Virus record (IMG/VR): IMGVR_UViG_3300002835_000697 | Span: 1 to 31,840 of that record | Direction: 5' to 3' (one strand) | DNA from: a virus | Length of the DNA stretch: 31,840 bases | Part shown: one piece after another, positions 1-31,840 of the stretch | How the letters are laid out: each line of letters opens with the position of its first letter | Position numbering within the stretch: position 1 is the stretch's first letter | Translations under genes and position numbers: made by a program | The notes under the pieces: generated by a model | What the model was told of the DNA's origin: nothing | Database searches by the model: none | The model's input: only the letters and a program-made list of their open reading frames with translations

Positions 1-23
1 ATTGTTACTTTAGGCATTTTCAT
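1..23 (-). CDS. 5' end of an unfinished gene
   Basis: Only the first seven codons are inside the window (Met-Lys-Met-Pro-Lys-Val-Thr). The ATG overlaps the TGA stop of the next gene upstream in an ATGA arrangement at 20-23, the same 4-base coupling used at many junctions here, which is why I believe it is a real start. No function can be assigned from so short a piece. Confidence 0.5.
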
Positions 24-538
24 TGTTTTTTAAGTATTGTGTGTTTGATTCCGTCAACGATGTCTGTCATTTTAATCAAAGAAAGAAGATCTTTACGCCC
101 TCTTCTTTGATAGCCAGTATAGAGTGGCATACGAACCTCTACGTTGACTTGAGAAAGATCGCATAGCTTTTCACAGAGCCGCGCCAAAAGCTTTCTATCT
201 ACCAGCAGGAAGTCGTGTTCACGCTCAAATGCAATGATGTTTGAAGCTCCATAAAGCCAACCTCTTTTTCCTTGCACGTTGGCAAACTCAATCCACACTA
301 CATCATCGTTGTATTTGTCATCTGCGCGTTTTACTTTCTTGCGCGATTTTACATCCACTGCTGTTCTTGGAAGCCTCGATCCTTCGACCCAATAGTCAAT
401 GTGACGAATCTCTTCTTGAAAAGAAGATTTCTCGCAAGATAAACCTGCTTTTCTAATAGAGCTTTCAAACGAGGACTCAGCTTTATCGCCGCTCTCGAAT
501 GCCTCGCCTGTTTTGTCGTATCTGTTTTTATAAGCCAT
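20..538 (-). CDS. PD-(D/E)XK nuclease-like protein
   Basis: A 172-residue protein from the ATG at 538. The signature resembles the PD-(D/E)XK nuclease superfamily: Glu21, then HIDYW with Asp48, then VDVKSRKK with Asp62 and Lys64, followed by a WIEF strand (residues 82-85) and a GWLYGASNIIAF segment. Such folds cut or process DNA with a divalent metal. The longest possible start (589) would overlap the upstream gene by 62 bases; starting at 538 leaves 11 bases, so I prefer it, although no good Shine-Dalgarno precedes either. It is followed by an ATGA-coupled gene running off the left edge. The nuclease assignment rests on motif spacing only; the exact role (recombination, repair or packaging) is unknown. 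Confidence 0.6.
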   Translation of the reverse strand: MAYKNRYDKTGEAFESGDKAESSFESSIRKAGLSCEKSSFQEEIRHIDYWVEGSRLPRTAVDVKSRKKVKRADDKYNDDVVWIEFANVQGKRGWLYGASNIIAFEREHDFLLVDRKLLARLCEKLCDLSQVNVEVRMPLYTGYQRRGRKDLLSLIKMTDIVDGIKHTILKKQ

Positions 539-986
539 CTCTGCTATATGATACCAAAATCTTGCCATTGTCAAGGGAAAATTTTGCACTAGGATCTTTT
601 TTTTGGATGAAATTTAAAAATGGTTTTAATTTGTGCTTGCGTTTAATTTCTGTGGCGAATGGAAGATGACAATTATTGTGATTCCAATATTGGCTGCGAA
701 AGACGCAAAAATCTTTCAACATTGTCGCGGCATCGCCAAAAATAAATTCTATTGTTATTTGAGATTCTTCGCGCTTAATGGAAACAAAGAATCTTAAATG
801 ATCGTTTTGCATGAGATAAAAAATGTCAGTCGCGCCTACAAGATATTCGTAGTATTTTTTAATTTGTGTTGTGCGAATTGATGGATTTTTAATTGAGCAA
901 AAATCATAAGGCTTAGAGCGAATGCAAAAATCTTCAAATGCTGATTGAACTACAGGATTGCTGTTGTTTAACTGCTGAAAGTTCAT
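528..986 (-). CDS. Hypothetical phage protein
   Basis: A 152-residue protein that I do not recognise. It is soluble, with no signal peptide or membrane segment. It has a mixed aromatic/charged composition and a C-terminal part (KRKHKLKPFLNFIQKKDP, then a strand ending in VSYSR) that could suit a GNAT-like fold, but I cannot support that call. The ATG at 986 follows an A-rich run with no Shine-Dalgarno. It is the first gene of the leftward block, faces the tail gene at 1018 across a 31-base divergent spacer, and its 3' end overlaps the PD-(D/E)XK gene, so the two are probably one transcript. Confidence 0.7.
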   Translation of the reverse strand: MNFQQLNNSNPVVQSAFEDFCIRSKPYDFCSIKNPSIRTTQIKKYYEYLVGATDIFYLMQNDHLRFFVSIKREESQITIEFIFGDAATMLKDFCVFRSQYWNHNNCHLPFATEIKRKHKLKPFLNFIQKKDPSAKFSLDNGKILVSYSRDGL

Positions 987-996
987 TTTTTTAATT

Positions 997-1002
997 TATA
1001 AT
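997..1002 (+). promoter_or_regulatory. Candidate -10 box before tail block
   Basis: A perfect TATAAT lies 15 bases before the ATG of the L-like gene, in a 31-base divergent spacer. The hexamer 17 bases upstream (GCTGAA, 974-979) is a poor -35, so a host sigma-70 promoter is only possible. An activator or a phage factor could replace the -35. Confidence 0.35.
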
Positions 1003-1009
1003 AGTGTAA
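1003..1009 (+). promoter_or_regulatory. AGTGTAA heptamer before L-like start
   Basis: AGTGTAA sits exactly 8 bases before the ATG at 1018, where a Shine-Dalgarno would be expected; no purine-rich ribosome binding site is present. The same heptamer with the same 8-base gap precedes the GTG at 15170, and it recurs near other starts. Confidence 0.35.
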
Positions 1010-1017
1010 ATTAGAGT

Positions 1018-3303
1018 ATGGCACAAGGACAAGATCGGATAGCAAGCAGTTTATTAGAGCTGCAACCCACAGCTATTATAGAGCTTTTTTTACTCTATTT
1101 CAATACTGTTGACAATCCAAATGCATTTATTGCATTTCATGGTGGATCTGTCTATAACAAAGGAGTTGTATGGCAGGGTGTTGAGTACTTGCCTATTCCT
1201 GTAGAAACTGACGGGTTTGAAGTCAATGCTAATGGTCAGTTGGCTCGACCAAAAATGCGCGTCTCAAATAAAGATTATTTTGCTACTGATCTATTGATTA
1301 ACAATGATGATTTGCAATTTGCCAAAATCATTCGTAAACGAACTTTTGTAAAGTATTTGGACGATGTTAATTTTGATGGCGGAAATCCTTGGAGTCAAGC
1401 TGATGCATCAGCAGAACTTTCTAACGATACTTTTGTCATTGGTCAAAAGACAGCAGAAAACAAAGTATTTATTGAGCTAGAGTTGACTTCTCCACTAGAC
1501 TTGGAAAATTTCGAAGTTAATAATCGTTTGATTATGTCTCGTTATTGTTCGTGGCATTATCGCGGCAATGGCTGCAATTATAATGGCATTCCCGTTGCTA
1601 CTGAAGAAGGAGAAAAGCTCATTGTGGCGAATCCAGTTGATTGGTTTACTAATCAGGCTCAAAAAAAATGGTCAGAACAAGGAGCTTATGTTTCAGGCGA
1701 TGCTGCATATATTGAAAATCAAAAGATTACCATTGCTAATCCAAAAGATTCATCGCAAACTGAATTCGCAAAAATTTGGTATGTATGCCAATCGGGACAT
1801 GCTAGCTCTAGCTCTACAATACCAGATAAAAATCCATCTATTTGGAAAAGAGACGGTTGCAATAAAAAACTAGATGGATGCAAATTACGCTTTGGTAAAG
1901 GAGCGGTTGAATTTAATGAATTGATTGAACAAAGAACAGCGCATTTTGTTGATTTTACCTCGCGTAATAAAACACTGCGCTATAGCAACATCGCTCCTAA
2001 TGCTGCCGTATCTGGATCTTCTTTTGTTCCAGGTTCGCCAGCAACTAATGCTGTAAATTTATTGACAGGAAAAAGTGATTGTTGGCAAGCAACTGGATCT
2101 AAACCAACTGGTGGAATATTAACTTTAGAATGGTCCAGCCCTAAAAATATAAATAGAATTGACATCTATGACAATACTAATCCTAAGACAAGTATTGATT
2201 TTGGAAATGCTTACATTCGACTATTTAATGAAAGCAATGTTGTAATTAGAAGTGGAATATTAAATGTGCCAACTAATGGAGCAAGAGCAACAACGGGTTT
2301 CGCTAACGAATCAGTTAAGAAAATTGTTATCTCTGGCAGTGGAGGGAAAGCTTCTCCTTCATTAAGTGAAGTGGCTGTATTTGAAACTAATCCTCCAAAT
2401 TTGCTTTACTATGATCAAGAAACTGTTCCTTTGCATAGAAATAACTTCTTCCAAATCTCTACATGGATTGGATTGAGCGGTCGTGATTTATATCCGAATG
2501 AACTTTATTCGGTATTGCACAATATCAGCGGTGGCTGTCGATATAGCGGTATTAATTTATACCTTTCTGGGCAAAATCTTTTATTAGACTTTGCAACACG
2601 CACTACGGGCGCTCAACAAACAAATAGAACTTTAACTCTGCCATGGAAAAATGATGAATTGCGACCATTGCATTTGATATGTTCAGGTGGAAATGCAACT
2701 GGACTATCGCCTACTGTAACAACTGCTGGCTATATTGAATTGACTGATGGAATATCTGAAACAAGTCGCTTTACTTTATCTGGATCAGTAGGTGAATATT
2801 TTAAATTTAAAAATTCTGATTATCAAAATGGCATTGTAAGCAATCAATATCGCCTCAAGTTTGGATTAAATGATTGGCAGTTTCCAACTGGCAACGAATT
2901 TGTTCCAAGTCCTCTTGGAGCATCAAATCAAATTGTTAGCAATATGGAATTGGTAAGTCCAATTAAGTTTGGACCAACAGCATTCTGGACTGGTTCTAGC
3001 GGCATCAACGTAAGAATTGACGATCACAATCAATCGGTGTATAGAGACTATAGTGATTTTTCTGGAAAACAATCAAATACACAAAGCCTGATAGGATGGT
3101 GGGAAATGCAAATCAATGATTATACTACAGGAATTAGCGCACAAAATAATTCTAGCAAAAAACTAATCGTATCAGGCGATAATCCATCTGGTTTAAATAC
3201 TAGCGTTACTGCTTCAGTACCACTTACACAAGTTATCAATGCTCAAAAACAAAACATAGAATTGCCATTTGGCGGATTCCCAGGAACAGAAAAGTATGGT
3301 TAA
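1018..3303 (+). CDS. L: Lambda gpL-like tail-tip protein with added lectin-type domains
   Basis: A 761-residue minor tail protein of the lambda gpL family, a structural part of the tail tip. The N-terminal ~175 residues are gpL-like. The motif RYCSWHYRGNGC (Cys177, Cys186) and the motif DGCNKKLDGCKLRFG (Cys281, Cys288) give C-x8-C and C-x6-C pairs, the spacing I recall for the Fe-S-ligating cysteines of lambda gpL. Between them about 70 extra residues (WSEQGAYVSGD, then WYVC and PSIWKRDGC) resemble a small CBM5/12-type module. Residues ~320-457 look like an F5/8-type-C (discoidin) domain, and ~475 onward like a LamG/concanavalin-like domain. Lambda gpL is about a third as long. The extra domains suggest glycan contact at the tip. 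The 3' end overlaps the next gene by 8 bases. Confidence 0.85.
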   Translation: MAQGQDRIASSLLELQPTAIIELFLLYFNTVDNPNAFIAFHGGSVYNKGVVWQGVEYLPIPVETDGFEVNANGQLARPKMRVSNKDYFATDLLINNDDLQFAKIIRKRTFVKYLDDVNFDGGNPWSQADASAELSNDTFVIGQKTAENKVFIELELTSPLDLENFEVNNRLIMSRYCSWHYRGNGCNYNGIPVATEEGEKLIVANPVDWFTNQAQKKWSEQGAYVSGDAAYIENQKITIANPKDSSQTEFAKIWYVCQSGHASSSSTIPDKNPSIWKRDGCNKKLDGCKLRFGKGAVEFNELIEQRTAHFVDFTSRNKTLRYSNIAPNAAVSGSSFVPGSPATNAVNLLTGKSDCWQATGSKPTGGILTLEWSSPKNINRIDIYDNTNPKTSIDFGNAYIRLFNESNVVIRSGILNVPTNGARATTGFANESVKKIVISGSGGKASPSLSEVAVFETNPPNLLYYDQETVPLHRNNFFQISTWIGLSGRDLYPNELYSVLHNISGGCRYSGINLYLSGQNLLLDFATRTTGAQQTNRTLTLPWKNDELRPLHLICSGGNATGLSPTVTTAGYIELTDGISETSRFTLSGSVGEYFKFKNSDYQNGIVSNQYRLKFGLNDWQFPTGNEFVPSPLGASNQIVSNMELVSPIKFGPTAFWTGSSGINVRIDDHNQSVYRDYSDFSGKQSNTQSLIGWWEMQINDYTTGISAQNNSSKKLIVSGDNPSGLNTSVTASVPLTQVINAQKQNIELPFGGFPGTEKYG

Positions 3304-3700
3304 AGAAATACAAAGCAAATCAATCGCTAAAATACGCGATTTTATAGTTAATGCTTGCAACGGACAAGTAATGCAAGAAGTGTGTGGATTCATCGGATGG
3401 GATAGTCCCGAATATGTGGCTACAGTTGAAAAGAATGATGCCGCTGATCCTAAAAACTTTTTTGCAATTAATCCAGCATCGTATCTAATGTTTGCCAACA
3501 ATAATGATATGTTGGCTATTTTCCATAGTCATATTATAGGAGATGAGAATCCATCTGAATTTGACATCAAAATGGCAGAGGCGTGTTGCGTTCCTTTTGT
3601 TATTTACTCTCTCAATACTAAAAAATTCCACATTTATGAGCCTAGCGAATGCGAATTGAATGTAAAAGCATTTGCAAGGTTGAAGGAAACATTAAAATGA
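3296..3700 (+). CDS. K: JAMM peptidase-like tail assembly protein (lambda K N-domain)
   Basis: A 134-residue MPN/JAB1 (Mov34/PAD-1) protein. The complete JAMM zinc-peptidase signature is present: Glu28 in QEVCGF, then His77-Ser-His79, seven residues, Ser87 and Asp90. In lambda, gpK carries such a domain followed by an NlpC/P60 hydrolase; here the protein ends after the JAMM domain. I chose the ATG at 3296 over an upstream in-frame TTG (3269) because AGGA precedes it at a suitable distance and it overlaps the L stop by only 8 bases. It probably processes a tail component or assists tip assembly; the substrate is unknown. It is coupled by ATGA to the I-like gene. Confidence 0.85.
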   Translation: MVKEIQSKSIAKIRDFIVNACNGQVMQEVCGFIGWDSPEYVATVEKNDAADPKNFFAINPASYLMFANNNDMLAIFHSHIIGDENPSEFDIKMAEACCVPFVIYSLNTKKFHIYEPSECELNVKAFARLKETLK

Positions 3701-4311
3701 CACAAGTAACACTACATGGTATATTGGCAAAAGAGTTTAGAAAAACTTTTAGTTTAGCAATCAAACGCCCAAAAGAGGTTTTTGATGCCATTTCTTGCGC
3801 TCATGGTAATTTTCGCAATAGAATAGTGGAGTTGGCTAATCAAGGTATTCATTTTACTTTGCTTGTGGATGGCAAAAAGATGACAAGTATTGAAGAGTTG
3901 TCTATTGTGTCGGATAATCAAAAGATTGATATTGTTCCTTTGGTATGTGGTCATGGACCTCTTGCATTTGTTATTCCATTCATATTGAAAGCTGGAGCAT
4001 TTATTGCACAAAATGCAATTCTCTCTCAATTAGCAGTAAGTGTGGTAATGATGGGTCTTCAAATGGCACTTGCCCCAAAACCAAAAATGGATAGACCTTC
4101 TGCGGATGTTAATTCTGCAAAACAGTCCTTCTTGTTTTCTTCTAAAGCGAACACTGCTGAACAAGGCATTCCTGTGCCTGTAGGTTATGGCAGACTTAGG
4201 GTTGGCTCTGCTGTTATACAATCAACGATTAAATCTTACCCACAAGCCTTTGAAAAAGAAAATTCTCTATTTTCAGATGGACAAGCTCTCAACAATGATA
4301 GAACCTCATAA
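3697..4311 (+). CDS. I: Lambda gpI-like tail assembly protein
   Basis: A 204-residue protein of the lambda tail assembly I family. Residues ~1-88 form the ubiquitin-like part (TLHGILAKEF, ending IDIVPLVCGHG). A hydrophobic glycine/alanine-rich stretch (~90-125) follows, then the typical NTAEQGIPVPVGYGRLRVGS signature (~160-180). Family members are needed for tail-tip assembly but are usually absent from finished virions. The ATG at 3697 overlaps the upstream TGA (ATGA) and has AAGGAA upstream, so I reject the longer start at 3649. The stop overlaps the J start as TAATG. Confidence 0.88.
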   Translation: MTQVTLHGILAKEFRKTFSLAIKRPKEVFDAISCAHGNFRNRIVELANQGIHFTLLVDGKKMTSIEELSIVSDNQKIDIVPLVCGHGPLAFVIPFILKAGAFIAQNAILSQLAVSVVMMGLQMALAPKPKMDRPSADVNSAKQSFLFSSKANTAEQGIPVPVGYGRLRVGSAVIQSTIKSYPQAFEKENSLFSDGQALNNDRTS

Positions 4312-7300
4312 TGAAACACGTTAATAAAAAACTTTTAGTTAGAGGAGCTGGTAAGGGAGCGCCGAAGCCAAAACCTGCTATTCTAAATCCACCAAAACTA
4401 GGAGGATTCAAATCTATTTCTTCTTATAGTGTTGCAGAGATTATTGATTTAATTTCCGATGGACCCATTGACGGATTAGTAGATCAAAATGGAGCCTTAT
4501 TAGAAGAAAGTATTTTTAAAGGTATTTATTTAGATAATACGCCTATACAAAACACTGAAAGCTTGAATCCTGCAAAAAGTTATGGTAGTTTGTCGATTGC
4601 TAATTTAACTAATGCGATTAGTAGCATCTACATTGAAAATGAAAAGTTCAAAACTATTGTTAAGCAACCTCTGTCAACTGAAGGAGTTTTTTTTGCAAAA
4701 ACAAAATTGCTACGTGTTGAGTTGCTAGGTGTTGAGCGATTTGCCACAACGATTCCGTTGTATGAAAAAAGTTGGAATAACTTTCTAAATATAAGCGTTA
4801 AAAATCCACTGCCAGCGTATTGGGGTCTAGCAGATAATAAAATTGAAATTCATCACGCATCTCCAATTGTTCAAAAATCAGCGATTTTAAATTCTTTTCA
4901 AAATCATATTTTAAATGAGTCGAAAAACAATAAAGACTCTATTGTTCGCTCAATTGCCAAGGAAAATATCAAAACATTAGATAAGATAAAAAGTCTAATG
5001 AGTCAATCAAATTACGTTTCTAATAAGCGTATTCCTGGACTTGTTAATACTTGTTTTATTATCATTGACTTGGGTAATCAAAAAATAAATTTAAATGAAC
5101 AAATTCAAAGCAGCCAAGATATAGATTTTTCAATTAAAGGTTTGTCTGATAAGTTCGATTATGTATATACATTAACCCAACCAGTCATTTCAAATAATCA
5201 ATACACGGGAGACGTTAAGAGTATTGTTATTATTGCAGCTCCATTAAGAGAATTAAGAAATCCAAAAGATGCAAGCGGTAACTGGTATTACTTTTCCAAA
5301 AGCTTATTAAAAGCTTTAAATAAAAACGATGTTGAGTTGCGAGCGTTAGAAAAAACATCTCAAATATCTAATAGAACTAACGAATTATTTAATTTTTCTA
5401 ATGTATCGTGTCAATTTAAAAATGGCGAAGAATTTCAAAACAGTCTAAGCGGTTTTGATAAAGTGATAAATGATTATGCTTATGAGGCAAAGTTGCTTGG
5501 ACCGTTTGTTAAATCACAAGCAATACAAAGAATCGTTGTCAACAATAAAGACACTCAATTTAGGCTTGGCGCTGCTGGTTTAAATAGCAATAATTTAAGC
5601 GTATCTCAAACGGCTTTGATTGCTGGACAAGAAGGATCGAATGATCAAAGAGCTTATGGAAAAGCTCAAAACAATTACTCTGATTGGAATAATGACAATG
5701 AGAAAAAAGATTACAATTCTTTAGCTGTAACACATACTATTGAAAATCCTTTTGTCGATAAAGTATCACTTTCAATCATTGTCAATGCGCTATCAGACAC
5801 AATACATATAGCTACTGAAGGCGTTAAAGATGTTGGCAAGTTAGAGGCTGGTTCAAAAATTCCCTCGATTGTAGCAATCAAAATTGAAACTGGAAAGATA
5901 ACAAATGGAGAAAAGAAAGATGTTAAATCGTATTCTTATTCTATAGTTGGCTTGATTGAAGGCGCTTATATAATTGATTTTGGCGCAGATTATAGTGAAG
6001 CAGAGGATCTACTAAAAGACTCTGTTAAATTGATTAATGGGGAAAATTTAAATGACGCAAACTTAACTCGTCCATTTGATCTTCCAGCTCTTGATGATGG
6101 TGAAGATCCATCTACCACTAAACGATATATTAAAGTTGTTAAATTGTCTTGCGAAACAAACTCGACTCTTATCAATAAAGAAATCTCACTTGGTAAAGTA
6201 ACTGAAATAATCGACCAAAGACTTTCTTATCCATTTTCAGCAATCGCTGGAATTAAATTAGACGCTAGAGCTTTCGGCTCTATTCCAGAGCGCAGTTATG
6301 ACTGCAAATTAAAAAAAGTTAAAATACCATCGAATTATGAAATTATAGATTCTGACACTAGACTAGATATTCGATATGTCAAAAGCGCAAAAGAATATAC
6401 TACTACACAGCAAATCTACCAAGGAGATTGGGATGGCTCTTTTACCGAGGGTTGGACGGACAATCCAGCGTGGATATTGTATGATCTACTAACGAGCAAG
6501 CGTTATGGCTTGGGAGCTTATATTGATGAATCACAAGTCAATAAATGGGAGCTTTATAAAATCGCTAGATTCTGCGATGCAGTAGATGATGAGGGTTACT
6601 TTATTGGCGTTAGCGATGGTGTTGGTGGATTAGAGCCGCGATTCTCTTGCAACATTCTTTTTAAAGAGCAAACAAAAGTGTATGATGCTATCAATGTAAT
6701 TGCTAACTTGTTTCGCGGCATAGTTTTCTTCGGCGGTTCTGAAATTCACTTCCTCGATGATAGACCAAGAACTCCAATTGCTTTGTTTAATAATGTCAAT
6801 ACTAAAGACGGAACTTTTAATTACAGCAACATTCGCAGAGACTTGCAGTTTAATACTGTTGAGGTAGTATACTTGGATCGTTTTGATAACTATAAAACAA
6901 AAGTAGAATACATTCAAGACGAACAAGATATTCGTAAAAGAGGTGTTTTTAAAACAACAATCAATACATCTGGTGTCACATCGAGAGCTATGGCTCGCCG
7001 CATTGGTCAGCATATTATTTATCAAACCACGAAAGAAAATCAGAGCGTAGACTTTTCTGCTGGATTAGAAGCTCTTCTATGCAGACCTGGAGATTTGATT
7101 ATTATTGAAGACGAAATGAAAACCCGTGCTACTAACTATGGCAGGGTGTTAGACGTAGACCTAGTGAATAAAACGCTTCGAATCGACAATCAATTTGATG
7201 CTACACAATATACTGGATTTATTACTCTTTATACTCCAACAGGTTATTCTACATCTTCCGAGTTAGAGCAATTAGCAGCAACTGGAAGACAAAGAGTTGA

Positions 7301-8411
7301 ACAATTTTCTATTACAGGATTATTGACTCATTCTAGTTTGAGCGGTTTATATAAGTTTTCGGGTTATACTAATGGCTTTGCTAACTCTACAATTTATCCG
7401 TATCAATTTCCAGCATATACAGGAACTGGTTCGGCTGGTCAAAAATTATATTGTTACTATAATACGGGAGCTACTGGTTTTGTTTTCGCAACTGGATTGG
7501 CATTTCAAAACAACAATACATACGATAAGGTAATCACTAATACAGGTGTATTTTATGGCGCAGATATTTCTCCATCAGCAAAAGGAGATAGTGGCAATTA
7601 CACTGGATTTGCTTATGACTCAGCAGCGCCAAATAAACGTGGTGCAACAAGCGGTCAAATATCGGGCGCTATAAACTGGGATGGCGATTTATATCCAGCT
7701 ACAAATGGCATTTTAGATAGCGAAATCAACGCCTACAATATTTCACAGATCACAAAAATATCGCTAACTGGTTTCAATAATTCAGGTGTTGATTATGGAA
7801 GCATTATTTCTCTCAATCAAAACGATCCTAATGTTAGCTTCTTGCCAGCAGTAAAAGCTGGAAGTGTTTATAGAATTGAGCGAACAGCGGCATCTGATCA
7901 AATATACAAAATCATTTCAATCCGCGAAAATTCTCAAAACGAATATGGCGTTACAGCTTCTCGTTACGATACAGGAAAATTTGATACAATTGAAAAAGCA
8001 ATAACTCAAGATTTCTTAGAAAATACTTACTATACGGGAGTAATTGTTGTTGGCGATACTCAGATTAAACAGTTGTCCACGCCCAATATCGCAACATTCT
8101 CAGGATTCGATCAGACATCAAGCGATTTCAAACTTACGGGACGATGGGCATCTGTGGCAAGCGCAACAGGTTATAGCGTTTCAATTGATAACTCTTTGGC
8201 TGGTTATTTTGAATCAATAATCACTAATCAAACTGGTGTGCAATTCACTGGATTGACTAACATCGGAAATTGGACGCTATCTGTTGCAGCGTTGGCAGAA
8301 TCCCCGAATATCAATTCATCTGCCGCGACTACAGGAACATTTGTCGCTTACGCAGGAACTAATACTACAAGCATCACTAAACCAGCCATTGTCGGCTTTT
8401 CTTTACAATAA
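4311..8411 (+). CDS. J: Lambda gpJ-like tail tip / host specificity protein
   Basis: A 1366-residue central tip protein, somewhat longer than lambda gpJ. The N-terminus has the family signature VAEIIDLISDGPIDGLV followed by IYLDNTPIQ (residues ~38-80). The conserved core lies at ~705-935: NPAWILYDLLTSKRYGLG, then PRFSCN, FRGIVFFGGSEIHFLDDRP and RPGDLIIIEDE. Residues ~150-530 include an insertion that I cannot assign. The C-terminus has a fibronectin-III-like module (~1253-1355). It forms the trimeric tail tip, and in lambda its C-terminus binds the receptor. It is translationally coupled to I through TAATG, and three bases separate it from the next gene. Confidence 0.92.
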   Translation: MKHVNKKLLVRGAGKGAPKPKPAILNPPKLGGFKSISSYSVAEIIDLISDGPIDGLVDQNGALLEESIFKGIYLDNTPIQNTESLNPAKSYGSLSIANLTNAISSIYIENEKFKTIVKQPLSTEGVFFAKTKLLRVELLGVERFATTIPLYEKSWNNFLNISVKNPLPAYWGLADNKIEIHHASPIVQKSAILNSFQNHILNESKNNKDSIVRSIAKENIKTLDKIKSLMSQSNYVSNKRIPGLVNTCFIIIDLGNQKINLNEQIQSSQDIDFSIKGLSDKFDYVYTLTQPVISNNQYTGDVKSIVIIAAPLRELRNPKDASGNWYYFSKSLLKALNKNDVELRALEKTSQISNRTNELFNFSNVSCQFKNGEEFQNSLSGFDKVINDYAYEAKLLGPFVKSQAIQRIVVNNKDTQFRLGAAGLNSNNLSVSQTALIAGQEGSNDQRAYGKAQNNYSDWNNDNEKKDYNSLAVTHTIENPFVDKVSLSIIVNALSDTIHIATEGVKDVGKLEAGSKIPSIVAIKIETGKITNGEKKDVKSYSYSIVGLIEGAYIIDFGADYSEAEDLLKDSVKLINGENLNDANLTRPFDLPALDDGEDPSTTKRYIKVVKLSCETNSTLINKEISLGKVTEIIDQRLSYPFSAIAGIKLDARAFGSIPERSYDCKLKKVKIPSNYEIIDSDTRLDIRYVKSAKEYTTTQQIYQGDWDGSFTEGWTDNPAWILYDLLTSKRYGLGAYIDESQVNKWELYKIARFCDAVDDEGYFIGVSDGVGGLEPRFSCNILFKEQTKVYDAINVIANLFRGIVFFGGSEIHFLDDRPRTPIALFNNVNTKDGTFNYSNIRRDLQFNTVEVVYLDRFDNYKTKVEYIQDEQDIRKRGVFKTTINTSGVTSRAMARRIGQHIIYQTTKENQSVDFSAGLEALLCRPGDLIIIEDEMKTRATNYGRVLDVDLVNKTLRIDNQFDATQYTGFITLYTPTGYSTSSELEQLAATGRQRVEQFSITGLLTHSSLSGLYKFSGYTNGFANSTIYPYQFPAYTGTGSAGQKLYCYYNTGATGFVFATGLAFQNNNTYDKVITNTGVFYGADISPSAKGDSGNYTGFAYDSAAPNKRGATSGQISGAINWDGDLYPATNGILDSEINAYNISQITKISLTGFNNSGVDYGSIISLNQNDPNVSFLPAVKAGSVYRIERTAASDQIYKIISIRENSQNEYGVTASRYDTGKFDTIEKAITQDFLENTYYTGVIVVGDTQIKQLSTPNIATFSGFDQTSSDFKLTGRWASVASATGYSVSIDNSLAGYFESIITNQTGVQFTGLTNIGNWTLSVAALAESPNINSSAATTGTFVAYAGTNTTSITKPAIVGFSLQ

Positions 8412-8414
8412 TTT

Positions 8415-10244
8415 ATGTTTTCATATCAAAATAAGGTCGTTGGGGTTAAAATAACAGGTCAGGCAGGTTCTGATTTATTTGATATTTTAATTAACAGTGG
8501 ATATGTAGGATCGACTACTGGCTCTAGTCAAGGCGATGGAGCTTATCTTGTTGGTTCTGCTGATTCTTCGTTAAAATTGAGCAGCGTTAGACCTATACTA
8601 AGTGGTGGATGCCCAATTGCAATAAATTGGTCTTTTGATGATGACTGTAGTCAATCAACAGGCTACTCTCTCCTTCAACAAAATCCAATAGGAAACTTTT
8701 ATTATGATTTGCAAGCAGCAATTTATAACTTTTCTCTTGTTAAAAGTGGCGCAAATCCATGGGTTTTAAAAATAGGAGAAACTACCGAAGTCACAAGTAC
8801 GCTGTATAATTCTGGTAGTCCTTATGGATCATATACTGATTATGAAGGTGATTATTCGTTATCTATTTATCAAGATTATTCCACTTCCGAAGAGTCTTAT
8901 TATTTTAGCGAATTGATTCTAAACGAGGGTTCAAATCAACTATGCTTCATAAATAACCAAAACAACGGGATTGCGAATAAGCTATATTATGAAATCGGTT
9001 TATATGAATTAAGTGGTTCATATTTAGTTAATCCTTCTATTGTCGGAAGTGGCGAAATAAATCCAACAACTGGTGCTGATCAATGCATATCTTTCGATTT
9101 AGCATATCCAACTCCAGGAGGTTCTATCAATTTGTTTCAATTTGATCCGACATTTAGTGTTGATACTGGCAACTTAAACCAAATATTTACTGGCAGCGGA
9201 GTTCATTTACAAAAAGATGCAACATTCTTTTTTGATATTTTAGATCAACAACTTAATACCGTATCTTCTGATCAACAGTTTTTAGACAATCCGTTAATTG
9301 GTGGGTGTGTGTTTGATATTTTAAACATAGATGGAACAACTGCCGCCGCAAATTTCTTCACAGGAAAGTATTCACGCTCTGTAACTGTTTCAGCGCTAGA
9401 TAATGAAAACATTTTCGGCACTTATAAAAAAGATTTCGGCATAAGATGTAGATTGCCCAATTCATTTGATGGATCAATTTTCACAGGTGTATTCTTGGCG
9501 TATGGTAATGTTCCTAATATTTTGGACATTGTGCCAAACTATTCTGAATTTAGTGGAGCATCACAAGCAACAGAATCGCTTAACATCTCGATTGTATTGC
9601 AGAACGACTTGCGATTTACACAAATGGATCGCTATGATGTTTATGCTTCGACTGGAGCTGGCTCTGCCGTAAACGAATTGACATATCTTAATCCTACAGC
9701 TCAAGAGGGTTACTTATTCTCGCAGAGTGTTGCTAACGTATCTAACGCTTACGCTTTAACAATTAACAAGGGAGCATTGACAGAAAACACTCCATACTAC
9801 TTTACAGTTGTTCCATACGGAGCTTTAGGGTCTGGCAAGTCTTTTGTTTTCGGACCAACCACATTCGTAACTAAACAAACAAATGTAGTGCTATCAAGCG
9901 CCGATGTAAATGCCGTTAATATTTACGATGGAACTGGATTCAATCAAACAATATACCAAACAGGTAAACTTTGCTATGGAAGAGGTGTCATTCATGAATT
10001 TGATTCTGGAGTTTTTACCAGCGTAAAATACTTAGTAGAAATTAAAGACACAGGAAATATCAGAAGACTTTCTGAATTGAAAGGAGTAATCAATACCACT
10101 GGTCTTGCTTTAATACAAGAACCCGTAAACGATACATCATCGACATATCAACTTACGGGTCTTGCGGGAGGACTGTGTGGTTTGTATGTGAGCGGAAGTA
10201 ACTATACTGGCGCGACTTACAAATTACAGGGAACGATGTTTTAA
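8415..10244 (+). CDS. Tail-tip-associated protein, unrecognised family
   Basis: A 609-residue protein encoded directly after J, and therefore probably a tip or fibre component. Composition is Ser/Thr/Gly/Asn-rich, predicted mostly beta, with repeated TG and SG pairs as in the neighbouring structural proteins. A segment near residue 455 (PYYFTVVPYG) and its surroundings look like a fibronectin-III-type sandwich, similar to the J C-terminus. There is no signal peptide or transmembrane segment and no recognisable enzyme motif. The start ATG lies 3 bases after the J stop without a Shine-Dalgarno, consistent with coupling. Its 3' end overlaps the convergent minus-strand gene by 4 bases. Confidence 0.75.
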   Translation: MFSYQNKVVGVKITGQAGSDLFDILINSGYVGSTTGSSQGDGAYLVGSADSSLKLSSVRPILSGGCPIAINWSFDDDCSQSTGYSLLQQNPIGNFYYDLQAAIYNFSLVKSGANPWVLKIGETTEVTSTLYNSGSPYGSYTDYEGDYSLSIYQDYSTSEESYYFSELILNEGSNQLCFINNQNNGIANKLYYEIGLYELSGSYLVNPSIVGSGEINPTTGADQCISFDLAYPTPGGSINLFQFDPTFSVDTGNLNQIFTGSGVHLQKDATFFFDILDQQLNTVSSDQQFLDNPLIGGCVFDILNIDGTTAAANFFTGKYSRSVTVSALDNENIFGTYKKDFGIRCRLPNSFDGSIFTGVFLAYGNVPNILDIVPNYSEFSGASQATESLNISIVLQNDLRFTQMDRYDVYASTGAGSAVNELTYLNPTAQEGYLFSQSVANVSNAYALTINKGALTENTPYYFTVVPYGALGSGKSFVFGPTTFVTKQTNVVLSSADVNAVNIYDGTGFNQTIYQTGKLCYGRGVIHEFDSGVFTSVKYLVEIKDTGNIRRLSELKGVINTTGLALIQEPVNDTSSTYQLTGLAGGLCGLYVSGSNYTGATYKLQGTMF

Positions 10245-10399
10245 TTGCTTGCCATTGCTTCTAATCCAGCCAAGAAGTCTGCTTTCGCATGTTCTGGCAA
10301 ACGAGCGTAAAACTTCTTTGCTCGACGGTATGCGCGTTTTGACATTGCATTTTCAGGTTGGAGGATTTGTCTCAGTTTTTTTGCTTTTTTATTGTTCAT
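10241..10399 (-). CDS. Small basic protein, last gene of operon
   Basis: A 52-residue ORF. It starts Met-Asn-Asn-Lys-Lys-Ala-Lys-Lys and continues with a basic helical part (SKRAYRRAKKFYARLPE) and an alanine-rich end. The ATG overlaps the stop of the GNAT gene in an ATGA arrangement (10396-10399), and the frame is open from there to a TAA, filling an otherwise empty 150-base gap. I recognise no family; the high Lys/Arg content would suit binding to nucleic acid, which is a guess. Its last 4 bases overlap the convergent tail gene. Confidence 0.7.
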   Translation of the reverse strand: MNNKKAKKLRQILQPENAMSKRAYRRAKKFYARLPEHAKADFLAGLEAMASN

Positions 10400-10851
10400 A
10401 GTTTGCTAATATATGTTTCGGTATCTTTAAGGAAGCCCATTTTATGGTAGAATGATTTTACTTTTTGGTGATAAGGATTGTTGACTGCCGTAGACATGGT
10501 GATGTATTTGCACCCCATTTGTCGAGCAGTCTCAGTTGCTGTTTTAAACAGTTTATAACCAGCTTTTGGATTCTTAGATAGCCACAAAAATTCGTGAATT
10601 ATTTCTTCATTGAATTTTGGGCATCGAACTTTCTCAAAAGCGATCATTGCGTCAAATTTATCGCCTTGTAAATTTCCCCACACTAATAAATCCCACGCCA
10701 AAATAGATGGATGAGAGAAGTTAGCCTTGATAGTCTCTGGGCTGTGAGCTACCAAGGCGTGACCTTCATACAAATCATGTTGTTTAAAAAGCTCATACAT
10801 ATCGTCAATAAGCTTTTCAAATTCTACAGGATTTGTAATACGCTTAATCAT
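10396..10851 (-). CDS. GNAT-family N-acetyltransferase
   Basis: A 151-residue acetyltransferase of the GNAT fold. The C-terminal NNPYHQKVKSFYHKMGFL is the typical strand-helix end of the family, preceded by a helix/strand unit (KAGYKLFKTATETARQMGC, then KYITMST). The acetyl-CoA pyrophosphate loop (usually Q-x-x-G-x-G/A) is weak here, reduced to NPKAGYKLF. It should transfer an acetyl group from acetyl-CoA to an amine; the substrate is unknown. The gene lies between a possible DNA-annealing protein (8-base overlap) and the 52-residue protein, downstream of glycosyltransferase genes, so acetylation of a sugar or of a virion or host protein is conceivable. Confidence 0.85.
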   Translation of the reverse strand: MIKRITNPVEFEKLIDDMYELFKQHDLYEGHALVAHSPETIKANFSHPSILAWDLLVWGNLQGDKFDAMIAFEKVRCPKFNEEIIHEFLWLSKNPKAGYKLFKTATETARQMGCKYITMSTAVNNPYHQKVKSFYHKMGFLKDTETYISKL

Positions 10852-11608
10852 TGATTTTCTTAATCAAGACACGCGCTGTCTTGGCTGGAATATCAGTGAA
10901 GCCGCTCCAGTTTTTAGCATCTGCCAAAAGATCAAGAGTAGTTGTGTCATTCGCTTCTGTAGCGTTAGTCCACATATTGCGGAGATACACTTTGAAGTCT
11001 TCGAACGAGAAGATTTTAAGCTTGTCGTTTACATTCTTTTCCAAAGCTCCCTGTGGCGTGATAGGAATAACGCTGGATTGCACAAGGTCAGAAATATCAA
11101 CCGCTTTGTTTTTAGACTTGTCGATTTCATCAGCCCCGACAATATGAATATTGAGGAAGTTGCGAACGCAACGAACGAATGCACGATTACACGCGATGGT
11201 TTCTAGGAACTTCAAGCAGAAGTTGTCAGTATTTGCTTCTGTGGCATTTGCAACATCTTCAAAAACAACTTCTTCATTGCTTGTTTCAAAATTACCAATC
11301 CATTCGATACAGCACAGTGCTGTAACATAATTTGGCGCTTCATGTCTGATGTTATAACGAACACTCTTAAAGCCTCGTAAGCGAGCCAACTCTTTGATGC
11401 CGCCAAGCATAATAAGCAATTGCTTATCGTCCAAGCCTTCAATAGATGTCGGAACGGATTGTTTCCGAATCTCAAAGTAATCTTTATTTGGGTAAAGAAA
11501 CTGTGGATCAATCATAGCTCGCCAATCGACGAAGCCGTCTGGGGTGAACTTGTATTCTTTGTTTTCGATGAGTCCATCGGGACCTCTTGTTATTTTATTT
11601 TGTGTCAT
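10844..11608 (-). CDS. Possible phage ssDNA-annealing-type protein
   Basis: A 254-residue protein. The central section (LLIMLGGIKELARLRGF, later FLETIACNRAFVRCVRNFLNI at ~132-152) resembles the 'TRA.nRAlR' helix seen in phage single-strand annealing proteins of the RecT/Erf/Rad52-like groups. A C-terminal helical part (~205-254) could be a separate domain. That resemblance is suggestive only. If correct, it would anneal single strands during recombination-dependent replication, and the first gene of this operon (14634-15116) might be its ssDNA-binding partner. It overlaps the GT9 half-gene by 14 bases and the GNAT gene by 8. There is no Shine-Dalgarno, so coupling is likely. Confidence 0.5.
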   Translation of the reverse strand: MTQNKITRGPDGLIENKEYKFTPDGFVDWRAMIDPQFLYPNKDYFEIRKQSVPTSIEGLDDKQLLIMLGGIKELARLRGFKSVRYNIRHEAPNYVTALCCIEWIGNFETSNEEVVFEDVANATEANTDNFCLKFLETIACNRAFVRCVRNFLNIHIVGADEIDKSKNKAVDISDLVQSSVIPITPQGALEKNVNDKLKIFSFEDFKVYLRNMWTNATEANDTTTLDLLADAKNWSGFTDIPAKTARVLIKKIND

Positions 11609-12758
11609 AGAGATAGAAATGGTTTAATTCGCTAAGAAGCAACTCATTATCTTCTATGACGAGGTTCTTGTCAAGAATATTTTTGTCTTTTTTCCAATGA
11701 TAGGTGCTGGGGTATTTTTTGCCGCGAGAAATGATCGTTTTATTGGAGTGAAAAAATGACTGGTTAAAAGTGATTTTTTTATCTTTTAAAATAGACTTAT
11801 CAGCAGTGGCATAAACTTGCACGTTGGAATTGAAATACTTATTACGAATCGTTGGAAGAATCGACACATCTTTAACCAAAAGATTGATGGTAATTCCTAG
11901 ACCGCTAATATAGTTGAGGTAATCATCAGAAATAACACTTTCCTCATTTACTAGAAAAGTAATATTCTTTAATTTGCCGCGAAGTTTCTGGATGAATTGA
12001 TGGGGGATCATCTTCTCTGTAAAGAATGAGAACGATTGCAGATACTCGCACCACGTTTCTACATACGAAAAAGAGTCAAGATAATCGAGTCTCATGAACC
12101 AGTGTTTCTCTGGCATTCCTGGCATTTGCGCAAAAAAGTCTGGAACCAACTCGAAAACAGAATGATGGTAAAAATCACCAAGGAAACGAGTTTTGAGCGG
12201 AATAGATTTTTCGGGCGTAAATTTTTTAATAATCGCATTTGCTATATCTTCTGGTAAAATTTTGTTGATTGAATCTTGTTGATCTACAGCGTTGAAGCTA
12301 GGCTTGACAGCCCAAGGCGCTTCGATGTTTGTTTTGTTTGAACTCCAGTAGCCATCAGAACAGGCGGCGTAAGAATCGCCAAATAATGTGACAATAGGAA
12401 TATCATTGGCGCTAGCATAATGCATAAGAGCGTCATTGCCACCGATATGCACTAAACTATTCTTTACGATATATGCCTGTTTTTTGAAATCAAGATCAAA
12501 GATCATTTCATCTACTGACGATAGTTTCTGTGATTTTGAAGAACCGATTTGAATAATCTTAATCGACTGCTTGCTCAAAAACGAACGCACAGTATCAAAC
12601 ACAATATCAAAATACTTATACTGCTTCGACTGAACTTGTGGCTCTACCGATACGGTAATATATTTTTCTGGAATGACTGGAAAGAAATGTTCCGCCAAAA
12701 CAGGCTTGCCAATTTTCACGCCAAGATTTTTGGCATATTCTTCTATTAGGTGACTCAT
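11595..12758 (-). CDS. C-terminal half of a GT9 (heptosyltransferase-like) glycosyltransferase plus unknown domain
   Basis: A 387-residue protein. Residues ~1-180 match the second Rossmann half of GT9 (ADP-heptose:LPS heptosyltransferase-like) enzymes: YITVSVEPQ strand, IIQIGSS, then the sugar-nucleotide site HIGGNDALMHYASANDIPIV and TLFGDS (~104-128). The first Rossmann half is missing and is instead found at the C-terminus of the preceding gene product (residues ~523-628). Residues ~195-387 form an extra domain that I do not recognise. The ATG overlaps the upstream TGA in ATGA (12755-12758), so both halves are probably made in comparable amounts and assemble as a split GT-B enzyme. The donor and acceptor are not known. 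Confidence 0.75.
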   Translation of the reverse strand: MSHLIEEYAKNLGVKIGKPVLAEHFFPVIPEKYITVSVEPQVQSKQYKYFDIVFDTVRSFLSKQSIKIIQIGSSKSQKLSSVDEMIFDLDFKKQAYIVKNSLVHIGGNDALMHYASANDIPIVTLFGDSYAACSDGYWSSNKTNIEAPWAVKPSFNAVDQQDSINKILPEDIANAIIKKFTPEKSIPLKTRFLGDFYHHSVFELVPDFFAQMPGMPEKHWFMRLDYLDSFSYVETWCEYLQSFSFFTEKMIPHQFIQKLRGKLKNITFLVNEESVISDDYLNYISGLGITINLLVKDVSILPTIRNKYFNSNVQVYATADKSILKDKKITFNQSFFHSNKTIISRGKKYPSTYHWKKDKNILDKNLVIEDNELLLSELNHFYLYDTK

Positions 12759-14641
12759 TGTAAATCGAATTGAATTTTATCTTTGCCGTTGTGAATGTAG
12801 CAGATGTTCTTTTGGGTAGTTGTTGTTGGCATAAATGCTAGGTCGAAATAACCTTTATGAGCGCCAGCTCCCTCTAAAATAAATGAATTCTCCAACATTT
12901 CAGAATATAAAATACATTTGTGAACAAAACGGTTATCCTCAATCAGCGGGAAATACTCTTGCCGTGTGGCGAAGTAGATGTTGTGCTGTGGATATTGCTT
13001 ATGCAAGTTTTCCATAAGACCGTTCAGCAAAAGAATATCAGATTCTGTTCCTTGCGCTAGAACGCAAATACGTCTGCCTTCGTCATCTTTATCAAGAACG
13101 CTTTCAAATTCTACAGGCTTTTGTTGTTGCTGCAAGCAGACATTGCGAAAATGATTGTGCATTTGTTCGCGATTGATTTCTTGCTGTAGTTTGTTTTTCC
13201 ATATTTTGAACGAAGTGTGATTTTCGTCAACTGATTCGCCAAGCATTTCCTTATGCAAAGAGATGATAAAGTCTTTTTCATCTGCTTCAAAATTAGGCTT
13301 GTGATCAGCATTGAATCGAGAGGGAGGATTGTCAAAGTCGTAATCAACTTCTGGCATAGAATCAATGAGAGATTCAAGCTCTTCACCAATCGCTTCAATA
13401 GAACAATAGTCCACTACAAATTGACGAGCTTTAATACCAATCGCTGCACGTTCAATCGAGGGCATATTATAAACAGTGAGTAACTGTTCGGCAATATGAT
13501 CGGGATCGGTAGATGCTTTGATGAATTGAGTTCCAGGCTCTCTATACTCTGCCCAATTAAGAGGCAAGCCGCCGCTTTCTTCTGTGCAATACTCTTCGCC
13601 GCAAGAATAGTTTGTGACGAGTGTGATAAGCTCTGTGAGTTTTGCTTCTTGAATTGGAATCTCTTGACCGCCACTTGTAAATGGATGGCAGTATACGTCC
13701 ATAAGGTTGTAGATTTCATTCAGTTGAGCTTCACTTACTCCTTGGTTAATGTTTGTAGTGCTTACCGTTCTTTTACCACCACATGCTGGGCAGTCGCGAT
13801 CTTGCCCCATAAATGGCGCAATGAAATAGCTCTTACATTGTTGGCAGAAATAAGTGGTGAGAATGTCTTTGTTGTCAATGCCCTTTTCTTGCAAGAGAGT
13901 TGGAATGTCCCATCCCTCTGACCAGTGAGTGTGCAACAAGAGTTTAGCATGAGGAACTTGTTGTTTAAACTTTTTAAAACCTTCCAGCAAATTAGGAACG
14001 CTTTTTCTAAGCTGATTTCTAAACACAAAGCCCACAATATATTCATTAGACAAATTAAACTTCTGACGCAATGCAGCGCGTCTATGATCATCCATTCTAT
14101 AGAATTGATTTACGTCTAAGCTTCCTCTGAGAGTTTTAATATGATTATAACCCATTCGTTGGAATGCTTTTTCCGCGAAAGAAGACCATACATAGTAATG
14201 TTTGATTTTGGGCGCAGCATCAATAGCTGATTGTAGAATTGGTAAGCTGTCAAGCGTAGTCCAAATCATGGAGTTCACTTTATTCCACCAAGGCTTTTCG
14301 TAGAAGCCGTCGAATGCCCAAATGTCCTCGATGCCAATATAAACATCAGGACGCACAGTATTGATAACATCATCAATACCAAAAGCACCATACGCAGCTT
14401 GACGTTGCTTGTGTTGGTCTTGATTGATTTCTGCCATCTTTTGAACATCTGGCAAAGAGCCATAAGTAGTCCATGGAGTGCTATCAGTTTCGGGGCAGCG
14501 TCTCATCAAGCCATTAGCAAGCTCAAAGATTTCATACTTGCCTGTATTAAACAGATAGCGCAAGATATTCTTTTTGTGCTTACCAAAGCCTGTGAAAGCT
14601 TTGCAGAAATTACTATGTATGAGAACTTTCTTTTTAGTCAT
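12755..14641 (-). CDS. GT4-type glycosyltransferase with zinc ribbon and a GT9 N-half at its C-terminus
   Basis: A 628-residue protein. Residues ~1-420 resemble a GT-B fold, GT4-family glycosyltransferase: a glycine loop near NFCKAFTGFGKHKKN, the second-domain start IVGFVFRNQLRKSVPNLLEG, and the donor-site region FTSGGQEIPIQEAKL (321-335). Of the usual EX7E pair only Glu332 remains; the first position is Gly324. A zinc-ribbon motif, Cys266-x2-Cys269-x14-Cys284-x2-Cys287, is inserted in the second Rossmann domain. Residues ~425-520 are a charged linker. Residues ~523-628 look like the first Rossmann half of a GT9 enzyme (RRICVLAQGTESDILLLNGL, then IYFATRQEYFPLI), which stops where the next gene begins. 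It overlaps its neighbours by 8 and 4 bases. Target: virion, host surface or DNA, unknown. Confidence 0.8.
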   Translation of the reverse strand: MTKKKVLIHSNFCKAFTGFGKHKKNILRYLFNTGKYEIFELANGLMRRCPETDSTPWTTYGSLPDVQKMAEINQDQHKQRQAAYGAFGIDDVINTVRPDVYIGIEDIWAFDGFYEKPWWNKVNSMIWTTLDSLPILQSAIDAAPKIKHYYVWSSFAEKAFQRMGYNHIKTLRGSLDVNQFYRMDDHRRAALRQKFNLSNEYIVGFVFRNQLRKSVPNLLEGFKKFKQQVPHAKLLLHTHWSEGWDIPTLLQEKGIDNKDILTTYFCQQCKSYFIAPFMGQDRDCPACGGKRTVSTTNINQGVSEAQLNEIYNLMDVYCHPFTSGGQEIPIQEAKLTELITLVTNYSCGEEYCTEESGGLPLNWAEYREPGTQFIKASTDPDHIAEQLLTVYNMPSIERAAIGIKARQFVVDYCSIEAIGEELESLIDSMPEVDYDFDNPPSRFNADHKPNFEADEKDFIISLHKEMLGESVDENHTSFKIWKNKLQQEINREQMHNHFRNVCLQQQQKPVEFESVLDKDDEGRRICVLAQGTESDILLLNGLMENLHKQYPQHNIYFATRQEYFPLIEDNRFVHKCILYSEMLENSFILEGAGAHKGYFDLAFMPTTTTQKNICYIHNGKDKIQFDLQ

Positions 14642-15116
14642 CGGAGCGGTTTTGCATTTGAGCGTTTGAGCGAGCTTCGTAAAGTTTTTGCAAAATTACT
14701 TTGCAGAACTCACGAATTGCGTAAGCTTCTCCAGGTTCAATACCAATACCAAACTTCAAAGCTGAATTCTTAGTAATGGAAAATGAAAAAGCTTTAGTGC
14801 CATCATTTTTCTGATAAGGCTTAAACGAGATGCTAGTCTTATTTGTTTCGTGGCTATGAAATGCTTTGTATTCAGAATAGTTTTCAATAGCGTTGATGAT
14901 GCCGCCAACTTCAAATTCGTTTAGTTTGATTACTACTGTTTTTTCTGGGTTTTTTGCATTCTCAGCAAAGGAACCGTTTTTTGTTTTTTCATCCCATGAA
15001 TGCTGCATAATAGCGTTGACATATAGGCAAGGGTCTTTGAATTTACCAGTAGTGCCAAGACGGAAAGCGAATGCGCATCCGCTCGATTTTGAATTGGGTT
15101 TATAGAGTTGAATCAT
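14634..15116 (-). CDS. Possible ssDNA-binding protein, first gene of operon
   Basis: A 160-residue protein. It has alternating short strands (CAFAFRL, LYVNAIMQ, VVIKLNEFEVGGII, TSISFKPY, KAFSFSITK) followed by a C-terminal helix (GEAYAIREFCKVILQKLYE) and a polar, acid-ending tail. A compact beta-rich body with one helix and a flexible tail suits PC4/whirly-type or phage ssDNA-binding proteins, but no signature proves it, so the call is tentative. It leads the six-gene leftward operon, with AGG two bases before the ATG. It shares a divergent control region containing a palindrome with the rightward gene at 15170. Confidence 0.5.
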   Translation of the reverse strand: MIQLYKPNSKSSGCAFAFRLGTTGKFKDPCLYVNAIMQHSWDEKTKNGSFAENAKNPEKTVVIKLNEFEVGGIINAIENYSEYKAFHSHETNKTSISFKPYQKNDGTKAFSFSITKNSALKFGIGIEPGEAYAIREFCKVILQKLYEARSNAQMQNRSDD

Positions 15117-15135
15117 ACCTGATTTTAAATAGTGC

Positions 15136-15150
15136 GTAGAAATTTTCTAC
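15136..15150. promoter_or_regulatory. Palindrome in divergent spacer
   Basis: GTAGAAATTTTCTAC has 7-base arms (GTAGAAA / TTTCTAC) around one central base. It lies in the middle of the 53-base spacer between divergent genes starting at 15116 (minus) and 15170 (plus), where a repressor or activator could control both operons. It is too AT-rich with too small a loop to be a convincing terminator. Confidence 0.4.
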
Positions 15151-15154
15151 TAAA

Positions 15155-15161
15155 AGTGTAA
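15155..15161 (+). promoter_or_regulatory. AGTGTAA heptamer before 15170 start
   Basis: AGTGTAA lies 8 bases upstream of the GTG, exactly as before the gene at 1018. A TATAAT (15164-15169) directly abuts the GTG, too close to serve as the -10 box for that start codon. Confidence 0.35.
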
Positions 15162-15169
15162 GATATAAT

Positions 15170-15817
15170 GTGTCCTATCTAAATCATAATATTCCCACGA
15201 TTACTTGCCTACTACGCAATGAATATCTTTTTAATCACGAAAAAGGACATGGTGAGTATACTTCATGCGATGTCCATTCTGTAACGTCAATTGAGAAGAG
15301 AGTTCCTCTATTTGAAGCGTTCTTGACGAATGGAGTAAACTGGACTCGCAGACCTATTACAGCATTCTGTTGGAAGCCTTGCGATCCAGTGCCATTGGAA
15401 CATGCAATGTATTGGGATTGTTTTAGTCCTTATGTTGATGTTCAGGTTCGCACACGAATGAAAGGTCTGAGAGCTTTACTCATCACGCCGCAAAATACCA
15501 AAGAAGCTGGAGAGTATATGTTCACGCTTGATTGGGGATGGGAGAATAAGAGTATCTTGGACACCAATTTTTCTGAAACACCAGAACATAAATGCGCTCA
15601 TGTATTCAAAATGGACAATGGTAACTTTTATGCTTACCCAAACAATCGCATTGTGTGGCACGATAATGCGTGGGTTGATAAGCCTATTGACAAAAATCCT
15701 GGATATAAGATCGACTTGACAGTATATAGCGTCGAAAATAAACGCACACTGTTTACTGATTATAGCTACATGACAGAATTCACCACTCAACCAAAAGAAG
15801 AAAATGTCACTCACTAA
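15170..15817 (+). CDS. Hypothetical protein, operon leader
   Basis: A 215-residue protein starting at GTG (the only early start; an ATG two bases before it is quickly closed). Sequence landmarks are HEKGHGEYTSCDVHSV (~23-38), NGVNWTRRPITAFCW (~54-68) and a tryptophan-rich DWGWENK (~119-125). It has no membrane segment or signal peptide, and I do not recognise the family. The mix of strands with conserved-looking His, Cys and Trp residues suggests a compact soluble domain. Its end overlaps the SET-domain gene by 14 bases, so the two are likely made together and may share a task, upstream of the fibre genes. Confidence 0.65.
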   Translation: MSYLNHNIPTITCLLRNEYLFNHEKGHGEYTSCDVHSVTSIEKRVPLFEAFLTNGVNWTRRPITAFCWKPCDPVPLEHAMYWDCFSPYVDVQVRTRMKGLRALLITPQNTKEAGEYMFTLDWGWENKSILDTNFSETPEHKCAHVFKMDNGNFYAYPNNRIVWHDNAWVDKPIDKNPGYKIDLTVYSVENKRTLFTDYSYMTEFTTQPKEENVTH

Positions 15818-16214
15818 AAAAGCATTAACAAATCAAATATGCAATGGCATATTAGTAAAGCTAGTACCAAGCTCTATCGTTGGCGCAGGAGTTGGAGCTG
15901 TCACTCTTACTGAAATTCATAAAAATGAAGTTGTTTTCGCGCCAAAAGATTTGTGCTTTATCCGCTGGGGTGAAGTTAAAAATGTCGAGAATAACATCTT
16001 AGATCATATCAAAAAAGTCTGCAACAACAACGAATACGGTTTTTGGATTGATTGCCACATTAACGATATTGGCGCAGCTTACTTCGTGAATCATTCTGAT
16101 GAACCAAACTTAATTCACGACAGAGAGCGAGATATTTACTATGCCGCAAGAAAAATTCAAATTGGAGAAGAGCTTACGTGTAAATATTCTTCAGACGAGA
16201 TTGATTGGGTGTAA
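15804..16214 (+). CDS. SET-domain protein (lysine methyltransferase-like)
   Basis: A 136-residue minimal SET domain. The N-terminal part has the typical SSIVGAGVGAVTLTEIHKNEVVF (residues 23-45, an entry strand with a glycine loop). The AdoMet/knot motifs are intact: NHSDEPN (96-102, matching NH[SC]xxPN) and IQIGEELTCKY (118-128, matching the GEELtxxY motif). The post-SET cysteines are absent. SET enzymes move a methyl group from AdoMet to lysine side chains; the substrate could be a phage virion protein or a host protein. AGAAGA precedes the ATG. It follows the unrecognised 215-residue gene with a 14-base overlap and leads into the fibre module. Confidence 0.85.
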   Translation: MSLTKKALTNQICNGILVKLVPSSIVGAGVGAVTLTEIHKNEVVFAPKDLCFIRWGEVKNVENNILDHIKKVCNNNEYGFWIDCHINDIGAAYFVNHSDEPNLIHDRERDIYYAARKIQIGEELTCKYSSDEIDWV

Positions 16215-16223
16215 TAATGTTTG

Positions 16224-16559
16224 ATGAGTGCTGCATATACAGGAATAACTATTGAACAGAGAGGTTGCTATGATTTAACGCTTACTATTCAACGAAGCAA
16301 TGGCATTTATAATTTAAGTGGAGTCACTCTCACTGGTCAAATTCGCAGAAGCTTTGATGATGCTTTGCAAGCAGTTCTCACGACAGAAATTATTAGCATA
16401 CCAAGTGGTATTGCAAAAATCAGTTTGAATTCGGCGCAAACGCTAAATCTCGATTTAGCGCCGTCTTATTGGGATTTATATGCAGACAAATCTGGCGAAT
16501 GCCCAGATAAATTGATGCATGGTCCTGTTTATGTCATTAAATCTGCAACTAATCCATGA
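16224..16559 (+). CDS. BppU-N/Ig-like structural protein
   Basis: A 111-residue small beta-sandwich protein. The pattern ITIEQRGCYDLTLTIQ, then LSGVTLTGQIRRSF, ISIPSGIAKISL and YWDLYAD resembles the N-terminal domain of phage baseplate upper proteins (BppU-N) and Ig-like adaptor proteins, which link fibres to the tail. I start at the ATG at 16224; a TTG three bases earlier is possible but unnecessary. It overlaps the tail-fibre start by ATGA, suggesting that the two products are made together and perhaps interact. Confidence 0.65.
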   Translation: MSAAYTGITIEQRGCYDLTLTIQRSNGIYNLSGVTLTGQIRRSFDDALQAVLTTEIISIPSGIAKISLNSAQTLNLDLAPSYWDLYADKSGECPDKLMHGPVYVIKSATNP

Positions 16560-19500
16560 GCGAATTTACAATAAATGTAGTTCAAGATCCATCGACAATT
16601 ATTGATATAAATAATTCAAATCAAACTGTGTCTTTGAATATCCTTGAAGACCAGTATAACTCTATTCAAGTAAATGATAACTCTAATGATGTATTATTGA
16701 ATCCTTCTGTTTTTTACAATGGAATCAATATCGTCTATTTAAGTGGCGTAAGTGGTGAGCTTCTTCACAATACTTTTGGTGATTTGCAGGGGGGATCTAC
16801 TGGTCAATATTATCATCTTTCATCTGGACAGTATTTCAATTTAATTACTGGCGCAGTTGTTAGACCAAATGAAACTGGTTCATTTTTAACTATAGGATCG
16901 GCAGATCTTCGCTATGTTGGTCTTGCTGGAGATCAAACAATTAGCGGAGCCAAAGCTTTTGTTTTACGACCAAGTGTTAATGGCACAGGGGTAATGCTTA
17001 GTGGAGAGGCTGTGAGTGTCAATACAGGAGAATTAACAGGCGCTTTTTACCCGCTTAATAGCAATCCAAGTAACTATATTACAGGAAGTGTTGTAAGACC
17101 TTCTGAAACTGGTGTATTTTATCCAACAAGTAACCCAAGTGGTTACATTACTGGAGTTGATCTTTCTGCTTACGTTACTGGCAATGTGGTAAGACCATCT
17201 GAAACGGGCAATTTTATCACCGCTTCGCAAACTGGAGCGTTTTACGCTGCCAGCAACCCTTCGGGATTTATTACAGGTGTTAATTTATCTAACTATTCTA
17301 CAATTGCTTTCTCGACTGGAATCAGTGGTTCTTTACAAAATCAAATAACCAACTTAAACAATCAAACGGGAAACTATTATCCAACAAGCAATCCTTCTGG
17401 ATTTATTACAGGAGTCGATCTTTCATTCTCTGGCAACTATTATACCAAAAGCGAATCTGAATCCAGATACGTTAATACAACTGGCGCGGAAACAATACTT
17501 GGAGACAAAACCTTTCATGATAAAGTATATATCAACAATTTGTATGTCACTGGTCTTGAAACAATCGTAAATACCACAAACACGAATATCGCAAGTAATT
17601 TCATCATGCTTAATTTGACTGGTGGGGCAGTTGATGGTGGTTTGTTTTTTGTAACTGGTGCTGGTTTGACTGGTATCAATGATTCTGGTGCGATTCTTGG
17701 TTTTGATCATTCAGATAAGTTTAAGTTTGGAATTGGAACTAGAGCTAGCGATCTAAGTGTTTTAGATACGATAGCTTCCGTTGAAGAAATGACGGGTATT
17801 AGTGGTAGCTTGCAAACCCAAATCAGCACCTTGTCTAATGCTACTGGTTCTTATGTTTTAAATTCTCAGACTGGTGCATTTTATTCTGTAAGTAATCCCT
17901 CTGGATTTATTACTGGAGTTGATCTATCTACTTATGCGACAATCACTAATCTCGCTGCGACAGGTTCGACGCTACAAACAAACATCAATAACCTAAGTGG
18001 CGTTTACGCGACCATAAGCAATCTTAACAGCACTGGAAGCTCTTTAGATTCTAAAATTAGTTTACTTAGTGGTAGTTCTGTTTTGCTTTATGGTGATCAA
18101 ACTATTTCTGGTGTTAAAACTTTCACTACAGGAGTAAATATTAGCGGAAATCTAACAGTTGATACAAATACATTGTTTGTTGATAGTGTCAATAATAGAG
18201 TAGGTATCGGGACGACTACACCACAAAGTACTTTCATGCTTGATGTTAACGGTCAGGTTGTGATAAGAGGTGATAATTATCTAAATGGTAGCTTAAGAGA
18301 GTTTGGTGCGAATGCTTATAAACTCTCTAAAGCTGGAGATAGTTGGATTAATGGCGGTAATGTCGGCATTGGCACAACAACTCCAGCTGCCCCTCTTCAC
18401 ATTAATACATCACTGAGTGGTGTAGCCGTAAGAATAGGTCAAGACGGTACAGTAGGTAGATTAGAGTTTGGTAATGTTAATGTTGCATTAACTAGAATAT
18501 CTAATCAACTAGCATTACAAGGGTTTGATGGCTTTACATTCGGTACTTCGAGTGGTGAAAGAATGAGAATTGATTCTTCTGGTAATGTCGGCATTGGCAC
18601 ATCATCTTTAATAGGCAAGTTAGATGTTGCTGGAAGTCTCACAACTACAACTCCTTCTAATGTTTTGGTTCTATCTCGACCTTACAATCCTGGAGTAGCA
18701 TTTCATACCGCAGCATCATTTAGACTATCCAATCCTAATACAAACGTAAACAATACTAGACTAGACATAGCGTTACAACAAGGAAACTCAGTATCACCAG
18801 TAACACCTGACACTACAGTTATGACGCTTCTAGGTGATGGTCGCGTTGGTATTGGAACAACATCGCCGTTAACTCCATTACATACCTATACCGCAGGTAA
18901 TAATTCACTAACGATTGAAGCTGGAGCTGGCGATTCTCAAGTTATGTTGAGATCCGCAGGATCGCTTAAATTTCTATTTGGCTATGAAGATTCTGATGAT
19001 GGTTTTAGAATTTATAATTATGGAACATCAGCTACTTCACTTTTTGCAAAATCAACAAATGGTTATATCGGCATTGGAACAGTTGCTCCAAATGAAAGAT
19101 TAACTGTCAGTGGAAATGCAAATATAAGTGGAAATATAAGTGCCAACAATCTTGTTTATAATACAGGAAATCAAACCGTAAGTGGAATCAAAAACTTCCA
19201 ATCTGTTCCATTGGTTAGTGGCGAAGAGGTTTACTATAAAAAGAACGTAGTATATTTTACTGGAAATAATTTTACTCCAGATGCGAATCTTGCAAGAACT
19301 TTTGAATATGTTTTAACTGGACTTGCAGGTGCAAGCGCCACTTTGAACGCGCCAATCAATATGAATAATGGCGAAAATATTGTAATAAAAATAAAACAAA
19401 GTCCAAGCGGTAGCAACAATATCATATTTAATAGTAATTACAAATTCCCAGGAGGAGTTATTCCCTCTTTAACTTTGACACCAAGCAAAGCAGATATATA

Positions 19501-19561
19501 TACAGCGCTTAAAATAGATTCTAATTTTTATTCGACTTATATTAAAGATTTTATTAATTAA
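16556..19561 (+). CDS. Long tail fibre protein with repeats
   Basis: A 1001-residue fibre. The N-terminal ~60 residues are an Asn/Asp/Val-rich attachment region. Residues ~90-450 carry repeats of SNP-S-[NGFY]-x-ITG type plus fibre motifs of the form QTISGxKxF (at ~125, 311 as ETILGDKTF, 513 and 872 as QTVSGIKNF). Residues ~549-845 hold five variants of GIGTTTP with following LxVxG strands, as in many trimeric fibres and adhesins. The C-terminus (~895-1001) is a beta-rich tip with strands such as GENIVIKIKQSPSG and a GGVIPSLTLTPSKADIY end typical of phage fibre tips. Probably a trimer that contacts the host surface. It is coupled to the upstream BppU-like gene. Confidence 0.85.
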   Translation: MSEFTINVVQDPSTIIDINNSNQTVSLNILEDQYNSIQVNDNSNDVLLNPSVFYNGINIVYLSGVSGELLHNTFGDLQGGSTGQYYHLSSGQYFNLITGAVVRPNETGSFLTIGSADLRYVGLAGDQTISGAKAFVLRPSVNGTGVMLSGEAVSVNTGELTGAFYPLNSNPSNYITGSVVRPSETGVFYPTSNPSGYITGVDLSAYVTGNVVRPSETGNFITASQTGAFYAASNPSGFITGVNLSNYSTIAFSTGISGSLQNQITNLNNQTGNYYPTSNPSGFITGVDLSFSGNYYTKSESESRYVNTTGAETILGDKTFHDKVYINNLYVTGLETIVNTTNTNIASNFIMLNLTGGAVDGGLFFVTGAGLTGINDSGAILGFDHSDKFKFGIGTRASDLSVLDTIASVEEMTGISGSLQTQISTLSNATGSYVLNSQTGAFYSVSNPSGFITGVDLSTYATITNLAATGSTLQTNINNLSGVYATISNLNSTGSSLDSKISLLSGSSVLLYGDQTISGVKTFTTGVNISGNLTVDTNTLFVDSVNNRVGIGTTTPQSTFMLDVNGQVVIRGDNYLNGSLREFGANAYKLSKAGDSWINGGNVGIGTTTPAAPLHINTSLSGVAVRIGQDGTVGRLEFGNVNVALTRISNQLALQGFDGFTFGTSSGERMRIDSSGNVGIGTSSLIGKLDVAGSLTTTTPSNVLVLSRPYNPGVAFHTAASFRLSNPNTNVNNTRLDIALQQGNSVSPVTPDTTVMTLLGDGRVGIGTTSPLTPLHTYTAGNNSLTIEAGAGDSQVMLRSAGSLKFLFGYEDSDDGFRIYNYGTSATSLFAKSTNGYIGIGTVAPNERLTVSGNANISGNISANNLVYNTGNQTVSGIKNFQSVPLVSGEEVYYKKNVVYFTGNNFTPDANLARTFEYVLTGLAGASATLNAPINMNNGENIVIKIKQSPSGSNNIIFNSNYKFPGGVIPSLTLTPSKADIYTALKIDSNFYSTYIKDFIN
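17038..17940 (+). repeat. SNPSGFITG-type repeats in fibre gene
   Basis: Five copies of a unit centred on [N/T/A/V]SNPS[NG][YF]ITG, starting near 17038, 17110, 17230, 17368 and 17870 and often followed by VDLS or VVRPSETG. They are diverged at the DNA level, so this is an old in-frame duplication in a trimeric shaft, not a recent tandem repeat. Confidence 0.7.
18199..19090 (+). repeat. GIGT repeats in fibre gene
   Basis: Five protein repeats beginning (V/I)GIGT at about 18199, 18364, 18586, 18847 and 19069 and spaced 50-90 residues apart, each followed by a short strand ending in a V-x-G-like turn. This repeat is common in phage fibres and bacterial adhesins. Confidence 0.75.
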
Positions 19562-19566
19562 AAAAT

Positions 19567-22500
19567 ATGTTTTTACCATTTTCGAATTTAGACAAAAATA
19601 CCACAACAGAAAACTTATTATATCCGAACGGTATAGTTTACGCTTCTTTGGTTAAAGATAATATTTTGTATCTTGGCGGATCTTTTAATTCACTTTGTGA
19701 AGTTTATCCAAGTTATGCAACATTAGATAATGAACTCAATATTTATCCAGCAGAAGTAGATACTAGAACATACGGAACAAGAAACAATAAAGGAGTTGTT
19801 GATACTACAGTAGATCAGTATGGAAATAGATATTTACTTGGTGGTTTTTCATCGGTGAATAATCTTTCTCAAGTGCCATTCCCAGATGGAAGAATTTCTC
19901 AATCCCCAGCGAATTTTTTATTTGGAAAAATAGGATTGGCGCAAATTACTCCTTCGGGTTTAAATACTGGACTTGGATTGAGTCTTGGCGGCGGAACAAG
20001 TTTGAGAAATATACAAAGCATTGGCTCTGGAATATTTTTCATGCATGGTGGAAATAATATAGCTGTGTTTACAGGAAATGGAGCATTTAACGCTGCAAGT
20101 TATAATTATGGTTTATATAATCAGACTGTTATGAAATTTAATCTGCTTGAAAATCCTGCTAATAATTATAAATGGGCTTTAAGGGCAGACCAGCTTTGGA
20201 CTCAAAATTTCTCAAACGCCACTAAAACAGATGGTCCTCCAATAGATTATTTTGCAGATACGGGAAATTTTTATCCTAATAAAACTGGAATTTGGATCGC
20301 TGGACAATTTACAACTGCGGCAGGAGTCGTTTGCAATCGCTTGGTATGTTTAGATTATGTAAGCGGAACTTATATTACTGGATTAACCATAGCTAATGGT
20401 CCCAATGGTAATATAGATCAAATCTTAAAATATGGAGATAAAATTTATATCATGGGTCCCTTTACAACTTTTAGTGGAGTATCCAGAAATCGAATGGCGG
20501 CAATAAATCTGCCAAGTATGAGCTTATCTCCATTTAATCCCAATGCTAATAGCACCATCAGACAAATGGCAACTGGAGCAAATGGTATGTATTTGGTGGG
20601 AGATTTCACTACTATTAATGGATCAGGTGGAAACTATCAAAACATCTGCAAAGTTGATTACGAAAGTGGGCTTTTAATTACAGGCTTTAGACCAAAATTT
20701 AATTTTGGAAATAATCCTTGTGGAAGTATTGCTGAATTTGGTGATAAAGTTATTATAAATTCGACAACACCTAACAATAGAAGCTGGACATATAAAATTG
20801 ATAATCGTCCGACAAGTGGTCCTTTGATACCTGATTATCATAATCCAATAGCTTTTCCTATAGTAATAGATAATATTAGCGGTTTAACCACTTATACTGG
20901 TTTAGGCTATGGAGCTGGTACCACAAATGTATATCAAGGAGATCAAAGTTCTATTGCGGGTTTTAATGTGATTAAAAAAATAGATAATAAAATACATATT
21001 TTTGCCAAACAAGGTGGAGCTTTTGTGCAGAAAGTACCTAGAAACAATGCTTTTGCAGTCGATCTAAATACGAATAGAATAACAGAATGGAATCCAAATC
21101 TCCAAATGATCAACGCTGCTACTAGCGCATACTCTCTCGCTAATGATACGCAAGCAGTATATTGTATGCATCTTGATACGGGAGATAATACAATAACAAT
21201 TGGCGGAAGATTTAATACTGTAAATGAATCTAACAACGCTTCTAAAATCAGAAATTCTATAGCTATTGTAGATGCCATCAGCGGTGGGTTAACAACAAAT
21301 TTAAATGTTAATTTGGGAGTAAATTACGATGTTATAGCAATCGAAAAAAGTGGAAGTACGCTATTTTTGGGCGGAAACTTTATTTCTGGAACCGTGCCTA
21401 ATAGATACAACAATTTTATAGGACTAGACATAAATACTAATGCGCCAACTCATGGAAGAAATTTTGAAATTAATAATAACCTTTTTGGTTTAAATTCTAA
21501 TAAAACTTCCAGTTCAAAAGTTTCCTGCATGAAAAGGAAAGACAATCTTCTTTATGTCGGAGGAACTTTCGACACAGTAAGCGGAAATAATAGATATGGA
21601 ATTTTTTGTTTAAATATACAAAATAACACAATAACAGATTTTAATTTAAACCTTGACAGAGGCGATGTCAAAGCCATGGATATAGATCCATCTACTAATA
21701 CTTTGTATATTGGTGGCGGATTTAGATCGGTATTGGGGCAAGAAAGAAATTATGGCGCAGCTATAAATTTAAATAATACGGGGTTGTTAGAATGGGACCC
21801 AGAACTGTCTAAAGAACCGACAAATCTTAAAGTTACTCCATCTGGAGTAGTAATATGTGGTAGCTTTTCTAATGCTGGAGAAAGAAGAGCTGGGTTGGCA
21901 TTTTTTAGCATAGAAAGCGGAAGTCTTTTAAAGCGAAATGTTCATTTAATGGGATCTACATATGGAGGAGTGTATACAACAGAAATACATAAAAAAACTT
22001 TATATGCAAACGGAAGTATAATCTCTGCAACTATACCTCAAAGCGTTGGATCACAAAATTTTACTCCACATGCGTTTCAAATGAGATATAATTTGGAGTC
22101 TGGTCATATTGTAACTGGATATGTTAACGATAGAGATGGCGCTCCACTTTGCATTAGGGGAGGGGGGCAGGTTTTATCTACATTTTTAGAATCTGGTTTT
22201 ATGTATATGGGAGGATCATTTACAAATGTTCAAAACATGTCTCCAAGCACAAACACAAATTCTACAGTTACAAGAAATAGGGTTGCTTGGTTTGATTTAA
22301 ATAACCAAATGATTTCTGGAATAGACTATAATGTAAATAGTGACGTTCGAGCAATTAAAAGAAAAGATAATTTTCTTTACATAGGTGGATCATTTACATC
22401 TGTATTGGGTGTGGCAAGAAATCGTATAGCAAGAATAAATTTAAATACAAATACTCTTGACGCATGGAATCCAAATTCCAATAGCACTATTTATGATTTT

Positions 22501-23436
22501 CAATTTAGCGGCGATAAACTTTTTGCTGGTGGTGATTTTACAACTATGAGCGGATTAAGCAGAAATAGAGTTTGTAGATTTGATATTTCTTCAGCTTCAG
22601 GAGGAGTTCTTGAATCTTACAATCCACTGATTTTAAATGGCGGGATTAGAAAACTTTTAGTTTCGGGAGATAGTTTATACGCTGGGGGAACATTTGGTCA
22701 AGTTGGAGCAGCTGCAAATAATGTTTATGCTTATGCTGCTGCTTTTAATGCGAATAATGCTAATCATATTACGACTTTTCGTCCTTTTTCTGGCTATACT
22801 GTTCCTACAACTTATTGGTTTGCAAATCGAGCCGCAGGAGGAACAGATGGAGTTACATCTTTTCACATGCATCCTAGTGGATTATTTATAGGTGGAGATT
22901 TTATATCAGTGGGGGGTTCTGGTGATGATGTTAGTCCAAGAGGAGTGTTTTTAGTTAACCCCGCCAGTGGAAACATATTAAGAAATTATGGAGGATTCGG
23001 TCAGCAAAGTATTTTTAAAGAAAGAATGCCTTTTGGTGCGGGAGATAGTCATCCTGGAAATATATGGGATATAAAAAGTACTGGAGATATGTTAATAGTT
23101 GGAGGTGAATTTGCCGATGTGCCAGAATATAGATATTCAAATTCCGCTTCTCCTCAAAACAGTTTCATTACTTTAAAAGATAAAATAACAGGAGTAAATA
23201 TTGGCAATTTTGATTTTACAATAGATTCAGAATTGCCAGCATCTTTAAATGATGCGTTGAATAATACAAATTCAAATAGCTCGAACTTGTTTGTATATGA
23301 TGCATCTTTTAATGAAGATAAAATATTTTTCCATGGATTATTTGGCGACATGAAAGATCCAAATTTTAGATGTTCTATTGCCGCTATGGATTATAGCGGA
23401 AAGATTGATAAGAATTTTCAAGGTTTTGGAGTGTAA
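19567..23436 (+). CDS. Giant beta-propeller-repeat (delta-60-like) structural protein
   Basis: A 1289-residue protein made of roughly 15 repeats of the form L-Y-[IVA]-GG-x-F-x-[ST]-V, followed by a N-R-[IV]-A-x-[IL]-[ND] strand and a WNPN-like end. Good copies lie at ~655-720, ~930-1000 and ~1010-1040. The pattern matches the delta-60/DUF5122 beta-propeller repeats known from bacterial surface proteins, enough for two or more propellers. It has no signal peptide or enzyme motif. Position after the tail fibre and fibre-like composition suggest a receptor-binding or virion-decorating protein. It starts 5 bases after the fibre stop. There is no Shine-Dalgarno; the context is A-rich. Confidence 0.8.
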   Translation: MFLPFSNLDKNTTTENLLYPNGIVYASLVKDNILYLGGSFNSLCEVYPSYATLDNELNIYPAEVDTRTYGTRNNKGVVDTTVDQYGNRYLLGGFSSVNNLSQVPFPDGRISQSPANFLFGKIGLAQITPSGLNTGLGLSLGGGTSLRNIQSIGSGIFFMHGGNNIAVFTGNGAFNAASYNYGLYNQTVMKFNLLENPANNYKWALRADQLWTQNFSNATKTDGPPIDYFADTGNFYPNKTGIWIAGQFTTAAGVVCNRLVCLDYVSGTYITGLTIANGPNGNIDQILKYGDKIYIMGPFTTFSGVSRNRMAAINLPSMSLSPFNPNANSTIRQMATGANGMYLVGDFTTINGSGGNYQNICKVDYESGLLITGFRPKFNFGNNPCGSIAEFGDKVIINSTTPNNRSWTYKIDNRPTSGPLIPDYHNPIAFPIVIDNISGLTTYTGLGYGAGTTNVYQGDQSSIAGFNVIKKIDNKIHIFAKQGGAFVQKVPRNNAFAVDLNTNRITEWNPNLQMINAATSAYSLANDTQAVYCMHLDTGDNTITIGGRFNTVNESNNASKIRNSIAIVDAISGGLTTNLNVNLGVNYDVIAIEKSGSTLFLGGNFISGTVPNRYNNFIGLDINTNAPTHGRNFEINNNLFGLNSNKTSSSKVSCMKRKDNLLYVGGTFDTVSGNNRYGIFCLNIQNNTITDFNLNLDRGDVKAMDIDPSTNTLYIGGGFRSVLGQERNYGAAINLNNTGLLEWDPELSKEPTNLKVTPSGVVICGSFSNAGERRAGLAFFSIESGSLLKRNVHLMGSTYGGVYTTEIHKKTLYANGSIISATIPQSVGSQNFTPHAFQMRYNLESGHIVTGYVNDRDGAPLCIRGGGQVLSTFLESGFMYMGGSFTNVQNMSPSTNTNSTVTRNRVAWFDLNNQMISGIDYNVNSDVRAIKRKDNFLYIGGSFTSVLGVARNRIARINLNTNTLDAWNPNSNSTIYDFQFSGDKLFAGGDFTTMSGLSRNRVCRFDISSASGGVLESYNPLILNGGIRKLLVSGDSLYAGGTFGQVGAAANNVYAYAAAFNANNANHITTFRPFSGYTVPTTYWFANRAAGGTDGVTSFHMHPSGLFIGGDFISVGGSGDDVSPRGVFLVNPASGNILRNYGGFGQQSIFKERMPFGAGDSHPGNIWDIKSTGDMLIVGGEFADVPEYRYSNSASPQNSFITLKDKITGVNIGNFDFTIDSELPASLNDALNNTNSNSSNLFVYDASFNEDKIFFHGLFGDMKDPNFRCSIAAMDYSGKIDKNFQGFGV

Positions 23437-23447
23437 TAAAATATATC

Positions 23448-23687
23448 ATGGAACAAGTAATAGTTGATCATTTAATTTCTTTAGGATTTGAAGATTCTGG
23501 ACAAGGTGTTTTCAAAAAACAAGAGATAACGATAACTCATGCAGAAAACGCTTATCATTTAAGTTTTTATCTTGATCCTTTTGGCGATATTACCCTAGTC
23601 AACAGAATAGACGAAAGAAGATTTTTAGATATAAAAATTAACAATTTTATAGATTGCGTGCAATACGTTAAAAATAAGCTATACTAA
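23448..23687 (+). CDS. Small hypothetical protein
   Basis: A 79-residue soluble protein, acidic in its middle, with a strand-rich centre (ITITHAENAYHLSFYLDPFGDITLV) and C-terminal helix (IDCVQYVKNKLY). No family recognised. It closes the rightward fibre operon 11 bases after the propeller gene, with GTGTAA of the previous gene end lying just upstream of its ATG. Eleven bases separate it from the convergent gene end, with no clear terminator between. Confidence 0.65.
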   Translation: MEQVIVDHLISLGFEDSGQGVFKKQEITITHAENAYHLSFYLDPFGDITLVNRIDERRFLDIKINNFIDCVQYVKNKLY

Positions 23688-23698
23688 AATAATTACTT

Positions 23699-24763
23699 TT
23701 ACGCTGAACTCTTTGCATCGCCAATCAAAGGCTCCATAATATCTGTAACTAAAAACGTGTTGTATTGACTGAGGCTTGGTATCATTGCCAATGCCTCTTC
23801 ATTACGTAAGAATACACTTACCATGTGTAGTATTTTTGCAGGACGAGAGCTTTCGTATAGATATATCTCGCACAGATAGTTGAAAATCGTCTCATAAACA
23901 AACAGGCGAATCATTAAATTGAAGCATGAATTATACTCTTCAATAAACTGTTCCTGATTAAAATCTGGAAACAAAGATTTATAATCCATCGCAAATTGTC
24001 TTTGATATTCTAGCGGAATGCCCATGTTAATAAACAAATAGCACAAATCAAACAACTGATTTCCCATGTAACCATTCTGTAGGTGCTGGAATTTAAACAA
24101 ATTATTTCTGATTAAAATGTTATCAGTGTTGAGCTTTCCGTGGCAAAAGTCAGAAGTCTTACAGAAACTTTGCCGCGAAAGATATTCGATTTCGTTTTTC
24201 AGAATTTGAAGAATTGACCGCAGACTATTGATGTTAGAATGATCTGCAATAGCGGCAAGTGAATGTTCTGGTAGCTGCTCTATATCGCAACGAGAGAACA
24301 GATCGTTGATATAATGCGTGAATGTTCTATCTACCTTTACGCCGCGCAATTGATCGAAAGAGTATAAGAAAGAATCGCTGCTCTCTATAAGAGATGATAT
24401 GCCAAACTCTGTTACTGTGTCTGCTGATTCAAACGAGGTCACAATATACTGTAGATGCTCACCATACTTGGTCTTGCCATGTTTGTAAGCAACAGGGGCA
24501 AATGGGGCTAGCTGTTTGAGAATGCTATACTCATGCGCGAAAAATGAGCCATCGCCATCGAAAGAGTATTTGAAGTATCGTGGTTGTCCATCAACTGTAG
24601 CTTTGAAGCAGTCGAAGTCCATCTGTGAATCCAAAAAACTAACATCCTCTACAGAAGAAAAGCCAATCTTTTTTAATAGATTAGCTGCCAAAAGTTCATT
24701 TTCTGTGCCTGTTTGATTCAGAGAAAATAGATAAGGTCTATCAGCATTTGTTATAGATTTCAC
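23699..24763 (-). CDS. APH-fold protein, probable pseudokinase
   Basis: A 354-residue protein with the layout of aminoglycoside/choline-kinase-type phosphotransferases. An N-lobe Lys65 (YFKYS) and Glu78 (AHEYSIL) are followed by a C-lobe catalytic loop CHGKLNTDNIL (207-217) and a GNQLFDLCYLF helix (234-244). The canonical loop is HGDLHxxN: here Asp is Lys210, while Asn215 remains, and the metal-binding Asp of the IDWE-like strand appears as Gln226 (KFQHLQ). Loss of both aspartates argues for a non-catalytic protein, perhaps a nucleotide or ligand sensor. It starts at a GTG just downstream of a strong terminator, with TATAAT 5 bases before it, so it may have its own, perhaps leaderless, transcript. 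Confidence 0.7.
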   Translation of the reverse strand: MKSITNADRPYLFSLNQTGTENELLAANLLKKIGFSSVEDVSFLDSQMDFDCFKATVDGQPRYFKYSFDGDGSFFAHEYSILKQLAPFAPVAYKHGKTKYGEHLQYIVTSFESADTVTEFGISSLIESSDSFLYSFDQLRGVKVDRTFTHYINDLFSRCDIEQLPEHSLAAIADHSNINSLRSILQILKNEIEYLSRQSFCKTSDFCHGKLNTDNILIRNNLFKFQHLQNGYMGNQLFDLCYLFINMGIPLEYQRQFAMDYKSLFPDFNQEQFIEEYNSCFNLMIRLFVYETIFNYLCEIYLYESSRPAKILHMVSVFLRNEEALAMIPSLSQYNTFLVTDIMEPLIGDAKSSA

Positions 24764-24768
24764 TTTGT

Positions 24769-24774
24769 ATTATA
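24769..24774 (-). promoter_or_regulatory. Candidate -10 box before pseudokinase gene
   Basis: TATAAT on the minus strand, 5 bases before the GTG and right after the terminator U-tract. No good -35 is seen at 17 bases. Transcription from it would begin at about the start codon, giving a leaderless mRNA. Confidence 0.3.
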
Positions 24775-24779
24775 ATGAA

Positions 24780-24805
24780 AAAACCCAGCCTTTCGACTGG
24801 GTTTT
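24780..24805 (-). terminator. Intrinsic terminator of replication operon
   Basis: A 9-bp perfect stem AAAACCCAG / CTGGGTTTT with an 8-base loop, and on the minus strand a run of six T's overlapping the stem base and beyond. It follows the 75-residue gene by about 20 bases. The plus strand also has T runs after the stem, so it may work in both directions. Confidence 0.85.
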
Positions 24806-24827
24806 AGGTTTTTTATATTCGACTTAC

Positions 24828-25055
24828 TTATGCAGCATAACCTGTGCTATTAGTAAAGACGAAATCAATTCCCGATTTATTGATCAGTCGCTCACGACGA
24901 TTTTTGCGATCATAAATCGACACTTTTTGTGGAGTTTCACGACGAAACTGAGCGTTGATAACTTCTCCGTTTTTGAGATAAAGACCGAAGAAACGACCTT
25001 TTGCTTGTTTCATTGCGTCTACTGCCGATGTTTTTTTAGTTTGTTTGTTCTTCAT
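24828..25055 (-). CDS. Small hypothetical protein at end of replication operon
   Basis: A 75-residue protein. It has a basic N-terminus (MKNKQTKKTSAVDAMKQAKG), then a short beta barrel-like series (RFFGLYLKNGEVINAQFR, VSIYDRKNRRERLI, IDFVFTNS). The strand pattern could be an SH3/Sm-like fold, but I cannot prove it. It lies 12 bases after the Clp-like gene with AGTATAA seven bases before its ATG, and just before the terminator, so it is probably transcribed with the polymerase genes. Confidence 0.7.
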   Translation of the reverse strand: MKNKQTKKTSAVDAMKQAKGRFFGLYLKNGEVINAQFRRETPQKVSIYDRKNRRERLINKSGIDFVFTNSTGYAA

Positions 25056-25062
25056 TGCGCTG

Positions 25063-25069
25063 TTATACT
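25063..25069 (-). promoter_or_regulatory. AGTATAA variant before 75-residue gene
   Basis: AGTATAA, one base different from AGTGTAA, lies 7 bases before the ATG at 25055 and overlaps the stop codon (TAG) of the Clp-like gene. It counts as weak support for a shared translation or transcription signal. Confidence 0.25.
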
Positions 25070-27362
25070 AAGCGATTACCACCGACTTGTCAAGAACTTT
25101 TATCGTCAAATTGCGACTTTTTTTACCAGAGGCAATGAATTGCGCGACTGAAGTTTGCACTTTGTTTCTGAAGATTGTTTTGATTTCGCGAGCGTGTAGT
25201 TTGCTTACGTCATCGACTAAATCTGAAAGAGTGATTTGGCAGTTGATTTTTATTCCTTTTTTATCTGCTCTCTCTTTGAGTTCTTCAAGGCATTGATCGA
25301 AAATCTTAGAAAGAGATTCTTCATTGATTTTTTCAAAGATGATAATCTCGTCAATACGCGAGCGCATCTCTGGAGACAACGCCTGTTTGATAGAAGACTC
25401 GAAAGAATTGGTGACATCTTCTGCATGAGACATAAAGCCCATTGACGGCTTGCTTGCTTCTACTGCGCCAATGTTACTCGTAAGAACGACAATCGTGCGA
25501 GAGAAGTCGATGTTGCGCCCATATCCATCTTTAAGCTTTCCTTCATCGAGGATTTGAAGCAACAAATTCAGCACAGAAAAGCTGCCCTTTTCGATTTCAT
25601 CAAACAAGATGAGGCTATTGGGATTGTTGCGCACGAAATCTGTAAGAATACCTCCTTCGTCATATCCAACATATCCTGCACTTGCCCCCAAAAGTCGAGA
25701 CACAGAAGCTGATTCTTGGTATTCACTCATGTTGAGCTGTAAATAACTGCTGTCATTGCCGAAGAATTCTTTTGCAATTTTTTTAGCAGTATGAGTTTTA
25801 CCAACGCTTGTTGGACCAACAAACAGAAAGCTCGACAATGGTTTATTTGGGGCATTGAGTCCAGCTTTTGCACATGCCAAACAATTGTAGATTTTTTCGA
25901 TTGCTTTGTTTTGACCGAAGATTTCTTTTTTGAAGTTGTCTGCCAGATCAGAGAATTTTTTGTCCAAGTTATTTCTAAGTGTATCTACATTCATGCCTGA
26001 GAGTTCCGACATAACCTTGAGCAAGTCTTCCATAGTGACAACTGCGATTGATTCTTCACCTGTTTGATTAGTGGTATTGAAGATGCGAATTTTTGCTTTG
26101 GCAAAAGCGCGATCAATAACATCAAAAGCTTTGTCGATGAATTTCTTGTGCGGCAAATAAGTCTCGCACATATCAACTGACATTTTTAACATTTTTTTCG
26201 GGAACTTAATGCCGTGATACTTTTCATAAGCTGGAGCTGCTTTCAGAACAATTTCTTTCATTTGTTCTAAGTCAGGTTCTTTAATATCTAAAATGTGGAA
26301 TCTTCGTGTAAGTGCGGCATCTTTTTCAAAGTATTTTTTATATTCTGAATATGTTGTTGCGCCAATGCACTTAATTTCGCCGCGAGCTAGTGCTGGCTTG
26401 ATTAGATTAGCAAAGTCTGGAGAACCTTCTTTGCCGCTGCCAGCGCCGATAATGCCGTGAATTTCATCAATGAACAAGATGGCGTTGCCGTCAGCTTTCA
26501 GTTCTTCAACTAGCTTGCTAAAACGCATCTCAAATTGACCACGATACTTGCTGCCAGCAATAAGAGATCCAACATCAAGAGAGTATATTTTTTTGTTTTT
26601 TAATGGTCCGTTATACTTTGGCGAAGAAATGTTTTGAGCCAAGCCTTCGACAACAGAAGTTTTTCCAGTTCCAGCTTCTCCAAGTAAAACGCAATTGCTT
26701 TTGATTTTGCAGTTAAGAATTTCTTCTAGGCTGCTAATCTCTTTATCTCGACCAGAGATGATGCCAAAACCTGGCTTTGATACAACATCGTTTAGCAAAA
26801 TGCAAAATCTATTGATTTGCGATTGACCAAGTTGTTTTGATTCAGCCGCATCTTCTTCATCGTCAAGATCGAGACCAAGATCATCGCCAATCATTTCTAT
26901 CGAATCGCTTTTAAGAAAAGCGTCAATAGAGTTTTTGAAATGCTCTGTATCAATGCCATTCTCTAGGAGAAAATCGCAAAACTTTTCTGAGCTTTGAAGA
27001 ACGCCCCAAATAAAATGCTCTGTTCCAATGAACATGTTCTCATGCTTGATAGCGAGCATAGTAGCATTTGAAATGCAATTCTGGATTTCTTTTTCGACAA
27101 GAGACTCCATTTCAGTGCTGAAAAACATATCAGGATTCTTCTTGGCGAATTTTTCTACAATAGTATGAAGAGTCTTCGGTTTAATGGAGAAACCTTTGCT
27201 TTCTATAAACTCAAGAAAAGGTGTGTTGCTATGCTCCCATAAGGAGATCAGCAGGTGATAGATGTTGGTTATTTTATGATTCTTAGATTCTGCTAATTTA
27301 GTTACATGCATCCAAGATTCTAAAGCACTGAATGTCCAATTTTTTTTGTCAAGGTCCATCAT
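25068..27362 (-). CDS. clpA: ClpA/ClpC-like AAA+ unfoldase
   Basis: A 764-residue HSP100 protein with two AAA+ modules. Residues ~1-150 form a Clp-N-like double repeat. D1 has Walker A GEAGTGKT (228-235), Walker B ILFIDE (295-300) and the Arg pair in DAALTRRFHIL. D2 has Walker A GPTSVGKT (516-523), Walker B LILFDE (584-589) and SPEMRSRID. D1 and D2 are joined without the long coiled M-domain of ClpB/ClpC, so it is closest to ClpA in layout. MGF (641-643) sits where the ClpP-docking [IV]G[FL] loop is found. It probably unfolds proteins and may feed host ClpP. Two adjacent ATGs (27362, 27359) are possible starts. It lies 14 bases after the polymerase gene. Confidence 0.9.
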   Translation of the reverse strand: MMDLDKKNWTFSALESWMHVTKLAESKNHKITNIYHLLISLWEHSNTPFLEFIESKGFSIKPKTLHTIVEKFAKKNPDMFFSTEMESLVEKEIQNCISNATMLAIKHENMFIGTEHFIWGVLQSSEKFCDFLLENGIDTEHFKNSIDAFLKSDSIEMIGDDLGLDLDDEEDAAESKQLGQSQINRFCILLNDVVSKPGFGIISGRDKEISSLEEILNCKIKSNCVLLGEAGTGKTSVVEGLAQNISSPKYNGPLKNKKIYSLDVGSLIAGSKYRGQFEMRFSKLVEELKADGNAILFIDEIHGIIGAGSGKEGSPDFANLIKPALARGEIKCIGATTYSEYKKYFEKDAALTRRFHILDIKEPDLEQMKEIVLKAAPAYEKYHGIKFPKKMLKMSVDMCETYLPHKKFIDKAFDVIDRAFAKAKIRIFNTTNQTGEESIAVVTMEDLLKVMSELSGMNVDTLRNNLDKKFSDLADNFKKEIFGQNKAIEKIYNCLACAKAGLNAPNKPLSSFLFVGPTSVGKTHTAKKIAKEFFGNDSSYLQLNMSEYQESASVSRLLGASAGYVGYDEGGILTDFVRNNPNSLILFDEIEKGSFSVLNLLLQILDEGKLKDGYGRNIDFSRTIVVLTSNIGAVEASKPSMGFMSHAEDVTNSFESSIKQALSPEMRSRIDEIIIFEKINEESLSKIFDQCLEELKERADKKGIKINCQITLSDLVDDVSKLHAREIKTIFRNKVQTSVAQFIASGKKSRNLTIKVLDKSVVIA

Positions 27363-27368
27363 ATTTGA

Positions 27369-27375
27369 TTACACT
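27369..27375 (-). promoter_or_regulatory. AGTGTAA heptamer before Clp-like gene
   Basis: AGTGTAA in the 14-base gap between the polymerase stop and the Clp start, 9 bases before the second ATG and 6 before the first. No standard Shine-Dalgarno is present. Confidence 0.35.
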
Positions 27376-27376
27376 G

Positions 27377-29935
27377 TTATTTTAGCTCTGAGAGCTTCAT
27401 GTAGATTTTATCTTCTAAAAGGACGAGCTTGTCAAGCATAATAATGTCGTTATTTTTTTGACCAACACCAATTACCACTTCTCCTTTTTTGGGAATCTTT
27501 TTACCAGAACTTAGGAAGTTCGTAAGTTTCGGCTCTCTGCTGTTGTCCATAAGTAGCATTGAAATGTTACCACGCTCATCAGCAATGTCAATGCGAGCAT
27601 ATTTGTTTCCATTGGCGCTAGTCCTAGAAATGGAATCCACGACAAACCCGACAGAACATACGGTGGTATTGTTACTGACTGAAGATAAATCATGCGAAGA
27701 AACAAAATGAGACTGACTAGCTTCTTTGAAAACTTCGCGAATGTTTTGTGAATAGCTGTAACCAAGAAGCTTGCTCTCAAAGAACCAGTTAGCATACTTG
27801 ATGTGTTGTTTGTTTTGGTCATAGATTTGTCTATAGGGTTGATATTTCGTTTTGAATGTTTCAAAGCGCTTTTCAGAAAAGATGGCTTTGTTGTCATCGC
27901 CAACTGCTTTGGTTTTTACGGAGTCGCTAATGCTTTCCAAAAGATTGAAATTATACTTTTCACCCAAAGTGATCAGGTTTCTTTTCTCTCTATCTGTGAG
28001 GATATTAAATGTTTGTGCTTCCAAAACTAATCGGCAGCGATCTTTCTCAACGAAGTGATCGAGCAAACCAGCTTGAGCAAGTCCAGACATTAAGCCAATA
28101 TTCACACCAGCTTGTTTTGCCGCCATAAACACCTCATACTTGTTTTCGAATTCTCCTTGACGAAACTCTAGCAATGCTTCTAGGGACTTTGTAGAAACGC
28201 CTTTGATCGTATTCAAACCGTAGCGAATATCTTTACCTTCAATCGAGAAGTCGATTTCAGATTTGGTAAGACTAGGAGGCAAAAGCTCAATGCCAAATGA
28301 CGAAAGCTCTTGGGAAATCTTTAGGATTTCTTCATGAGGACTTGGCTCGAATTGCGCAAACTTCAAAAGGCTCAAGAAGAACTGTTGAGGATAGTTGAAT
28401 TTGAGATACACAGTCGTAGCTGCAAGGTAGGCATAAGCCATAGAGTGCGACTTGTTGAACGAGTAATTTGCAGAGTCTTCGGCGACCTTCCACAGAATAT
28501 CTCCAATGATAGGATCAAGACCGTTCTCTTGGATTTTTTGAGCGATCTTATCTTTCCACTCTGCCATTTTATCGACTTTTTTCTTGCCAACAATTCGACG
28601 CAATTGTTCTGATTCGTCAAGATTGAATCCGACCTTTACTGCCATCTTCATCAACTGTTCTTGAAACAAAGGAATGTTGCCAGTGTATGAGAGAACGTCA
28701 TCGAAGAACGGATGGATAGATTGAGACTCTCCTGTTCTTACATATTCTGCATACTTGTCGAGGAAGTCTAATGCTCCAGGTCTTGCAATGGCGACTACCG
28801 CAGAAAGCTGCTCTAGGTTGCGTGGCGCGACTTTCTGTGCGACTTTGAAGTTGGTATCAGCTTCAATCTGAAACAGACCTTTAGGAGCTTGCAGCGTTTG
28901 CAGTGCTGCATAAATAGAAGGATGCTCTACATCAATGTCGTGAGCTTTGATGCCAATCTGTTGGCAAACGTCATTAACTACCGACAGTGTGCGCAGCCCA
29001 AGAATATCGAACTTGACCATCAACTCTGCTACGTTGTTCATATCATATCCCGAAACTAACGCTTCTTCACCAGTATTCTGCACAGGCATAATCTCTTCTA
29101 GTGGATAGTAGCTAATAGCAATACCAGATGGATGAACGCCGACATTCTTGTTGAGACCTTCGATCTTTTTGGAGATGCGATAGATGCGTTTGTTCTTGTT
29201 CGCGAATTCTTTGAAGACTTCACTTTCTTCATACGCTACGCCAAGCTTCGCTACCTTGCCAAACTTTTTGGGAATTGAATCACTAATGATATTAACTTCC
29301 GACTCTGACATCTCACCAACAATCTTGCCACACTCTTTAATGCACAGCTTGCTGCTTAGAGTGTTGAGGGTTAGAATCTTGGAAGTTCTGCCAGCATATT
29401 TTTTATTAATATAATCTAGCACTTCTTGTCGTCTATCGTAGCTAATGTCGTTGTCAACATCGCACAGTAGCGAGCCATCCAAAAAGATTTCGCCGTTGTG
29501 TTCGATTTTTCTTGCACGGCTTTTAGAAACGAATCGCTCGAAGAATAGATCGTGCTTGATTGGATCAATATTAGTTACGCCAATGGCATACAACACCAAA
29601 CTTCCAGGAGCTGAGCCACGACCCGCACCTGTAGGAATGCCTGTTTCGTGACAGAAATTAATAATATCCCAATTCAACAAAACATAATCAATAAAGCCCA
29701 AATCTTCAAAGATAGACAATTCCATCTTGAGACGCTCAAAGTATTTTTCTTTGTTTGAAAATTCAAGAATGCCTCGTTTTTTCACACCTTCAAAACAAAT
29801 GCGGCGTAAGAATTCAAAGTTAGAAATGCTATCGGGAATTCCCAGCTCTTGATAGTAGCGCTGTTCGATTTGGATTTTAGGAAGTTTTACTCCTGCTGGA
29901 AATGGGGATTCGTAATGTGAGAATTGTTCAATCAT
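27377..29935 (-). CDS. dnaE: DNA polymerase III alpha subunit lacking the PHP domain
   Basis: An 852-residue C-family replicative polymerase. It begins just where the PHP domain of bacterial DnaE ends. Conserved blocks in order: GAGRGSAPGSLV (103-114), catalytic aspartates in CDVDND (Asp159, Asp161) and VKFDILGLRTL (Asp310), fingers GLFQIEAD (353-360) and VAIARPGAL, IPLFQEQLMKMA (421-432), SANYSFNKSHSMAYAYL (488-504). Then come a helix-hairpin-helix region (~570-600) and a C-terminal OB fold (TVCSVGFVVDSISRT, ~758-770). The OB position is that of DnaE, not PolC. It should copy the phage genome. It overlaps the exonuclease gene by 4 bases (ATGA), and the PHP-like gene lies before that. Confidence 0.93.
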   Translation of the reverse strand: MIEQFSHYESPFPAGVKLPKIQIEQRYYQELGIPDSISNFEFLRRICFEGVKKRGILEFSNKEKYFERLKMELSIFEDLGFIDYVLLNWDIINFCHETGIPTGAGRGSAPGSLVLYAIGVTNIDPIKHDLFFERFVSKSRARKIEHNGEIFLDGSLLCDVDNDISYDRRQEVLDYINKKYAGRTSKILTLNTLSSKLCIKECGKIVGEMSESEVNIISDSIPKKFGKVAKLGVAYEESEVFKEFANKNKRIYRISKKIEGLNKNVGVHPSGIAISYYPLEEIMPVQNTGEEALVSGYDMNNVAELMVKFDILGLRTLSVVNDVCQQIGIKAHDIDVEHPSIYAALQTLQAPKGLFQIEADTNFKVAQKVAPRNLEQLSAVVAIARPGALDFLDKYAEYVRTGESQSIHPFFDDVLSYTGNIPLFQEQLMKMAVKVGFNLDESEQLRRIVGKKKVDKMAEWKDKIAQKIQENGLDPIIGDILWKVAEDSANYSFNKSHSMAYAYLAATTVYLKFNYPQQFFLSLLKFAQFEPSPHEEILKISQELSSFGIELLPPSLTKSEIDFSIEGKDIRYGLNTIKGVSTKSLEALLEFRQGEFENKYEVFMAAKQAGVNIGLMSGLAQAGLLDHFVEKDRCRLVLEAQTFNILTDREKRNLITLGEKYNFNLLESISDSVKTKAVGDDNKAIFSEKRFETFKTKYQPYRQIYDQNKQHIKYANWFFESKLLGYSYSQNIREVFKEASQSHFVSSHDLSSVSNNTTVCSVGFVVDSISRTSANGNKYARIDIADERGNISMLLMDNSREPKLTNFLSSGKKIPKKGEVVIGVGQKNNDIIMLDKLVLLEDKIYMKLSELK

Positions 29936-30561
29936 AGATCAATGTTAAAAATTTGTTTTTTGAAGATTTCGAATGTCATCTCTACATCGTAGAGGCTATC
30001 GTGAAGTTTTTTAGGGTCATGAGGAATGTCGTAGTATTTAAGCATGAATGCTTGACTGGTTTTTAAACCCTTTTCGCGAATATGCAACATCTTATATTGC
30101 CATGATAAGAAATTTTCTTTATCGGGTAAGATATTCTTGAATATGGCAGTGGATATTGATTTTGTGTCAATGACTCTTTTGACATAAGAGTGATCGCTAT
30201 CCATGCCAATCATTTTACGCCAGACGTTGATCATATAAACATCAAAGCCAAGAAAGTTCTGTCCAATAACTAAAAACGATGGATCGTAAAGATACTTGGA
30301 AAGTTTTTCGAATACCTGAATAGGATGTTCGGCTTTTGAATAATAATGGTCTTTGTCAAAGCCTGTAATTCTGGCAGCATCGGGAGATACGTTGATATTG
30401 TCCCAGTGAATAAAGTGATCATGCTTGGAGACGATTGTATTGCCACGGCAAACAGTCCATGAAGCTTGCCACGGTCTGGAAGAGACGAGGTTGAGTCCCT
30501 CTGTCTCTGTATCTAAAACTATGTAGCTTTGATCTTTTTTGAATCTAAGTAGGTCGTTCAT
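29932..30561 (-). CDS. dnaQ: DnaQ-like 3'-5' exonuclease (DEDDh)
   Basis: A 209-residue proofreading-type exonuclease. The DEDDh motifs are intact: Exo I VLDTETEGL (Asp17, Glu19), Exo II GQNFLGFDVYMI (Asp107) and Exo III HDSLYD (His187-x4-Asp192). Such proteins remove mispaired 3' ends using two metal ions. The gene sits between the PHP-like and polymerase genes with 4-base ATGA overlaps on both sides, so it is very likely the proofreading subunit of this phage polymerase. There is no helicase or extra domain. Confidence 0.9.
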   Translation of the reverse strand: MNDLLRFKKDQSYIVLDTETEGLNLVSSRPWQASWTVCRGNTIVSKHDHFIHWDNINVSPDAARITGFDKDHYYSKAEHPIQVFEKLSKYLYDPSFLVIGQNFLGFDVYMINVWRKMIGMDSDHSYVKRVIDTKSISTAIFKNILPDKENFLSWQYKMLHIREKGLKTSQAFMLKYYDIPHDPKKLHDSLYDVEMTFEIFKKQIFNIDL

Positions 30562-31325
30562 GGTTGGTTCATTATTGTTTTAAGTTTTTGTTCGTATTGT
30601 TCCCAGCAAAATTCATCGCTGCCAAAGTGTTCTAAGTTGGGGCAAGAGAGTGTCGCTTGCTTGCCAAATTTGCGGTCGCTGAGAATCTTGTATGTCTGAA
30701 AGGCATCGCAGTCAGATTTGTGCTTATAAAAAATAGATTGCACTAATTGAATTGATGCATTTGGCATGGTATCTCGCGCATAACGATGCACAGCTTTCTT
30801 GATTAGTTCATCAAATGGAAGTCCGTTAGACTCGATGAAAAATACTGGATTGAGCGGTGCGATATTTGGAATGCAATTGCCCATAATCATTTGATTATTA
30901 AAAATAAATGAGTCATAAAAAGGAACAGCTAACATCAGATCGTCGCTCCAGTGAGAGATTAGATCGTCATTAGAGATAGCGCCTTTTTGACTTGTATTGA
31001 TAAAAGAATACAATTGATTCAAAGCTTTGCAACCAGCGTCATTTTTGGCAAAGGCGATAAGCTTATGATTAGACTTGGTATTGGCATCAGAGTTGCAGCA
31101 TACGAATTTATAGCCGAAGTGTAATTGAATGCCTAGCTCTTTAGAAATTCTAAAGGCTTCGAAGAATCCAGTCATTGATTCCTCAACCAAGAAAAGGTTC
31201 TTCAAACCGCTTTCTTTAGCGATTGAAAAGATGCTATCAGAACCATCCGAAGTTTCTTTGTCGGGGTGCTGTAGCGTGAGAATCGACTTGCCTATCGAGA
31301 AGTGAGATGTAAATATAGGAATCAT
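30558..31325 (-). CDS. PHP-domain-like protein split from polymerase III alpha
   Basis: A 255-residue protein resembling the N-terminal PHP part of DnaE. Its order of elements is SHFSIGKSI (near the start), SIFSIAKESGLKNLFLVEES, the alpha/beta segment FEAFRISKELGIQLHFGYKF (~55-74) and HKLIAFAKNDAGCKALNQLYS (~89-109), in line with DnaE's 'gIkPIiG.E' and 'h.i.LAkn..GyknL.kL.S'. The metal-binding motifs look lost: HxH is TSH and the TDH motif is VEES. It is probably a structural partner of the polymerase and not a nuclease. I start at the ATG at 31325; a TTG three bases upstream is unneeded. It lies upstream of the exonuclease gene with ATGA coupling. Confidence 0.75.
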   Translation of the reverse strand: MIPIFTSHFSIGKSILTLQHPDKETSDGSDSIFSIAKESGLKNLFLVEESMTGFFEAFRISKELGIQLHFGYKFVCCNSDANTKSNHKLIAFAKNDAGCKALNQLYSFINTSQKGAISNDDLISHWSDDLMLAVPFYDSFIFNNQMIMGNCIPNIAPLNPVFFIESNGLPFDELIKKAVHRYARDTMPNASIQLVQSIFYKHKSDCDAFQTYKILSDRKFGKQATLSCPNLEHFGSDEFCWEQYEQKLKTIMNQP

Positions 31326-31332
31326 CAAGAAG

Positions 31333-31361
31333 AGAATAATACATCCCCTTCACGATGTCAA
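31333..31361 (-). promoter_or_regulatory. Sigma-70-like promoter before PHP-like gene
   Basis: On the minus strand, a perfect TTGACA (31356-31361), a 17-base spacer and TATTCT (31333-31338, four of six matches). Only 7 bases separate the -10 from the ATG at 31325, so transcription would begin at about the start codon and give a leaderless mRNA. The -35 box overlaps the stop codon of the nuclease gene. It could drive the whole replication operon. Confidence 0.5.
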
Positions 31362-31840
31362 GACTTTTTTTGATGTGTAGGACATCCGCCATAGCTACGC
31401 TTCTCGTATTTTTGTCCTTCTGGAATATCTGATTCATTAAAATATGATTTTAATTGCTTTCCGTTTTCATCTACAGTGGAGAAATAATCGAAAGCCCATT
31501 TACAGGAACATGCCCACATAGGAGTTCCATCAATCTTTAGCTGTCCTGGATATTTGGCGAATCCACATTGTAGTGGTCCACTAAAAGTTTTATCTTTCGG
31601 GAACGGCTGCTTAGATGCAAAGTTAGAATAAGCATCTTCTTCGGAGAAATTGTCGAGGTATTCTTGAATCGCTGTTAGTTGATGCTCAAAGCCTTCTAAG
31701 TCATCATCGGTGATTGGAGCCATGCGAATGATGCCAGAGTTCTTTGAATCGTCTAATTCAAACTTCAAAAATAGAAACTCGCTTGCTCTATCCGAATATT
31801 CGGGGAACAAGTGTTTTACTGCAAGACTATACATGTAGTC
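31358..31840 (-). CDS. Cas4/RecB-like nuclease, C-terminal part (5' end outside window)
   Basis: About 160 residues, with the frame open to the right edge (the codons before the first Met still read Asp-Tyr), so the true start is outside. Features fit the C-terminal part of a PD-(D/E)XK, RecB/Cas4-type nuclease: a DYMYSLAVKHLFPEY helix (the 'QL..Y...' helix after the catalytic core), FLFLKFE, and a late cysteine-rich region (CGFAKY, WACSCKWAFDYF, GGCPTH). The cysteines could bind Fe-S or zinc as in AddB/Cas4 nucleases, but the spacing is not the standard one. The catalytic D..DxK residues would be outside the window. It probably processes DNA ends for replication or recombination. Confidence 0.6.
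   Translation of the reverse strand, partial: DYMYSLAVKHLFPEYSDRASEFLFLKFELDDSKNSGIIRMAPITDDDLEGFEHQLTAIQEYLDNFSEEDAYSNFASKQPFPKDKTFSGPLQCGFAKYPGQLKIDGTPMWACSCKWAFDYFSTVDENGKQLKSYFNESDIPEGQKYEKRSYGGCPTHQKKS

Follow-up and report, generated by a model that had tools for sequence, protein, structure and literature searches.

Division of one GT-B glycosyltransferase into two proteins is known for MurG-like enzymes. In the EpsE/EpsF pair the split yields the same two domains as in Alg14/Alg13, and both fused and split forms of such MurG-like pairs exist (PMC4973528; PMC8993221). In these systems the N- and C-terminal domains of the enzyme lie on separate proteins, the bacterial genes are adjacent and the N-terminal partner of the Alg14/Alg13 type is membrane-associated. 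The GT9 heptosyltransferases WaaC, WaaF and TibC are single chains; in GT9 the N-terminal domain has the acceptor role and the C-terminal domain the donor role, and D13 of HepI is a putative catalytic residue (PMC9068772). The phage gene pair described here resembles the GT9 enzymes in having both Rossmann halves, in the same order and with the same boundary position, but it consists of two chains and has a changed donor motif. By analogy, Alg14/Alg13 and EpsE/EpsF are the closest precedents, in that one GT-B fold is distributed over two proteins encoded by adjacent genes. The present pair differs from these MurG-like families in its relationship to GT9, in that the N-terminal half sits behind a complete GT4 glycosyltransferase, and in that the C-terminal partner carries an extra domain, some 200 residues long.

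The two genes lie on the minus strand of the viral contig IMGVR_UViG_3300002835_000697, whose 31,840 bases were analysed as a whole (the window). The contig carries a lambda-type tail fibre J gene and tail assembly genes, together with DNA polymerase genes. The first protein, P1 (628 aa; 12755..14641), and the second, P2 (387 aa; 11595..12758), overlap by the four nucleotides of an ATGA stop/start junction (12755..12758); the coordinates, lengths and overlap given in an earlier note on this DNA proved exact. The pair belongs to a tightly packed minus-strand set comprising a 160-aa gene, P1, P2, a 254-aa gene and a GNAT-like gene, with successive overlaps of 8, 4, 14 and 8 nt. Since the neighbouring genes of the set overlap as well, the P1/P2 overlap is by itself ordinary here. 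Homologues of P1 were found in 588 matching stretches of IMG/VR. AlphaFold2 models of P1 (mean pLDDT 87.3) and P2 (mean pLDDT 92.6, pTM 0.85) were built on 62 relatives, each chain being modelled separately.

Residues 1-433 of P1 (13343..14641, minus strand) form a complete GT-B fold of the GT4 type. The model aligns with BshA (3mbo) with a VIA-align Z of 31.9 over 354 residues and with the viral glycosyltransferase 3oy2 with a Z of 31.2, and the glycosyltransferase family phrog_2170 matches this part with an E-value of 1.4e-18 over nearly its whole profile. That family corresponds to the GT4 part of P1 only and lacks the half GT9. The Pfam family PF00534 gave an E-value of 8.4e-6, just below the cut-off. 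Although the complete fold, with a Z of about 31, is that of GT4 enzymes such as BshA, PimB' and 3oy2, P1 departs from them at three points. A zinc-ribbon-like insert occupies residues 262-296 (13754..13858, minus strand), with weak zinc-ribbon matches and four cysteines (C266, C269, C284 and C287) that are invariant in the 62 aligned relatives. In the alignment of relatives two glutamates, E327 and E332, are invariant at a spacing of x4 and would take the place of the plain EX7E. Finally, the C-terminus of P1 is half of a GT9-like fold. It is preceded by a helical, DUF4214-like linker (residues 434-521; 13079..13342, minus strand; helices at 455-506 in the model), which in the alignment is absent from short forms of P1 of about 562 aa. 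PF13946 (DUF4214) found no match in the P1 of the window and scored 26.0 bits against a cut-off of 23.2 in one relative (L229).

From about residue 522, P1 is predicted to form a beta-alpha Rossmann half (522-628; 12758..13078, minus strand), the last 11 residues being unstructured in the single-chain model. The matches of fold searches with whole P1 were filled by GT4, so that they bear on that part. In PDB searches the profile of the tail matched best, though weakly (E 0.08), residues 9-64 of the GT9 structure 3TOV, and then residues 2-56 of heptosyltransferase II, again weakly (E 0.79); these top-ranked matches agree with a relationship by sequence to the N-terminal Rossmann domain of GT9. 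With scores of up to 36 bits, the same profile also matched bacterial single-chain GT9 proteins at their N-termini (residues 19-77 in L259 and 3-66 in L269), and the profile of the joined tail and P2, a search that the earlier note had proposed, matched one-chain GT9 proteins colinearly in both halves, for example at 19-77 and 188-348 of L259; the E-values of all these cellular matches apply to a search of very few ORFs. Single sequences behave alike: on the NCBIfam model TIGR02195 for heptosyltransferase II, which has 339 positions, the tail of L229 alone matches 1-54 and the P2 of L061 matches 246-338. When P1 and P2 were artificially joined, the Pfam match to GT9 was not extended into the tail. 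PF01075 covers the second half only, and the assignment of the tail therefore rests on the other profiles. Residue D535 aligns with the Gly-Asp of GT9, and 71 of 78 diverse relatives have an aspartate there; judged from the alignment, it would be the equivalent of HepI D13 and a putative base. Four lines of evidence, none of them overwhelming by itself, thus point the same way, namely that the tail would be the missing GT9 half.

In P2, residues 1-184 (12207..12758, minus strand) form the C-terminal, donor-side Rossmann half of GT9, beginning at the domain boundary and running through the C-terminal end of the second domain. In the predicted structure, residues 2-182 superpose on residues 138-322 of E. 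coli WaaC (Z 16.7, rmsd 2.9 over 153 residues), and residues 1-183 on 128-348 of heptosyltransferase II (Z 16.2); the same half also matches 184-391 of TibC (Z 14.9). GT9 structures lead the structural matches listed for P2, and MurG and the other split families are not among them, though similarity to these may exist beyond the matches listed. The sequence profile of P2 matches heptosyltransferase II with an E-value of 1e-6. PF01075 reaches 14.0 bits in the P2 of the window, against a cut-off of 22, and exceeds the cut-off in the relatives L061 (31.5 bits) and L047 (24.7 bits). Residues 185-387 (11598..12206, minus strand) fold into the extra domain, a confidently modelled alpha/beta structure; a 34-member alignment revealed no sequence relative of it in Pfam or the PDB. 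What the earlier note had read from the sequence is borne out by profiles, predicted folds and conservation: a GT9 fold divided over two genes between its two GT-B domains, with the first half fused to a GT4 enzyme.

Whether the two halves build a joint active site is less certain. In the GT9 donor motif D-x-G-x-x-H, the glycine is not conserved among P2 relatives, and variation extends to the D and H positions; of 78 diverse relatives, 59 keep the donor-side D, 52 the H and 47 the K, and the window itself reads N108-D109 in this region. With the glycine lost and D and H partly conserved, a changed donor is possible, as is a non-catalytic scaffold. In the latter case the tail would be a docking or regulatory domain recruiting P2, or the GT9-like unit would be dead and serve as a scaffold for GT4. 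The degenerate and variable motif fits such an arrangement, as does the rapid divergence of P2, which evolves much faster than P1. Dead GT9-like folds do exist as structural subunits, and the matches of P2 include one of them, chloroplast NDH subunit B1. Moreover, the tail is intact in the two contigs L308 and L329, yet no P2 was found in the fragment of about 48 kb that represents each; their P2 may lie outside the fragments or have been lost. Against this, the conservation of the D535 position is not what would be expected of a mere docking domain, and we consider an inactive or purely docking pair unlikely, while taking it as the most serious of the alternatives.

A joint GT9-type unit is also in keeping with the genetic linkage of its halves. 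Tail and P2 co-occur in 184 distinct loci and are adjacent or nearly so in every one of them, while the relatives that consist of GT4 only (L309-L314 and L332) have neither tail nor P2. Separate genes would permit the halves to be exchanged as modules, so that P2 could pair with partners other than P1, and the variability of the extra P2 domain could be seen in this light. However, P2 was found only with P1, and next to it, in all loci of sufficient length to judge, which makes such exchange very improbable. Direct-coupling analysis of the 184 pairs had too few sequences to be decisive (Neff 133 for 492 columns): pairs between the tail and the GT9 C-terminal half showed no enrichment among the top 50, at 0.9 times expectation, and pairs between the tail and the extra domain, at 0.22 times expectation, ranked below them.

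The halves are encoded by separate genes in all 184 distinct relatives, a family of uncultured aquatic phages, and fused in none, so that the continuous ORF in related phages that the earlier note had named as contrary evidence does not occur among them. Acceptor and donor domains thus reside on separate polypeptides, as in a split GT-B enzyme, and since the two domains are never found in one chain the pair is better called split GT9-like than a plain member of GT9. The split falls at the same protein position in all distinct relatives, immediately ahead of the P2 interdomain helix, an agreement far beyond chance. The DNA at the junction varies: some pairs overlap by as much as 14 nt, others meet in TAATG or in TAA followed by one to several bases and ATG, and there are gaps of up to 18 nt. 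With many junctions overlapping or only a few bases apart, one could imagine that a programmed frameshift or stop read-through yields a single fused protein. Yet the offsets from P1 stop to P2 start range from -14 to +18 and fall in all three relative frames, at least one distinct locus (L114) has an in-frame stop between the halves, and in 22 distinct loci the halves lie 350-640 nt apart, an interval that mostly holds an intact DUF6165 gene of 125-140 codons. The conserved position of the split, the varied junctions and these long intervals together rule out a conserved frameshift or read-through as well as a base error, and we regard production of a fused protein as scarcely credible. A single gene broken by an indel, whether through base error, assembly error or recent pseudogene formation, could mimic the one-base shift of an ATGA junction but is practically excluded by the shared split position with differing junction DNA in all 184 distinct relatives, by the 22 loci with long intervals and by the same ATGA junction in contigs from other samples that are 98-100% identical to the window.

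In the phage loci that were fetched, DUF6165 lies between the halves in 40 of 40 cases, duplicates included, and nowhere else. One cellular genome gave no support to a general tie between DUF6165 and GT9.

The architecture, the split and its conservation are thus established from the sequences and predicted folds, and from them we infer association of the chains, catalysis and the order of steps. In our preferred reading, P1 and P2 together probably constitute a GT-B enzyme of the GT9 type made of two chains, with a GT4 enzyme on the P1 chain. P1 would fold as a full GT4 unit and linker followed by the acceptor-side Rossmann domain. The overlap or the very short gap probably couples the translation of P2 to that of P1. 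P2 would supply the donor-side Rossmann domain, starting at the interdomain helix where the halves of single-chain GT9 enzymes join, and would dock on the P1 tail so as to close the GT-B cleft, placing the active site at the interface of the chains. D535 of P1 would then act as the putative base while P2 binds the nucleotide sugar, and the GT4 unit on the P1 chain would perform a neighbouring transfer. Such a tether would hold the GT4 and GT9-like reactions on one particle, which suggests that two sugars are added one after the other to the same acceptor. More tentatively, and at not quite even odds, it may be that a large clade of uncultured phages has retained through deep divergence an obligately two-chain GT9-type enzyme of this kind, the acceptor half being tethered to GT4 in a two-reaction particle, and that in some lineages the DUF6165 protein encoded between the halves is a third subunit.

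In a search of open-access papers we found no report of a split GT9, of a GT9 half fused to GT4 or of the P1/P2 gene pair. Among isolate phages and plasmids there was no relative of P1 or P2 at useful similarity except in Synechococcus phage S-EIV1, where GT4 has a 24.7% match; thus no cultured system was found. The division known for MurG-like enzymes is here seen in a different glycosyltransferase family, in phages, and with a second glycosyltransferase attached to one of the halves. If active, the pair would represent a second independent case of a GT-B fold made as a heterodimer and a ready system for asking why such a split persists. It also calls for caution in virus annotation: gene pairs of this kind should not be automatically repaired or called pseudogenes.

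The genes surrounding the pair are themselves conserved. Genes similar to the 160-aa upstream neighbour (14634..15116, minus strand) and to the 254-aa downstream neighbour (10844..11608, minus strand) were each present in 78 of the first 80 loci fetched; a Pfam search with the latter gave no match. The next gene of the overlapping set (10396..10851, minus strand) encodes a GNAT-like acetyltransferase (phrog_1249, acetyltransferase, E 3.2e-7) and has a counterpart in 68 of the same 80 loci. The 160-aa gene occupies the place that is held in the distant relative L332 by an SSB gene, which precedes the GT4 gene there. A neighbourhood of SSB and polymerase genes would allow targets other than surface or virion sugars. 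A hint of a role in these sugars comes from L308, where a cupin of the mannose-6-phosphate isomerase type and a possible nucleotidyltransferase are encoded downstream.

Between the genes for P1 (GT4 with the first half of a GT9-like fold) and P2 (the second half), about 20 distinct relatives carry a DUF6165 gene (PF19662), for instance at L165:6902-7306 and likewise in L205, L240 and others. None was found outside the P1-P2 gap in the fetched phage loci, and the DUF6165 protein may constitute a third subunit beside P1 and P2. The ~360 nt separating P1 from P2 in L045 (6888-7250) contain no recognisable DUF6165 gene. In two further relatives, L308 and L329, P1 keeps an intact half-GT9 tail, and P2 was not found within these 48-kb contigs.

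The GT4 domain of P1 contains a zinc-ribbon-like CxxC...CxxC insert (window 13754-13858) whose four cysteines, C266, C269, C284 and C287, are invariant. Residues 185-387 of P2 (window 11598-12206) are confidently predicted to form an alpha/beta domain, for which Pfam and PDB sequence searches returned no relative.

The P1-P2 pair is also present on contigs binned to Flavobacteriales, Verrucomicrobiales, Lokiarchaeota, Woesebacteria and Halobacteriovorax MAGs (L160-L171). These are most likely phage contigs put into the MAGs by binning and provide no evidence of hosts.

Elsewhere in the window, DNA polymerase III alpha also appears to be encoded in separate pieces on the minus strand (27377-31328), the first at 30558-31328 (matching phrog_405 positions 64-292) and the second at 27377-29935 (matching positions 324-1068), with an exonuclease-subunit gene between them (29932-30561, minus). 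Window 15170-15817 strongly matches phrog_3704 (E 2.5e-52), a family of phage proteins labelled 'ferredoxin'.

Follow-up and report, generated by a model that had tools for sequence, protein, structure and literature searches.

A DnaE-type replicase of uncultured tailed phages predicted to be built from separate PHP, exonuclease and polymerase subunits

The locus described here raises the question of why a phage would encode the PHP domain and the polymerase body of a Pol III α subunit apart from each other, with an exonuclease gene between them, and whether the result is a working replicase. The PHP domain, which is fused to the polymerase in bacteria and in the other phages sampled, is separately encoded in the window (the whole stretch of 31,840 nt that we analysed). 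The original prediction had described three overlapping genes with ATGA junctions. All three ORFs were located on the minus strand, encoding a 255-aa PHP protein, a 209-aa DEDDh exonuclease and an 852-aa C-family polymerase, and both ATGA overlaps were read directly from the DNA. The ATG start of the PHP ORF gives 255 aa; translation might also begin at the preceding codon, a TTG at 31328, for 256 aa. The features of the locus are as follows.

31358-31840, minus strand: PD-(D/E)XK (Cas4/RecB-like) nuclease gene, C-terminal part, cut at the window edge.
30558-31325, minus strand: PHP subunit, 255 aa, a Pol III α PHP domain standing alone, without the metal site.
30558-30561, minus strand: ATGA overlap of the PHP stop and the exonuclease start.
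29932-30561, minus strand: DEDDh 3'-5' exonuclease, 209 aa, predicted proofreader (RNase_T, phrog_192, invariant DEDDh).
29932-29935, minus strand: ATGA overlap of the exonuclease stop and the polymerase start.
27377-29935, minus strand: DnaE-type polymerase without a PHP domain, 852 aa (Pfam, Taq DnaE match, AF2).
29447-29461, minus strand: polymerase catalytic motif CDVDNDI, with D159 and D161 (and D163).
29006-29008, minus strand: third catalytic aspartate of the polymerase, D310 (VKFDILGL).
27416-27664, minus strand: OB fold at the polymerase C-terminus, residues 758-840 (AF2, Foldseek).
25068-27362, minus strand: ClpA/ClpB-like AAA+ ATPase, 764 aa, the next gene of the operon (phrog_4871, 3.6e-198; AAA_2, AAA).

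We collected 114 polymerase clusters (95% identity) from IMG/VR, whose records are fragments of unestablished completeness, and from a few MAG contigs; 106 clusters were evaluable upstream of the polymerase. A search for the same three-gene order, proposed with the original prediction, recovered PHP-exo-pol on one strand in 106/106 evaluable clusters, with no fused gene among them. Reciprocal searches from the PHP or the exonuclease gene found the trio at all 145 evaluable loci, many of them on contigs shared with the polymerase set. Some relatives carry extra genes between PHP and exonuclease or between exonuclease and polymerase, indicating that tight coupling is not obligatory. The split polymerases formed one clade (support 100/100, internal branch 1.57), so the sequences point to a single origin of the split. 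The tree does not identify a sister group, as the long branch beside Bacillus phage PJN02 was flagged as unsafe. Each trio gene had a dN/dS of 0.03-0.10, by which measure all three are under purifying selection; this selection and the strict conservation of the trio bear out the earlier view that the arrangement is stable and functional rather than decaying.

The trio is carried by tailed phages that form a large group without cultured members. A search of 50,697 records returned no close isolated phage (best polymerase identity about 32%) and no match for the PHP subunit. MAG contigs with the trio had been binned variously as Bacteroidota, Halobacteriovorax, Verrucomicrobiales and even Woesebacteria or Lokiarchaeota; because these bins conflict, we regarded the binning as unreliable and assigned no host.

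The polymerase is a C-family enzyme of the DnaE type, with palm, fingers, HhH and OB regions in one protein. It matched the Pfam families DNA_pol3_alpha (PF07733, 2.4e-59), fingers (PF17657, 2.3e-28) and HHH_6 (PF14579, 1.4e-15), and scored 1.9e-107 against Taq DnaE versus 4.7e-8 against PolC. The best PDB matches of its AF2 model (pTM 0.76) were Pol III α, at about 1e-32. The ORF begins at the PHP/palm boundary with both catalytic blocks, as anticipated, and D159, D161 and D310 were invariant in 106/106 clusters. A DnaE-like C-terminal OB fold, also anticipated, is supported by the AF2 model, which shows a five-strand pattern on the C-terminal side of the HhH motifs, and by OB-fold proteins ranking behind Pol III chains in the Foldseek list. 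The chain stops about 12 residues past the OB fold with no further Pfam domain, and no tau-binding C-terminal domain was found. The suggested resemblance to PolC held for the PHP-exo-pol gene order; it failed for the proteins: the polymerase belongs to the DnaE type, and the PHP domain carries no inserted exonuclease. A PolC origin of the polymerase was rejected on the DnaE and PolC scores, the Foldseek matches and the tree.

The 255-aa protein itself scored weakly against Pfam PHP (0.0029, under the curated cut-off), yet its assignment was secured in three other ways. It matched phrog_405 (6e-10) at profile positions 64-292, the polymerase spanning positions 324-1068 of the same profile; the relatives' copy passed the Pfam cut-off in 5/20 records (best 38.4 bits, G012); and in a Foldseek search of its AF2 model (pLDDT 86, pTM 0.85) the 19 best PDB matches were all Pol III α or PolC chains (best E 2.7e-11, TMq up to 0.73). 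By its predicted fold the protein is thus a Pol III α PHP domain, in agreement with the PHP-like identity first proposed for it. The HxH, TDH, GxE and DxH metal motifs of an active PHP nuclease were found in none of the 106 clusters (0/106), while the fused reference DnaEs aligned alongside them had these motifs mostly intact. The best reading of these alignments is that the PHP subunit is catalytically dead, its metal site having been lost, and hence would serve only as a scaffold.

Between the PHP and polymerase genes lies, as predicted, a gene for a complete DEDDh exonuclease. The protein matched RNase_T (1.1e-8) and phrog_192, 'DNA polymerase exonuclease subunit' (5e-20), and its D17, E19, D107, H187 and D192 were invariant in 106/106 clusters. 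Its nearest solved relative was a PolC-type exonuclease domain (2p1j, 2.3e-7). The C-terminus lies only 17 residues beyond D192, and the C-terminal extension of E. coli epsilon, with its clamp-binding and PHP-binding segments, is absent; its contact with the PHP subunit must therefore differ from that of epsilon, or may not exist. In alpha-, beta- and gammaproteobacteria a dead PHP domain is paired with an exonuclease acting in trans (Barros et al., PMC3666897). The trio has the same pairing, a dead PHP with a complete DEDDh exonuclease, which supports its reading as a replicase.

The trio operon also contains DnaB-like helicase, DnaG-like primase and nuclease genes. In relatives, the Clp-like ATPase gene kept its position at 147 loci and the PD-(D/E)XK nuclease gene at 151; L003, a relative nearly identical to the window, has the latter complete (338 aa; PDDEXK_1, 8e-16). 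These contigs yielded no sliding clamp (bacterial beta, T4 gp45), no clamp loader and no obvious clamp-binding motif; weak clamp-loader matches fell mostly on the Clp-like ATPase beside the polymerase. The lack of clamp and loader genes suggests that the phage depends on its host at least in part.

We propose that a DnaE-type Pol III α, taken apart into subunits, is the replicative polymerase of this phage group. Quite probably it is a three-subunit replicase, with the inactive PHP subunit as the scaffold for the other two, polymerase and proofreader. The three proteins would probably be made together by translational coupling and would assemble into one complex, an assembly that we infer together with its stoichiometry. 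The PHP subunit may dock at the site that it occupies in ordinary DnaE and, through a putative contact with the exonuclease, help to hold it near the primer end, where the exonuclease is predicted to supply proofreading; the clamp would be taken from the host. We also lean, with somewhat more reserve, towards the view that PHP became an independent, non-catalytic subunit bridging polymerase and proofreader, and that this state became fixed a single time, in a phage lineage both old and widely distributed.

The exonuclease and polymerase could instead form the replicase by themselves, the PHP-like protein having moved to another job (for example, binding a host protein) and being kept by co-transcription. 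No member retains the metal site, PHP varies more than either of the other two genes (80% identity between the window and L007, against 82% for the exonuclease and 92% for the polymerase), and cargo genes part it from the other two in several relatives. However, its fold is specifically that of the α subunit and not of other PHP enzymes, many of its residues are invariant among relatives, it never occurs without the exonuclease and polymerase where the contig allows, and nothing in the polymerase stands in for the missing domain. We therefore consider a changed PHP function unlikely. A trio serving as an accessory polymerase for repair or translesion synthesis, with host Pol III copying the phage genome, would fit the missing clamp and clamp loader, and DnaE2-type accessory polymerases also have an inactive PHP (PMC3919608). 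It appears very unlikely, given the helicase and primase genes of the operon and the complete proofreader. A second polymerase beside which the trio would be accessory was sought in families A, B and C and rejected: 20 relatives of 66-206 kb contained no further C-family polymerase, and 15 large records lacked polymerases of families A and B. The same 20 relatives held no complete DnaE elsewhere, which would have spoken against the original prediction; the window's own record is a 31.8-kb fragment.

If an ordinary fused DnaE had recently broken or been misassembled, neighbouring domains of one known protein would likewise appear as separate ORFs, and broken DnaE genes are known from phages phiT1 and phiST. 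This explanation is already refuted by the repetition of the arrangement in 106 independent clusters, the depth of the clade and the purifying selection on all the pieces; the whole exonuclease gene between them also speaks against it. A three-subunit replicase remains our preferred reading.

The role of PHP in bacterial replicases is debated: it acts as a nuclease in some, and in E. coli it is inactive yet required for the structure (PMC3666897). A natural separation of PHP from the polymerase, maintained under selection, would make this role testable by adding or omitting a protein instead of mutating it; polymerase activity, stability and proofreading could be compared with and without PHP. 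The split also shows that a polymerase of this family can do without the covalent link to PHP, which surveys of the bacterial C-family enzymes have taken for granted. In the literature other than the 2011 viral-replicase survey of Kazlauskas and Venclovas, we found no description of a stand-alone PHP gene or of a PHP/exo/pol trio.

The E. coli Pol III core (DnaE alpha and DnaQ epsilon) resembles the trio in its DnaE-type palm, fingers, HhH and OB, its inactive PHP and its separate DEDDh exonuclease; it differs in carrying PHP and polymerase on one chain, in the long C-terminal tail of its exonuclease and in a tau-binding domain, which was not detected after the OB fold of the trio polymerase. 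PolC of low-GC Gram-positive bacteria shares the order PHP, exonuclease, polymerase and has the type of exonuclease domain that is nearest, among solved structures, to the trio exonuclease, but is one chain with the exonuclease inside the PHP domain and the OB fold before PHP, whereas the trio has three chains, a C-terminal OB fold and a DnaE-type polymerase sequence. Bacteroidetes DnaE1 also combines a DnaE-type polymerase with a dedicated DEDDh exonuclease, as a single exo-PHP-pol chain (Timinskas et al., PMC3919608) and not as PHP-exo-pol on three; in our tree the trio polymerase lay far from Flavobacteriaceae DnaE.

Group 2.2 jumbo phages likewise encode a C-family polymerase in separate genes, but their break cuts the polymerase domain itself, the resulting genes are not neighbours, and the phages also have a family B polymerase (Iyer et al., PMC7824862). 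The trio is instead split at the PHP/palm boundary into neighbouring genes, and its carriers yielded no other polymerase. Among isolated phages, PHP and polymerase form one chain in most of those sampled, as in host DnaE controls; the link between the two is there in the 10 isolates, one of which has the chain partly broken downstream. Cellulophaga phage phiST and Rossellomorea phage phiT1 have DnaE in two ORFs, broken inside the polymerase (profile positions about 145 and 330, respectively), with PHP still fused to the first polymerase part. The halves of cyanobacterial split-intein DnaE bear intein fragments, through which trans-splicing joins them. We rejected trans-splicing of PHP to the polymerase here, as the window proteins have no intein-like tail or head and whole genes lie between the pieces. 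Rfam searches of the window, L071 and L109 gave no match, so known intron families do not explain the broken polymerase genes of the latter two; these breaks are explained by an intein, which occurs only in the polymerase of a few relatives.

The window, a linear IMG/VR virus record of 31,840 bases, contained tail genes away from the three replicase genes, which were as follows:

30558-31325, minus strand: PHP gene, 255 aa
29932-30561, minus strand: exo gene, 209 aa
27377-29935, minus strand: pol gene, 852 aa

The DNA sequence revealed a 4-base ATGA overlap at both the PHP/exo and the exo/pol junction. The original prediction, which placed three genes at 27377-31325 with ATGA overlaps at all junctions, was thus confirmed.

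Pol was identified as a C-family polymerase (DNA_pol3_alpha, 2.4e-59; fingers, 2.3e-28; HHH_6, 1.4e-15). Its family profile matched Taq DnaE at 1.9e-107 but PolC at just 4.7e-8. When its predicted model (pLDDT 78, pTM 0.76) was searched against the PDB, the top 14 matches were all Pol III alpha chains, with PolC next; residues 758-840 of the model also formed an OB fold of five strands. Exo was an RNase_T-type exonuclease with complete DEDDh residues, and among solved structures its closest relatives were an exonuclease domain of the PolC type (2.3e-7) and DnaQ proteins.

The Pfam PHP score of the 255-aa protein was weak (0.0029). On the phage DnaE profile phrog_405, this protein covered positions 64-292 and pol positions 324-1068. 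When its AlphaFold2 model (pLDDT 86, pTM 0.85) was searched against the PDB, all of the top 19 matches were chains of Pol III alpha or PolC (best E 2.7e-11, TM-score up to 0.73), the E. coli PHP-epsilon chimera among them. In relatives, the same gene passed the curated Pfam PHP cut-off. These results bore out the claim that the protein is PHP-like.

Relatives were sought by pattern scans of viral contigs, and the analysis drew on the top 80 loci of each scan. With pol by itself the scans gave 78 loci; an alignment yielded 402 relatives and a second alignment at least 427. At least 553 stretches encoding a relative were found starting from PHP and 361 from exo; the pol-, PHP- and exo-based counts overlap. 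The fetched loci held 248 near-full-length pol ORFs, which formed 114 clusters at 95% identity. The order PHP, exo, pol on one strand was present in all 106 clusters with enough upstream sequence (a contig edge cuts the locus in the remaining 8/114), and the whole trio was present in 145/145 loci with room when starting from PHP or exo. A profile search of the clusters found no ORF joining two of the three, and as positive controls the PHP and pol profiles matched single ORFs of a fused Halobacteriovorax DnaE and of phiT1. In some relatives cargo genes lay between trio members, indicating that the trio consists of separate genes and ruling out a frameshifted single chain. The metabolic or modifying genes among them, each in a different relative, were (positions within each locus):

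L058:8202-9191: IMP dehydrogenase
L111:2475-4336: JmjC/cupin-like
L052:8795-9364: SET domain
L018:9379-9993: FkbM methyltransferase
L031:8944-9294: mannose-6-phosphate isomerase-like cupin

LAGLIDADG endonuclease ORFs sat exactly at the exo-pol junction in L170 (4186-4971), L171 and L186 (4205-4996), so this junction seems to be a target for homing elements.

The catalytic aspartates of pol and all five DEDDh residues of exo were kept in 106/106 clusters. None of the PHP metal motifs HxH, TDH, GxE and DxH was found in any of these clusters, whereas the four were mostly intact in the fused reference proteins of that alignment. An inactive PHP domain has been reported to correlate with a separate exonuclease, and that of E. 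coli to have a structural role (Barros et al., PMC3666897). The dead PHP and separate exo of the trio match both reports. We infer the assembly and its stoichiometry: PHP, exo and pol would most likely form one replicase, in which PHP would be a non-catalytic subunit packed on pol as in ordinary DnaE and would help to place exo through a presumed PHP-exo contact. E. coli epsilon uses a long tail for contact, whereas exo has no such long tail; its contact may therefore differ.

In a maximum-likelihood tree that included fused DnaE proteins of phages and hosts, a single branch (length 1.57, support 100/100) separated the split pols from all the others; the tree did not safely name their nearest fused relative. 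Compared with close relatives, each of the three window genes had a dN/dS of 0.03-0.10. Synonymous divergence from the window differed strongly among the three genes within the same phage pair (against L008: PHP 0.17, exo 1.7, pol 1.8; against L005: PHP 1.1, exo 1.1, pol 0.32), which suggests that operon parts were exchanged by recombination.

In the isolate phages sampled PHP was fused to the polymerase, whereas in trio phages it is a separate gene; in phiT1 and phiST, DnaE breaks within the polymerase. The isolated marine Cellulophaga phage phiST (L193:33697-37297) carries DnaE in two adjacent ORFs split within the palm region; a DEDDh exonuclease gene lies 4.6 kb upstream of them. This is an independent way to divide the replicase. 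In group 2.2 jumbo phages, the break in the C-family polymerase falls within the catalytic domain, and a family B enzyme is present alongside (Iyer et al., PMC7824862). PolC and Bacteroidetes DnaE1 hold all parts in a single chain (Timinskas et al., PMC3919608), and in the passages searched of a 2026 bacterial-polymerase survey PHP counts as part of the C-family chain (PMC12926913). Our literature search, outside which one major viral-replicase survey lay, turned up no published account of PHP as a gene of its own next to exo and pol. The parts themselves are known; PHP as a fixed separate subunit throughout a phage lineage appears to be new.

In four relatives (L109:4998-7982, L213, L070:10001-12882 and L071:8098-11909), pol was broken between ...YSFNK and SHS. 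The N-part carried an extra ~95-100 aa with Cys first, and the C-part ~38 aa ending ...DHNFYA.G.VTSN. This break looks like a split intein; such replicases would need four genes. In L071, a 276-aa reverse-strand ORF (9860-10690) lay between the two halves.

The trio belongs to a conserved operon: UvsX/RecA-like recombinase, small nuclease-like protein, DnaB-like helicase, DnaG-like primase, PD-(D/E)XK nuclease, PHP, exo, pol and ClpA/B-like ATPase. The last four upstream genes and the downstream ATPase recurred in ~147-151 loci.

Window 25068-27362: ClpA/ClpB-like AAA+ ATPase, directly after pol in ~147 loci

Each of 20 large records (66-206 kb) had one C-family polymerase, and 15 of them had no family A or B polymerase. 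Our searches found neither a clamp nor a convincing clamp loader, so these phages may use the host clamp.

Between the tail genes of the window, a GTG-started 215-aa ORF (15170-15817) matched phrog_3704, annotated as ferredoxin (2.5e-52), and is a possible auxiliary metabolic gene. A minus-strand cluster, also between tail genes, encoded a glycosyltransferase-like protein (12755-14641; phrog_2170, 1.4e-18), and a homologous-looking 629-aa gene lay downstream of pol in L041 (17798-19687).
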